The translations under genes were made by a program, and so were the position numbers. A DNA stretch of 64,000 bases from Lepidurus packardi (lineage: Eukaryota; Arthropoda; Branchiopoda; Notostraca; Triopsidae), in assembly GCA_023053545.1 (NCBI GenBank), contig JAKZAN010000004.1:2170001-2234000 (forward strand), given 5' to 3'. Positions 1 through 64,000 of the stretch are shown piece by piece. The notes under the pieces were generated by a model. That model did no database searches. It was not told where the DNA came from and was given only the letters and a program-made list of their open reading frames with translations. The first letter of the stretch is position 1, and the number at the start of each line of letters is the position of its first letter.

Positions 1-185
1 CGGATGATAATGGTGGTTCGATTTTTTCGAATCAAATGCTTAAGCAGGTATAGGTAAATAACCTAGTTATATATTCTAATATGTCACTTGCTTTATAATA
101 GTTTTGCCAAACCAAGAGGGATGCCAGCAGCTAAGCGTGCAGCAATTGACCGCCGTCTTGTCAAGCTGATCGTAGATGTCAAGCT

Positions 186-345
186 GAAAGTACAACGCAG
201 AGAAGAACACCCTCTTCATGTATATACAGCACGCGGACTATGTCAAAGATGACGAGAAAGTGCGTTCTTGCTCACCTCAATAACGGAGGCAGTGAAGCAT
301 GTCGTGCGTTCGCGTCCTGATTTGGACACAACCATATTCTGGCAC
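186..345 (+). repeat. Direct repeat, copy 1
   Basis: About 150 bp here recur at 597-745 with only a few differences, roughly 410 bp downstream. Both copies contain the same short coding-like stretch (AVKHVVRSR and DYVKDDEKVRS are readable in the second copy). I infer a local duplication inside a gene remnant; no protein family is recognised. Confidence 0.8.
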
Positions 346-596
346 GCCAACATACGTCTCCGCGACTGCGAAAAGGTCCGAATTTGTCCGAAAAAAACAC
401 ACAAGTCAGAAACCACCAATAACATTAAAAACCCTGATTCATTCTTACTACAACACCTAGTAATAGCCGACTTCGACGTTAAATGCTTCGACGAAAAGAA
501 TAACTGGAATTTTTTAGCAGCAGCTGAGACACCTCGTGTCAAGACACGAACACACTCGAGTAAAACAACCTTTGAAGAATCCAGACAAACTCAACA

Positions 597-745
597 AAAG
601 TACAAAGCAGAGAAGAACACCCTCTTCATGTATACACAGCAGGCGGACTATGTCAAAGATGACGAGAAAGTGCGTTCTTGCTCACCTCAATGACGGAGGC
701 AGTGAAGCATGTCGTGCGTTCACGTTCTGATTTGGACACGAACGC
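597..745 (+). repeat. Direct repeat, copy 2
   Basis: Second copy of the 186-345 segment, differing at a handful of positions. The sequence between the copies (346-596) is open in one frame but matches nothing I recognise. Confidence 0.8.
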
Positions 746-1017
746 GACTATTTGGACACCAGCGACTGTTACCAAACCCACTACGCCGGAGTCCCAGCCT
801 CTGCGCGCAGAAACGCTTGTCGCCCAGGAACCACCTGCTGCTGCCCATCCTACGCAGGAGCAACTGATCGATGTTACCCCATTGTCCTCCGTTTTTGACG
901 TTGGCACAACTTTGACGTACGTTGGCACTTGCGTATTCTTTTATTACTATTATTATTACCAAGAGTTTAAAAGATAAGCTTCACTAAAAGCCCTGGCATT
1001 CCAGTTTCTTTGTACCG

Positions 1018-1900
1018 ATGGTGACCCCCAGCATTGCCAAGCCCGTTCAGACTCCAGCTTCAGAGCCAGTACTTCCTGGCGCTGACCTTGTGGAGCTGAA
1101 AGCTTCGATAGAGTGCACCGCGACTGCTGCAATATTCAGCCAAGTTCCTGAGGTAGATTATTTATTTTTCCGTTGCTATTTTAAGAAAGAGAGGGGAGGA
1201 TGAAATGTAAAACAAATTTCTCTCTAGAACAGAAGCGTTGATTCATTATTTTTATTAATATTTTTGTTTAGGCTGGGCAAGCAACGAAAGTGGCTGCGAG
1301 TGCTCGCCTTCACGAAGGGTGGCAAAAGACGATCTTGCCAGCAGACCAGGCTTAGCTCAGCGCTTTTTGACAGCAATAGTACCCTGAAGGCCTCCCTTAT
1401 TACGAATTGGTGGAATCCACCCCCGCCACTAGTTCCAGGGCCCAGTACAGCGCCGCCCAATCGTGACGCGTATTTTCTTCGTCGGCTTTTCCTGTGGATG
1501 CTAAGAAGAATGCGGGCTGTGGACTTTTCGCGTCCCAAATGCGGAGTCGGCAGGAAGCTCACGTCCATGGGGCTGTACCCCCGGGTACGTGCTGTCCTTG
1601 ATTTCAAGGACAGCTACTACCTAGCTTGCGAGTACATGGAATGCCCCAACTGCAAAGTTAGCTTCATTGCGTACATCAACGCATACTAGCGCAGCTACCT
1701 GACGGACTTGCAGCTCGCTTCCCCGCCATCCTGACCTACAGGTACGCATGCGACATTGGCATTATTGGGATGGCCAGGTCTCGCGGGTGGCACTGATGCA
1801 GGAAGCGTACGAGACAGGGATGACTCCCCGACGGGTGCTGTCTTCTTCTTACAAGATGGCTGGAGTCGCGCGGCGGCTAATTCGTATGGCCGCGACATAT
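1018..1900 (+). pseudogene. DUF6729-domain gene remnant with an intron
   Basis: The part from 1272 reads like the DUF6729 family of uncharacterised, transposon-like metazoan proteins. It has a GWQKT stretch, then WWNPPPP, then a Cys-rich block (PKCGVGRKLTSMGLYPRVR, YYLACEYMECPNC) with paired cysteines that look metal-binding. A clean GT-AG intron of 119 nt lies at 1153-1271, joining CAAGTTCCTGAG to GCTGGGCAAGC. The gene is broken: the frame changes shortly after the GWQKT stretch (near 1350) and again after 1690, where family-like LTYRYACD continues in another frame. Upstream open stretches at 678-977 and 1018-1152 are Pro/Thr/Ala-rich and may be earlier exons. The function of the family is unknown to me. 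Confidence 0.6.
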
Positions 1901-2171
1901 GTATTTATTTGCATTGTTTTCCCCCTTTTTTTTCTTCTCTTCCCCCCGGTGACCGAGAACATCATGCCCCAGCTTCCAGCTTTCCGGATTTCTAATGTTC
2001 GTTGTTCTAATGTTTCGTAGTTTCTAATGTTCGTAAAACATCGTTGCACATTTTGTACGTTTGTATTTTTACGTTTATGGTTTATTTGTAATTCAGCTTA
2101 TTTTTTGTTGTTTGTTATTGTTTTTAGTTTTGTTGTTTGTAACACAAAATGACAAATAAATAAATAAATGA
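1901..2171. other. T-rich low-complexity spacer
   Basis: T-rich and GTTT-rich sequence ending in a short AAAT-repeat run at about 2150-2168, just before the LINE begins. No gene seen. Confidence 0.7.
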
Positions 2172-2205
2172 ATTTCACTTACTGCACATTACGAGGGAGG
2201 CACAA

Positions 2206-2836
2206 GTGCTAGACGCACTTAAGGAATACGGACGAATCATAAAATTTCGCCGTGAAATCTTCACAGGAACTAACATTTTCAAAGTGGCAAGGGAAAGGGC
2301 CACTGTTCAATTCCTAATGACAAAGGATGTACCTCCCTTTGTAGATATTTTGGGCGCATCCGTACAGATCCAATACCCTGGGCAGAAAGAAATGTGCAAC
2401 TACTGCAAAAGCCTAGGTCACAACCGAAATGCATGCCCGAAGCTAGCTTCGAAGCAAAAAAGATTCGAGGAGGACTTCCCTCCATTGATTGCTGACAGTG
2501 CTGGCGCAGGGAGAACAACAGAGGAGGAGGTTCGGAGCGCAGTAGCAAACCCGGAGCCCCTCGGAGACACACCAGAGGTGGGTCAGGGTCCGACACGTCG
2601 GCCAACATAGGGGGGTGACACGGGGAATAATGCAGAGTTAGAAGCTCAGATAGAGCAAGAGATGGAGGTACAGGAGTGTGTCATAGAAGTACCAGTCTCA
2701 GAGGCGTCCATCTTGACAAAAGAGGTGAATACTGCGGAACTAGCAGCTTTAGAGGTCCAGAACCGTTTTGAAGTTTTAGGGACACTAGGCGTAGAGGACG
2801 AAGGGTCCAAGAAAACCGAAGAAAATCTGATAGTAC
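2206..2836 (+). pseudogene. LINE ORF1, first part (zinc-knuckle RNA-binding protein)
   Basis: ORF1 proteins bind LINE RNA in a ribonucleoprotein particle. The frame from before 2206 to 2610 shows a conserved block ending in a zinc knuckle, CNYCKSLGHNRNACP (C-x2-C-x4-H-x4-C). The reading frame then shifts near the run of G at 2609-2616 and continues as a Glu-rich segment (EAQIEQEMEVQECV) to 2836, where the inserted LTR fragment starts. Homology continues upstream of 2206 to about 2175 with no ATG, so the true N-terminus was lost by 5' truncation. The rest of ORF1 is at 4393-4846. Confidence 0.75.
2712..2836 (+). repeat. 125-bp perfect direct repeat, left copy
   Basis: This part of LINE ORF1 is repeated without a mismatch at 4393-4517. 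The two copies exactly flank the LTR-element fragment 2837-4392. At 125 bp it is far longer than an LTR-element target duplication (4-6 bp). Confidence 0.95.
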
Positions 2837-4392
2837 TGTAATGACTTGTGTTTCAGTATTTAATATGACCCTTGTACCTGAGTGATACCAACATTGCCAA
2901 TCGCGGTACCTGACCTTGGAGGGGGATTGCGAATAAACAACAACGAGTAGAGAGAGCTAAGGAGAAAGGAAGTCCAACATAGGGTGTGAATTAACCTGAG
3001 CATTATCCATAATACAAGCATCCATCGGCAATCAAAACCTGTGTAGTTAGATCCATCACATAAATCTGGCGACGAGGATAGTGGAAAAATAACAACGCGT
3101 GCACTGCAAAAGCAAATACCAACCTGCCAATAAGCACGAACACGGCAAGCGGTTAGAAGATGGAAGAATTACGGCCACAACTGACATTATTTGACCCCTA
3201 TACGGACGAACGAACAGCCGGCCAAAGATGGGAGAGATGGTTAAGAGGTTTCAACACGGCCGTGGCAGCGTTTGATATCCAGAGCGACAAGCGGAAGAAG
3301 AACATGCTGTTGCACTACGCAGGAGAGGATGTTCAAGACATAGTGGAGACCCTGGATATAACACCACTACCGAAGACATCGTCTATGGCGACGGATGGAG
3401 CATCAACGAAAGCTGAGAAGGAAACGGTTTATGAGGCACTGTGCCGAGCTCTCAATAATTACTTTAATCCTAGGAAGAAGACGGCGTACCAGATCTACAT
3501 GTTTCGTCAAGAGAGACAGAAACCGGATGAGTCTATGGACGCATTTCAGACAAGGATAAGGAGAATGGCGAAGCATTGTCAGTTTGCTGATGTGGAAACA
3601 GAAATCAAGATGCAGATAATCCAAAACTGCGCGTCGGATAAGTTCCGCGAGCGACTCTTAGAAAAGCCCGACATCCCGCTCAGTAAAATTTTAGACAAAG
3701 CAAGAGCGATGGAAAGTGCCGCCCAACAGGCCCAACAGATGTCAGCACCCAAGGCAGAACAGGTCAACCGTCTCATGCCCCTGCCAGCCGATGCCAACAA
3801 ACAATGCAAGTTCTGTGGCAAACGTTATCACGACAAATTGGAGAATTGTCCAGCACGAGGGAAGAAATGTAACGGCTGCGGAAAACTGAACCATTACCAA
3901 AAATGTTGTCTTTCCAAGCAAGGGCCGAAGCCAGCAAAACAAGAACACCAGAAAAAGCGGCAAGATCAGATCCGAGTTGTAGACGAAGATCCAGCAGTTT
4001 CTAGTGAAGACGACGAGTATGTATGGATCATACGCGATCCTGATGAGCCGTCGCTGAAAGTAGATCTGTTGGTAAACGGGAAAGAAGTCAGGGTGATAGT
4101 GGACACCGGGTCGACGGTTAACGTCATCGACAAGACAACGTACGAAGCAATGGGATGCCCAGTTCTGGAACAGCCAGCCAAACGGGTATACTCATTTGAT
4201 GGTACCAAACCAATGAAGATTCGTGGAAGCTTTCCGGCAATCATACAACATAAAAACAATCGAACAAGCACCACAGTCCTAGTTTACGATGACGCAAAGG
4301 AGAACCTTCTGTCCTTTCAAACGTCCAAAGAACTGAAGCTCATCGAAATATCCGACAGCATAACGGAAGATGATGGCCTAAGCGATGTTCAA
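2837..4392 (+). mobile_element. Gypsy-like LTR element fragment (LTR, PBS, gag, protease), fossil
   Basis: The fragment starts with a probable LTR, 2837-3060 (TG...CA), followed at once by a primer-binding-site-like TGGCGACGAGG at 3067. The open frame from 3160 is a Gypsy-type gag followed by a retroviral-type aspartic protease. The gag has two Cys/His clusters (CKFCGKRYHDKLENC and CNGCGKLNHYQKCC) and the protease has the active-site motif VDTGSTVNVID around codon 320. No reverse transcriptase, integrase or 3' LTR is present, so this is a broken, partial copy. The perfect LINE duplication around it indicates recent arrival. Confidence 0.85.
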
Positions 4393-4517
4393 CTTGACAA
4401 AAGAGGTGAATACTGCGGAACTAGCAGCTTTAGAGGTCCAGAACCGTTTTGAAGTTTTAGGGACACTAGGCGTAGAGGACGAAGGGTCCAAGAAAACCGA
4501 AGAAAATCTGATAGTAC
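4393..4517 (+). repeat. 125-bp perfect direct repeat, right copy
   Basis: Identical to 2712-2836. This copy is in register with the rest of LINE ORF1 (to 4846), so it is probably the original and the left copy, or its junction, arose with the insertion. Confidence 0.95.
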
Positions 4518-4846
4518 AACAAGAAAATACAAATAAAATTGAGAAAACCCAAAGCCTGGAAACACCAAACCAGGCACCTAAAACAACTAAGCTGCAGCAA
4601 GCTAGGGAAAAATCAGGACACAGCTTACGCCTGAAAAAAATGCGCACAGGTGAATATGAAAATTTGAATACGCCAGAGAAATCGAAGGAAGCACAGGATA
4701 ATCCAATCGAAAGCAGGGAAAGAACTGAAGAGGTACAGAAAGAACCGATGTTACTCGTACCCCAATCAATAAAGAAAAAGTGTACGCCAATAACAACTAG
4801 ATCGCAGAGAGCAGCGTCGATAAGGGCAGGTAAATCCCCACGCTAA
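4518..4846 (+). pseudogene. LINE ORF1, C-terminal part
   Basis: Continuation of LINE ORF1 after the inserted LTR fragment. It is highly charged, rich in Glu, Lys and Gln, and ends with a basic tail (TTRSQRAASIRAGKSPR). It stops one base before the ORF2 start codon at 4848, the tight ORF1-ORF2 spacing seen in many LINEs. No domain is visible here. The frame is open throughout. Confidence 0.7.
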
Positions 4847-4847
4847 A

Positions 4848-7800
4848 ATGCAAAGTTTAAATGAAGAGATTAAGTTATGTAGTCTAAATATAAGAGGTCT
4901 AAAACAACCGATGAAGCAGAAACTGTGGACAAACTTTATTGAAAAATACGAAATAGATATAGTCTGCTTTCAGGAATTCAATATAGATTTCAACCCAAAT
5001 CCTGATAGATTTGATCTCATTTGTGATTTAGGACCTGGAAAACCAGGTATAGGTATTCTCTATAAAAAGAGCTTGAATTAAAGAATTTTAAAACATCAAC
5101 GACAGGTAGAATCTTACAAGCTTTTTTTAAAAACTTTATCGTGTTAAATGTCTATGGCCACCCAGGTAATCACCCAGCAGACGAGAGAAATGAGCTTTTT
5201 AATATATTTTTACCAATTTATCTTAAAAATGAAAACACACATACAGTATTAGTGGGCGATTTTAACGTTGTAATAGACGTGAAAGACGCTACCACACCGC
5301 GCATGAACGAGTTCCTAAAACGCGCAATAAAAGGCTTTGAACTAGTCGACGCATATCGCCTTCAACACGCACTAACAACAGACTTTACCTTTCTACACCC
5401 CAAAGGAGGAGCTAGACTCGACAGAATTTATTTGGGCAAAGGTTTGAAAAATAATTTTCATAAAATAGAACACACAACTTTCGTGGGATCTGACCACAAA
5501 GCGGTCATAGTAACACTCAAAGGCGCCCATGAAGACATAACAAGAAAAGAAATAAGACGGAGACCCAATAGATGGCACCTAAACCAAGACATGTTAAGCG
5601 ACCCGCGCTTCGACATACACGTTAAGGAACTAACTCAAGAGTTTACTACACGACTGGATTCAAAGAAACCTTACATAAGGTGCTGGAATAATTATAAAAA
5701 GAAAATTCAGCTATTTGCCAAGGGCCTCCAGCAAGAGATAAAGATTGAGCAAAATGTACTGAGATCGTTTTACAAGAGTTGTTTCGATGAAGCAAGTGAG
5801 AAAGTCAGTGCAAAAACAGGGGGTTGGGAGGACTTTGTGTACTATAGACAAAAATTGAGAGAAATGGAAACAAGTCAAATACAAGATGCATTATACAAAA
5901 GCCAAATAGATAGTATACAAAAGGGCGAACAAGCAAGCCTATCTCACGTACTGGAAGAAAAAAGGAAAGCTAACCAGAGCATCTTTAAAAGTTTACGAAG
6001 AACAGATGGGGAGCTGATTCACAAGGAAGAGGACATGAGAGTTTTATTCGAAAACCATTTCCAAACTATCTACACACCGGAAGAAGAAACAGAAGAATCG
6101 GAAGTTTTTGGAACAACTTTTTTAGAGACGGCAATATCCAATGATGACCTAGAAAATTTAAATCAAACTATAACGTGCAGAGAAGTTAGAACAGCAATTA
6201 ATTTATTACCTCGGAATAAATCCCCAGGACCGGACGGGCTTAGTGTCGAATTCTATACAAGATTTGCAGAGATTTTATCACCTCTACTGGTACTTTTAGC
6301 CAATGAAGTCTTCCCGGGGGGGCTCAAAGAGGGAGACAATGACAGTCTACTTAAACTTTTAGCGAAGGGAGGAGATAAAAAAAACATTCAAAACTGGAGA
6401 CCAATCGCACTACTAAACTCAGACTATAAAATTTTAGCAAAGTTGCTCGCTGAGCGAATTAAGCCATATCTAACGCAGGTAATCGTTCCTCATCAAACTG
6501 GGGGAGTACCCGGGAGGAACATTACGGACAACTTAACTAAAATTAGGAATGCAATAGAGTTTGCAACAGAGAGGTACAGGCAATATCCAGAAAACTTTAG
6601 TAATTATAAAATCGATTCAATTGCGAGATTAGGCGTCATCGCACTAGATCTCGAGAAAGCATACGATAGAGTAAACAGAAGCTACTTATTTAAAATCATG
6701 AAACTTTACGGCTTCCCAGACTACATCATTAATAGCATACAAGGACTCTACGAACATGCGAGATGCAAAATCTTAATCAATAAAATATCCACCAAGCCGG
6801 TAAACTTGAATAGAGGAGTAAGACAAGGGTGTCCTTTATCTCTTTATTTATTTAGTATATATATAAACCCTTTATTAACCAAATTAGCACATGAATTGCA
6901 TGGGTTTGATATCATAGGGGAAAAACAGACAGTAACGGGTTACGTGGATGATCTAACAATACTAACGGCTAAGGAGACGGATTTTAAACTTATAGAGAAA
7001 ACCCTAGATGCCTTTTGTCACTCATCAGGTGCAAAAATTAACTGGGAAAAATCAAGCATTATCGCTTTTGGGGCATGGCAGGGGAGAGAAGACTGGGCCA
7101 TACCAAAATTGAAAACCAAGCAAGATTTGCAGATTCTAGGGATTACCTTCAAGCAAAACATGTCCGAAACAATTTCCAATAACTCAAAAATTACAGTACA
7201 ATATGCAACTAAGAAATTCTACGTCTGGAAAACAATATTTTTATCCATTCATCAAAAAGTTAGTTACGTCAACCTTTATATTTTACCACTTTTATATCAC
7301 CTGGCAAGAATTTTACCAATTACAAAGCCCTGCATACGATTGATGAAACAAAAAGTAGGGACCTTTGTATCGGGCGGTAGGTTGGAGAGATTAGCCTATG
7401 AAGAAATTTTAAACGCACGTGCAGACGGGGGACTGGGCCTCGTGGACCTAGAGAGCCAGTGTAAAAGCTTCCAGTTACAGAAGCTGTGGAATGACTCACA
7501 ATCAACCGACAGAGCTACGAAAAGAATTGTAACGTATTTTACGGTTATACCATGGCGTAAAATATACCAAACACCAAATGGACCCAAAGCGGAAGTTATA
7601 CCCCTGTCATTAAAAGAGGCGCTCACAACAATGGGCGAACTCGCACATTTTTTAAAACGCGACCAAGCCTTCCCAAGAAAGGAAGTGTATCAGTTTTTAA
7701 CTGCAAAAAAATTAAAAACACCCAAGGTTATAGCTAAATACGGAGACAATGATTACCCAACTATTTGGAAAAACCTTAGCAGTAAAATTTTAACCTTGGA

Positions 7801-8260
7801 AGTTAAAGATCACGTATTCTATCAGGTGCACGACATCCACCCTACCACGGTAAGATTAAAAAGATGTAGACAGTCAGTGACGGACGTATGCGACCAATGC
7901 CAATGCAAAGAAGATATTAATCACACTTTTTCTTGCAAAAAGCTTCAAACAGCTAATGATTGGGCAAAGAGTGTCCTAGTTCGAGTACTGCCGAATACAC
8001 TCATGTCGAAGGCGTACATGCTCGATTTTCAGGTAGACGGGAGGGAGAGCCACCAAGCGAGTGTGTGGTTTATGGCCGAGTACGCATACCACCTGTGGAA
8101 AGCGAGAAAAAAAGGTGACGATGCAGCAGGCGAAATAAAAGCTAGAATGAAACATCGTTTAGAAATACAACGGAACGTAAGCCCAGCGCTGGCAACACTG
8201 AGCTGCATATTCCAGAATAAGAACCTTTTCTTTATATTTGCCTGCTTGGCTAAGCATATC

Positions 8261-8313
<53 letters not shown>

Positions 8314-8338
8314 TCATTGCTGTCGGTTAAAAGCATAG
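4848..8338 (+). pseudogene. LINE ORF2: endonuclease plus reverse transcriptase, one frameshift
   Basis: ORF2 nicks target DNA and copies the LINE RNA into it. The N-terminal APE-type endonuclease shows SLNIRGL, the catalytic FQEF, GDFNVVID and GSDHKAV. The reverse transcriptase spans about 6180-6990, with SPGPDG, WRPIALLN, ALDLEKAYDRVNRS, RGVRQGCPLS and the YVDD catalytic box. A C-terminal Cys/His cluster, CDQCQCKEDINHTFSC, lies near 7890-7935. One single-base length change in the A-run at 5063-5068 separates codons 1-78 from the rest; the frame is then open to 8338. The frame runs straight into the poly(A) tract with no stop before it, so the 3' UTR is absent or nearly so. Confidence 0.85.
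8263..8314 (+). repeat. LINE 3' tail: poly(A) followed by (TA)n
   Basis: About 35 A residues followed by roughly nine TA units mark the 3' end of the LINE insertion. Its preserved length fits a recent insertion. Confidence 0.9.
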
Positions 8339-8828
8339 TGTTCTAAAACAAACCGATTGGTTCAGTAGAGGTTCAGTAAAAAAGCTGGATTTTAGATTAA
8401 TGTAGAACACCCTACCAAAAAAGATGTAGAACCTTTGGTTCCCAAGAAACTGTGTGATTCACAAGATGTTGTTTGATTAACCAGGAAACCGAACCCCCCT
8501 CAAAATAAAAAAAAATAAAAAAAAAAAAAAAAAAAAAAAAATCCCCTTGTCTTTATACTTGCCAAATGTAGAACACTAGAAATGTAACACTAAACTGAAA
8601 TCTAACACTTCCACATTTGAAGAAAAAACAATGAAATGGACGCATCCACAGCAAAAACAGAGAACGGGACGTAATCAACATCTTATAGAAGCTTACACCA
8701 GGATTGCCGCTTAATAGACGAATATTAGTTTAAACCACCAAAACATAATCAACAAATGGATTTACTGCAACACATTGCAGATACGTTTTTGGATACCCAA
8801 TGCAAAATTACCCAAAAAAAAACTCCTG
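8315..8828. other. Unassigned spacer with a second A-rich run
   Basis: AT-rich sequence with an A-rich run at about 8507-8540, which may be the tail of another retroposed piece. No coding region recognised. Confidence 0.5.
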
Positions 8829-8904
8829 GAAGTCAAGCTGCGTCGGGCCCGGTCAGTACTTGGATGGGTGACCGCCTGGGAACACCGGGTGCTGTTGGCT
8901 TTTT
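8829..8904 (+). rRNA. 5S rRNA 3' fragment (pseudogene)
   Basis: The sequence matches the 3' part of metazoan 5S rRNA from about nucleotide 48 to the end, including TACTTGGATGGGTGACCGCC (box C region) and CACCGGGTGCTGTTGGCT, followed by a T-run typical of a Pol III terminator. The first about 47 nt are missing, so it cannot make functional 5S rRNA. It could be a retroposed fragment or part of a 5S-derived SINE. Confidence 0.85.
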
Positions 8905-9059
8905 CGTAAATTTTCATTTTGAACCTGCTCCACTCTAAAACCGAACCGAAACTAAGGAAAGTAAAATCCGTCTTTACTTTGAGGAGGGGCATTTTCTGTC
9001 TTTCAGCTCCGAGTAGTTTGGGTTTCTTTTGGGTTAACCTACATAAGCTACATAAGCCT

Positions 9060-9611
9060 CCGCAAAGACCCGCAACGGTCCAAGTCTGAATGATTACCTA
9101 GAATGTGGCCCCGCCTTGAATCTTGACCTGATGCATATTCTTCTTACCTTTCGAACGTACAAAATCCCGCTACTTGCTGACATCGAAAAAGCGTTTCCGC
9201 AAATAGAAATCAACCCAAATGATCGCAACGTGGTACGGTTTCTCTGGGTGCGTGACCCCAGTAACCCCAATTCCGAGCTTGTTGGATTTCGTTGGAACCG
9301 ACTGATTTTTGGGATGAAAAGCAGTCCGTTTATTTTGGCCGCCACCATTCAACATCATTTATCCAAGGAAAGGCCGTTGTATCCCGACACCGTGGACACC
9401 CTGAATAATTCAATGTACGTCGACGATGTCGTAGCTGGAGCAAATTCTGTTAACGAAGCTGTGAAGTTTGTCGCCGAAGCCCGAACCATTTTCTGCCACG
9501 CGGGAATGAATTTGAGGAGATGGACGACGTCTGAGCCTGGCCTTCAGGAACAAATTGAACCTGGGAATACCGACGAACCTATCACATTCCATGGCCAGGA
9601 ATCCGTTAAGG
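9060..9611 (+). mobile_element. BEL/Pao reverse-transcriptase fragment, fossil
   Basis: The coding stretch reads as the reverse transcriptase of a BEL/Pao LTR retrotransposon. It has LADIEKAFPQI (first catalytic Asp region), RFLWVRD, FGMKSSPFIL and the YVDD box (SMYVDDVVAGA), and a conserved lead-in (CGPALNLDL) lies just upstream. It is a broken piece with no LTRs, protease or integrase beside it, and it is cut off on the right by a hAT-type inverted end at 9612. An old remnant. Confidence 0.85.
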
Positions 9612-10358
9612 CAGCGGTCCCCAAACTATTTGTCGCGACCCACTGGTGGGTCGCGAACTGATAGGAAGTGGGTCGCGAGACGGGCATACAAGTAGAGCAA
9701 TTCCTAGCATTTTCCTGTGGCTGCTCTGGAGCACCACTTTCTTACTACGAGAATTTTTAAAAGAGCTGATTTCCGTGTACTGAATTAGAAGTAAGAGAAA
9801 CATTCTCCAGAGCAATCACTGAAAGTGCCATTACATTGGAGTGAATGTGCATCACTTCCTGCGCCTCTCAACGTTTAGGGCAATCCAGATGGGGAACAGT
9901 GAACTACACCACACCAGGGTTTGTGCGTGCGCCATTCGTAGTTGCTATTCAGTCACACCGTGGTTGTTATGAGCACGCTGGTACCTCAACATGAGTGATA
10001 AACAAAAAGCGTGGGAAAACTTTTTTAAGAAAAGGGATAGGCCCAATGATGGGGCGTCAGCAGAAGAGTCTAAGATTGCTAAGAAGAAGAAAGTTGTTAT
10101 TCGAAAATATCAAGAGTCTTTCTTAAAGTACGGTTTCAGTGCAACGGGTGATTCGCACTGCCCATTCCCGCTGTGTGTTATATGTGGCGAGCAGATAGCA
10201 AACGAGTCAATGAAATCCTCGAAAATGCTTCGCCACATAGAAACAAAGCACGCTGCCTTGAAAGATAAGCCCCTGGAGTTCTTTTAAAGAAAAAAACTAG
10301 AATATCAAGAGCAGGCAAAATTACTAAAGGCTACAACTACGCTGAATGTATCAGCAGG
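9612..10358 (+). mobile_element. hAT transposon, 5' fragment (ZBED5-like)
   Basis: It begins with CAGCGGTCCCCAAACT, a typical hAT/Charlie-type terminal inverted repeat, followed by repeated GTGGGTCGCG motifs. It contains the N-terminal part of a BED-finger transposase (9991-10287). Homology stops near 10358 and no right-hand inverted end is found, so only the 5' end is present. It sits against the BEL/Pao fragment. Confidence 0.7.
9991..10287 (+). pseudogene. hAT transposase N-terminus, ZBED5/FAM200-like
   Basis: 98 codons from an ATG. The protein matches the start of the ZBED5-type hAT transposases: a basic head (KKKKVVIRKYQESFLKYGF), then a BED-like zinc finger (CPFPLCVICGEQIAN..., MLRHIETKHAALKDKPLEFF). 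A stop follows at 10287, but family-like sequence (KLEYQEQAKLLKATTTLN) continues for about 20 codons beyond it. The RNase H-fold catalytic core and dimerisation region are absent, so this is a dead fragment. Confidence 0.75.
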
Positions 10359-10565
10359 GACGTAGCCACATATAAGAAAAGTACGCAACTGCGTACCAAT
10401 TGCTTTCCGAAAGGGCCCCAAAATGTCAAACCAAAAAGGAAAAAGTATGCAGCTAATGAAGCTTTCTAGGAAAAAAAGAACCAAGTTGAGGAATTGAACA
10501 TGCATTCGTATAAATGGGACTTCTCGTTTCTAGCAAAAAAAAAGTCTCCCTCTAATTAGCACCTA

Positions 10566-10816
10566 GTCCGGTTTGCATATAGCCAAAACCAAACCTGTAC
10601 AAACCAGGATAGGGGAAACAGCATGGGGAAAGTTCTTACAGCGTTGCCACTTGATGACAAAATTGGTGCTTATAAGAGTAAGTCCAAGTGCTGCTAAGAT
10701 TTAGTGTGCTAAGATTATTACCCTAACCTAACCTAACATAACCTCAACTTATTTTGACACGATCTGGCAACGCTGTGGTTTGTACAGGTTGGGTTTTGGC
10801 TATATGCGTCCGGTTT
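10566..10816. mobile_element. MITE, 233 bp, with 32-bp inverted ends and 9-bp target duplication
   Basis: The element proper is 10575-10807. Its ends, 10575-10606 and 10776-10807, are inverted copies with one or two mismatches (GCATATAGCCAAAACC at the left). A second inner inverted pair (CAGCGTTGCCA / TGGCAACGCTG) abuts the right arm. It is flanked by a perfect direct repeat GTCCGGTTT at 10566-10574 and 10808-10816. A 9-bp duplication and long inverted ends fit the Mutator-like superfamily. It has no coding capacity and must be mobilised in trans. Confidence 0.9.
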
Positions 10817-11103
10817 CCCTTTCTTAGGAGACCAATGTCGTCGAAAGCTCCATTTGTTCACTTTTCTTCCGTTAAGGCCACGGTGTTGGTGTAAGAAGTA
10901 GTTGACTATTTTCCGTCAAAAGATGTCGCTGGCATAGACCCCTATATCCTGACAATGCTACAAATAAATATACACCTATGACTAATTTCTCGCACTAGAG
11001 GTCTGCACACAATAATTAGGGTAAAGGGAAAAGGTCAGCTTATGCTAAGGAACTTCCTCCCTATGTTCGCTTGAGAATGGGAGGGAATACCAATTTAACT
11101 GAT

Positions 11104-11332
11104 AATCCAATTTGCATGCGCTAGACGTGTAAGTATTTAGAAATGGCGAAATAAACAATTATATTTTCTTAGAAAATCGTCATTACCATTCTTTATGGTC
11201 AAGGTTGACACCGTCGTTTTATGTATAAAATACCAATGGAAGGGATAATCCAATTTCCAAGCTTTAGAAGTGTACTTAGAAATTCCGAAATAAATAATAC
11301 TATTTTCCTAGAAAATTCCCATTACCGTGCTT
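11104..11332. repeat. Two degenerate copies upstream of the Kolobok-like gene
   Basis: Two about 100-bp stretches (near 11104-11205 and 11231-11332) share motifs such as GATAATCCAATTT, GAAATAAA and TTTTC(T/C)TAGAAAAT in the same order. The second ends about 35 bp before the start codon at 11368, so the pair may be a duplicated promoter region. A TATAAAA lies at about 11223. Confidence 0.6.
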
Positions 11333-11367
11333 TACACTCACTCACTCATCGGTACTACTGACTGAAA

Positions 11368-14160
11368 ATGGCAAGAAAAAAAATACTGTCATCCTGTAGC
11401 AAACAGAAACTGGGAGGCGTTGCTTTGAAGAACCGAAGAGAAAAGCTTTGCCAAGAACACCCAGCAGATCCAGATGAAGTATCGCCAGGTGAAAGTTTAA
11501 AATTACAAACTTCTTGTACTGTAAGTTCCAGACCTGCTATAGAATCAGTTTCCATTGAGCCTATAGCTAGCACTAGCTCCGTTGTTTCCAATAGCTTTGC
11601 TAGTTTAGATCTCCTTGACAAAGAAACGAACTGTCTCGAAGATGACGAAATTTCACGCATTCTTAAAGAACAGGCAGAAATTGATGCTGTAGAACTTAAC
11701 ATTGAACCTGTTTGGTATTCGCAACCAAAAATGAAGAAAGAAGTTGACGGACTTCGATTAGTTAATGTTTGCCATTTCTTGTCAGGGCACAATAAGACTT
11801 TTGAACACTACGATATTTGTCGCTCACCCATTCCTTTCCAAAAGGAAGTTAAGAAAGGTTTTTGGAGCAGTTTTGCTTTCAAATGTGAGAAATGCCAGGA
11901 GAATATTTTTATAACAACTGACCAGGTTTCTCCATATGCGCATGTAAGGCCTACCCAAAAGAACATTTCGCCGCATGCTGCACGCTTGAGGACAGATAAA
12001 GTTCAGGCTCTGTCCGTCAACACAAAAATTGCAATGGGAATTATGCAAATTGGTGCAGCCCATAACCACTTAGAAGAATTCATGGCAACCGTTGGCGTTC
12101 CTTCAATGAACCGCAACTCATTTATTGAACAGGAACGTGAAGTTGGGAAAATATGGGAGAAAGAGGCAAAGCTAGAAATAGAAAATGCAGGGAAGGAAAA
12201 ACGTGAATCGGCTGAACGGGCTGAACAAATCGACGAAGACAACACGCCGTACATAACCGTAATTGGCGATGGTGGGTGGTCTCAAAGGAGCCACGGCACC
12301 AGGTACACAGCCAAGTCAGGTGTGGGCGTAATCATTGGTGCGCGGACCAAGAAAATATTGCACATAGGAGTTCGTAACAAATATTGTTCCATTTGTCAAC
12401 AAGCTAAGAACAAACAAGTGGATCCTCGCCCCCACGAATGTTTCAAAAACTGGGACGGTCCGTCTACAGCAATGGAAAGCTCCATTATTGTAGATGGTTT
12501 TAGAGATGCTGAAGACAAGCACGGCTTGCGCTATCGAACGTTTATTGGTGACGGGGACTCTTCGACCCATAATGCTATCCTCGCTAATACTCCTCGCACT
12601 CAGAAAACCGTCCGCAAGCTTGAGTGTGCAAATCATGTAATGAAAAATTTCACGAAAGCTCTGTATAAACTTCAGGGCAAAACCCCTGCCAATAAGAAAA
12701 TTTTGACCCCTCTTTTGATACGTAAACTTGGCGGTGCAGCACGAGGTGCAATCAATCGTAACGCTAGATTGAAGGGAAATGTTGATCAACTTCGTTCATT
12801 TCTGAGCAATGGTCCCAGACATTATCTTTTGAATGACCACACTTTTTGCACTGCGGCCAGCGATGGTGGAAAGGGTTGTAAGTCAGTGGGTCAGAAATTG
12901 AAACAGAATGTACACACTGCTTTGTACACTGAAGTAATGGAGATCTTGTTGGGCTGTAGGAGCAAAGCTGCAGGTTTGCTTACCGAAGTTACGACTAACC
13001 TCGCAGAGCGGTTTATGTCCATGGTGGCTAAATTCTCTGGTGGCAAGCAATTTGTCCGCTCGCAAAGGGGATCTTATAATTACCGATGTTATGGTGCTGT
13101 TCTAGAATATCACCATGGACGAGGTTTTCAGGCTGCTATTTTGAAAAAATATGGTTCCTGTAGCATTGCTACAGAAAATTTTGCAAAGAATTGTCACGAC
13201 GATATTCTTTCGTTCAGAAATCGGTTAGAGAAGTCACGGGAAAATAATGCTATTGCTTCTCCACGACAAGCTTTGACTCGGAGGCGCGAAGCTTTCGCAG
13301 GACCTGATTGCCATTATGGAAAGCCAGATTTGCCAGAGGAGATCTTACGTGACAGGTGCAAACTGATTGTTGCTCAACAGCAGCTTAGCAGGGAGCAGAT
13401 TGTGGCCCTTGAAGAGAAAACTAGAGAGCAGGCTGATTCTTCTGATTGGTTTGATGCAAGGGCGAGTAGACTGACCGCTTCTCACTTTGGCAAAGTGTGT
13501 AAGCTCAGAGATACAACTTTGCGTCAAAATGCATTGCAAGCAATACTAAGTCCTAATAACATTAGCACAGAAGGTACTCGTTACGGACAGGCCAATGAGC
13601 CAAATGCCAGGAAAGACTACGAAATAAAGAACTGTGTGACTGTAGTCCCATCAGGGTTTTGGGTGCATCCTGAGCTAGGTTACCTGGGAGCATCTCCCGA
13701 CGGCCTTGTAGGTGACGAAGGACTTATCGAGATAAAGTGTCCCCAAAAGGCAGAGACAGCGTCTTCCTTCACTGAATTTGTAAAATCAAAACGGAATGAC
13801 TGCTTTCTAGAGTTACTTGATGGTGACAAACTGAGATTGAAGAGAACGCACAATCACTACTACCAAGTTATAGGACAGCTTGCCGTGACCGGAAGAGCGT
13901 GGTGTGATTTTGTTGCATGGACAAAGAACAGTTTGCAAGTTGAGCGGATTGTGTTTGACAGGGTTTTTTGGGAAGACACAATGCTTCCAAAACTCAGAGC
14001 CTTTTTCATGGACTGTATGTTGCTTGAACTTGCAGACCCGCGGATGGGACAAAAGTTGGCTCCGCGGGAGCCGCCTTACGTTTTGGCCGCTATAGAGGCT
14101 AAAAAGGTCGCAGACCAAAGAAACGGTAAAAAGGCCGCAAAGAGACCACGTGATCAGTGA
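11368..14160 (+). CDS. Mutator-like (PF20700-type) transposase fused to a YqaJ nuclease, copy 1
   Basis: An uninterrupted 930-codon gene from an ATG at 11368. The N-terminal 200 residues include a Cys-pair segment (FKCEKCQENIF). The central transposase core has IGDGGWSQRSHG (Asp301), FIGDGDSSTHN (Asp395) and TNLAERFMS (Glu547), which I propose as a DDE triad. The C-terminal region is a YqaJ-type PD-(D/E)xK nuclease: WFDARASRLTASHFG, then SPDGLVGDEGLIEIKCP with Asp778, Glu788 and Lys790. PF20700 and YqaJ domains are known to occur together in animal transposon-like proteins. The role of the nuclease is inference: processing of ends or of repair intermediates during transposition. It lies inside a TTAA-flanked element whose ends support Kolobok-type mobility. 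All proposed catalytic residues are present, so it may be functional. Confidence 0.85.
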   Translation: MARKKILSSCSKQKLGGVALKNRREKLCQEHPADPDEVSPGESLKLQTSCTVSSRPAIESVSIEPIASTSSVVSNSFASLDLLDKETNCLEDDEISRILKEQAEIDAVELNIEPVWYSQPKMKKEVDGLRLVNVCHFLSGHNKTFEHYDICRSPIPFQKEVKKGFWSSFAFKCEKCQENIFITTDQVSPYAHVRPTQKNISPHAARLRTDKVQALSVNTKIAMGIMQIGAAHNHLEEFMATVGVPSMNRNSFIEQEREVGKIWEKEAKLEIENAGKEKRESAERAEQIDEDNTPYITVIGDGGWSQRSHGTRYTAKSGVGVIIGARTKKILHIGVRNKYCSICQQAKNKQVDPRPHECFKNWDGPSTAMESSIIVDGFRDAEDKHGLRYRTFIGDGDSSTHNAILANTPRTQKTVRKLECANHVMKNFTKALYKLQGKTPANKKILTPLLIRKLGGAARGAINRNARLKGNVDQLRSFLSNGPRHYLLNDHTFCTAASDGGKGCKSVGQKLKQNVHTALYTEVMEILLGCRSKAAGLLTEVTTNLAERFMSMVAKFSGGKQFVRSQRGSYNYRCYGAVLEYHHGRGFQAAILKKYGSCSIATENFAKNCHDDILSFRNRLEKSRENNAIASPRQALTRRREAFAGPDCHYGKPDLPEEILRDRCKLIVAQQQLSREQIVALEEKTREQADSSDWFDARASRLTASHFGKVCKLRDTTLRQNALQAILSPNNISTEGTRYGQANEPNARKDYEIKNCVTVVPSGFWVHPELGYLGASPDGLVGDEGLIEIKCPQKAETASSFTEFVKSKRNDCFLELLDGDKLRLKRTHNHYYQVIGQLAVTGRAWCDFVAWTKNSLQVERIVFDRVFWEDTMLPKLRAFFMDCMLLELADPRMGQKLAPREPPYVLAAIEAKKVADQRNGKKAAKRPRDQ

Positions 14161-15053
14161 TCTGACGAATAATGTTATGCACATATTATGTTGGTCAAAC
14201 ATGCACATGGATTAAAATTATAAATGTACCGTGAGGTCAACTTATTGAAAGCTTATATGAAATGCACGTCAAAGCCTCTCGTGAGATGATTTCCTTCATG
14301 AAATCATTGAGTTCACCAATGAAAAACATCCGAGAGGTTGCTATCAAATATAAAATGCCACCGTGAAATGGTATCTTTTAAATATACCATTGAGCCAAGA
14401 GTTTTTTGCATCCGGTGATGACAATACTAACTAATGCCTGAGAGTAAAGGATAGTTTGAGCCTCTCGTGAGATGTCAAATATAAAATGCCACCGTGAAAT
14501 GGTATCTTTTAAATATACCATTTAGCTAAGAGTTACTTGCATCCGGTGATGACAAAATTAGAACTGATGCCTAAGTAAAGCTAGTTTTCATTATTACAAA
14601 CCAACACGTAAGGTAAGTTTCTTTAATAAATGTATGTATTTGTACTGTAAATTTTCCAAATTTACACGCCAAGCAGCTAACTGCAGCTATACTTATAGTC
14701 TTAGCTTTCGTAACCAAGCCGGAAATCTTTTCACCTTTTCTAGACCCAACTTGGTTCGCTTTCTTGACCTCTTTCCCCTCTTTGCTAACAGGGGGAAAAT
14801 GTTCGAGAAAAGCCATTCGGAGACAAAAAGAAAAGGGTAAAATGCCACAAGGTATTTGTGCCCTTGGGTTACTTTAGGCTCGAGCAAACCCAATTAGTGA
14901 CTTGTCATATCCTTCCTCCTACTTTTACGGTATCTCCTTTTCATCCTCATTCTTGAGTTCTGCACAAGCTATGCAGTTTCCTGCCTGGTCGTTATTTTCT
15001 GAGTGGCAGCACAATTTCTCATCCGAATTTCATAAACTTTAGTACACCTTTCC
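14161..15053. other. Non-coding 3' part of Kolobok-like element 1
   Basis: No gene seen. It contains two imperfect repeat units (14274-14458 and 14460-14577) and AT-rich sequence up to the Gypsy insertion point (AAGT at 15054-15057). Confidence 0.6.
14274..14577. repeat. Imperfect tandem repeat with small hairpins
   Basis: Both units begin GCCTCTCGTGAGATG and share AAATATAAAATGCCACCG and GCATCCGGTGATGACAA. Each contains a short inverted pair, AATGGTAT/ATACCATT, around a 7-nt loop. The first unit carries about 55 extra bases. Possibly subterminal repeats of the surrounding transposon that bind its transposase (inference). Confidence 0.7.
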
Positions 15054-15057
15054 AAGT

Positions 15058-15230
15058 TGTAATGAACCCACTGGGTAAAACGTATACGATTGTATTAACG
15101 TGCACTCGCTCTCAAACCAAAACCTCGACTCCCCCAGAACAGTAAAAACAACCCCCAGGAGAAAGTGAAAGAACATCGAAAGAGTAAAAGGAGAGTACAA
15201 CGAACGAGTATAAAAAGGAAGTTTGCTGCA
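15058..15230 (-). repeat. Gypsy 3' LTR
   Basis: 173 bp, identical to the 5' LTR except for one 14-bp tandem unit. A short purine-rich tract (minus strand GGGAGGAG) lies directly inside it, as expected for the plus-strand primer. Confidence 0.95.
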
Positions 15231-15320
15231 CTCCTCCCGGGGCAAGGGAAAACATTTGCGTCCTCGCAAAAAAAAAAACGCACATTAAAAGAAAAGATAA
15301 AAGACAATGAACAAGAGTTG

Positions 15321-18300
15321 TTATTTGCTGGGATCAAAAATAATTTTTTTTTTAGGACGAGGTCTTAGGAAATATCGCGTGGAGGTCCGAGGCTCCGGAC
15401 GAGACTCGTCGCAGGCCGGCAAGTCCTCCGGCAACGATCCTTCTGCGGTTTCGTCCTCTTGCTGTTGAGGAGTGTTCTCGGTTCCCACGTTTGGTAAAAC
15501 GTTCTGGGTCACGGCGTCTGGTGGCGGTATTGGCGGAGTGGTCTGACCTGATGGGTATACGATGGGATGGCGGTAAATAGGTGGCGGCTCCGAATCCTCA
15601 TCAAGGGGCGGGGTTGCAAGATGTCGAGCCCAGGATGGCGCTTCATGTAGCCGTTTCATCCTATTGACGTGTACCACGTCTAACTTCCCATTCCTTACAT
15701 TTTTTACTCTGTAGTTCACTTCCGAAATTCTGGTCCTAACTTCGTAGGGACCAATCCACGCAGGGGTGAATTTATTGCACCGTCCTGGTTTTACCATATG
15801 ATTTCGCAGAAGTACCTTGTCACCCATGTGGTACGATGTCCGAGATGCGCGCTGGTCGTAGTACTTTTTTTGGTGTAGGCTGGCATACGCTAGATTACGC
15901 TTTACTAGGGTGAAAGCTCTTGTCAAATTCTTAATCACATGGTCTTTGTAAGCGTCAGCACTTGTCCAGGCTGAGTTAACCGGATTGTTAAACAGAATGT
16001 CCGTTGGTAGGTTGGGATCACGTCCATGCATTAAGAAGAATGGAGTTTCCCTAGTAGATTCCTGCACGGCAGTCCTATACGCAAAAATGACGTATGGAAT
16101 GTGCTTATCCCAATCAGCGTGTGTCTCTTGAACAAAATGACTTAGCATGTGAGCGAGGGTCTTGTTCCAGTTTTCTACAAGTCCATCGGTTTGCGGGTGG
16201 AAACTGGTCGTTCTAATCCGCTGAATGCCCAGAACGCCGTAAACAGACTGAAGAAGTTCCGACATAAAATTTGTGCCTCGATCAGTAAGTATCGTACAAG
16301 GAAGTCCATGGCGGCAGAAAACTTGCTCGATGAGGGCTTCGGCGACAGTACGTGCTGTTTGGTCCGGTAAAGGTATTGCTTCCGGGTACCTGGTTAAGTA
16401 GTCAGATACCACAAGGATGTATCGGTTGTTTTTAGAGGTAGGAGGAAATGTCCCGAGAATATCGCAAGCAATCCTATCGAATGGGGCGGCAGCTACCGGT
16501 AACGGGACAAATGGGGCTCTTGGATGGTTGGGTGGTGACTTCCGTGTCGCGCAAGAAATACAGGAACTGCAGTAATCTTTTATGTCCACGCTCATACGCG
16601 GCCAGTAAAACCGCTCTTGGATTTTGTTGTAAGTTTTTTTGAAACCCAAATGGCCAGCTAATGGGTGATCGTGGAAGGCCTGCATAACCTCACGGCGCAT
16701 GGCGGCGGGAAGAACAATCTGGGATTTCACAGCTTGGCGTCTTCGTCGACTGGGATGTTCAAACCATCTTCGAAGAATTCCGCTGGAGACGTAAAATTGC
16801 CTTAACCATTCAAAATAACTGTAATCTGGGTTCTTGCTATCAGATGGCCATAGTCCACGCAGCTTGTTAAGTATGGAACCGCAAAAATCATCGACTTCTT
16901 GAGACTGGTGTAATCTGTTCATGTCATCGTCCGTGCCGAGGTGTGTTATTTGGGCAATACTATCGGTAGTACCAGTATCCGGTGATGGAATCCGACTAAG
17001 AGCATCGGCGTTACCGTTCAACTCCCCGGGACGATATTCAATGTCGAAGGAGTATTCTTGAAGCGTCAACGACCATCGTAAGAGGCGGGAGGAGTTTTCT
17101 CTCATTGACATCAACCAGCGTAAGGGAGCATGATCAGTCTTCAGCGTGAAATGTAGACCGAAAATATAAGGCCGGAATTGCTTAACCGCATAAAGGACCC
17201 CCAGGGCTTCCTTTTCGACGGTTGCATATTTTAGCTCGTTACCAGAAAGGTGTCGGCTGGCGTAAGCAATGACGACTTCGTTTCCCCCATGTCTTTGAGA
17301 CAACACAGCTCCGATGGCGTAGTCGGAGGCATCCGTGTATATAACAAATGGTAAGGAAAAATCCGGGTAGGTAAGAATAGGCTTACTGGTCAGATGTTGC
17401 TTTGATTGCTGGAACGCGGCTTGTTCCTCAGAGCCCCAACGGAACTTAATTTCTTTCCTTGTAAGCTGCGTTAACGGATGGGCAATGCTTGCAAAGTTTC
17501 GCACGAACCTTCGGTAATAGCTAGCAAGTCCCAGGAACGACCGAACTTGTTTCGAATTCCTTGGGGCCGGAAAAGTTCGAACCTTCTCCGATTTGGTCTC
17601 GTCAGGTCGGACACCATCCTTGGAGACAATGTGTCCAAGGTACGTCACTGAAGGTCTACAAAAACTGCATTTTGCCAACTTCAACTTTAAGCCAGCGCTC
17701 CTCAGGCGTTCAAAGACCTCCTTGAGATGCGTCAGATGCTCCTCAAAAGTGGCACTGTACACGATGACATCGTCTAAGTAAACGAGCGTAAATCTGTGTA
17801 GGATACCGTTCAGAACTCGTTGCATCAGACGTTGAAACGTCGCCGGGGCATTATTTAGTCCAAACGGTAGTCTGCAGAATTCATAGTGCCCAGAGTAAGT
17901 CGAGAAAGCAGTTTTTTCCCGGTCCAGCTCGTCGACTTCAACCTGCCAGTAGCCCGAAGCGAGGTCTAAGGTCGTGAAGAATTCGGCTTTGCCCAAAGCT
18001 TCCAGAGTGTCCGTAATCCTAGGTAGTGGATGTCTGTCCGGCATAACGAGAGCATTGAGTCTGCGGAAATCGATGCAGCAGCGCATTTCTCCGGATTTCT
18101 TAGGGACCAATACCACTGAGGAACTCCAAGGTGACGAGGACGGCCGGATGACTCCTTGCTCGAGCATGTCTTGCACATGTTGGTCGATTACCCGGCGCTG
18201 CGTCTCCGGAACCCGGTACGGTCTTTGAAAGATGGGGGCTGCGTTGCCTGTATTAATCTTGTGCTTCACCAGGTGTGTTAAACCGAGGTCTTTATCAGAC

Positions 18301-19196
18301 CGGGCAAGGATTCCGGTGTACTGTTCTATCAAGTTTCGTAAGCATTGGCGTTGTTTGGGCGGTAGGTGTGATGTTTCAATCCGTTCCATGAATTCTTTAT
18401 TAGCTGCGTCCTCTTTCAACACAGTCGCTTGAGCAACGAGGCCTTTTTCCAACCTCTTGCCGTTTACGCCCTTATTCTCGAATGTAAAAGCTACTTTGCC
18501 GTTGGGCTTGACGGATCCCATTGAGGTCACTAGCTGAATGCCTTGAGGTAGGGGCAACCACAGCACTCGCTTAACAAGCAACTCCGTTCCTTCCTTAATA
18601 CTCGCATCAACCGCACAGTCGACACTTACGCGAGACTTCGCCGGAATTCCGGTAGATCTCGTGACTTCCAAATGGAATCCCCCGCGTTGATCCCCGGACA
18701 CTATTGTCTGGCGGCATTCCTCCATTGCGAGGCACGTATGTGCAGGGGTATTTCTTGAAATGTAAATCATTTACTCCCTTCCGTCAATGACGAGGCCATG
18801 AGCTTTCACAGCGTTTTCCCCAAGAATGCACTCCTCTTTAATTCCTTCAACGACATAAAACTTTTCTTGAAACCGCATTCCATTGTACTCCACAGGTAGC
18901 TCGAGCATACCTTTAACATTCAACTGTTGGCCACTTACAGACGTGAGTCGGATTCCCTCCTCCGCTTGATATTTCTGATAAGGAGGAAAAAGTCGACGTA
19001 TGCACTTTTCATTGATCACCGTTACCGATGAGCCGGTATCAACAAGTGTTAACAATTCCAAATTCCCAACCCGTAACCAAATTCTAACCCAATTTCCAAT
19101 CTTAAGGGGAACGTCCTGAGTACGGCTTCCACTCGCAAGGTTACCCAGCTGACCGTTAACAGCTGGCTTAATCAGTTTAAACGACGCCCTCTGCAT
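15321..19196 (-). CDS. Gypsy pol: protease, RT, RNase H, integrase (fossil element part)
   Basis: Domains in order along the minus strand are as follows. An aspartic protease (LVDTGSSVTVIN) lies near 19040. The reverse transcriptase has LPRITDTL, FTTLDLASGYWQV and the catalytic YLDDVIVYS, near 17760-18200. The RNase H has YTDASDYAIGAVLSQ and DHAPLRWL. The integrase has an HHCC zinc region (HDHPLAGHLG...CSSCISC), a catalytic core (RIACDILGTFP, LTDRGTNFMS, QTDGLVENWN) and a C-terminal region rich in Pro and Arg. The protease and RT-integrase parts lie in consecutive open stretches and overlap gag slightly, a layout this family commonly handles by recoding. The element looks whole. Confidence 0.9.
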
Positions 19197-20356
19197 TCAG
19201 CGGCGCGATGTCCTAAATTTCCGCAGTTATAGCATCTACCTGCACCAATTGGAAACTCTGGACGGCCAAATTGTGGATTCCCGCCGTTCGACAGTCTGCA
19301 TTCCCTTGCAATGTGTCCCTTCCGGTTGCAGTTATAGCACGTTATATCCGCAAACTGAACTCGACGCGAATTCCTATACCGTTCTCTCGATGTGGACCTT
19401 GCCGATGGGCCGCGTCTATACGGGCAGTATCCCTGTCGTTCACGAGAAGTGGATCCGCTATAACGTTCTTCGGATTTACGGTATCCGCGAGCTGTTGGCC
19501 GGTAATCATCGATAGAGTCACGACGGTCACGTGAATTTGACGTCATCTGTATGCGAGCCACCTGCTGACTTAACGCGTCAATTTTGTCTTCCAGGCGGAT
19601 ATCACGAATGGGGGAATGGGGTCCTGTGTCGCGGTTTCCATTGCTGCCGTGTGGCTGATCCCCCGTTAACTGTTCACTTCGAATTTGATCAACTTCAGCG
19701 GAAGCTTTACGCACAAGCATCTCATTTGTTTCTTCTTTGACCGCGATTCGAACTGCGTCATCGAAAGTAGTTGGTTCCGCAGAGATAACAAGACGCTGAA
19801 TCCGTGAGCTTAACCCTCTTATGAACTTTTGCAATTTAATGTGGCTTAGGAAAACTCGTGCATCATCGCTAGTGGCCTGATCTTCGTAAGCTCTTCGAGC
19901 TAACACGGTTAATTGCTGAGCAAAATCACGCACTGTTTGACCCGGCTCCTGGCGGCAATCGTTGAAAAGAGCTTCATTCCTGGCCTTGGCTGTCGTATCC
20001 CCAAATCTTTCTTTTAAATCCTTTACGAAATCGTCATACACTTTGTTACGGTTTGTTTTCCTCCAGTTGGTATAGAACTCACCAGCCACTTCTTTTAGCC
20101 GGAGGGCTATCAAGTTAAAACGAGTGTCCACGTCCCACTTCGCGCACAAGGCGACCTGGTTAAATAAAGCTAGCCATTCGGAGATCGTTTGCGTATCGTC
20201 CTTGCCAGTAAAATTAGGTATTTCTCCCAGATACTGGCTTCCAACAAGAGGGTTGAGGGCCACCATGAGTTGACCAAGTAACACTTCGGAAGCCGGATTC
20301 GGTTCAACAAGGGCAGAAGCAACCACGACTGGTTTAGCTTGTGTGCGGCCATCCAT
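19172..20356 (-). CDS. Gypsy gag with two zinc knuckles (fossil element part)
   Basis: 394 codons from an ATG about 50 bp inside the 5' LTR. A capsid-like region (WLALFNQVALCAKWD..., LKERFGDTT) is followed by an Arg/Ser-rich linker and two CCHC knuckles (CYNCNRKGHIARECRL, CYNCGNLGHRAAECRG) that bind element RNA. It overlaps the protease frame by about 25 bp. Confidence 0.9.
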   Translation of the reverse strand: MDGRTQAKPVVVASALVEPNPASEVLLGQLMVALNPLVGSQYLGEIPNFTGKDDTQTISEWLALFNQVALCAKWDVDTRFNLIALRLKEVAGEFYTNWRKTNRNKVYDDFVKDLKERFGDTTAKARNEALFNDCRQEPGQTVRDFAQQLTVLARRAYEDQATSDDARVFLSHIKLQKFIRGLSSRIQRLVISAEPTTFDDAVRIAVKEETNEMLVRKASAEVDQIRSEQLTGDQPHGSNGNRDTGPHSPIRDIRLEDKIDALSQQVARIQMTSNSRDRRDSIDDYRPTARGYRKSEERYSGSTSRERQGYCPYRRGPSARSTSRERYRNSRRVQFADITCYNCNRKGHIARECRLSNGGNPQFGRPEFPIGAGRCYNCGNLGHRAAECRGRRLN

Positions 20357-20409
20357 GATTGTTAATAAAATGATTGTTAAAGTTTGATCCCACTTCTGAC
20401 ACCAAAATA

Positions 20410-20596
20410 TGTAATGAACCCACTGGGTAAAACGTATACGATTGTATTAACGTGCACTCGCTCTCAAACCAAAACCTCGACTCCCCCAGAACAGTAAAAA
20501 CAACCCCCAGGAGAAAGTGAAAGAACATCGAAAGAGTAAAAGGAAAAGAGTAAAAGGAGAGTACAACGAACGAGTATAAAAAGGAAGTTTGCTGCA
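20410..20596 (-). repeat. Gypsy 5' LTR
   Basis: 187 bp, TG...CA. It differs from the 3' LTR only by an extra 14-bp tandem unit (AAAAGAGTAAAAGG). Confidence 0.95.
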
Positions 20597-20891
20597 AAGT
20601 AAACAGTAAGAGATAATTGAAAAATTCTTTCTTTAAAAATATCATAATAATAAACTCGAAAAATCTGGGTTCGGTTTTTTTTTCTATATCAATATTTTAA
20701 CATGTTCTTCTACGTAAAAAATTTATGGAAGCCAAATATTAAAAACTAGCAACCCAGTTAAATTGAAAAAGAAATACCATACATTACTGTCACAATACAA
20801 TTTGATTATATTGCAAAGGGACTGAGAAAGGTGTAACTTAAGTTTGCCATGCTATAGAGCCATAAGGAGTTACACTACACCGTGGCCTTAA

Positions 20892-21585
20892 GAGGTTTCA
20901 GTGTACTTACAACTGTATTTCTGGTTATTGAATGGCCGCTTAATAGATTCAAAATACACTGGCCAAATGTGATCAAAATAAGCGAAATAAGCATAATCAA
21001 AATAAGCACCTACTGTACTTCAAAACTCAGTTAATCTATAAACCTAAGGACCCGAAGTTTGCTATTATGGACTACGTATACGTATTTCCACATTAGGTCC
21101 GTATTACGGAGTTAACGACGAAAGACGAAAAGACGAAAGCTTGCCACACTAGGGTGCAAATGGAATGCACGTTCTGCGGTCTTACATCTTTCCTCTTCGC
21201 AATGCGTTAGTTTATTAAAGGCAAAACTTATGAGGATGTAATTTGTACCAAAGTACTTTTCGTGCTAAAGAGATAAATGACTTCTTACGGTTTTGCAGTA
21301 AACGAACCGTTTGTAAGAGAAACTCGTGTAGCCAAGGAACAAAGCCCATTTTTCCAACGGTCAACTCGTTTCTGTGTTACTGATTCTCTACTGGAACGAA
21401 GTCGATTGAGGTACTAACCAAAGTTCGAATGTAGCTTTAGTAGGGGGACTGGAGCGGCAACTGCTTCCGAACTTCTGTATAACGTACTTCTCATTTAACA
21501 TAGCAATAGGGGATGTCAAGAGAAAAAACGCGTCAAGTTTTCTTGCGTCGAAGCTTAGTTTTGAACCAACTTCCAGTAAGCAAAC
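20892..21585. other. Spacer upstream of the three-exon gene
   Basis: Sequence right of the Kolobok-like element. No coding region recognised. It includes a GACGAAA-rich patch near 21117-21142. Presumably it holds the promoter of the gene at 21586, but no clear TATA box is seen. Confidence 0.5.
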
Positions 21586-22131
21586 ATGTCCGCAGCACCA
21601 CAACCGCAAAGTAGGTTTTCGTGAAAATTTATAAGTCTCGTTTCTTATCTAACATGTGCTTTTCTTCAGAAACCGAAAGGCAGCAGCTTATTGCCGCTGT
21701 TGCAAAAGGGTTTACCCTTCTGGAAACCAACGGAGAGAACGAGGCGGCAGTTTCTAAAGGATTTTCTATACTTTTATCGTCAAGGCCCAAAACCAAGTAC
21801 GTATTAGCAATAATGTAAGAAATAAATGCTAAATGTATTATTGTGTAGTTCCCGAGGGAAGTGCAGCAAATGCAAAAAAAGGGGCCATACCGTAAAGAAC
21901 TGCTGGTTCGCTAAGAAGAAAACCGTAGAAAAGGACGGTGCTCCAGCAATGAAGAAAACAAAAGCAGCCCGCCAAATTACTGCCGGAGCCGCAATGGACT
22001 GCGAAGCTGCTCCCGAAGCAGCAGCGGAATGCCACGCAGCTCCCGAGGTCGGAGCTGAGTGTTACGCAGCTCCCGAAACCGCAACGGCGGACAGCGAAGC
22101 CGCAGCGGTAGCAACTAAGCACTCAGGCTAA
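21586..22131 (+). CDS. Small three-exon gene with a CCHC zinc knuckle, 144 aa
   Basis: Three exons give one continuous frame: 21586-21610, 21670-21796 and 21849-22131. The introns (59 and 52 nt) have good GT-AG ends (AAA|GTAGGT...TTCTTCAG and CAA|GTACGT...TGTGTAG), and the phases match at both joins (435 nt in total). Exon 2 encodes a short helical-looking region (QQLIAAVAKGFTLLETNGE). Exon 3 has a zinc knuckle, CSKCKKRGHTVKNCW, a Lys-rich patch, then three or four imperfect Ala/Glu/Cys repeats (EAAPEAAAECHAAPEVGAEC). A polyadenylation signal AATAAA follows at 22193-22198. I recognise no family; nucleic-acid binding is likely from the knuckle. It may be a host gene or an accessory gene of the adjacent OTU-MULE element. 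Confidence 0.7.
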
Positions 22132-22192
22132 ACATAATGCCTTAGAATAATGTTTGGCTGAACGTTTGCATAACGATAGGTGCAAATTTGAA

Positions 22193-22198
22193 AATAAA
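22193..22198 (+). promoter_or_regulatory. Polyadenylation signal of the three-exon gene
   Basis: AATAAA 62 bp after the stop codon at 22131. Confidence 0.6.
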
Positions 22199-23057
22199 TT
22201 TTTCATAAAACGAAAACCGTTACTTATTCTTACGCTTATGCAACGTATCAATATTTATGCGGAAAATGACTCATGTTCAACTGTTTTTTTGTGTGTTTTC
22301 ACGAGGGGTAAAGGTTGCTCGCATTTGAGCTAACGCAACTGACTTTTCGCCTCTGCTGGACCAACAGCAACAGCTACGGTAAAACCGCTTACCACTTGCC
22401 ACAGCGTTTCAGTACGACTCGAAGTTTCCCCCTTGCTTGTTGTTCTTTGAAAAAGTTTCAGCCCTTCTTGCCTCAGCTCTGAATCATCTTCACTTTGATT
22501 TTCTTCGCCTGCAACTTTGACAACGACTAGAAGTACTGCAGCTTTTGGATTCGGTAAGTCTTACTTTCTTTTGTCCTTTATGCTGCATGACACAACACAA
22601 CTTACCCATTGTCGAATGTCACCATCTTTGTGCATTGAGGGTCGCCATGTCTTGGTTCGATGGTCAATCATGATATTGATAAGTGCACTGTAGACTTAAT
22701 GGAACTTAACCAAAATGAAGTTACCTATGTTAAATCTATGAGAAGCCATACTTGTTTTACATGAACGATATCTAATTAAAGTAAAAGAAAGCAGGTATAG
22801 CATTGCTAATCCTACTGTATACACACCTTTGCGTAAGACTCGCTTCTATGTCTCTGCGTAACTTGAGGCCGGTAAAAGTTAAAACGGTCTGGACCCAAAG
22901 ATGTCGATGTTCGACTCTAAAACATGGTGGCATTAAGGTTCGCATCCAACCTTTATTTTTTTTTCTCAACGGCTATATTTTAAGAAAACAAACTTTACTG
23001 TATTTTTCACAACATTAGGACCTTTTGTTAGTTCTGAAATTCGCTTGCCATAAACAG
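22199..23057. other. Leader region of the OTU-MULE copy 1 gene
   Basis: No protein recognised. A strong donor, GGTAAGTC at 22553-22560, and an acceptor, ATAAACAG ending at 23057, suggest a 504-nt intron directly before the coding exon. The frame of the upstream exon does not offer an ATG, so the intron may lie in the 5' UTR or the start codon may be lost. Confidence 0.4.
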
Positions 23058-25163
23058 TTGGAAAGGAAGAAAATGGGAGAAAAAGAGACAGGATTACTTC
23101 AGTTGGCTCCAAACTGAGCTTGTGAAAGCTAACAAGTTACAAGGAAATGCTAAAGAATACAATATTGCAGAAGCTGATTTCGTAAGCTATGCGCAATTTT
23201 GTACAACGATTAAGAGCCAGTTGGATCAGTATCCAATTCCAACACTCTTGCCAGAAAATGAATATTTACAATCCTTGCCAAAGGATAGACGGGCCGCTCC
23301 GTTTGCTCCGGAAGGCACCGTTGCTCTAAGTAGCCGTCCAAACGGGAATTGTTACTACAACTCCGCGTCAATACTATTGTCCGGATCAGAGGATTACGCA
23401 ACAGAACAACGCTGTAGGGTAGTAATTGAGCTAGCTACTAATATAGCACTCTATTCTGATCCTGCGGCTGGATACATTTCCAAAGAACAGCTTACAGCGA
23501 TGTACAATAGTGACCCGTTTACATTAGAACTGTCTGTTGCCTTCTGCGACAATAATGGTACCAAAATTACTCATAGAAATGTCGGGGTGTACGAATCAGT
23601 CGCATGCGTTAAGTTTTACGCCATGCATCAAGTAAGAGATGGGGTCCACGCAACTCAATTTTCCGTACCAGCTTTAGCAAGGGCTTGCGGAATAGAAGTT
23701 GAGAGCGTGCATCCACAACTTGACGTAGAACCAGGCCACGTGCACGTAATTTATCAGAATTACAACGCCGTTTTTACTCCAGACACCCTGAAAGTAAAAG
23801 GCAAACTACGTATCATGTGGGTCTGGAATTATGATAGGTTCATAGTAAAAAAAAGCGGACGTATGCTTCTTAGCCAGTATTGGACTCCGATCCATTTCGT
23901 TCCGTTAGTAGTGACAGGGCCAGAAAAAAAAGATGAGGAGCGACTTAATAACGACCTGGAGCCCAGTCCCCGTTGGGAAAAGGTTACAGAAACCATCAAT
24001 GCCTCAGATTCTCCTCTGGGCTTCTCTGCCGAGGAAAAGAATAGGAAAGGTGTCAGAATGCATCTTCATACGAAATCCAATCGCGAAAGGGAGAGTAAAC
24101 CCCAGACAGCCGTGCCTACTGACTCCGATTTTCTCCCGGAAAAGAAGACAAGGAAGGCGCAAAAAGCGAAAACTAATTCGGTCTCTCCCTCGGATAAGCC
24201 ACAAAGCAAGATAGCTGTTTGCAAGCGCTGCTCCAAAAGTTACTCAAATAATTATAACTTAAGGCGACACATGCGTAACTGTTGCGTACGACCAGAGAAG
24301 CGTAAGGTTCACCGTTGCACTTTCTGCAACCGGGAACTGTCTCCAGCTTACCTTAAGCAACATATAATGAAATTCCACCCTACTCAGGCTCCGAGTACGG
24401 ATACATCCATGGACTGTGCGAACGGCGCGAGCCCGGCATTCCAAGATGTTCTCCCGACAGATGAACTGCAAATACAACAAGAAGTAGAAGTTAGCAATTC
24501 GTCAAGTCAAAATAACAAGAAAACAAAAGGTTCCAGTTTTAGGATTATTTGCTACTTGTGTAAAGAAAGCTTAACTAGTTACGTTACACTAGTTAGGCAT
24601 ATAAACGATACACATGATCAAATTGAATGTCAAATTAAGTCAGAAGCCTTTCCTGACATACAAAGCTTCTATCAATGGAAAGAGCATACGGAACTTGAAG
24701 ACAACACGTCTTGGGTCACCCGAAGGGGGGAAAGACAATGCAAGGATCGTACTGTCATCAGTTACGTATGCAACAGGTCCTACGTTTATAAGAATGAAAG
24801 CGAAGGTCATCGTGCCATTAAGCAGCAAAAATCGCTCCGTACAGGGGTAAGTTGCACCTCCTTTGTGCAAGTTAATCTAAACACAAAGACAGGCAAAGTC
24901 GCCATTGATTACCGCCGATTCCACATTCCTCATGATAGGCTCCCTGGCCGAAATAGGATTCAGGTGTCTGTGAAAGCGAAGATGGGGAAAATGATTTACC
25001 TTCAAATGCCTACCCATGTCATAGTGGAACAATTGGCAGGGGATATTGACCAGGAAAATATAAACATCAACAAGCTTGTAACACCCAAACGTGTACGTAA
25101 TTTAGCGCAAAAATTCCCGAAAGCACTAAGAAAACATCAATATGATCACGTTAGTGTTACTCT
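23058..25163 (+). pseudogene. OTU-like/C2H2 MULE-family protein, copy 1, truncated
   Basis: Open from 23058 to the junction near 25163. An N-terminal OTU-like cysteine-protease fold is suggested by NGNCYYNSAS (Cys77 counting from 23122) and WTPIHFVPLV. Next come C2H2 fingers (CKRCSKSYSNNYNLRRHMRNC, CTFCNRELSPAYLKQH and CYLCKESLTSYVTLVRHINDTH), then a FAR1/FLYWCH-like region (SYVCNRSYVYKN, SCTSFVQV, HDRLPGR). Compared with copy 2 at 32310, homology stops just before the MULE transposase core, where a Gypsy-like element begins, so the catalytic domain is missing. No in-frame ATG precedes the conserved start, and translation initiation is unresolved. Confidence 0.7.
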
Positions 25164-26866
25164 TTCTATACGTGCTGACGTCATACTCGACCACGCGTTG
25201 TGAGCACGGCACTACCGTATAGCTAGCCTGGCAAGGCATACGTCTTGCTCACGTATTTTCCTGAGTGTTTCCAATCTCGAGATTGACTAAACCATTCACT
25301 GCTACTCTTCAAATATGACGTTCAAACCATACGGTAAGCCACCCCCGTTCGATTTTGAAGAGTACAAGGACACATTTGAGCTGTGGCACAAGAAGTGGGA
25401 GATCTTCATTAGCCTTTCTACTATCGACACAGTGTTAGAGGAAGACCTTCGCGGCTCGTACAAAGCACACACGTTGCTTTCTTGCCTATCTTCTGAAGCT
25501 CTCCAAGCCGTGCTTTCCATGGGCCTCACGGCCGCCCAACTGGATGACCACAAGCACGTCATTACGCAATTACGTAACCGATGCAACGCCGGCCGCAACC
25601 GTCACGTGTGGCGGCAACAGTTCGCATCCAAGAGTCAAGCAGCGGACCAACCCGCTGATGACTGGCTTTGTGAGTTGCGCGATTTGGCCCGAAAATGTGA
25701 GTTTGCAACAGACTGTTGCGCCAATTGCGAACCAACAAGGATCCTAGGACAAGTAATATCCGGTGTTTTCAACGACGAAGTACGCATAAAACTCCTTGAA
25801 CAAGGTGCAACTTTGACTCTTGACCAAGCACTGACGATATTACGAACGACCGAAGCCGCTAGCAAGCAATTAACAAATCTAAAGCGCAGTGACGCTACAG
25901 CCATACAGGCTACCACTTCCACTTACAAGCAGAAGAAACAGCAGCCGAACCCACAGCGAGACGCCAAACCCAAGACAAAAGGGGGACCGGCCAGGCGTAA
26001 CAACGCGTCCAGCAAGGCCAAATCAGGGTGCTGGAACTGTGGAGCGACTACTCGGTGTAACCCTCTCGACTCTTGCCCAGCACATGGGAAAGAGTGTCAC
26101 AATTGCAAAAGACTCAACCATTACGCTAAAGTCTGCAAGCAGCCTAAGGACGTTGAGTCAAAGCAACAGAGCATTTCACCTGGGAATGGACTTCAAGTCA
26201 CGAAGACGCATTCAAGAGAGCCAGAGCCCTCCTGTCCGAAGTCCGCGAATTGGCATTCTACGATCCGAAACGCCCTACCAGCCTCCACGTCGACGCATCT
26301 CGCTTACACGGCCTCGGTTTCATATTAAAACAATGCGACTCGAACAACACGTGGCAAGTGGTACAAGCAGGTTCGCGTTTCCTATCCAGCGCGGAATCCA
26401 GATACGCCATGATCGAGCTGGAGTGCCTTGGAGCAGCCTGGGCTATGCACAAAGGTCGCCAGTTTCTTGAGGGCTTACCAACATTCGATCTCGTAACGGA
26501 CCACAAACCGCTGGTACCTATCTTGAACGATTATGTTCTTGACAAACTAGACAACCCACGGCTCCTTCGACTCCGCCTGAAAATGCAGCGTTATTCATTC
26601 ACCGCCCGTTGGATTCCAGGAAAACAAAACCTTGGCGCCGACGCCTTATCTCGAGCCCCAGTGGAACAACCATCATCTGGTGACGAGCTGGGGGGAAGGT
26701 ATGCCGGGTTTTTCCGCCAAATCAGCACTGGTCGGCTTAATAGATGTGAAGACTGCGACAGACGTCGCCAACATCGACCCAGTACTGGAGAAAATCAAAC
26801 AAGCCGCCACCTCTGACCCCGTACTCCAGAAACTCCGAAACCAGATCGTTACAGGTTTCCCTAACG

Positions 26867-29335
26867 CAGCGGTCGGCAACCTACGGCCCGCGTGCTGAAT
26901 CCGGCCCGCCAGCCCATTTTATCCGGCCCGCGGCCCACGGGTGAAATATTACATGCATCCGGCCCGCGGTACCTTATAAACTAATATATAAGTTTTGACT
27001 ACGTCGTTCCTTTAAAAAGATTTTCGCAAAACATCTGAATCCAACCCTAGTCTAGTCTGCTCAGCACAGTGTAGCCCGTGAAGCCTACTATTAGCATTTT
27101 GAACTGATTTCGCTGTTCCAGTTCCACTTTTAGCTTGACGCTGCCACGTTCGCGTTCTGCGGCTATTCATAGTGGATTCGCCTCGTTGTGCTTCACTTTC
27201 GTGATAGTAAAGTAGCCAACTTTCTGTGATACTGTAGCAAATTCTTCCACTTTCTGGGAAAATGTCAGCAAAGCGTCGAAAAGTTGATACCGAATGTCGC
27301 AATTTCCAAGAGTGCTGGACTGATCAATACTTCTTTGTCCATCATTTCGGAAAACCTATATGTCTCATTTGCCAGGCAAGTGTTGCCGTTCATAAAGAGT
27401 TCAACATCAAGCGACACTACGAGGCTAATCATTCTAACCACGCTGAATTTACCGGTCAACTAAGAAAAGACGAAATTGCTAAACTCAGTCGTAGTCTGCA
27501 AAAGCAAAGCTTGGTATTTAAGAATCAGAACTCAGAATCTGAGAAAAACACACTTGCGAGTTTTGCTGTCTCAAAACTTATAGCAGAGGAAATGAAACCC
27601 TTCACAGATGGTGATTTTGTAAAAAAAGTGTTTGATGGCCGTTGTAAACATAGTATGTCCGGAGAAAAAGGATCTTTTTTCAAATGTAAGCCTTTCGGCG
27701 AGAACCGTTACGAGGCGAATTGAAGAAATATCAGCTGACCTGAAAAGCAATTTAAGAAAGAGTTGCAAGGAATTTCAGTTCTTCTCAATAGCCCTTGATG
27801 AGAGCACTGATGCCACTGATACTACACAGCTTGCAGTATTTATACGCAGAGTTACTGAAACCTTCGAAATTGTCGAGGAATTCCTACAACTGGTACCTAT
27901 GAAGGGTACTACCAAAGGAGAGGACATTCTGGCAGCATTGCTTCAGTGTTTTTCGAATCTCGATTTGGACTTGACAAAGCTTGTGTCCGTAACAACCGAT
28001 GGAGCTCCGGCTATGGTCGGACAGAATAAAGGCGTCGTGGCCTTACTTAGGAAACATATGGAAGGCCTCGGAATCGTTCACGATGTCACAAAGATACACT
28101 GCATCATACACCAGGAAGCACTGTGTGCCAAAACATCGAATCTGAATGAAGTAATGGACGTGGCTGTAAAAACGGTCAATGTAATCTTGTCTCGGGGTTT
28201 AAATCATCGTCAATTTCGAACACTTTTGTCCGAATCGGAGAATGAATATGGAGACTTACTTTATTACTGTGATGTTCGTTGGCTTAGTCGTGGTGCTATG
28301 CTAGGAAGAGTGTATTCCCTCCGTGAAGAAATAGCTGGCTTTCTTGAGAGCAAAAACATGAACGCCAAAGAATTTCGGGATCAAACGTGGCTTTCAAGCC
28401 TCGCGTTTCTAGTCGACCTAACGAGGCATTTGAACAGCCTGAATTTGCAGCTTCAAGGAAAAAATCAACTGATCCATGAAATGTGGAGCCACGTTACTGC
28501 ATTCGAAACAAAGCTTCGATTGTGGGAAAACCAGCTTGAGAAGTCTAATTATTCGCATTTTCCTACACTTGCGGAAAGAAACCCAAAAGAAAGCTGCGAA
28601 TTTGTGGCAGTGATCCGCACTCTAAAAAGCGAGTTTGCCTCACGTTTTGCTGATCTCCGATCACACGTAGTCGATTTCAGGATGTTTAGTACACCTTTTG
28701 ATGTCGACGTAAATAACGTTCCGGATAATATTCAGATGGAGCTCATTGAGTTGCAATGTAATGATGTGTTGAAATCAAAATTCAATGCAGGTGGTGTACC
28801 ACTAACAGATTTCTACAAGAAGTATCTTCTTGAGTCCGGGAGTCATCCGAACTTAACTAATTACGCCAAAAGGATGGCATCAATGTTCGGTAGCACTTAC
28901 GTGTGTGAGCAATTGTTTTCAAAAATGAAACACACAAAAAATCATTTGAGAAATTGAATTACTGACGAGCATTTGGGCGACGTACTGCACTTGGCATCGT
29001 CTGGCATGTCGTGTGATATGAAGAAACTTTCAGCTGCCAAACAGCACCAAGCGTCACATTAATTCTAGTTCAACTAAGTCAAATCGATGTTAAAACGAAT
29101 ATCGAACCCATTATAAGAGTAATGCAATGCACTGAACTTATTGTCTCTTTAAATTGAAAATACAGACAATTCTTCCAATAAAGCACATTTCGGATTAAAT
29201 AAACATCTTTCCTGATCCTCCAAAATTTTATTACGGCTGAATTTTGAATTAGTAGTTCAAAGGATTAATCCGGCCCGCCACTACCCTCCATGCATTTGTT
29301 CTGGCCCGCGTTGGGTAAAAGGTTGCCGACCCCTG
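26867..29335 (+). mobile_element. hAT transposon, GTF2IRD2/EPM2AIP1-like, both ends present
   Basis: The left end is CAGCGGTCGGCAACCT, the right end GGTTGCCGACCCCTG, imperfect inverted copies. Perfect 8-bp target duplications CCCTAACG lie at 26859-26866 and 29336-29343, exactly as hAT requires. Several GGCCCGC motifs lie just inside both ends. The element inserted into the integrase part of a Gypsy-like remnant. Confidence 0.95.
27262..29062 (+). pseudogene. hAT transposase, GTF2IRD2/EPM2AIP1-like, two breaks
   Basis: The frame from the ATG at 27262 gives a degenerate zinc-finger head (CLICQASVAVHKEFNIKRHYE). The frame from 27632 carries the RNase H-fold core and insertion domain (FFSIALDESTDATDTTQL, VTTDGAPAMVGQNKG, IHCIIHQEALC, LLYYCDVRWLSRG). 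It ends with the hAT dimerisation region (ANYAKRMASMFGSTYVCEQ-like, LFSKMKHTKNHLRN). These parts match the GTF2IRD2/EPM2AIP1 type. A frameshift lies between about 27620 and 27700, and a stop at 28955-28957 precedes the last about 34 codons (LTDEHLGDVLHLASS). The element cannot make a full transposase from this copy. Confidence 0.85.
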
Positions 29336-29802
29336 CCCTAACGATAAGTGCAACCTTACAGCTCAGTTCGTGCAACTAACGCGGGTGCTATTTTTAGGAA
29401 TATACGAAATAATAATAAGAAAGACCAGCTTTACTCACGCCTTATCCCTGGATAAAGAAAAAAATATCATGCCGTAATTGGGAACTACACTAAATAGAAG
29501 AAACGTCAACATAACGTTAACTTTTTGACATTGACGTCAGTTAAATTCAATATTCACTAATTCACACACTACCACATACCACGACGGGATCCACCGATAT
29601 ATTGACGCTCCCAGACCGAAACGGCTCTCTTCATACCGACAGCACGCCACAGAAAATTTAGCGGTCACACCGGTAAGCTTTTGAGAAGTCCGATCCTCCG
29701 AAAAGGCGTCTTTTAGTAGCTTCTCACAAAATATTAACCAGTAGAGCCTGTCATCGATCGGTATGGGTATTTAAGAGAACTGACACTTTTTGGACAGAGA
29801 TC

Positions 29803-30810
29803 ATGAATGAAAGGTGGACGGACAAGGAATGGAAGCTTAACATCCGTGTGACCCGTCGTACCTTCCATTACCTTTCCAATCTTCTTCGCGAAAAGCTTGC
29901 CAAAAAGACGACTAACTACCGAGTACCTGTTTCTTGCGAAAAACGGGTTGCGATCACATTATGGCGCCTTGGAACAAATATTGAGTTTCGGACGTTGGGT
30001 GGTCTCTTTGGTATAGGCCGAACTACAGCATGGCGGGCCTTTCATGAGACCTGCGATGCCCTGGTAGTTCTACTAGGCGACTCCATCATATCAATGCCAA
30101 CTGGCCAGCGTCTGGAAGAAACGGTGTCTAGCTTTGAGCGTAGAAATCTCCCCCAGTGCGTTGGTGCCATTGATGGTACGCATATTCCTATTTTGGCCCT
30201 GCCAAAATACCGTGCGGACTATTATTGCGTACGAAAGGGGGGATACACTGTCGTCCTCCAAGTGGTGGTCGACTTCTCAGGGCGCTTCATCAATATCAAC
30301 GCTGGCTGGCCAGGCTCGGTTCACGATGCACGAATTTTCGTCAACAGCAAACTGTACCAGCTTGGCCAGCAGGGAACGTTGTTTCCTGACACCACGAAGC
30401 TCATCGGGGACGTCAACGTCCCGTATTACCTTATTGGCGATGCAGCATATCCGATCCTTACTTGGCTCATGAAGCCTTACCCTACCCATGCGATCACTGC
30501 TGAGAAAGAACGCTTTAACAACATTCTGAGCAGTGATCGCATGGTAGTTGAACGGGCCATCGGGAAGCTAAAGTGTAGATGGAGGTGTCTCCTCAAAAGA
30601 AACGACACCAATATCCGTCGGATTAACAGGGTCATATACGCGTGTTGCATTCTTCACATCATTTGCGAAGAGCAGGGCGACACGTTTGACTCTTGCTTCC
30701 AGATGGCTGTAGAGAATGACGGACCTGCCGAAGTTATTCCAGATCCACGCGTCCCGCAAGCCGCTGCAAACCCGGAATTGATTCGTCGTACCTTGTGTGC
30801 AAATTTATAA
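29803..30810 (+). CDS. PIF/Harbinger transposase (DDE_Tnp_4), copy A
   Basis: 335 codons. Cut-and-paste transposase acting with the Myb-like partner encoded opposite. It has an N-terminal helix-turn-helix region (LFGIGRTTAWRAFHETCD) and the catalytic core CVGAIDGTHIPIL (first Asp), GWPGSVHDARIF, LIGDAAYPI and SSDRMVVERAIGKLK (Glu). The frame is open. It shares most residues with copy B, which has about 40 more residues at the N-terminus. In copy A related sequence (FWTEI) is readable just before the ATG, so the true start may lie upstream and the N-terminus may be incomplete. Confidence 0.85.
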   Translation: MNERWTDKEWKLNIRVTRRTFHYLSNLLREKLAKKTTNYRVPVSCEKRVAITLWRLGTNIEFRTLGGLFGIGRTTAWRAFHETCDALVVLLGDSIISMPTGQRLEETVSSFERRNLPQCVGAIDGTHIPILALPKYRADYYCVRKGGYTVVLQVVVDFSGRFININAGWPGSVHDARIFVNSKLYQLGQQGTLFPDTTKLIGDVNVPYYLIGDAAYPILTWLMKPYPTHAITAEKERFNNILSSDRMVVERAIGKLKCRWRCLLKRNDTNIRRINRVIYACCILHIICEEQGDTFDSCFQMAVENDGPAEVIPDPRVPQAAANPELIRRTLCANL

Positions 30811-30921
30811 TTTCCAACTTTCAAATTTTTGCGAACGTCTACTTTCTAGAAATGCACGGCTTTGTATTGCACTGGTAAGTTGAGATCATCTCTAATACAT
30901 GACATGAAAGGAAACATGCTC

Positions 30922-31782
30922 TTATTTTCTTTGAGAACGGGACGTCTTTTTCTTAGAGCAGACGTTCCCTACCAACAAAGCCATAAGCTCCAACGTCTTG
31001 TCTTTCCTATCTTCGTCATTTTTGCATCGCTCTTCATCCCTAGCAAGGCGTTCGGCCTCCTTGTCGCGATATTCTTGCTCCTTTAGGCGCCAGGCATCTT
31101 CCTTTTCCGTCCTTTCTTTGATGCTACTCTGAATTTGCCTTTGCTGCTCCATGAACTCCGTGTCTCTTTCAGCAAACCCTTGAATAAGAGTCTCGATATT
31201 CATCAGATCAACTTTTTTGTTTTTCCTCTTCGGAGGCAGCACTGCGTCGTGAGAGCATGAAGATCCATTGCGTGCTTCTAGTATAGTAAAAAATATACTC
31301 GTGCTAAGCATACAGTAAAGTATGCACCTTCAGTATCACTCTGTAAAAATTGGAAGTCTTCATCCATGGCTAGGGGATCGTTAACAGGAGTAACTGAGGA
31401 AGGAATGGAGAAAGGTAGAGACGGAACGGGCGAGAGGGAGTCTAAAATCTCAATAGGATTAGAGCTCGGTCGATCTCCCATTATCTTGTTCATTTCTTCA
31501 TAGTAAGTGTGGTCGTCCATGCAGAAATCACCCGCTCCACTCTGCGTTATAGCCTTCAGACTATCGCGGTAATCTCTTAAGGTTGCGCACTTTTTCCTTG
31601 ATTTGCTCCCATGTTCGCGTGTAATTTGATTCCGACATCTTGGCCACCAACTCTTTGTACAGCGGTTCCTTTCACTTCATCCCGTCAAACTTTTTTTGCA
31701 TCTCGGCATCACCCCAGAGCTGAATTAGCAACTTTGTCTCTTCAGTTCCCCACATCATCCTCTTCTTCTTGTGGTCACTCAT
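30922..31782 (-). pseudogene. Myb/SANT-like accessory protein of PIF/Harbinger copy A
   Basis: The minus-strand ATG at 31782 starts a Lys-rich head, followed by a trihelix/Myb-like DNA-binding region. A conserved middle (GDRPSSNPIEILDSLSPV) follows, then a charged coiled-coil tail (EEQYRDKEAERLARDEERC-like). A 50-nt GT-AG intron at 31278-31327 joins the exons in phase, at the same place as in copy B. Exon 1 is damaged by at least one frame break between about 31520 and 31700. In this superfamily the Myb-like protein delivers the transposase to the nucleus and to the element ends. Confidence 0.7.
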
Positions 31783-31900
31783 ACTTTCGCTAAAACAAAC
31801 ATAACAAAAATAAGTGCGGTTCCTTGTAGTGTGCGACACAACTTCACTTTTCTGATATCAATGGGAATCACGATAAAAAGAGTAAAACAACGTGATGGGT

Positions 31901-32113
31901 AAAAGGCGATTTATGTGTGGCAAGTATTTATGACTGTTGTGTATTTAAAATGATTCTTACTTGAAACGCAAAGTCTATCGATGAAAAGTGGATTGGCTAT
32001 CACAACCCTTCTTCTAGACCGCGGCAAACCGCGGCAATTCGCATAAAAGCGGGTTCAGCCATGTTAGGGGAGGGGCTAGCGATCCGCTGCGAGGGTTGCA
32101 TGCCGCAGCACAC
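31901..32113. other. Upstream region of OTU-MULE copy 2
   Basis: Contains a short direct repeat (ACCGCGGCAAACCGCGGCAA near 32018-32037) and GC-rich sequence before a TATA box. No coding region. The left end of the MULE element was not identified. Confidence 0.5.
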
Positions 32114-32152
32114 TATATAAGGCCGTTGCATTGAACCATTCTTCCTTCAGTC
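32114..32152 (+). promoter_or_regulatory. Core promoter: TATA box and arthropod-type initiator
   Basis: TATATAAG at 32114 and TCAGTC at 32147 (candidate +1 A at 32149) are 35 bp apart. The gene start ATG is at 32310, giving a leader of about 160 nt. The TCAGT initiator is the form typical of arthropods. Confidence 0.65.
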
Positions 32153-32309
32153 TGTTCTGTGTTTCCCTTTTTTCCCTTTGACTTTTTTCTTGGATTGATT
32201 ATTTAGTTCTGTTCTTCTTTAACCCGGATTAATTGTTTTTCTCTTAACCCTGGATTAGATTATTTGACTTTTTTCTTCTAACAGATTAACCCTTTCTCTC
32301 TTTACTAAT

Positions 32310-33413
32310 ATGAGTAAATCAAGGGCGCAGTTTTTTAAAAATTGTCTACGCGATCTTGAACGTAGAGCAAATTTGCCTGCGTCGGCCTACGATAGTTCTT
32401 CAAGAGCGCCCATACTGATTAGTAACGAACATTTTGAGAAGTTTAGGCAGGCGTGTTTTTCAAAGAAAACAGAGTTCGATGCTTACCCTCTCCCGAAGCG
32501 TATGGCAATATGGCAATCTCAGAGTTTTAATATTGACCAAATTGACATAACTGCTTCCAGTACTTTGCCCGAGCGTTTGAGCGAATGTTTAGCTTTGTGC
32601 AGCAATGGAGATGGGAATTGTTTCTACAATTCCGCTTCTTTGTCTTTGTTCGGCAACCAAAGGCATGCCGTTGAGTTGCGCTGCCGAGTTTTGGTCGAAT
32701 TAGCAACCAATTATGAGTTGTACTCCAGGGAGTCGGCAGGATACCTCTCGATGAAACAAATTGGCCTAGTCGAGTACTCAGGATTCACTTTCGACCGTGT
32801 TAAATTCACGGGCGTTGACTCAGAGTGCCCTACAGGTAGTCCACCGGCGGAAGACTGTTTTAAGTACTATTCCATGGAACACGCCAGGGATCGGGAATAT
32901 TCGAGCATTATTGCATTCCCAGCTTTGGCTAATGTTTGTAAGATAGCCGTGGAGTCAGTTTATCCGAAAGCGGATGGAATCAGAGCATCTCATCAAGCGA
33001 ATTTTTTAAACGAGACGTTTTCACCAAGCGGTGCCGTTTCCTCTGAAACTATTCGAATTTTGTGGACTGGGCTTTTGGCAAACTTCACGAAGAAGGAAAA
33101 TGGACGTTTAGTCCCTCCAACATCCTGGAATCCCATTCATTTTGTGCCTGTGATTGAGCGTGCTAGTCAGTCACCCCTCTTTTTGTCAGAGAACTGCACT
33201 CTTCCGGTTCTTGATGTGGTAGAAACTGCGTCAGTTATTCCCAGTCATCCAATTGAAACTGCAAATGTGATAACACCTGTTGCAGTTTCTTTTTGCAGCT
33301 CTATGCAAAATAGTAGTAGCGCTGTTAGTTCAGGGCTTCGCGAGTCGTTCTCGCATGAAAATTCAAGCTCAGATTTTGAATTGTCTTTCCCCAAAAGCTT
33401 TTGCCGCAAATAA
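32310..33413 (+). CDS. OTU-like N-terminal part of the MULE transposon protein, copy 2
   Basis: 367 codons from an ATG about 160 bp downstream of a TATA/initiator pair. The OTU-like cysteine-protease motif DGDGNCFYNSASLSLFG is at about residues 98-114 and a matching His motif (WNPIHFVPVI) at about residues 271-280, the Cys/His pair expected of this fold. Whether it cleaves ubiquitin-like proteins or is only structural is unknown. The C-terminal third is Ser-rich. In copy 1 the same OTU region is continuous with the zinc fingers. Here the frame stops at 33413, while the finger region is open in the +1 frame from 33280, so a frameshift probably separates them. Confidence 0.75.
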   Translation: MSKSRAQFFKNCLRDLERRANLPASAYDSSSRAPILISNEHFEKFRQACFSKKTEFDAYPLPKRMAIWQSQSFNIDQIDITASSTLPERLSECLALCSNGDGNCFYNSASLSLFGNQRHAVELRCRVLVELATNYELYSRESAGYLSMKQIGLVEYSGFTFDRVKFTGVDSECPTGSPPAEDCFKYYSMEHARDREYSSIIAFPALANVCKIAVESVYPKADGIRASHQANFLNETFSPSGAVSSETIRILWTGLLANFTKKENGRLVPPTSWNPIHFVPVIERASQSPLFLSENCTLPVLDVVETASVIPSHPIETANVITPVAVSFCSSMQNSSSAVSSGLRESFSHENSSSDFELSFPKSFCRK

Positions 33414-36400
33414 TGGAGAGCACGAAGAAAATGTCACTAAAGCCATTTCATCGAATGGTAAAACACCTGGTGTGAAGTCAGGCAGAGTAGTATCTCATAC
33501 CAAGCAAGGGCCTTCAAAATTTTCGTGCAAAGGATGTGAAACTACGTTCAAAACAAATCAAAATTTGGAGAATCACATAAACAAGCGCTGCAAGTTTCAG
33601 CTAGGAAAACAAAGCTCTAGTCAGATTCTGCTTGCCGAGCAAGAATCTAAGGGCTTTACGTGCAAAGACTGTAAAACCGTTTTCACAAGGAAGAGCAATT
33701 TGAAGTTGCATATAGAAAGGAAAAGATGTAGCAAGTCTAGTTTTGAGTGCCCGCAGTGTAGTTTGCAGTTTTCTAGAACAGACATGCTCACCCGTCATGT
33801 AGAATTAGTTCATTCTCTTGAATTAGGCTCTAGTCAAATTTTGCTTGCCGAGCAAGGATCTAAAGGCTTTACGTGCAAAGACTGTAAAACCGTTTTCACA
33901 AGAAAGAGCAATTTGAAGTTGCATATAGAAAAGAAAAGATGTAGCAAGTCTAGTTTTGAGTGCCCACAGTTTAGTTTGCAGTTTTCTAGAGCAGACATGC
34001 TCACCCGTCATGTAGAATTAGTTCATTCTCTTGAATTAGAAGAAACACGTACTTCTGAGGAGATCCCCTTAATTGGCCCGGTAGACAAGGAGCATTCCTT
34101 AAACGTGATTTCAGTTGACAAGCAGCAATTGCACATCTTAGTCGAGTTAGATCAGTCAGAGCCGACTTACGACCCAGTAATAAATTCTGCGTTTCAGAGC
34201 AGTGTTAGTGGTAGCGTGTCTGCTGATACCATTAATTGCAGTACTTTAGTCATCGATTCTGACGACGAATTCTGTAACGTTGCTAGAAAAAAGAGAAAGC
34301 TCGAACAGAAACCAAGAATAATTTGCTATCACCCTGGCTGTGAAGAGAAGCTGTCACATCTGACGTCTTATGTTAAGCATGTTAACAATAAACATGGTTT
34401 GTCCTGCCAGCTAGAGAAATTCAGTTTTTCTAACGAGAACAGTTTCATGTCGTGGAAAACAGAGATCGAAAGAAATGCTTGTGTTAGTTTCCGTAATCGA
34501 AGGGGAGCTCGGAAGTGCACTAGTTACAGTATAACAACCTACGTGTGCAATCGCTCTTTCTCGTATAAAAATCGGGGTACAGGCAAACGTGCCTTGAAGC
34601 GACTAAAGTCTTGTTGTACGGGTGTCCGTTGTACCAGCTTTATAATTGCGCTAGTATCGCACCTTACAAAAAGAATTAAGGTTACATGTTGCCTAACTCA
34701 TGTTGGCCATGATCGTTTACCAGGTCGTTGTCGCCTTCATAAGGGAACAGAAGAAGAATTACAACATAAGCTTATGATCGGAATCCCTAAACGCAAAATT
34801 GTTGAGAGTTGTATGGCAGAACCCATCACCAGTGATGTACTTTCTAGGGATCAGGCCGTTACCATGAAAGATTTACATAACATAGCTCAGAAAAACCCGA
34901 GCGTTTTCCGGAAACATAAGATCGATTCTGAGAGCGTTGACTTGTGGATCCAACAAATGGCAACAGAGGAATATAATCCGGTATTTCTGTATAAAAAGCA
35001 AAACGTTGCAGATGAAGGTGTTGCAGAATTAGGTGTTGAAAACTTTGCTCTAGGCATTATGTACGAGGATCAGCAGGAAGCCTTAAAGAAGTATGCCCAT
35101 AAATGTATATGCATAGACAGTACTTACCAGGTTAACCAGTATATGTTTGTTTTGACAACGCTTCTCGTCTTGTCTGAAGATCGATCGGGTTATCCGGTTG
35201 CTTTTCTTCTAAGTGATAGAGAGAATAGAGAAGTATATCGTTTATTCTTTTCCAAAATTAAAGAAAAGGTTGGTAGTATTAAAACTTTGGAATTTATGAG
35301 TGACATGGCAGATCAATTCTGGCTTGCCTGGAAAGATGTTTTTGACGTTTCGATTACCACCAGGCGCATTTGCATTTGGCATGTAGAAAGAGCGTGGCAC
35401 AAAAGATTGCACGATCATCCCCGTGCGGACACGGAAGTTATCAACAACATTCTGTCTCTACTCGGCCATTTAATCCGGATTAGAGAGAAAAGTATCTTTC
35501 AAAGACGTTTGCAAGCTTTCCTGACGTACGCAGAAGAACACCATCCAATGTTCTTGGCTTACTTTGTTGAATATTATGTTCCGAGAGAAAGTGAATGGTC
35601 AGGTTATAACTGTGAACAAATGCTAGTTAAAACGAACATGACTGCGGAAGCATACCATAAAGAATTGAAATATGGTGTGATGAAAAATAAGAGTAATAAA
35701 AGACTTGACTCACTAGTTGAAGATCTCGAGAGATACACAAAGAAGAGAGCTTATAAGGAGGTTTTAATTCGTCAAAGAGGCTTGAGTACAAATACTATTG
35801 TGGAAACTAACCGCCGGCACAAACGATCCGATACGATTAAAGATGAAGACGTAATTGTTCTGGGAAAAAATGCATGGAAGGTCAAGTCTCAACAACAGGC
35901 GGATACGTATTACGATGTTGTTCGCTTTTTCGACGAATTGTGCGAATGCATTAATAGATGTGGATTTTGCGCAGCTTGCAGGGAAGTATTTTGGTGCTCG
36001 TGTGACGATTTTTATAATTATCATTTCGTCTGCAAGCATATCCATAGAGTTACAACAGTTTTAAGTGACAATCTGCGTCATTCACGTGTCATAGGAGCGG
36101 CATTAGTAGAGCAACAGATCGCTGAAAATGCCCAGCTAGAAAAGTTAGCTAGAACAACTAAACCGCCAGCCGTTTCCTTGGCAAACATTCGTAGAGACTT
36201 GCGCGAGATTCTTAATACGTTAACAACTGATCCTGTAGCCATCCGTGATTTGGAGATTCTTGTGGCTACAGCAAGACTTGTTAACAGTAGACCACCAGAG
36301 GAAAAGATAGTAAAAGAGACGTTCGAAAAATTAATTGACGTCCGTTCTAATGCCAAATTTATACCTCAAAGAGAATTTCATCGGACGCGCAAGCCGTACA

Positions 36401-36786
36401 ATAACAAACCATCGAATGTCTTTCCAAGACATGGATTTAGCGATCAGCCATCCGACGTTTTAGATGACATCGTACCGCAACTCTGCGCTGGTTGCAGCAA
36501 ACGAAACGATCCTGATGACGACCTTGATGATGATATTACTTGGGTTTGTTGCAGCGTGTGTAAGTCTTGGTTTCATATAACTTGCGCTCACAAGCAGCAG
36601 CCAGATTTATGCCTAAATAGTATACCAATGGACGACTTACATGATATTCAGTACATATGTCTTGTCTGTGTTAATGAAAGGGATAATGTAGTATTGCTTT
36701 GCATTTCGATCCTCAACTCACCACTGCTGGCCCAGACCCCTGATCCGAAAAGTGGTTTCGAAACCTCTCACCAAACCCCACTTTGA
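33280..36786 (+). CDS. C2H2/MULE transposase/SWIM/PHD part, copy 2
   Basis: 1,168 codons open in the +1 frame relative to the OTU part. Order: five C2H2-type fingers (about 33520-34040; the last has Phe in place of one Cys, CPQFSLQF); a FAR1/FLYWCH-like region (TYVCNRSFSYKN, RCTSFIIA, HDRLPGR); a MULE transposase core with CIDSTYQVNQY, MSDMADQFWLAW and TAEAYHKELK as candidate catalytic sites; a SWIM finger, CSCDDFYNYHFVCKH; and a PHD finger (CAGCSKRND..., WVCCSVCKSWFHITCAH..., YICLVC). The last about 30 codons look like read-through into flanking DNA. A PHD finger suggests chromatin-guided targeting (inference). Real translation probably starts upstream in the OTU part. Confidence 0.8.
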   Translation: MQFLFAALCKIVVALLVQGFASRSRMKIQAQILNCLSPKAFAANNGEHEENVTKAISSNGKTPGVKSGRVVSHTKQGPSKFSCKGCETTFKTNQNLENHINKRCKFQLGKQSSSQILLAEQESKGFTCKDCKTVFTRKSNLKLHIERKRCSKSSFECPQCSLQFSRTDMLTRHVELVHSLELGSSQILLAEQGSKGFTCKDCKTVFTRKSNLKLHIEKKRCSKSSFECPQFSLQFSRADMLTRHVELVHSLELEETRTSEEIPLIGPVDKEHSLNVISVDKQQLHILVELDQSEPTYDPVINSAFQSSVSGSVSADTINCSTLVIDSDDEFCNVARKKRKLEQKPRIICYHPGCEEKLSHLTSYVKHVNNKHGLSCQLEKFSFSNENSFMSWKTEIERNACVSFRNRRGARKCTSYSITTYVCNRSFSYKNRGTGKRALKRLKSCCTGVRCTSFIIALVSHLTKRIKVTCCLTHVGHDRLPGRCRLHKGTEEELQHKLMIGIPKRKIVESCMAEPITSDVLSRDQAVTMKDLHNIAQKNPSVFRKHKIDSESVDLWIQQMATEEYNPVFLYKKQNVADEGVAELGVENFALGIMYEDQQEALKKYAHKCICIDSTYQVNQYMFVLTTLLVLSEDRSGYPVAFLLSDRENREVYRLFFSKIKEKVGSIKTLEFMSDMADQFWLAWKDVFDVSITTRRICIWHVERAWHKRLHDHPRADTEVINNILSLLGHLIRIREKSIFQRRLQAFLTYAEEHHPMFLAYFVEYYVPRESEWSGYNCEQMLVKTNMTAEAYHKELKYGVMKNKSNKRLDSLVEDLERYTKKRAYKEVLIRQRGLSTNTIVETNRRHKRSDTIKDEDVIVLGKNAWKVKSQQQADTYYDVVRFFDELCECINRCGFCAACREVFWCSCDDFYNYHFVCKHIHRVTTVLSDNLRHSRVIGAALVEQQIAENAQLEKLARTTKPPAVSLANIRRDLREILNTLTTDPVAIRDLEILVATARLVNSRPPEEKIVKETFEKLIDVRSNAKFIPQREFHRTRKPYNNKPSNVFPRHGFSDQPSDVLDDIVPQLCAGCSKRNDPDDDLDDDITWVCCSVCKSWFHITCAHKQQPDLCLNSIPMDDLHDIQYICLVCVNERDNVVLLCISILNSPLLAQTPDPKSGFETSHQTPL
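33614..34039 (+). repeat. 213-bp in-frame tandem duplication of two zinc fingers
   Basis: Unit 1 is 33614-33826 and unit 2 is 33827-34039, about 95% identical, 71 codons each. Each unit encodes SSQILLAEQ..., CKDCKTVFTRKSNLKLHIE and a second finger ending in DMLTRHVELVHSLEL. Unit 2 has lost one finger cysteine. Confidence 0.95.
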
Positions 36787-36882
36787 ACTAGAGTTTGGCC
36801 AGTGGAAACATGTGAGTTCGGGAACTCGAGTTGAAATCCCACTTGAACTCGAGTTCAGCCGGCAGTGGAAACACACTCTAAA
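36750..36882. mobile_element. Possible PIF/Harbinger end fragment
   Basis: The stretch ends GGCAGTGGAAACACACTCT and carries ACTCGAGTT repeats. Its style resembles the GCAGTGGGAACACAGCC end of copy B, so it may be the right end of another PIF/Harbinger element. No partner end was found. Confidence 0.35.
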
Positions 36883-37079
36883 AGAGGAACAGAATCCGAG
36901 TGAACAAAGTCGAAATTTGCCGATCAAGAAAATTCGACGATCAAGAAATTTTGTTTGAAAATGATGAAAACTTGCAACCTTCGACACAGGCATTTGAAAT
37001 TATCATGCCCGGACCCTCAGGGTGCAACGAGCGTCCACCGAAAGAGGATAAGGTCGCATTCTCCAATTTTGAATACCTT

Positions 37080-37293
37080 GCAAGAAACCCGAAGTGAATT
37101 TTACGCCGTCATGTCCAAATTAATCCAGCCTCAGGAAAATGTTCACGAAGCGGACATTTTCGGAAAATTAGTAGCTACGTCAATGAAGAAGCTATCAAAG
37201 ACGCGATATTTGAAAGCAAAGAGAGGAATTCAGACCATATTAAATGATCTAGAAGAAGAAGAACTCGAATACGATATAAAATGTACTCAGTGA
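37080..37293 (+). pseudogene. BESS-motif C-terminus of a MADF/Myb-type protein
   Basis: The frame ending at 37293 contains ADIFGKLVATSMKKLSKTRY followed by ILNDLEEEE, which fits the BESS protein-interaction motif found at the C-terminus of arthropod MADF proteins and of transposon-associated relatives. The N-terminal DNA-binding half is not found nearby. It is probably the accessory gene remnant of the element whose end is at 36750-36882, and it is cut on the right by LTR element B. Confidence 0.6.
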
Positions 37294-37898
37294 ATTAATT
37301 TTGTCACGGCCTGAATAGGTCATTGCTTAATTTCTGCATGATCAGCGTCCCTACAACAAGATTCAGTGCTTAGTCAGCTATCTCCGAGTGTGAGATGTGC
37401 TGACGGGGCATCGAGTCTTGGCGTAGGGTCAGCAAGCTTTGCATGTTGCAGCATAGGGCACCCGAGAACCTCCGTTCCGGCGTCTCAAGTAACCTGGCGC
37501 CTTGCTCTGGTTGACATTCCAGCGAGGAACGAGGGGGCCCTCGTGGTGTATAAAAGGGGGTTGCGTGTTAGGCTGTGTTCCCACTGCCATCTTAACCCGG
37601 GTTAGCGAGCGAAATTAACCCGGATTAACTAACCCGAGTGTTTCCACTAGCCAAACTTGGGTTGAAAGTGGTGTTAGACACCGTCAGGGTTAACCCCATT
37701 TTGAAATGGGGTTATCCCAACAAAGTCGGGTTGAGACGTTGTGCGCTTCTGCATTGAGGGGGAGTTACGTGTATTGTAAACAAACGCTGCTTTTACCTAG
37801 TGCCAAGCTTCGTTAGTGCCAAACAAACGCTGGAAAGTAAGAAGTGTTTCTTCCTAAAAGAACTATAAATAAATTAATCGTTGTTGTTAAAGAAAGCT

Positions 37899-38724
37899 AT
37901 GGCTGAATTGAAGAAAAAGAGGTCGAATTGGTCAACCGAAGAGACTAGATGTCTAATTAGTATGTGGGGAGACCCCGAGATGCAAGCCAAATTTGATAGC
38001 ATGAAGAGGAAGGAGTGTCTTTTTAAAGAACTTCAAAATAAAATGTTGGCAAATGGATTCCCCCGTGCTTGGGAACAAATCCGTGAAAAAATCAAGAATC
38101 TGAAAAGGGAATATCGGGATTCCCTTAAGGCAATCTCACAGAGTGGAGCCGGGGACCTCGAAACAGACGAAAATATCTTCTTTGATGATATGCACGACAT
38201 ACTGGGGCGTCGTCCGTCTTCGAATCCAGTTGAGATATTGGATTCGGTGTCCCCGGTTTCACCTATGCCTCCTTCCGTCACTCCTACAGAGGACTTAGCT
38301 CAAGGATCAGCTTTGGCCAGCGAATCTGACGGTAACTAGTTTAGTCAATACAAGGACGTAAATGAATATTATACAAATACTAGAGACGGGCTGCGAACTC
38401 CCAACCCCTCCTATTAGAAAGCGGAGGAAACAGGAGGACACGAGAATGGCCTCCTTGGATTCTGTACTCCATACTCTAGTCGAACGCGACGCAGAATACC
38501 TGGAACATCAGCGGGAGATCCTCAAGACTTTAACTGATCGGAAAGAGAAAGAAGAAGAACGTCACAAAAGAGAAGAGGAACGTTTAGCAAGGGATGAAGA
38601 ATGGCGCTAAAGGGAAGAAGAGCGCTTGAGAAAGGATGAGGAACGAAAGGACAAAATATTAGAATTGATGGCCATGTTGGTAGAAAATTCGAAAGAGAAA
38701 GAGACTCGTCCTAAGCGCAAATGA
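37899..38724 (+). pseudogene. Myb/SANT-like accessory protein of PIF/Harbinger copy B
   Basis: Exon 1 runs from the ATG at 37899 to 38331: a basic head and a trihelix/Myb-like DNA-binding region (NWSTEETRCLISMWGD..., RAWEQIREKIKNLKREY), then the conserved RRPSSNPVEILDSVSPV. A 52-nt GT-AG intron (38332-38383) leads into exon 2, a Lys/Glu-rich coiled coil (RKEKEEERHKREEERLARDE) ending at TGA 38722-38724. One in-frame stop, TAA at 38608-38610, interrupts exon 2. The role is DNA binding and transposase partner, by family knowledge. The paired gene in copy A has the same exon layout. Confidence 0.8.
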
Positions 38725-38802
38725 ACATATTTCTACTTTCTTGCAGTGCAATAAAACAGTTCAACATTTACGTATTGTTTTGTGTTTAGTATTCCATCAA
38801 TC

Positions 38803-39936
38803 TTAATCTACATTTGCACACAGAGCATTCCTTACGGCATCCGGCAACGTGGTGGCTGGTCTGCAGTTAGGGTCTGGTTCCTGAACATTTTGGGGAACTT
38901 CGTTGGGTCTGATTTGAAAGCATGAATCGAAGAAGTCACCTTGCTCTTCGCATATGTTATGCAGAATGCAGCAAGCGTATATAATCCGATTTATTCGTCG
39001 GATGTTGGTGTCGTTCCTTTTAAGAAGACACCGCCAGCGCCCTTTCAGCTTGCCAAATGTCCTCTCGACAACCATTCTGTTGCTGCTGAGAATGTTGTTA
39101 AACCTCTCTTTCTCAGCAGTAAGGTTGTGAGTTGGGTACGGCTTCATTAGCCAGGAAAGAAGTGGGTAAGCTGCGTCCCCAATTATGTAATATGGGATGT
39201 TTACACCGTTGATTCTTTTGGTTTGGTTCGGGAACAACTTTTTCTGCTGACCAAGCTGGTAAAGTTGGCTGTGCGCTAGTATTCTAGCATCATGCACTGA
39301 GCCAGGCCAGCCGACATTAGTGTTTATGAAGCGTCCTTGAAAGTCAACGACAGCTTGCAGAACAACGGTATAGCCCCCCTTTCGTACGCAATAATAATCA
39401 CTGGGGTATTCAGTGGGAGCTAAGATGGGGATGTGAGTACCATCTATTGCACCAACACACTGGGGCCTTTTTCTCCGTCTGAAATTTGAGACACTGTCCT
39501 GAAGCGCACGGTCATCAGGCATTTTGATGATCAAGTTCCCTAATATGACCACTAAACAATCGCATGTTTCGTGAAAAGTACGCCATGCCGTGCTCCTACC
39601 TATGCCAAATATGTGGGAGAGAGATCTGAATTCAATGTTGGTGCCAAGACGCCATAACGTCAAGGCAACACGTTTTTCGCAGCTGACAGGAACGCGAAAA
39701 CTTGTAACCTTCTTTGAAATAGTTTCACGTAAGAGATTACAGATATAATGAAACGTACGACGAGTTACGCGTAGGTTAAGTTTCCACTCTTTGTCAGTCC
39801 AAAGCCGGTTCATAATATCTGACCAAAAAGTTTCAGCACGCTTTACTCTCCAAAGTGATCTATGCGACGCTTTTGTTGCCATAACCTTGCAAATCATATT
39901 GACAAGCAACATGTTCCGGATGGAATCCGGAAGCAA
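38803..39936 (-). CDS. PIF/Harbinger transposase (DDE_Tnp_4), copy B
   Basis: 377 codons on the minus strand, open from ATG to stop. It has a helix-turn-helix region (IFGIGRSTAWRTFHETCD) and the catalytic core CVGAIDGTHIPIL, GWPGSVHDARIL, IGDAAYPLLSW and SSNRMVVERTFGKLKGRW, supplying the DDE residues. It faces the Myb-like gene tail to tail with about 80 bp between. With intact inverted ends, this element lacks only an undamaged partner protein, since the accessory gene has one stop. The 40 extra N-terminal residues relative to copy A (TKASHRSLWRVKRAETFW...) look genuine. Confidence 0.9.
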   Translation of the reverse strand: MLPDSIRNMLLVNMICKVMATKASHRSLWRVKRAETFWSDIMNRLWTDKEWKLNLRVTRRTFHYICNLLRETISKKVTSFRVPVSCEKRVALTLWRLGTNIEFRSLSHIFGIGRSTAWRTFHETCDCLVVILGNLIIKMPDDRALQDSVSNFRRRKRPQCVGAIDGTHIPILAPTEYPSDYYCVRKGGYTVVLQAVVDFQGRFINTNVGWPGSVHDARILAHSQLYQLGQQKKLFPNQTKRINGVNIPYYIIGDAAYPLLSWLMKPYPTHNLTAEKERFNNILSSNRMVVERTFGKLKGRWRCLLKRNDTNIRRINRIIYACCILHNICEEQGDFFDSCFQIRPNEVPQNVQEPDPNCRPATTLPDAVRNALCANVD

Positions 39937-41045
39937 GTCAATGTCGGAGGGATAACTCCGAAACGCACGAATTGCCTTTGAATAATCATTTTAATGTGCG
40001 ACCCGCGACAGTTAGACCACTTTCCTGACTGCACGACCTACCCTTTGTTTTATGACAGTCCGTCGCTTGACCATCGAACTGGTATGCCTAAGCGGGGCCG
40101 GCTGCTGCCCGTTCTCGTGGAGGCTGGAACCAGAGGTCCAGCGACGGTCCATTATGTTGTAAAACTGGGCAGAAAATTGACTCCGACGACTGACAGTTAG
40201 GCAAGGGGTACCCTTTGCATGGAACCCCTTGAGAAGATTTGTTACCCCAAAAAAACCTAACTGCAGACACATGTGCGAAAGACATTTTCCGCATGGATCT
40301 AACAGACAAAGGACTTGTGACTATTTAACAGACTGTCTTTTTCGCCCAGGCCAGTTACTTTTAGTTTTTCGTGAAAGGTGCTCTCGAACTCGAACTCGTA
40401 CATCGCCTCGAAATTCGTCGAAGCATTGTGGCATAGAAATTTAGTGTTTTGTTAGTTTTTGTGTTTGTTCGCCTGGCAATCGGGCAAATATAGAATTAGT
40501 CACAAACCACACCGATCTCGTTTCCTTCGTTAAAACTTCGTTCGTCCAATGCGTCGTTCCACGCATTTCACAACAACATCCTTCTGCGACGAATTGCAGT
40601 GATGTTCAGCAAAGCAATCATAACCTCCATATCGTTGCTTTCATTTATTTGATCCGAAAGAAGGTGAGAGGGAAGGGGAAGAGCAGGCGTTAGTGGATCT
40701 AATTGTAAAGTACATTTAGAAACAAATATTACTGTATAATTTACAAATATTACTGCGATGGATCGATAAAAAGCTCCATAGTTCGTAAACGAAAAGAAAC
40801 ATAACGTTTTCGTCCATAGCAAATCTCGGATGCGGTTTCTCCTTATGTTGTTTTTATGTTTCAATTGTTGTTGTTTACATATTTCTAGTGTGATATAAGG
40901 TAATACGGTCCGATTAAACGATTTCAAATATCAATATATGGTTAAAGTCGATACCAATCCTAACCCGGTTACATATTTTATGTGCCAATGGGAACACGTG
41001 TTAGGCCAACCCGGGTTACGCTAACTCAACACCGGTGTTAGGTTT
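39937..41045. other. Non-coding right part of PIF/Harbinger copy B
   Basis: No gene recognised. Several short open frames exist but lack family features. The end carries AACCCGGTTA-type subterminal motifs. Confidence 0.6.
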
Positions 41046-41180
41046 GCAGTGGGAACACAGCCTTAGAGTGGTGGTCGACTCGGTGGTTAGAGGGTCGCTG
41101 GTTAGAGAGTCGGTTGTTGTAGCCCTTAAGTTGAGCATTTGTACCACTGAACCCTGTAACCGACTTAAGGCCCCGGTTCA

Positions 41181-42316
41181 CCAACTTTGGAGATTTTTTT
41201 CGATCATAGATGGCACTAGTGTTTTTTCTTAATTTAGCTCCTCTATGTTATATTCTTAACAACAGATGACAGTATCTGCAACTAGCGCGAAACTTGAAAG
41301 TTCGTGGACAGTGCGTTGTAGGTAACGCCCACTAAATATAGGATCACGACTTACCTACACTATTATTGGATACGGGTCTGTCATTGGCTTATTCAAGTAA
41401 CACGGACAAGTTTAGTATAAGCGTTTCTTGGAAATTTATGTGTTATTAAAAAACATGAGATTAGTCTGGTGCATTTTACAATTTTTTGCAAATATTTTGC
41501 AAGAAAGATTAAATTATACTATTACTGTAGTGATACTGATTTTCTGGATTTTTCTTAAATTTTAACATTTTTATACACAATTTAATTTCCATAACGAAGG
41601 CTTTCATTGATTACAATTAACTTATTTTCCTTTCAAGAGTAAAACATTGCAAAATCAAATCGCACCACTTATGAAGTACAAAATAGAACGGTCTTATGTG
41701 TTGTGCATTGAATTAAGAATAAATGAATTGCGAGCAGTGTAGTAATCATTTAATTTTTGTAATGGAAAATAATAAAACAGCAAACAATTTAAAATTAACT
41801 TTGAAATCACTACATGCGACTACAGGGCTAAAATTATTGGAACTAATTATGTCTGGAATAGCAATGTAAAGTGGATTACGTTCAAGTTGAATGGTATAAT
41901 TGAAATGCATTTACTCAAACGAAAAACAATAAAGAAACTACTTCAATACCGTATATTAGTGCTTTTACATTTGACATACACCTCTATATTTTTTTTCTTT
42001 ACGTACACCGAAAGGCAGGGTATTTACACTGACCGGTGTAGGAAAAGGTAATGTCCCGTGTGACACGGCAGTCCCAAGACAATTGCATTTCATATTGAAC
42101 AGACACCAATGAGCAGTAAGATTCGCTGTTTCCTCGTTACTTTGGCCTTATATTCATAGCCTGAAGTGGTAAAGAAAGGAAAATAACAACATGATCATAC
42201 TTCATCAGCATTATTATCTGAGAACTTGTCTTACGAACAGTTGTGATAAGAGCAAAATTGTATTGTATTTCGTGTTTCGTATACTGAAAGTTTTAATTTT
42301 ACGTGAAATCGAAATA
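41181..42316. other. 5' non-coding region of Kolobok-like element 2
   Basis: AT-rich, about 1.1 kb, no coding region or clear promoter motif seen. Confidence 0.6.
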
Positions 42317-45115
42317 ATGGGTAACAGACAATTGGCTACACGTTCTAAGAAGAAACGAAAAACTCCAAAGAGGACCCCTATTCCCGTGGAAAGCGTTCCT
42401 ACTATTACAGAGCACGATACAAGTGATCGTCAGGTGAGTCACGCATGCGATTCTAGTACAAGCGACAATCGAGGGAGTAATTCTGCATTCTATATACAGA
42501 CTGACGTCATTTCTGTAAGCAGTGACGATATGGATGGCAACTACGGCTCTTTCCACCATTCTTTGTGGTTTGAAGGAAACAGAAACGACCAGGCCGAGAC
42601 TGCGTCCGTACAGTTGAGTACAGAAAAATTCAATGTGAGGCCGCCTAAGGTGGCTGATGCTTTACAAGGCCGTAGAATAGTTGAATTAGGATATGTAATT
42701 CATCGTTCTGCACAAGTAGCCCTCAGGCACAATGCCTTATGCTCTTTTGCCTTAGATTTTGAAGGCGAACAGAGTCATGGATTTTTCACGTCCGTAATTC
42801 TTTACTGCCCACACTGCGATTTTAGGTGCTTTGTAGACTCTGCACGGGACCACCGAAAGGGATTCTTGAAAAGAAAGCGGAAAAAAACATGTGATGATGA
42901 AAACGATGAAGGGCCCGTGCCGAAAAAGAGTAAACTATCAATTAACACTCTAATGACATGGTCGATGATGTCTACCGGTTCTGGGCATCATCAATTAGAA
43001 GAAATTTGCGCAATTACAAGTATCCCTTGTATGACCAAACATTTTTATCTTGGACAAGAGGAGCTTGTCGGCGACATGTGGGAAACAGAAGCAAAGTTTG
43101 AAATGAAAAAGGCAATGGACGAAGAAATACAAGCTGCTACAGAGGAGGGAAACATTGACGACGAAGGGTTCCCACTAATCACCGTTATCGGTGATGGTGG
43201 ATGGTCCCAACGAAGTCACGGCAAGCGCTATAATGCGAAGTCTGGTGTAGGCGTGCTTATTGGCGCTCATACCAATAAACCACTGTATGTTGGAACGAGG
43301 AATAAGTTCTGTTCCATTTGCAATGTTGCTCAACGGGCCAAAAACAAACCGAGATCCCACAAATGCTATAAGAACTGGGACGGGCCCTCAACTGCCATGG
43401 AAGCAGATATCCTCTGTTTAGGAATTCGCGAACTCGAGAGGGAATACAAAGTTCGAATTTCCCATTTTATAGGAGATGGCGATTCCTCTACTTTTAACAC
43501 AATTTTAGCAAGTACACCTAGGACTCAGAAACTTCCAAAAAAAATCGAATGCGCGAATCACATAGTGAAAAACTATGCTAATAAGCTCTTTGCCCTAAAA
43601 ATTCAAAATGCAATGTACAGAAAGGTGCTTTTGAGCTCACTGATAGGTAAGCTAACATGTGCTTGCCGCGGGGCTATTAAAGCTAACGCCCGAAAAAAGG
43701 GCACTTCAGAAGAACTGTCCCGTGCTCTTGACAATGGGCCGAAGCATTATTTGATAGATGATCACACGTCGTGTGAGAAACAGTCACCTGGAAAAAAAGG
43801 ATGTAAATTTGCCGGCAAAAAAAGTAAAGTAAAAAAGAACGAAAAGCTTTATCGTGACGTTTGTAAAGCACTTGAGTATGTGAAGAAGAAGAGCCACAGT
43901 TTGCTAGTGGAGGTAACAACCAACGCAGCAGAACGATATATGTCATTTGTTGCAAAAATGGTAGGAGGCAAACAAATTTTACGATCGCAGAGAGGATCGT
44001 ATACGCACCGATGTTTTGGTGCGGCTTTGGCTAACATTTACGGAAGGAGCTTTCACGTTCATGTGCTAAGGAAGTATAACATTACTTCCGATGAACTGGA
44101 CAAGTACGAGGCACGACACATAGCCACTACGAGTTCACGAAAAGCACGTTATGTAAAGTACAGCGAAGAAAAAGCTAGCAATGAGCAGTCAGAAGCTTTT
44201 GCCAATGTCGTGGATGACTTTAGTGGTTTAGACAGCCACTACGGCCATCCTGATCTTGACGAAGACTCCCTAAATAGGGAAGTTGAACGTATTCGAAAGC
44301 AATTGCAACTTAGTAAAGAAGAAATTCTCACTCTTGAAGAAAAGACGCGGGGGCAGGGAGATTGCGATGATTGGAAAGAGGGTAGAAAAAATCGAATAAC
44401 CGCCTCCATCTTTGGAACGGTTTGCAAGATTCGGGAATCGACCCCTAGGAAAAACGTTCTGAAAAACATTGTTTTGCCAAGTAGCTGGTCAAACGAAGCT
44501 ACCGAGTATGGGAAACTTAACGAACCCAGGGCTAGGAAGGCTTATGAAACGAAGAAAAAAATTAATGTCCGTCCGTCTGGATTATGGGTTCATTGCGAGT
44601 TTGGATATTTAGGAGCTTCACCGGACGGAATTGTAGGTGAAGAAGGTTTAATCGAAATTAAATGCCCACAGATTTTGGAGAAAGAGGATAGTATTTATGA
44701 TTTCATTTCGGTAAAGAAACCAAGCTCAATAGGATTATTGGCTACTGCAGAACGGAAACTTACACTGAATAAAAAACACAATCATTATTATCAGATTCAA
44801 GGGCAACTCGAAGTAACTGATAGAGCGTGGTGCGACTACATCGTTTGGTGCCCAAAGGAAATGCACATTGAGAGAATAGAACGCGACAAGAATTTTTGGA
44901 ACACGGAAATGTTTCCTAAATTAAATCGTTTTTTTGAAACCAGCCTCCTTCCTGAACTTGCAGACTCTCGATTGGCTAGAAAGGAAGCTCCACGTGAACC
45001 GCAGTTTGTTGTGGATGCTATTGCGGCAAAGAACAGAAATTGCAAAACGAAAGGCAAAAAAAAGAAAGTAAATTATCTCCAAGCGTTACATGAATCAGAA
45101 AATGATTTTGAATGA
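42317..45115 (+). CDS. Mutator-like (PF20700-type) transposase fused to a YqaJ nuclease, copy 2
   Basis: 932 codons from the ATG at 42317. I chose this over an upstream ATG at 42191 because MGNRQLATRSKKKRK aligns with the basic start of copy 1 and the total length then matches (932 against 930). Transposase core: IGDGGWSQRSHG (Asp293), FIGDGDSSTFN (Asp387), TNAAERYMS (Glu539). Nuclease: RKNRITASIFG and SPDGIVGEEGLIEIKCP with Asp770, Glu780 and Lys782. The two copies are clearly divergent in sequence, yet spacing and all proposed catalytic residues are kept, which argues for selection on both domains together. A Cys-pair segment (LYCPHCDFRCF) occupies the same place as in copy 1. Confidence 0.85.
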   Translation: MGNRQLATRSKKKRKTPKRTPIPVESVPTITEHDTSDRQVSHACDSSTSDNRGSNSAFYIQTDVISVSSDDMDGNYGSFHHSLWFEGNRNDQAETASVQLSTEKFNVRPPKVADALQGRRIVELGYVIHRSAQVALRHNALCSFALDFEGEQSHGFFTSVILYCPHCDFRCFVDSARDHRKGFLKRKRKKTCDDENDEGPVPKKSKLSINTLMTWSMMSTGSGHHQLEEICAITSIPCMTKHFYLGQEELVGDMWETEAKFEMKKAMDEEIQAATEEGNIDDEGFPLITVIGDGGWSQRSHGKRYNAKSGVGVLIGAHTNKPLYVGTRNKFCSICNVAQRAKNKPRSHKCYKNWDGPSTAMEADILCLGIRELEREYKVRISHFIGDGDSSTFNTILASTPRTQKLPKKIECANHIVKNYANKLFALKIQNAMYRKVLLSSLIGKLTCACRGAIKANARKKGTSEELSRALDNGPKHYLIDDHTSCEKQSPGKKGCKFAGKKSKVKKNEKLYRDVCKALEYVKKKSHSLLVEVTTNAAERYMSFVAKMVGGKQILRSQRGSYTHRCFGAALANIYGRSFHVHVLRKYNITSDELDKYEARHIATTSSRKARYVKYSEEKASNEQSEAFANVVDDFSGLDSHYGHPDLDEDSLNREVERIRKQLQLSKEEILTLEEKTRGQGDCDDWKEGRKNRITASIFGTVCKIRESTPRKNVLKNIVLPSSWSNEATEYGKLNEPRARKAYETKKKINVRPSGLWVHCEFGYLGASPDGIVGEEGLIEIKCPQILEKEDSIYDFISVKKPSSIGLLATAERKLTLNKKHNHYYQIQGQLEVTDRAWCDYIVWCPKEMHIERIERDKNFWNTEMFPKLNRFFETSLLPELADSRLARKEAPREPQFVVDAIAAKNRNCKTKGKKKKVNYLQALHESENDFE

Positions 45116-47287
45116 ACAAATGAAAGGTTTCTCCTTTTTTTTATTAGAATCTTGTTTCAAAACGTATCAAGAAATATTATTATGCAAATGTAAAACATTT
45201 ACAATTAATTGTCTATCATGGTCGTAAACCATAATACCGTTACACAGAAGACGTAATTTTGTATCTCAATACCTCTCATAGCGAATTACATAACTGACGA
45301 GAGTATCCTCTCCTCAGTTATATAACTCGCGATTTATAAACATAACTGTACTGTAACTGGCTTTTATGATCATTTCTACATATTGCACTACATGGATTAT
45401 TACGTATGAGCCTTATTGATATATGTACCTTCCTCTTCCTCATTTTGTAATATTTTCTCCCTTATATGTGTTTCTCCTTCCCCATGACTATTGTTTTCCT
45501 CATTCTGGTCGCGTATTCCGTAAATAAAGGTTACGATTTGGTGTGCTTGACAATTATCATATTTGATGTTTAAAATGGGTGGTGGTAATGGACTATATCC
45601 ATACATAACTTCGTGCTAAACTTGATAAACTGAAGCTACGACTACTTTTCTCACATGTAAGCCTACCCCAAAGCCAGCTTATCCACTAAAGTCACTGTAA
45701 GGTGATCTTCAATGCAGCGTACGCGTAACTGCCGAAGTGTGCTACAGTGAAGCCCATTCATCACTAATGCTTGCTGTAAGTCCCATACAAAGTTGAACTT
45801 TTTTAAAAATGTCTACCGTTCTTCTACACTAAGATCGTGTTTCACACCGTTTTCATCATGTAAGGTCAACGCGACCGAACAGGTGAAATGAAGTCGCGAT
45901 TATGTTTCTTCAATGGAAGCCTACTACTGCCGTCATCTATAACCACAGTACCGCAATACACTGCCCGAAGAGTACTAAACTGAAGTACAGTAATATACAC
46001 TTATATGCAAGTAAACTTGATATACAAGTATTAAAATCTCTTTTGAGCATGTTTTATCTCTTCTTCCAGCGTTTTCCGTCCAAAACTTCAATTGCAACTT
46101 GATCCTTATTCCCAAATTTATGGACTATTCGTAAGCCACAAATAGCCAACTTTGTAAAATTAATCAACATGAACTAGTCATTTGAATATTATGTTATTTT
46201 TCGAAAGCTATTCAAGTTTTACATGTTTATACTTTCTTTACACGACTACTCCTCTTCATTTCTACATTGGTATCCATTACACAGTTGACCGTGATAAAGA
46301 TTATATAATTACATGGCGTGCTATAACGGATTTTCATCTTTCCCCTATCCTTTTTCCTTGTTTTGATTTACACAATTACATTTCGTCCCTAATTTGTTAT
46401 GTTTGTCAGGCTCATCATGTTTTCTCTGTTTTTTCTACATCTTTTCAAAATGAACAATGCATTCTTCACGCAAAATAAGAGAAAATAAGTAATATACGTT
46501 TTATTCGTGACATAGAGTATATTTTCTTATGCATCATTACGTTATATGCACATCCGACGGAAAGATTATGTGGTAAATAGCCCACATGATCTATAAACAA
46601 GAAAAATTAGCCTACACATAAAATTGTAATGAAAAAAAAATACTCCTCATAAAAAATTATAACTCTACAGGTTCCTATAAGAGGAACGTACTATAGCTTT
46701 CATTTTGAAAGACATACGGTAAAAGAAGAAAGTATTTATACAGTAGAATTTTACCTGTTATGAATGTGATACCGCTATAACTATTTTACTATGAAGTAAA
46801 TAAACAGCAAACATATAATAACCGGCGTAAGTTTCATTAGAAAAAATAAAAATTTACAGAAAATTCCCTTTCATTTCTTAAGAATTTTGATAGTCTACAC
46901 AATTATTATGTTTCAAATCACACATATGTTTACTTTACTATCGTTATACCAACAAACAAAGTACACCCAGTAGGCGAGGCATACCTTCTATACTATTTTT
47001 TCATAGCTAGCTGGATGAAGGAAAGGAAAATAATATTTCCTACGATACATATTATATTCTCTATAGGCGTGCCTTTGGCGATACCAGGGCTCACTTTTGT
47101 CAAGGTCTTTCAGCAATTCCCTTACCCGCCGTTTCCCTGCACTGACTTCGACTTTCTCTTATACCCACTGCAAAATGGTGGCAGCACAATTCAGAGGCTA
47201 AATTTTGTTAACTCTTGCAGCTGATTTTGAAAAAACTACTTACCAGATTTTAAAATGACTTGCACTAAAATTCATTTTAAAAAATCT
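45116..47287. other. Long AT-rich non-coding 3' region of Kolobok-like element 2
   Basis: About 2.2 kb, strongly AT-rich. No gene, repeat family or RNA recognised; short open frames look random. Confidence 0.6.
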
Positions 47288-47406
47288 CGCTTCATGTGAC
47301 GAAGCCCGATTTTTGAAAATATTGCCCAGGACAAAGTTACGATATTCATTTCTTAATAGCAAATTTAAAATTAAAAAAAGAAAAAAAAACTCTTCGTCAC
47401 ATGAAG
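47288..47406. repeat. Subterminal inverted repeat
   Basis: CTTCATGTGACGAAG (47288-47302) and CTTCGTCACATGAAG (47392-47406) are perfect 15-bp inverted arms about 110 bp inside the right end of Kolobok-like element 2. A possible transposase binding site (inference). Confidence 0.8.
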
Positions 47407-47638
47407 CAGATAAGTTTTCGTTACATTACTGTCAAGAATTTTTTACAAAATAGTTCATACTTATCGCACAATCGCCTGCAAAAATTAACATGTAATTCGC
47501 CCATAAGAGGATAAGCTGAACCGGGGCCTTAAAGCCCACTTACTTAGACCTTTATAATACAACGTTCAAAACCCACCATTTCCAACGAACTACGCTCATC
47601 TTGCAGAATAAAACCGTTTGCAAGTTTAAAGCGTGACA

Positions 47639-48139
47639 TTTGGTGCATCGACCGGGAATGGTGGTCTGTTTGTTATCTTCGTAAGTGACTTTAGTGTTAC
47701 GTGGTACTCATCAATGAATTGATGAGCGACAATTACAGTTCATCTCAGTCGGCAGCTCTACGACGGAGTACAAGACTCCAAGGGCAACCTGCCACCTTCA
47801 CCGCTGGGTTACCATAAACTAGCCGACGTCCACCGCCAGAAGAGGTTAGAAGAGCACCTGTTGATTCTTCGTGGCTCCATACGAGGGAGGGACCACCAGG
47901 TATTTCTCTGTCAATCCCTAAAAATCCTGGTCTTCAACCGCCAGGAGACGAATGGAACGCGACCCCCCACGAAGAAATCAATGAAGCTGACCCCCGTAGT
48001 CCAGGGTTAAATAAAAGAGTTTTTTACAGTCACCTAGAGTCTCTAAGTTCAAGTCTGGAGAGAAAGTACACTCTCCCCGGGATCCCCGACGAGCTTGGTA
48101 GCATCAGTAGAGCCGACGCCGCAATCGGAAGCCCATCAG
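47639..48139 (+). other. LTR element B: primer-binding site and 5' gag region, fossil
   Basis: A primer-binding-site-like TGGTGCATCG at 47640 is followed by Pro/Ser-rich gag-type coding up to the hAT insertion. It belongs to LTR element B. Confidence 0.6.
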
Positions 48140-51100
48140 CAGGGCCGGATCATAATGGAGGCTAAGTAGGCTGCAGCCTAGGGGCCCGTGGTGTGGGGGG
48201 GCCCGTCAAAAAAGTACTCTTTCTCAGCAACACACATTCATTAACACTACAACACATCAATTCTCTCTCCAGCCTATCACGTCTGGCGCGCTTCTCAGGC
48301 CTTCACATACAGACACACCCACAAACAGACATTGTCAAACTTAGCGTCACACCCACAGGAGCCAGGAGGGCATGGATATGCTTGCAATTTGACATAGGCA
48401 ATGAACCAATGAAAATTCACTGTCAGTGTGGGCTATTCACTGTGTATTGTGTACGCTAGATACAGCGTAAACTTGAATAGAACACCACAGCCCAGAGGCA
48501 CTGCTCACGAGTCACCACTGCATTCGGCTTTTCTGCATACTGTTGTATACCTGCAGGTATGTATTGTATATTTGTATGCCATCTGTACTTGACATGCTTC
48601 GAAAGCAATTGTCTTGCATGAAACATATTTCGTGTACACCTGCAGGCTGCAGAATCATGTCTGGTTCATATCATCACAAATCGGGTGCAGAGAAAAGGCG
48701 CGTACAACAAGAGGAAAAGGAGCGTCTCGACAAGGTGTTGGCCAAAATCCCAAAGATAACAACCTTCCTGCCACGAAACGAACCTGCTAAAAGTGTTAAT
48801 GTTACCTTCTGAACCAGCAGATGAAGAAGCAGTTGAAGGAAGCGAAGACAATATCAAAGCAGAAACTCCAGTCTCAAGTGCTATACCAGAAACTGGTGAG
48901 TGTTGTGATTCTCATTCACGTCAATCACATAGTGAAATGGGAGGCATAAAGATGACTGTAACCGATTTGGCACAATGGCCTGAGACTGTTTCCACGGAAA
49001 TGCGATTGTATTGGGTGGAACGAGGTGGCGAAGAATGTCAGCATTCCGATGATGGATTTGAAGTCTCTAAAAGCGTGGATGGGGATCGGCAGGCTCGATA
49101 TTGTTCCAAAAGTTTGTTCACGTTTACGCATCCGCTCACTCATATGCAGATAAATAGATCTTGGCTTTGCTATTCCCCCACGACTGGAAAGGTATTCTGT
49201 TTCCCATGCAAATTATTCTCGGAACAAAATTCCTTCGCGAAGGGTGGATATAATGATTGGAAAAATGCCTCTGCACGCTTGACAAGCCACGAAAGAAGTA
49301 CTACGCATATTGGAGCAATTGGAAAGATTAATTACCTCAGACAAACGGAGGCTCGTGTCTATACAGGCTTGGAGCAACAATATGAAACAGAGTGTGCATA
49401 CTGGCGAGCAATCCTTGAACGCATCGTAGAGGTGATAACATTTCTTTGTGAAAGGGGCTTGGCCTTTAGAGGTGAAGATGAACTTCTAGGTTCTAAAACA
49501 AACGGAAACTTCATTGGGATACTGGAGTTGATTTCCAAATTCGATCCATTTCTAGCTGGTCATATTGAGAAGAGTAAAACGTTGCAAGGCAAAGGTGAAG
49601 GTCGAGGATACGTGTCATATTTGTCCTCCACTGTTTGTAATGAATTCATTGACATAATGGGAAAGCAAGTGTTGGACAAAATTGTAGCTGAAATTAAAAG
49701 TGCAAAGTATTACTCCATTTCTCTCGATTCAACTCCTGATGCAAGCAACGTCGATCGCTGCACAGTTACTTTTCGTTATATTCCTCCGAATGCAACCATT
49801 CCTGTTGAACGCTTTGTGAAATTCATAGGCATGGAAAATCATACTGCCAAAGAATTAACTAACAACCTGCTTAATTTTTTGTGTGAGATGGACATTGAGA
49901 TTGCCAACTGTCGAGGACAATGCTATGACAATGCCTCTAATATGGCAGGTAAATATCACGGCGTACAAGCATTGATACGTGAAAAGAATCCACAGGCTCA
50001 TCACATACCATGTTTTGGCCATTCCCTGAATCTCGTTGGAACCGAAGCAGTCAGAAATATTCCCGCAGCGACAGCATTTTTCGATTTTCTGCAGAACCTC
50101 TATAACTTCTTCAGCGCATCCACTAGAAGGTGGTCTGTCATGAGAGAATTTCTTGAGAACAATCCAGTCGTCAAAAGTCTCAGCAAAACACGTTGGTCTG
50201 CTCAGGCAGAAGCAACAAAAGCAATCACGCGTAGCTACAGTGAAGTAAGACAAACGTTGGACGCCATTCAGAAGTCTGATCAAGAAAAACCCGAAACGAA
50301 GCGTGAAGCCGCCGGACTGTTGACGAAAATGAAGCAGCTTGAATATGGGATTTTGACAGACCTGTGGGGGACCGCTTTGGAGCGTATCAATGAGACAAGC
50401 ATATCTCTGCAAAGCGAAAGTATGCATTTGAATAAAGCTGTACAGTTGTTGGCATCTTTGAAGTCATACATCGAAACGCTCAGAAACCAATTCGAAGACA
50501 TGGAGAAGAATGGGAAACAGAAGTCTGGCAATCTACACTACACGGAAGAGACGTCAAGGAAGCGATCGCGCAGTGCAAGGATGAAGGCATATGAGGGTCC
50601 AGCTGAAGAGACAAGTCTTTCAGCACGGGACAATTTCAGGACGAAAGTTTTTCTTCCCATTTGTGGATCAGCTAGCCGCAGCTTTGGAACGGCGCCTGGG
50701 AGCATACACAACAGTTTGCAGTCTCTTCGGCTTTCTCCATTGTCTCCACACGCTCTCTCCGAAAGACATCGGCGACAACATTTGTCCGAGCTTATCCAGG
50801 TAGGATTAATTCTATAGTATAGTTCTGTCATTATTGTACTATTGTACATTATTCCAGTTTTTTAGAACTTAATATGTTTGTATTTTACAGGAGATTTGGA
50901 AGAATCCCTTCCTGAGGAATTCGTTCATTTTACCGAATTTGTGAAGACATCCCCAACGACTGACAACGGACAATCTCAACAAAGCTACGAAATAATACTC
51001 TATCAGATTTCATCTCAGCCTGGCGTCCGCGAGACATTTCCAAACGTCAACACTGTATTGCGAATTTACCTTTCAATGTTCGTCACTAATTGCCAAGGCG

Positions 51101-51441
51101 AACGCTCCTTCTCTACACTGAACCGTGTAAAAAGTGTTATTCGCACCACTATGACTGATTGTAGGCTTAATTCTCTCAGTTTATTGTGCATTGAGAGTGA
51201 GGTCATGCGCTCTCTGGACTTTAAAGAGATTATTGCTGACTTTGCAAGAAAAAAAGCACGAAAAGTATCCGTTTAACTCGCACACTAACTCTTGTCGGAT
51301 ATCAATACATTCTGCATTTCCGCTCTATTTCTCAAATACTCTGTCTGCATTTTTAATTTAAGGAAGTCAAAAAAGTGGGGGGGGCCCGCGGATACGTCAG
51401 CCTAGGGGCCCGTAAAGGCTTAATCCGGCCCTGCCCATCAG
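48132..51441 (+). mobile_element. hAT transposon, ZMYM1-like, both ends present
   Basis: The element is 48140-51433. It starts CAGGGCCGGATCATAATGG and ends TTAATCCGGCCCTG, inverted copies with GGGGCCCGT motifs just inside each. The 8-bp target duplication CCCATCAG lies at 48132-48139 and 51434-51441. It is inserted in the gag region of LTR element B. Confidence 0.95.
48657..51276 (+). pseudogene. hAT transposase, ZMYM1-like (TTF-type finger), with breaks
   Basis: The ATG at 48657 starts a basic head (MSGSYHHKSGAEKRRVQQE, then LAKIPKITTFLPRN). The frame shifts near 48812. From 48793 follow a TTF/ZMYM-type finger region (SWLCYSPTTGKVFCFPCKLF), then the RNase H-fold core (YYSISLDSTPDASNVD, GQCYDNASNMAGKYHG, HHIPCFGHSLNLVG, SKTRWSAQAEAT). 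A second frame change is near 50650. The dimerisation region (LRIYLSMFVTNCQGERSFST) is in the frame from 50878. A GT...AG stretch between about 50800 and 50890 resembles an intron, but its phases do not fit the flanking frames, so I do not confirm it. This copy is not intact. Confidence 0.8.
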
Positions 51442-52939
51442 TTGACATTTATGCTGCTGAGATCCCGTTGCAAGATCCGCAAATCGAGTTTGACGCACCC
51501 ACCATCGCAAATCCTATTTTACCTCCCACAAACAAGATGCGAAAGGCGATGAATACGCCGCGGTTCGCAGGAACACACGACGAAGATCCCTTACGCTTTT
51601 TGACTAAGTATGAGCAAATTGCCGTCTTTAATGGATGGAACGATAGAGATACGCTCGAATACTTCAGTACAAGCCTCGATGGTCTAGCAGACACATGGTA
51701 CAATAACAAATACCCCGTTGGTGGATTACCACCACCTTTCTGGGAGCTGTTAAAAGACGAAATTCGCAAATCCTTCGTTCCGCAAGGTCGGATTTTCCGT
51801 AACACCGCCCGCTTGCAAATGCGCGTTCAACGTCCCGAAGAAACTGTAAATGAGTACTACATGGACGTCATTAACATGTGTCGAGAGATTCACCCTACCA
51901 TGTCTGACTACGACAAGCTAAATCACTTGTTCAGGGGTTTACGACCAGCCTTAGTGGAACCCCATCTCGTTCTAATGTACAAACATGTGAGAAGTTTTTG
52001 GAGGGAGCGAATTCAGTCAAGAAAGAAGCAGGGTGTCTCAATCATGGTGGACAAACGTCATGCGACATGAAGAGGCTATCGTAATGCATGCCGCCATAGC
52101 TGGAGTGAATATGTGGAGACAAGGACCACCCATCCCCATGGTACCAATTGAACCTCCCAGCCCAAGGAACAACTCAACGTCTGAATTTGGCGCCATCGCA
52201 GAAGCCCTAAGCAAGTTGGCCGGAGAGTTCCAGCAATTTGTTGAAAATTTTACGAAATTTCCAGGTAAAGGTGGCCGTTCTTATCCCCTCAACCGTTCCT
52301 TTCCTTCTCGCACGCATGATGGAAGGCCCCCGCGTGTTTTCGTTGTAGAAAACCGGGCCATATTGCACGTTTTTGCAACAATCCCGAGTTTAAAGAAAGC
52401 AATCAAGACCAGAACCGGCAAAGTCAAAATAGGGATGTGCGTGAACCCACTAGCGAGGAGAGGGGTGCCAACCAGTCATTCGGTAGGCCGAACGAGAACC
52501 AAGCAACGAGTAGCCAAGGTGCGTCTGGCACGGGAAACTAGTGGGGGCACCTCAAAGGGGTGGGGTAGCTCGAGCGGTTAAAATTCCCCTGCTGTGTGTA
52601 ATGTGTCCTAGGTTAATCAGAAAAACAGTAGTTTGTAATGGAGTTAGGGCACAGGCGATTATTGATACCGGTGCAGCAGTAACGGTAGTGTCAGAAGATT
52701 GGGTGAACCAACAGGGGGCGCAGTTAGTAGAATGGAGTGGTCCTGACATCGTGGTATCTAATGGGGCCTTTGCGCAGGTGAAACGTGGCGTGTTCTTGCT
52801 TGCAGGAAAGGAAGTTAAAACGAAAGCCGTAGTCTTCAACAACGGCTTGGCAGAGATCATCGTCGGCAATGATTTGCTGAGGCAGTTAGGAGACGTAACC
52901 CTGCGATATATCAGGTCGGCCACTTGTTTTAAACGATGA
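51442..52939 (+). pseudogene. LTR element B: gag continuation and protease, fossil
   Basis: Capsid-like gag features (FAGTHDEDPLRFLTKYEQ, FVPQGRIFRNTARLQMRV) are followed by a retroviral-type aspartic protease with QAIIDTGAAVTVVSEDW and IIVGNDLLRQLGD. They belong to LTR element B. The copy is broken and is cut off on the right by LTR element C at 52994. Confidence 0.75.
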
Positions 52940-52993
52940 GGGAAAAATAAACATAATTGCGGCAAGCGTGTCCAACCCAGCACTCGATATGTC

Positions 52994-53408
52994 TGTAAGA
53001 ATGTGCTTTTATTCTCCCGCTTATTTTTGAGTACCCCACCTATATTCTCCCGTAAACACTAGATGTCGCCCTCCACATGCATGAAGCCATGCATGTGTCT
53101 GATTAGTCCGCTATTGCCCAATACTGTGAATCCCCTTATTATGTACGAACCGCCCACACCAATGAAGTAATAGCTCAGCTTACTAGTTAATTGTTTTCCT
53201 GGTGGCTTTCATTTTATCAATCAGGGCAGTCAGAATTTTCCTTTAGTAGGGGTCGGTATTCGCCTTTGGAGGGTATGTACAAAATACATCCGTGAACCAG
53301 AGTCTAAGTCCTTTTTCGGACTCTAACTTTACTCCGAGAGTCCTGATAACCACAGCCTCTCCTTCCGCCACAAAGAACCTACTATAATTTGTAAGACACT
53401 TTCTTACA
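52994..53408 (+). repeat. LTR element C, 5' LTR
   Basis: 415 bp. It begins TGTAAGAA and ends TTCTTACA, a perfect 8-bp terminal inverted pair. Confidence 0.9.
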
Positions 53409-53410
53409 AC

Positions 53411-53428
53411 TGGCGCAGTCGGTAGGAT
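53411..53428 (+). other. Primer-binding site of LTR element C
   Basis: TGGCGCAGTCGGTAGGAT lies two bases after the LTR, the usual position and composition for a Gypsy-type tRNA primer site. Confidence 0.75.
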
Positions 53429-53554
53429 TGGCTTTTAGGCTCGTGATTATTCCCTGTTATTCTATTTAACCTTTCGAATATTAAAACATTTAAGTGAAGC
53501 AGTGATATTGTGGTTTCAGACGTCGAGTTCTTTTAAGGTCATTCTTGTGTATCA

Positions 53555-54772
53555 GTGATCGTGAAGATAGTGTCCCATCGTCTCGCTCGTTCTTGCAAAC
53601 ATCTAGACGACATCATGGACGCCCGCGGCAACCCATTGCCTACAGGTAACCCAAGTACTTCTACTGCCCTTCTCAACCTCCCACCCCTTCCATCGGTGTT
53701 TGCACCCGCCGCTGCACCTACGATGTCTACTACTGGCATCACTCGTCCAACTGCCCCTAGCTTCACGTTTCTAGGACAACCTCTCGCTCTTGACGATTCC
53801 GACTTAATCACCTTCTCCCGTCCAACTACCCCTTCCAATACCCGTAGCAGTGAATCAATCATTGCCATACTAAACCAGATCCCAAAATACGACGGTGGAC
53901 CTCGAATCAAAGACTGGTTAGTTGCACTAAGTATGCAATTAAGCAGCTATCCAGACCATAGTGATAGGATCCTGAGAGCCGTTCACGGAAGACTCGAGGG
54001 AGAAGCCCTCATTTTTTATCGAATGTTGGATGGCCCAACGAAAACTAATTGGGACACCTTTCGAGAATCCTTCCTCACCCGGTTTCATTACCCGGAAGTA
54101 GATGAGCAGGAACCACCTACCCAAGGCTCAACCGAAAAAATAGCGCAATACGCGCAAAAACTACTCTCCCATTCTCGAGATCACGGGAAACTCTACCAAC
54201 GTCTAAACCAAGGCGACGCGGGTGCAGCAACCGCCATCGAGGAAATCAATAAATCAGCTTTCCTCCGAGGCTTAAATGTAGCCCTCAAACCTCTTGTCCG
54301 ACGAGCTCTTGGCGATCAAGATTTGCGATTTGACGAGATTGTCACCCTTGCTCGTACTGAAGAGAAAAATTTTATTCCCCTCCCAATCTTCCCCACCGAA
54401 TTTATGGACACCGCCAACCGCTACCTTCAGCAGATTAGAGACATGGCGGCCGAACAAAAAACTCTCCTGCAGGAGACAAAATCTAGGATCGCTGGTGTTT
54501 TTTCAGAGTTCGAGGAGCCTTATTCCCATCATCCTGTAGCCGCCTTCGATTCCCAACCACCCGGCCCTCCCTCTTACCGTCCAAGTGGTAATGGACAAGG
54601 AAGAAGCGTTAACCCTCGTCCCCACCTGTCACCATCCCACCTTCCTGCCCGAGATGGACGGAATCAAGGTCCTTTCCGCCCCACTTTCCGCCCAGCCTAT
54701 CACCCTTTCCAATCCCGAGGCTTTAACCAACGCCCACAACAACCCATAAAATTTCTTGTATTAAAAACGTGA
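53555..54772 (+). CDS. LTR element C gag (fossil element part)
   Basis: 405 codons, Pro/Thr-rich at the N-terminus. A capsid-like region follows (IIAILNQIPKYDGGPRIKDW, FRESFLTRFHYPE, FLRGLNVALKPLVRRALGD), then a Pro/Arg-rich C-terminus. No zinc knuckle is seen. It ends just before the start codon of the captured gene at 54775. Confidence 0.75.
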   Translation: MIVKIVSHRLARSCKHLDDIMDARGNPLPTGNPSTSTALLNLPPLPSVFAPAAAPTMSTTGITRPTAPSFTFLGQPLALDDSDLITFSRPTTPSNTRSSESIIAILNQIPKYDGGPRIKDWLVALSMQLSSYPDHSDRILRAVHGRLEGEALIFYRMLDGPTKTNWDTFRESFLTRFHYPEVDEQEPPTQGSTEKIAQYAQKLLSHSRDHGKLYQRLNQGDAGAATAIEEINKSAFLRGLNVALKPLVRRALGDQDLRFDEIVTLARTEEKNFIPLPIFPTEFMDTANRYLQQIRDMAAEQKTLLQETKSRIAGVFSEFEEPYSHHPVAAFDSQPPGPPSYRPSGNGQGRSVNPRPHLSPSHLPARDGRNQGPFRPTFRPAYHPFQSRGFNQRPQQPIKFLVLKT

Positions 54773-55380
54773 CGATGTCTGATATTGAAGAGTCTGATGT
54801 TGAAAGCGGTGAGGAGGAGGAAGTAATAGTTGCGGATGAAACGGGTTACACACCCGGTCGCTGGGCTACAATTCAAATAACTAAGGCTCAGCACCTTAGG
54901 AGAATGATCGTGGGAGAGGCAATACAGACGCCCTTTGCTCTGTATAATCTTGGTGTTGATGTCTTTACGAAAATGGACACGCTTTATCAAACACTGGCTC
55001 TTGCTTTCTACACGTGGCTGAACTGCGTGTACACGTATGGTGCTTCCCCTTTGGAAGCCGAACTAGCAGTGGCTTGGTTCTTCGAGCATACGGGTCCGGT
55101 GCATTTTGATCGGGTAACCTACTTGGCAGAGGCAGCGTCCCACGAGTATATAGTAAAGATGTTCAACGCCATTAAGAATGGGGCGAGGGCATTAAATGGG
55201 AAAATCATGCCTACTAACATCTCGTCAGATTTAGCCCTGATGGTCCTTAACAATTCCAAGAAATCTGACGTTGAAAGGACTCCTCCTAACTCCGATGTAG
55301 CGTTGAGCTGTGGAACTTATGCCGACTTGGATGCTGTCTTGGCAGCAGTTATTCCATTGACCGAGATATTAAATCATATT

Positions 55381-55658
55381 TGGATCGTTCACCGGCGTAG
55401 GCTGGTTAAGAGACTTTAGCCGTTCCCGTAGAGAAGCGAAGCCCGGGGAATTCTGGGTAGGTCTTTCTCTACACCCCTTCACCTTGCATCGCCCTTCTCT
55501 AATCCCTCGCACCACCTCGTACCATGACCCTTCCCTTAATCCCCGACAATCCGACTCCCTCGGATCCGGGTACGTGGGTATTTAAGGGCGCGTCGCAGGC
55601 GATCGGATCACCAGTCGTCCTCGGTCGCTCCTGGCTGCACACCCTCCTTCTCGTTTTT
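55381..55658 (+). repeat. DIRS/PAT-like repeat A1
   Basis: 278 bp, identical to A2 at 60244-60521. Contains GGGTATTTAAGGGC, a possible TATA-type promoter. Confidence 0.9.
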
Positions 55659-55668
55659 TATAATCACC

Positions 55669-57209
55669 ATGGAAGGTAGGTCAGAGCCCTTATCCCCGCC
55701 TTCTCCTAGGGTCGACGTATTCGCCACTGCCGATTGCACCCCAGCCCGAAAGAAGTCCAGCACCCGCGACGCCTCAAAAACCAGAGATTCCGCCGGCAGC
55801 TGGAAGCAAGCGTCCTCTTCAGCCAGTTTGCAAGCGTCCTCTACAGCAAATTTGCAAGCGTCTTCTTCTGCCAGTTCGCAAATGTCTGCGTCAGCCAGTG
55901 TGAAGCCGCCTTCTACAACTACGGCCCAGTCCTCTGTGCCTCCTGTCGTCACACCCTCGGCTTCGCCTATTTCTGGTGATCTACTACACGGTCCGGTTTC
56001 GGCAGCGCTGGGTCATCCGCATTCGGCTTGGCCGCCCGGCCCATTCAATCCATGGGGCCACCTCTTCAGTTCGCCTGCTTGTTATCCGCAGCAATTTCTT
56101 GGCGCAAACCCATATTGCGGGATGTCAGTCGCCCCCAATGCGTTCTTACCACACGCGCAGACGTTTTCAGCCGCTCCTTTGCCAGCCGCTCCTTTGCCAG
56201 CCGCTCCTTTGCCAGTCGCTCCACTGCCAGCCGCTCCTTTGCCAGCCGCTCCTTTGCCAGCCGCTCCATTGCCAGCCGCTCCATTGCCAGCCGCTCCATT
56301 GCCAGCCGCTCCATTGCCAGCCGCTCCTTCGCCAGTTGCTCCGGCTCCCGCAGCTGCTCCGGCTTCAGCCGCTTCTTTGTCGGTAGGCTCAGTACCATCC
56401 GCCTACTATCTTCCAACGGGGCCCCTTCCAGCGCCCGCCATATCAGCCTCTTCGGTCCTTCCCTCGTCGGCACATTTCGCGTTTTTTTTTTCGCCTTTCT
56501 CGGGTCTCCCCTCGTCGCGGGACGCGATAATATTCCCGAACCCCCCTTGCCTCCCTTACCAGATGACTTGCGCGCTAAGATCGCGGAAGGCAAGATCGGG
56601 TTACCGTTACCCGAGTTGATCAAGAACTCCGATCTTGAAATCCTGAATGCCTCTAAAGGAAATTCTCCGATGTTAGTCGATCAGTGGGGGGTTGCCGCTC
56701 TAACCCTCTTTCTACACGCGGTCGAAGCCCGGTCCTCGATAAACTCACAGCTCCGCTTCGCTAAAGCCGCCATGAGGCACGTGCGTAATATGTTCCTTCA
56801 CTGGGCAAGATTACAACCCACGCAGTGGAACAACCTCGACCTGTCCGTCCGTCAGCGAGCCGACGCAGGTCCAGCAGCTGCTTCATTCTCGTTCCTCGAA
56901 GACGAAATGTGGCTCGCCAGTCAATCCGCGTCCCTGTTTTCCCAATCGGTCAGTCCCTCGACCCCTTCTCAATTCCCGGGCTGTCGGATGTGTCAAAAAT
57001 GCAAGAAATGGTCCCGGGGCAACGGCCTCATTTGCCGCAGCTTCAATCGCGGGCAATGCTCGGGTGCTTGTGGCTACCTTCACGAATGTTCCTCGTGCGG
57101 AAGCAGCTTTCATAGTGCCAACAAATGCCGCACCACTGGCCGCGGAGATAAACGTAAACGTTCACGGTCGAGATCCCCCCGCAGGCATGGCCTTCGCCCA
57201 AAAAACTAA
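55669..57209 (+). pseudogene. DIRS/PAT-like gag region (fossil element part)
   Basis: An Ala/Ser/Pro-rich head, a run of about eleven 15-bp units (about 56166-56335) encoding a Pro/Ala/Leu repeat, and a C-terminal zinc-binding block (CQKCKKWSRGNGLICRSFN, CSGACGYLHECSSCG, ending in an Arg/Ser-rich tail). The Cys/His block is typical of DIRS-group gag proteins. Confidence 0.75.
56166..56335 (+). repeat. 15-bp tandem repeat, about 11 units
   Basis: The unit GCCGCTCCTTTGCCA has two main variants (CTTTG and CATTG in the middle). The length is a multiple of three, so several frames on both strands stay open through it, creating long spurious frames. Confidence 0.9.
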
Positions 57210-57479
57210 GCCCGCAGCAGCCTGACAGTACGTTATTTTACCCTCCTGACTCTGCCTCTTCGGCTTCGTCTCTCGCTCCCGTTCTCAACGCCGCCCCTCG
57301 GGCGCAGCCCCTCGTTCGCTCTTCTCTCGATTTCCCGGCGACCTCCAGGACCTCATCTCATGCTACGGTCTCCGCTTCCCCAGCTTCGCCTTTCGTCCCC
57401 GTACTCATCGCCGCCCCTCACGCGCAGCCCCTGGTTTCCTTTTCTGGTGGTTCCCCGGTCAATGCAGCGAAGTTTACTC

Positions 57480-59074
57480 GGCTTGTTAGCAAATACATTT
57501 CTCCCGATTTAGCCGCTAAATGGTTGTCTGGTCTTACTATGGGCGTGGACATTGGCTTCATCGGTACCCCACGGTTCGCTTGCTCGGAAAATCCAAGGGC
57601 CCTCTTAGAACACGCATCAGCCGTGGACAGTTACATCGTCAACGAGATAGCCAAAGGTCACGTAGCCGGCCCCTTCCGTGAACCCCCGTTCTCGCATTTT
57701 ACCGTTAATGCTCTAGGTGTCGTCCCCAAGAAACCTTCGGGTATAAGACTAATCCTCGACCTCTCTCGGCCTAAGGGTTCGGCCATTAACGACTCTATTC
57801 CAGACGAAGCTGCCAGGGTCACGTACCACGGCATCGATCACGCTATTCAGCGCCTTCAGTCCCTCGGCCTTAAATCAAAAATCGCGTACATGGCTAAAGT
57901 CGACATTAAGAGCGCGTTCCGTTTAATACCCGTGAAGAGCGCGCAGTGGGCTCTATTGGGGTTCAAATGGCGCAACCAATATTTTTGCGACACTAAATTA
58001 CCTTTCGGCTGCAGATCTTCGCCTCGCATTTTTTGCGAATTCGCAGATTTACTGCGCGGCATCGCTAGAGCCGTGGCAGACTCCGAGGGTATCGACAATT
58101 ACATCGACGATTTCTTCGTCATCGAAGACTCTCAAGAGGAGTGTGCCAGAACACTATCCATCTTCCAGTCCATCTGTGACGATTGTACCATCCCTCTTGC
58201 TGCAGAAAAAACTGTCCTACCCACAACGCGTTTACTTTTGCTAGGTTACGTCCTGGACTCCGCTGCCAATTCCATTTCCTTACCGGACGACAAGTTAGCA
58301 GTGATATCGACTGAACTCGCTTCATTTTCCCTCGCTAGGACCGTTCGCAAACGGACGCTGGAGTCTCTCGTAGGAAAGTTATCATTTGCTGCCACGTGCG
58401 TCCCCATGGGCAGAATTTTCTTGCGGCGAGCCTACTACGCTCTGGCCAAGGTCAAAAACCACAACCACTTCGTTACTATTAACACCGATCTGCGAGCGGA
58501 CCTCCTCTGGTGGAAGAGGATGCTCCCCCTCTTCAACGGCACGGCACCCATTCTCCAGCCAAATTGGTCGCATCCGGGCGTGTTCCATCTCCATACTGAC
58601 GCCTCGGGCACTATTGGATGCGGAGCATGTTGGCAGGACCGCTGGTTTGCCCTACGCTGGTCTCCCGTCCTCGGCGACACCGCGATCTCCATGGCTCGGA
58701 AAGAGGGATTCCCCATTCTCGTCGCCTGCCTGATTTGGGGTGCCTTCTGGCAGGGCAGAAAGATCTTGCTATTCTGCGACAACCTAGGTCTCGTCGAAGC
58801 ATGGGCGTCCGGTTCGGCTCGCGCTCCTCCACTTGCAGCGTTGGTTCGCGAAATTGCTTTAGTGGCTTGTCGTTTTCATTTTTTGTTGCATTTAAAACAT
58901 ATCCCGGGAAAACTCAATGTCGCGGCTGATTGTTTATCGCGGGGAAATCTTGTTGGTTTTTTCCAGGCTCGCCCAACAGCTCGTCCGTCTCCAGACCCCG
59001 TCCCGAACCCGATTTCAGCTTTCGTCACTTCGCCGAGTCCGTCGTGGGTAGATATTCGGTGGAGCAATCTCTAG
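57480..59074 (+). CDS. DIRS/PAT-like reverse transcriptase and RNase H (fossil element part)
   Basis: DIRS-group RT motifs: LGVVPKKPSGIRLILDLSRP, MAKVDIKSAFRLIPV, LPFGCRSSPRIFCEF and the catalytic NYIDDFFVI, then LLLLGYVLDS. RNase H follows with FHLHTDASGTIGCGA, LFCDNLGLVEAW and HIPGKLNVAADCLSRG. This order and style separate it from Gypsy and LINE enzymes. Confidence 0.9.
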
Positions 59075-60036
59075 TCGAAGAAGCTCGGGCTCTACTCGAG
59101 TCATCGATAGCCCCTTCGTCCGCTCGCATGTACGCCTCCGCCGTAAGAGCCTTCTTCAGCTTCTCCAGGGTCATCAATAGACCGCTTCAGCCTGCCGATG
59201 ACAAGATATTAACGTTGTTCGCCGCCCACCTCTTGAGGGAGGGCAAGTCTCCAGACACGGTCCGGTCTTATTTAACCGCGGTCAAGTTTTGGCACTACTC
59301 TCAGGGTTGGCTTTGGGTCGCCGACGCCGCACCCTACCTCACCCTCACGCATCAAGCTCTCCAGCGCAAGCCGCGGTTCATCCAGCGTCGCCTCCCTATC
59401 TCCATCAACGTGATGAAGACTCTAAAACAAGAGATCCGTGTTACCTACCCCGACTCAGCCGTCCAGCGCCTCATTTGGGCAGTGGCCACGATGGCCTATT
59501 TTGGCGCCCTCAGGTCGTCAGAATATCTCCCGGCTACCCGAAAATCCAACCCTCCGCTGTTGTCTCGCGACGTCCGCATCACGGGTTCAGAGGTCACCAT
59601 CCGCATCAAGCGGTCCAAATCAGACCAACAGGGCAAGGGGGCGGTCGTCTCCTTTCGCGCCACGGGATCTTCGGTGTGTGGGTATCGCGCCATCCTTCGA
59701 TATGCTTTATGGCGTCATAACCTGGCGTCGGAGGCGTTCGCCGCCTTCTTCCTCTGGCCGTCCGGCCGTTACTCTCGCGTCGTTTTAACAAGGAACTGGC
59801 CCTACTCCTCCCCCCGTCGTCTGCTGGAGCGTTTTCAAGCCACTCCTTCCGGATCGGGGCAGCAACCGACTTGGCCCGCTCCGGCGCCCCTGATCACGCC
59901 CTCTTACGTCTCGGGCGGTGGTCAAGCAATGCGTATATGCGGTACATTCGGGACCAGAACGCTAACGCTCACTTTGAATAGTGTAACCCCTCATCCCTAC
60001 CTGTTATTCACAGTGTTGGTTTCAATTTGGCTCTGA
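58930..60036 (+). CDS. DIRS/PAT-like tyrosine recombinase (fossil element part)
   Basis: A phage-integrase-type N-terminal SAM-like region (SSARMYASAVRAFFSFSR, DTVRSYLTAVKFWH) and a catalytic domain with the first active-site Arg (MAYFGALRSSEYL) and RIKRSKSDQQGKG. It overlaps the RT-RNase H frame, as is usual in this group. It would insert circular cDNA without making target duplications. Confidence 0.85.
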   Translation: MFIAGKSCWFFPGSPNSSSVSRPRPEPDFSFRHFAESVVGRYSVEQSLVEEARALLESSIAPSSARMYASAVRAFFSFSRVINRPLQPADDKILTLFAAHLLREGKSPDTVRSYLTAVKFWHYSQGWLWVADAAPYLTLTHQALQRKPRFIQRRLPISINVMKTLKQEIRVTYPDSAVQRLIWAVATMAYFGALRSSEYLPATRKSNPPLLSRDVRITGSEVTIRIKRSKSDQQGKGAVVSFRATGSSVCGYRAILRYALWRHNLASEAFAAFFLWPSGRYSRVVLTRNWPYSSPRRLLERFQATPSGSGQQPTWPAPAPLITPSYVSGGGQAMRICGTFGTRTLTLTLNSVTPHPYLLFTVLVSIWL

Positions 60037-60133
60037 CGTCGGTTTGTTTCTCTTCACGTCTGTCAGACTGCTAGCGCGATGTCAGCGAATACAGAAGGTC
60101 GTTAGGCGTTTAGTTTGGAGGGCACGTTGTTTG

Positions 60134-60243
60134 GCGGCTATGTCCCGGGACTTCCGTCCCTAGGGACCCGAGTGGAGCTCCCACCTTTGAGGCCCTAATT
60201 TTTTATGCAATTCATCGGCGCAGCGGCTCAGGGAATCGGCTAA
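60134..60243 (+). repeat. DIRS/PAT-like repeat B1
   Basis: 110 bp, identical to B2 at 60569-60678 and directly abutting A2. Confidence 0.9.
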
Positions 60244-60521
60244 TGGATCGTTCACCGGCGTAGGCTGGTTAAGAGACTTTAGCCGTTCCCGTAGAGAAGC
60301 GAAGCCCGGGGAATTCTGGGTAGGTCTTTCTCTACACCCCTTCACCTTGCATCGCCCTTCTCTAATCCCTCGCACCACCTCGTACCATGACCCTTCCCTT
60401 AATCCCCGACAATCCGACTCCCTCGGATCCGGGTACGTGGGTATTTAAGGGCGCGTCGCAGGCGATCGGATCACCAGTCGTCCTCGGTCGCTCCTGGCTG
60501 CACACCCTCCTTCTCGTTTTT
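60244..60521 (+). repeat. DIRS/PAT-like repeat A2
   Basis: 278 bp, identical to A1. The B1-A2 junction is the internal copy of the element's end-to-end junction. Confidence 0.9.
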
Positions 60522-60568
60522 CCCTCCCTACCCTTACCCATTTTCTCCCCTTCGGACTCTGGGTGGAA

Positions 60569-60678
60569 GCGGCTATGTCCCGGGACTTCCGTCCCTAGGG
60601 ACCCGAGTGGAGCTCCCACCTTTGAGGCCCTAATTTTTTATGCAATTCATCGGCGCAGCGGCTCAGGGAATCGGCTAA
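60569..60678 (+). repeat. DIRS/PAT-like repeat B2 (right end)
   Basis: 110 bp, identical to B1. The right boundary of the element is at 60678. Confidence 0.9.
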
Positions 60679-61591
60679 ACGGTGTTTACCATCACATCGA
60701 CCGCACACCAACGTGTAACTAGGATCTTATGGGTAAAGCCTTCGACATTCTACTTATGGTATGCTCTGATATACTCCGGGTCATCAAATCGCCGGAGATT
60801 TGATAAATATGTTGCTCAGTGTAATTTGACTAAAACGGATATCCCATGGCCTTCAGACCCTACTGTTTTTTCTACAATTTTTGCCCATACCGGCCAAGGC
60901 AAGTCCCGTCTGTATATGAGGGATGCCATTGAGGAATTGGTTAAATCATCACCCCCGGAAATCTTGGGCCTTAAAAATCTAGTAACACAGTGCAAATTTT
61001 TCGGCATGACAAGTATCATCACGTTGCTGGAGGCCATGAAGGGTGTCACAGACTTTCCCTGGAAAAAGATCAACGGTCTCTTTCCCGATGAGTGGTCTTC
61101 CTTCATAACAATCCTTGATAAACTGACCCTACCAAACAACAAAATCGACCCTTATGGTGGGTTTGGGACCATGCGCGAACGGAATGAAGTCGCAGCCACG
61201 AAATTCCCCAAACTAGCTAAGGTGGGGTCTATGGTTTGCATCCGAATTTTGGGAAAATCTTCTCTGACCGATTCTCGCACGTTTATGGACTTCAATGACC
61301 TCGGATGGCAAAAGACTATAGTGCAAAATTTGATCGATAAATACTTGGAGCAACGCGCGGCTTTATCAGCTGATGGAGAGACGCTTGAAGCGAGAGCATC
61401 TGCTAAGTATGATGATGAAATAAAGGGAATTGGCGTTAAGGATATTTCTTAGATGGAGGGGGAAAGGGAGACTGGAGATGAGAGTAAAGATGGTAGGACG
61501 GATAAAAGTTAGAAGACAAACGTTGTGTAATGGGGGTAAAAGAACCCACGGGAACCTGGTCAACAGGTGCTAATCCACCCTTACAACAACC

Positions 61592-61633
61592 AATAAACTT
61601 CTTTCTTCTTTTAAAAAAAAAAAAAAAAAAAAA
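61592..61633 (+). other. AATAAA signal and 21-nt poly(A) tract inside LTR element C
   Basis: AATAAA at 61592-61597, then 15 pyrimidine-rich bases and A residues at 61613-61633. This is the expected 3' end of a polyadenylated RNA, about 140 nt after the stop of captured gene X and directly before the env-like signal-peptide region. Confidence 0.85.
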
Positions 61634-61975
61634 GAAATCCCTTCTAGGACTGATAGCATTTTGGATATGCGTCTTTCTTGTCATGGTTGGACCAGTCAGC
61701 CCAGAGTTGGAATCCCACCGTATAACCCTGGGAAGTATCTTCAAATACGAAGATCAATTAACCCTCACCAATTCGAAGTGGACCATAGTCTCCGATATAG
61801 ATCTTACGCCTTATGACATCATTATGGAAATTTTGGCACAATATCTAAGAAACTTCCGTCCCATAGACACCCACATCGAAACCAAAGTCACGGAATTCCA
61901 AAACTTCTTGGTCTTAGTTAACCTTACCATCAACCGAGAAAATCGCCTATTTACGAAAGATTTCAACGAGATAAA
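61634..61975 (+). other. Env-like N-terminal region of LTR element C, fossil
   Basis: A hydrophobic signal-peptide-like start (LLGLIAFWICVFLVMVGPVS) is followed by LTNSKWTIVSDIDLTPYD, a pattern seen near the start of errantivirus/baculovirus-F-type envelope proteins. The antisense PIWI piece follows. A further env-like stretch (about 62885-63064) lies on its other side. Confidence 0.5.
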
Positions 61976-62880
61976 AAATCAAACTAGAAAATATCCGACG
62001 TATAACAACGCCGCGCTTAGGATTAGCTGGCCTCCCACCCGCACTCATAATGCGAGTGTTCAGACGTTTGTTCACAAGAATTACAACCAACTTGGGATCA
62101 TAACCCGCATTTGTGGCTTGAAAAGCCGCTCTCAAAGAAGCGATCTCCTGCATCTTTACGTATGGAACGTCACCGGACCCTACACCATCGCGATAATAGA
62201 ATATTTTGTCTGGCAACGCGTTATTCTCTTTTTGATACGCCAGAAGAGACTTCCTCATGCAGATTCCGATCTTCGAGCACAACTCTTCGTTGTTTCCATG
62301 CAGTACGACAGTTGAATGATATTTTGTCATAGCTTGGTTAATGGAAGCTATGAAGGCGCCAACGCCGCGCTTCTGCCCCTTGTCATGATATGTGTCGAAA
62401 CCTAAGGCCATGGCGCCGGTAGGCGGGATTCTTACTCGCCACGCCTCGCATCCCAACTTGCAGGCCATTTGGATGTAGACTTTGGTTGCGACAGACAAGC
62501 CCTTCTTCAAAATTCTTCCCGTAATGACCTGGCTTGGAATCGCATTTTCGCACGTCAGGAGTTTCTTAACGGCAGCATACGTATCGGCGCCATGAGACTT
62601 CAAGAGAATCAGTATAAACTCAGGCCCCTTTGGAATAATGTTGGCGAGCTGAGCCACATATGCTTGAGGCATATCTCTCTCCAACGGAAACCTTGTAGCT
62701 GCATTCAGGTTCAGCACTAGACCCATATTTGCCACTCTGCTTAGGCTTCCCAGGAACTCATTAAGCTCTCCTTCCATCATCTTCGGATATACAATGGCCA
62801 ATTTGGTGAGCTTCATAGACGCCAAGAAAGTCTTGCCTCGCCCGTATCTACAAAAATTTCTCTTCTGTGCCCGCATGTTT
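61975..62880 (-). pseudogene. PIWI-domain fragment of a Piwi-clade Argonaute, antisense in LTR element C
   Basis: The minus-strand frame 62876-61947 (309 codons, no stop) matches the end of the MID domain and most of the PIWI domain. It shows IQMACKLGCEAWRV, MALGFDTYHD with catalytic Asp161, NNEELC with the candidate glutamate finger (Glu197/198), and IFYYRDGVGSG with Asp230, followed by KRLNTR. The final catalytic His and the C-terminus are missing, as are the N, PAZ and most of the MID domains. There is no intron in about 900 bp, so an RNA-derived copy is likely. Piwi proteins use piRNAs to silence transposons in the germline. It opposes the element's transcription and lies between two env-like stretches. 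The last about 20 codons of the frame are flanking sequence. Confidence 0.85.
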
Positions 62881-62884
62881 CACT

Positions 62885-63064
62885 AACCTCTCGAGTCTTA
62901 GAAAAGCGGACTGAAATACTGGGAGTAGGATTTTTAGTGTTGCCGCCGAAGTGTACTTTGCAGGCGCCTACGTTTTCGATTCCAGCCACTTACTCCGAAT
63001 ATACCAACGTGCGATCGCAAATTTCTTTTACTCCGGGACGTAGTTTTTCCAATGGGGGAAGTGA
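62885..63064 (+). other. Second env-like stretch of LTR element C, fossil
   Basis: A plus-strand reading gives FLVLPPKCTLQAPTFSIPAT, which resembles the mid or late region of insect retroviral-type envelope proteins. It runs up to the 3' LTR. A weak call on its own; it is supported by position. Confidence 0.4.
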
Positions 63065-63161
63065 TGTAAGAATGTGCTTTTATTCTCCCGCTTATTTTTG
63101 AGTACCCCACCTATATTCTCCCGTAAACACTAGATGTCGCCCTCCACATGCATGAAGCCAT
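63065..63161 (+). repeat. LTR element C, partial 3' LTR
   Basis: The first 97 bp of the LTR, identical to 52994-53090. The next base begins CAGGGTTGTACGG, which looks like the end of another transposon. Confidence 0.9.
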
Positions 63162-64000
63162 CAGGGTTGTACGGATTTGAACTTAAGCCGGATTTAAATC
63201 GGATTTAAGACTGTTTTTATAACATGCTAAGGCTTGAGAAATTTTCACAAGCTCATTTTGAAGTGAGTTGACCTTGGTCTTGAACTTAAAGGCAACCGTA
63301 TGACAGTGATTTGGAAAGGGCTTAAGTAGAAAGCATCTTACTTATACGAGGCGGATATGAAAGTTCATTTTCTGAACTATTGGGGTAAAGGTGAGCTCAG
63401 CAAACGCCTTTCACCAATCACAATCACAATCGCAATTTCTCAGCAATCGCCTTTCTATGAAACGGGAAACGGAAATTTTTTTAAGACTAACCAACCAGTG
63501 TTGCCAGACTTGGCGATTTCTCGCCAAAATTGGCGACTTGAAAACATGAACTGGCGACAATTTTTGGGCATTTGGCGATGGCGGTTTGTTTGGCGACTTT
63601 ACTGTATCTTTGCTTTTTTGTTTTGATTAAATGAAAGTAAAGCAAGCCTGTACAAACGCATTTTCTGCTCCATGGTCTCAAAATAGTTCATAGTGTAGAG
63701 TAGAGACGGAGTAGAGATATATAGAGAGGGAACATGCAGGATGTAGCCCCTTCCTTATGGGCCTTTTGTTATCACTTTACGAAAGCTGCAGGCTAGTTCT
63801 CTGAGAGGACATCATTGGTCAGACCTGTTTGATCAACGCCTTGCTCATGGCGGGAAATATAAAAATGAGGCTCAAACGAAAAACGATAGCAATATGGATA
63901 AGTATGTTTCGAGACGTTAGGAAATTGATGCAAACCTGTAGAAACACACTTTTTGCTCCCCAGTCTCAGTATAGTTATATGCTTATTTTTCTGTTTCTGG
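63162..64000. other. Unassigned right flank, probably further transposon sequence
   Basis: Begins CAGGGTTG, a hAT-like terminal style, directly after the cut LTR. It contains CCGGATTTAAATCGGATTTAAG, CAGTGTTGCCAGACTTGGCG at about 63496 with several TTGGCGA motifs, and a degenerate direct repeat (about 63647-63692 and 63932-63977, CCTGTA(C/G)AAAC...GCTCC). No coding region recognised. Confidence 0.4.

Follow-up and report, generated by a model that had tools for sequence, protein, structure and literature searches.

An antisense piece of spliced piwi mRNA carried by a family of env-bearing LTR elements in Lepidurus packardi

LTR elements capture host or viral RNA through template switching, and gene capture has reportedly been studied in the endogenous retroviruses of crocodilians. 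The nearest described relative of the case reported here is TART-A of Drosophila melanogaster, a telomeric LINE with a captured piece of the host piRNA-pathway gene nxf2; 3′ transduction is the route suggested by the authors (Ellison et al., 2020; PMC7785250). In the parts of that report used here, the piece is found in nearly all full-length copies, piRNAs come from both partners, data on piRNAs, the degradome and expression are available, and the captured piece is proposed to yield piRNAs antisense to the host mRNA, with silencing relieved. Within the literature searched, this one system supplies most of the evidence that transposable elements of animals use captured sequence against the piRNA pathway; the searches found no retroelement with a captured antisense piwi piece, and a term search of one review (PMC13269885) found nothing on counter-defence. 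A second Drosophila system bears on mechanism: according to the portion of the study drawn on here, a cytoplasmic transcript that bears an antisense fragment in its 3′ part is enough to set off piRNA production and silencing in trans, an effect weakened by a cryptic poly(A) signal (Rafanel et al., 2026; PMC13226689).

The locus described here resembles TART-A/nxf2, as presented in those parts of the report, in that several element copies carry a piece of a host piRNA-pathway gene. It differs in that the carrier is an LTR element, the piece is spliced mRNA lying antisense inside env, and the would-be target is a piwi gene itself. With the second system, as far as the consulted portion describes it, it has in common that a transcript, here a predicted one, contains an antisense fragment towards its 3′ end; there a host transcript with antisense element sequence silences the element, whereas here an element transcript would bear antisense host sequence. 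Distinctive here are the captured gene (piwi), the strand (antisense) and a match that spans spliced exon junctions.

The window, that is, the whole 64,000-nt stretch analysed (C3:2170001-2234000, from a genome of 108.6 Mb in 344 contigs), contains an element flanked by the 4-bp target duplication TGTC, with the following features in window coordinates.

52994..53408, plus strand: 5′ LTR, with ends TGTAAG...CTTACA and TGTC directly before it
53537..54744, plus strand: gag, 98.6% identical to gag of the C263 copy, severed at 54744 by the junction with a captured N-like mRNA
54745..55380, plus strand: captured N-like mRNA, part 1, in sense; together with part 2 it stands in place of pol
55381..60678, plus strand: nested retroelement of about 5.3 kb within the captured N-like mRNA, with RT and phage-integrase-like frames and split direct repeats A-B/A-B
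60679..61631, plus strand: captured N-like mRNA, part 2, with AATAAA at 61592 and a terminal A-run of about 20 nt
61631..62009, plus strand: left env piece, 98.7% identical to C263, meeting piwi through an 8-nt overlap at 62002-62009 (ATAACAAC)
62002..62838, minus strand: captured piece of spliced host piwi mRNA (MID/PIWI part), antisense to the element, as aligned to the host gene
62838..63021, plus strand: right env piece, 0/182 mismatches against a C16 copy without piwi
63022..63064, plus strand: stretch preceding the 3′ LTR, common to the element's relatives
63065..63161, plus strand: first 97 nt of the 3′ LTR, the rest of which lies beyond the window at C3:2239535-2239852

We take the nested retroelement to be Ngaro/DIRS-like. 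At 63162 the 3′ LTR is broken by a ~6.4-kb insert, presumably hAT-like, which starts CAGGGTTG, extends to C3:2239534 and has an 8-nt duplication. Rfam gave no matches within 50000-64000 of the window. LTR ends of the form TG..CA and a short target duplication agree with a Ty3/gypsy-type element. The window copy itself lacks pol; in the C263 relative the order is protease-RT-RNase H-integrase, with RVT_1, RNase H and Integrase_H2C2 above cut-off, weak protease matches, and a weak Retrotrans_gag match under the Pfam cut-off. In L023, core integrase could be read by eye and env matched Baculo_F above cut-off (PF12259, E 1.1e-7).

The first-pass annotation of this DNA had proposed an antisense PIWI fragment of the Piwi clade, open throughout, inside an env-bearing LTR element, and both parts were borne out. 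Env lies on either side of the piece, and the minus-strand stop-to-stop frame at 61947-62879 has 310 codons, with a Pfam Piwi match over residues 88-294 (E 1.1e-41). Its closest solved structure is silkworm Siwi (E 7.1e-51), and PIWI-clade chains rank above Ago-clade chains. Aligned to the host gene, the frame extends past the piwi part on both sides, and these two end stretches (61950-62001 and 62839-62879) are antisense env. A homolog search with the frame gave no matches at E 0.001 in a collection that seems poor in such animals.

The source, which that annotation had suggested seeking among the host's own genes, is host piwi at C5:6491391-6492760. The window piece equals the host mRNA at 827 of 835 aligned bases (99%), a similarity far beyond chance, and the C263 piece at 1030/1041. 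The C5 gene is in frame across the C-terminal ~375 PIWI residues, with GT-AG introns at 5539-5687 and 6553-6609 of L009 and motifs that we take by eye to be those around the D-D-H residues. Intron 1 is missing from the window piece, and the longer C263 version lacks both host introns exactly; the captured RNA was thus spliced. We searched the genome with two queries: 1,662 bases around the piwi piece gave 62 matches, with scores for 40 of the 68 candidates, and 3,121 bases from the host piwi gene gave 17. Besides the source, the host-gene search placed the captured part only in C263, C3, C30, C38 and C88, and two more weak C5 matches (76% and 83%) fall in another piwi gene part. As candidates for a second source gene, other Piwi/Ago loci on C2, C299 and C191 were rejected, being just 24.8-34% identical to the host piwi part; the comparison covered those three and left aside the loci on C4 and at C3:5927496.

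Copies without piwi have an env reading that continues across the capture site. At this site C263 has lost 17 nt of env and has a 1,043-nt piwi piece instead, running from the last sense codon back to an exon start, with neither 3′ UTR nor poly(A). The right junction (62838 in the window) is the same in C3, C263 and two C2 loci, which retain only ~30 nt of its piwi side; these two loci lie 8,047 nt apart, are identical across the 1,354 nt compared and probably represent a duplication. In the window copy, which is a form with a deletion, env at 62009 meets piwi at 62002 through the short overlap given above. C30, C38 and C88 gave a first impression of separate captures and turned out to be deletion derivatives of one capture: they have in common a series of deletions that left three short piwi pieces in each, the third with a poor-identity block in it (CDS about 314-339), and a search for this arrangement returned exactly these three loci. 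An env stretch of ~490 nt that includes the membrane anchor in other copies is gone at the same point in C263 and C88, and the window and C2 loci lack it plus ~70 nt more; C263 also has an 80-nt deletion that disrupts the frame of the piwi C-terminus. CDS positions 357 and 363 differ from host piwi in every copy that covers them, and C3 and C263 both differ from it at positions 223 and 731. Variants private to the window copy stand at CDS 142, 246, 247 and 824. Because junctions and substitutions are common to them, a single capture explains all piwi copies. We also considered a processed pseudogene made by a LINE. The absence of introns fits, but the piwi ends have neither poly(A) nor a target duplication, and 17 nt were lost instead, which argues against this origin.

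Subsequently the piece moved with the element. A piwi piece or edge is present at a minimum of seven loci (C3, C263, C30, C38, C88 and twice on C2), at least nine related copies have an uninterrupted site (two on C16, two on C5, C86, two on C162, C2:10952119 and C4), and one further copy without piwi (C5:11321352) has a deletion at the capture site; these counts are lower bounds, since 40 of the 68 candidates were scored. As in TART-A/nxf2, the element rather than the host gained sequence, the host gene having introns and surrounding exons and nine copies being uninterrupted; those nine related copies without the piece also set the family apart from TART-A, as described in the parts of the report used here, where nearly all full-length copies carry it. 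The 4-bp target duplications are all different (in element orientation, TGTC in the window, ATTC in C30, TCGG in C38 and ATTG in C88). LTR pairs of piwi-bearing copies diverge by 0-1.1%, with differences of 0/415 in C3 (window), 5/452 in C263, 0/432 in C30, 3/429 in C38 and, for the first part of the LTR only, 2/326 in C88. The 99% identity to the host gene and the identical LTR pairs of the window and C30 copies indicate a recent capture. The first-pass annotation had reached this conclusion from the open frame; its conclusion stands and its argument is weak, since eight random substitutions would leave the frame without a stop with a probability of ~0.76. In an LTR tree of 14 rows the piwi label changes three times, of which well supported branches force two (bootstrap not settled). 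Piwi-bearing copies thereby occupy at least three LTR backgrounds, and the piece probably passed between them by recombination. Comparison with relatives shows damage to pol in each of the five main piwi copies, which makes movement in trans likely.

Sequence comparison between copies gave no sign of extra conservation of the piece. Differences between C3 and C263 number 10/837 in piwi, 13/1138 in gag, 3/369 in left env, 1/181 in right env and 10/415 in the 5′ LTR, so that piwi does not appear to be conserved more strongly than the rest of the element, and there is no visible constraint on its complementarity to host piwi. Among the private piwi changes, 9 of 11 alter the protein, with 8.1 expected without selection; this pattern shows no selection on the protein frame, and the idea of a PIWI-domain protein maintained by selection was discarded on these grounds. 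Counting against plain hitch-hiking, the trimmed sublineage retains 313 nt of piwi-derived sequence versus 122 nt of the env part upstream.

Piwi is one of four captured pieces in this family, and three of them (piwi, a fucosyltransferase gene and a viral L gene) are antisense. The fourth, the N-like mRNA in the window, is in sense and is joined to gag at CACAACAACC and to env inside its A-tract, junctions that would make a textbook picture of template switching. Relatives without introns, 444-474 codons long and with 84-88% protein identity, occur at several further loci, and C26 has four partial copies in tandem. The product is possibly a viral nucleoprotein. It had no Pfam family match; a homolog search with the first part gave no matches at E 0.001 in a collection that seems poor in such animals, an IMG/VR scan and a PDB search with the second part likewise gave none, and the AlphaFold model, with a mean pLDDT of 33, gave no usable fold. 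In a C162 copy, pol contains an antisense piece of 785 nt from a host fucosyltransferase gene, at 98.7% identity (L028:5186-6002, C162:31685-32501); the piece was seen just once besides its source, C2:5141582-5142367 (Glyco_transf_10, 1.8e-40). In a C2 copy, a 3.1-kb antisense piece of a rhabdovirus-like L gene is flanked by a 56-nt LTR stub and by integrase (L029:1872-5008, C2:10947371-10950507), with an open frame of 1,044 codons; the same stretch recurs 7.7 kb away (C2:10939696-10942852), and it was found in those two neighbouring places only. Among nine copies checked for foreign stretches, none was found in the fetched parts of L022-L025, L027 and L030, and L026 ends in unrelated transposon sequence. 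The piwi piece has in common with template-switch RNA capture by LTR elements its lack of introns, its place inside the element and its short-overlap junctions; what differs is the antisense strand of three of the four pieces and the several different captures within one small family.

The first-pass annotation had further held that any transcript from the 5′ LTR would carry RNA antisense to piwi. For the window copy this is doubtful, because the poly(A) signal at 61592 and the A-run of the captured N-like mRNA lie upstream of piwi, as does the nested 5.3-kb retroelement. In C263, no A[AT]TAAA occurs from the piwi piece to the end of the fetched stretch in the 3′ LTR; C88 and C30 have one AATAAA each in the scanned part, at a position that is ambiguous relative to piwi. 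The longest perfect matches to the host piwi mRNA measure 367 nt in C3, 221 nt in C263, 96 nt in C30, 87 nt in C38 and 91 nt in C88. The host stretch has 1,103 26-mers, of which the window copy matches 664 perfectly, C263 787, C30 104, C38 95 and C88 100, which would be enough for small-RNA targeting if RNA is made. The host genome also contains one cellular RdRP gene with a DLDGD motif, making antisense RNA of a spliced mRNA and amplification of siRNAs conceivable.

We consider it quite probable, and the most likely reading, that spliced piwi mRNA was captured once by template switching and later spread as a hitch-hiking by-product of promiscuous capture. An env-bearing Ty3/gypsy-type element took up the 3′ coding part of the spliced host mRNA, which came to lie antisense in the env gene in exchange for ~17 nt. 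Most likely, reverse transcriptase switched templates in a particle, going either to piwi mRNA while it made the plus strand or to an antisense piwi RNA while it made the minus strand. Thereafter the element with its piwi mark lost parts of env and pol, reached at least five loci, presumably by mobilisation in trans, and probably exchanged the piece among LTR backgrounds by recombination. Since the family takes up other RNAs too, piwi was not picked for being piwi, and any inference of purpose is weakened. What speaks against hitch-hiking is that piwi alone of the four pieces spread to several dispersed copies, including copies with identical LTRs, as a benefit would give. This wider spread is the one hint of benefit and proves nothing at four pieces; the three or more LTR backgrounds would also fit a favoured module, and the numbers are too small to reject a benefit. 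Nothing here indicates selection for an antisense-piwi function, to judge from the sequences compared. Transcripts reaching the 3′ LTR would be antisense to piwi across 0.3-1 kb, and piRNAs or siRNAs could be made from them. The counter-defence suggested in the first-pass annotation starts from such transcripts: chimeric RNAs would reach the cytoplasm and give piRNAs or siRNAs antisense to piwi, Piwi would fall and the element would transpose. By analogy this would be the TART-A/nxf2 logic directed at the central effector itself, and the portion of Rafanel et al. (2026; PMC13226689) drawn on above makes the mechanism plausible in general. Also in its favour are the long perfect matches, the host RdRP, the nxf2 precedent as far as described in PMC7785250, and the recent multiplication of piwi-bearing copies. 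The piece nevertheless lacks excess conservation, is mostly gone from C30, C38 and C88 and nearly so at C2, has a poly(A) signal upstream in the window copy and shares its family with unrelated captures, and we regard counter-defence as possible, though unlikely. A broader version seems similarly doubtful: the family's tendency to pick up antisense RNA (three of four pieces) would make it a vehicle for transposable antisense cassettes, an anti-piwi one favouring the element by lowering Piwi through piRNAs or RdRP-boosted siRNAs, an anti-virus one perhaps favouring the host.

Benefit to the host is very improbable as an explanation. Antisense-piwi copies might brake piwi dosage, or sense piRNAs derived from piwi mRNA might target the element, the homology exposing it to silencing; homology does act both ways, as the piRNAs from both TART-A/nxf2 partners suggest in the parts of PMC7785250 used here, but some of the youngest insertions bear piwi, so exposure did not stop them. 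Scarcely credible is a truncated PIWI-domain protein that interferes with Piwi. The minus-strand frames, open over 310 codons in the window copy and over 337 in that of C263, would allow it; yet private changes look unconstrained, the 80-nt deletion in C263 breaks the C-terminal frame, C30, C38 and C88 hold fragments only, and the minus strand has no known promoter. Junctions between unrelated genes are a common artefact, and an assembly chimera or cloning artefact at 61975-62880 had been offered as an alternative; its chance is next to nil. The same right junction recurs in C3, C263 and two C2 loci with different flanks, as the first-pass annotation had proposed looking for, and deletion derivatives sit at three more loci with their own target duplications, which excludes a chimera short of systematic misassembly at all loci. 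The find is real, recent and unusual. Several insertions are young enough that their presence or absence may still vary between individuals, which makes the counter-defence idea directly testable. A neutral capture would still be of interest: this small family, whose four foreign RNA pieces include three antisense ones, lends itself well to the study of RNA capture by reverse transcriptase and of the entry of viral pieces into genomes.

Two further observations concern individual copies. The C263 and C30 copies sit in a minisatellite array with a unit of ~20 nt (L010:1-744 and L011:1-1805). The copy in L013 (C88:23223-25221) is a miniature derivative that measures 1.67 kb from LTR to LTR, of which ~300 nt are piwi-derived.
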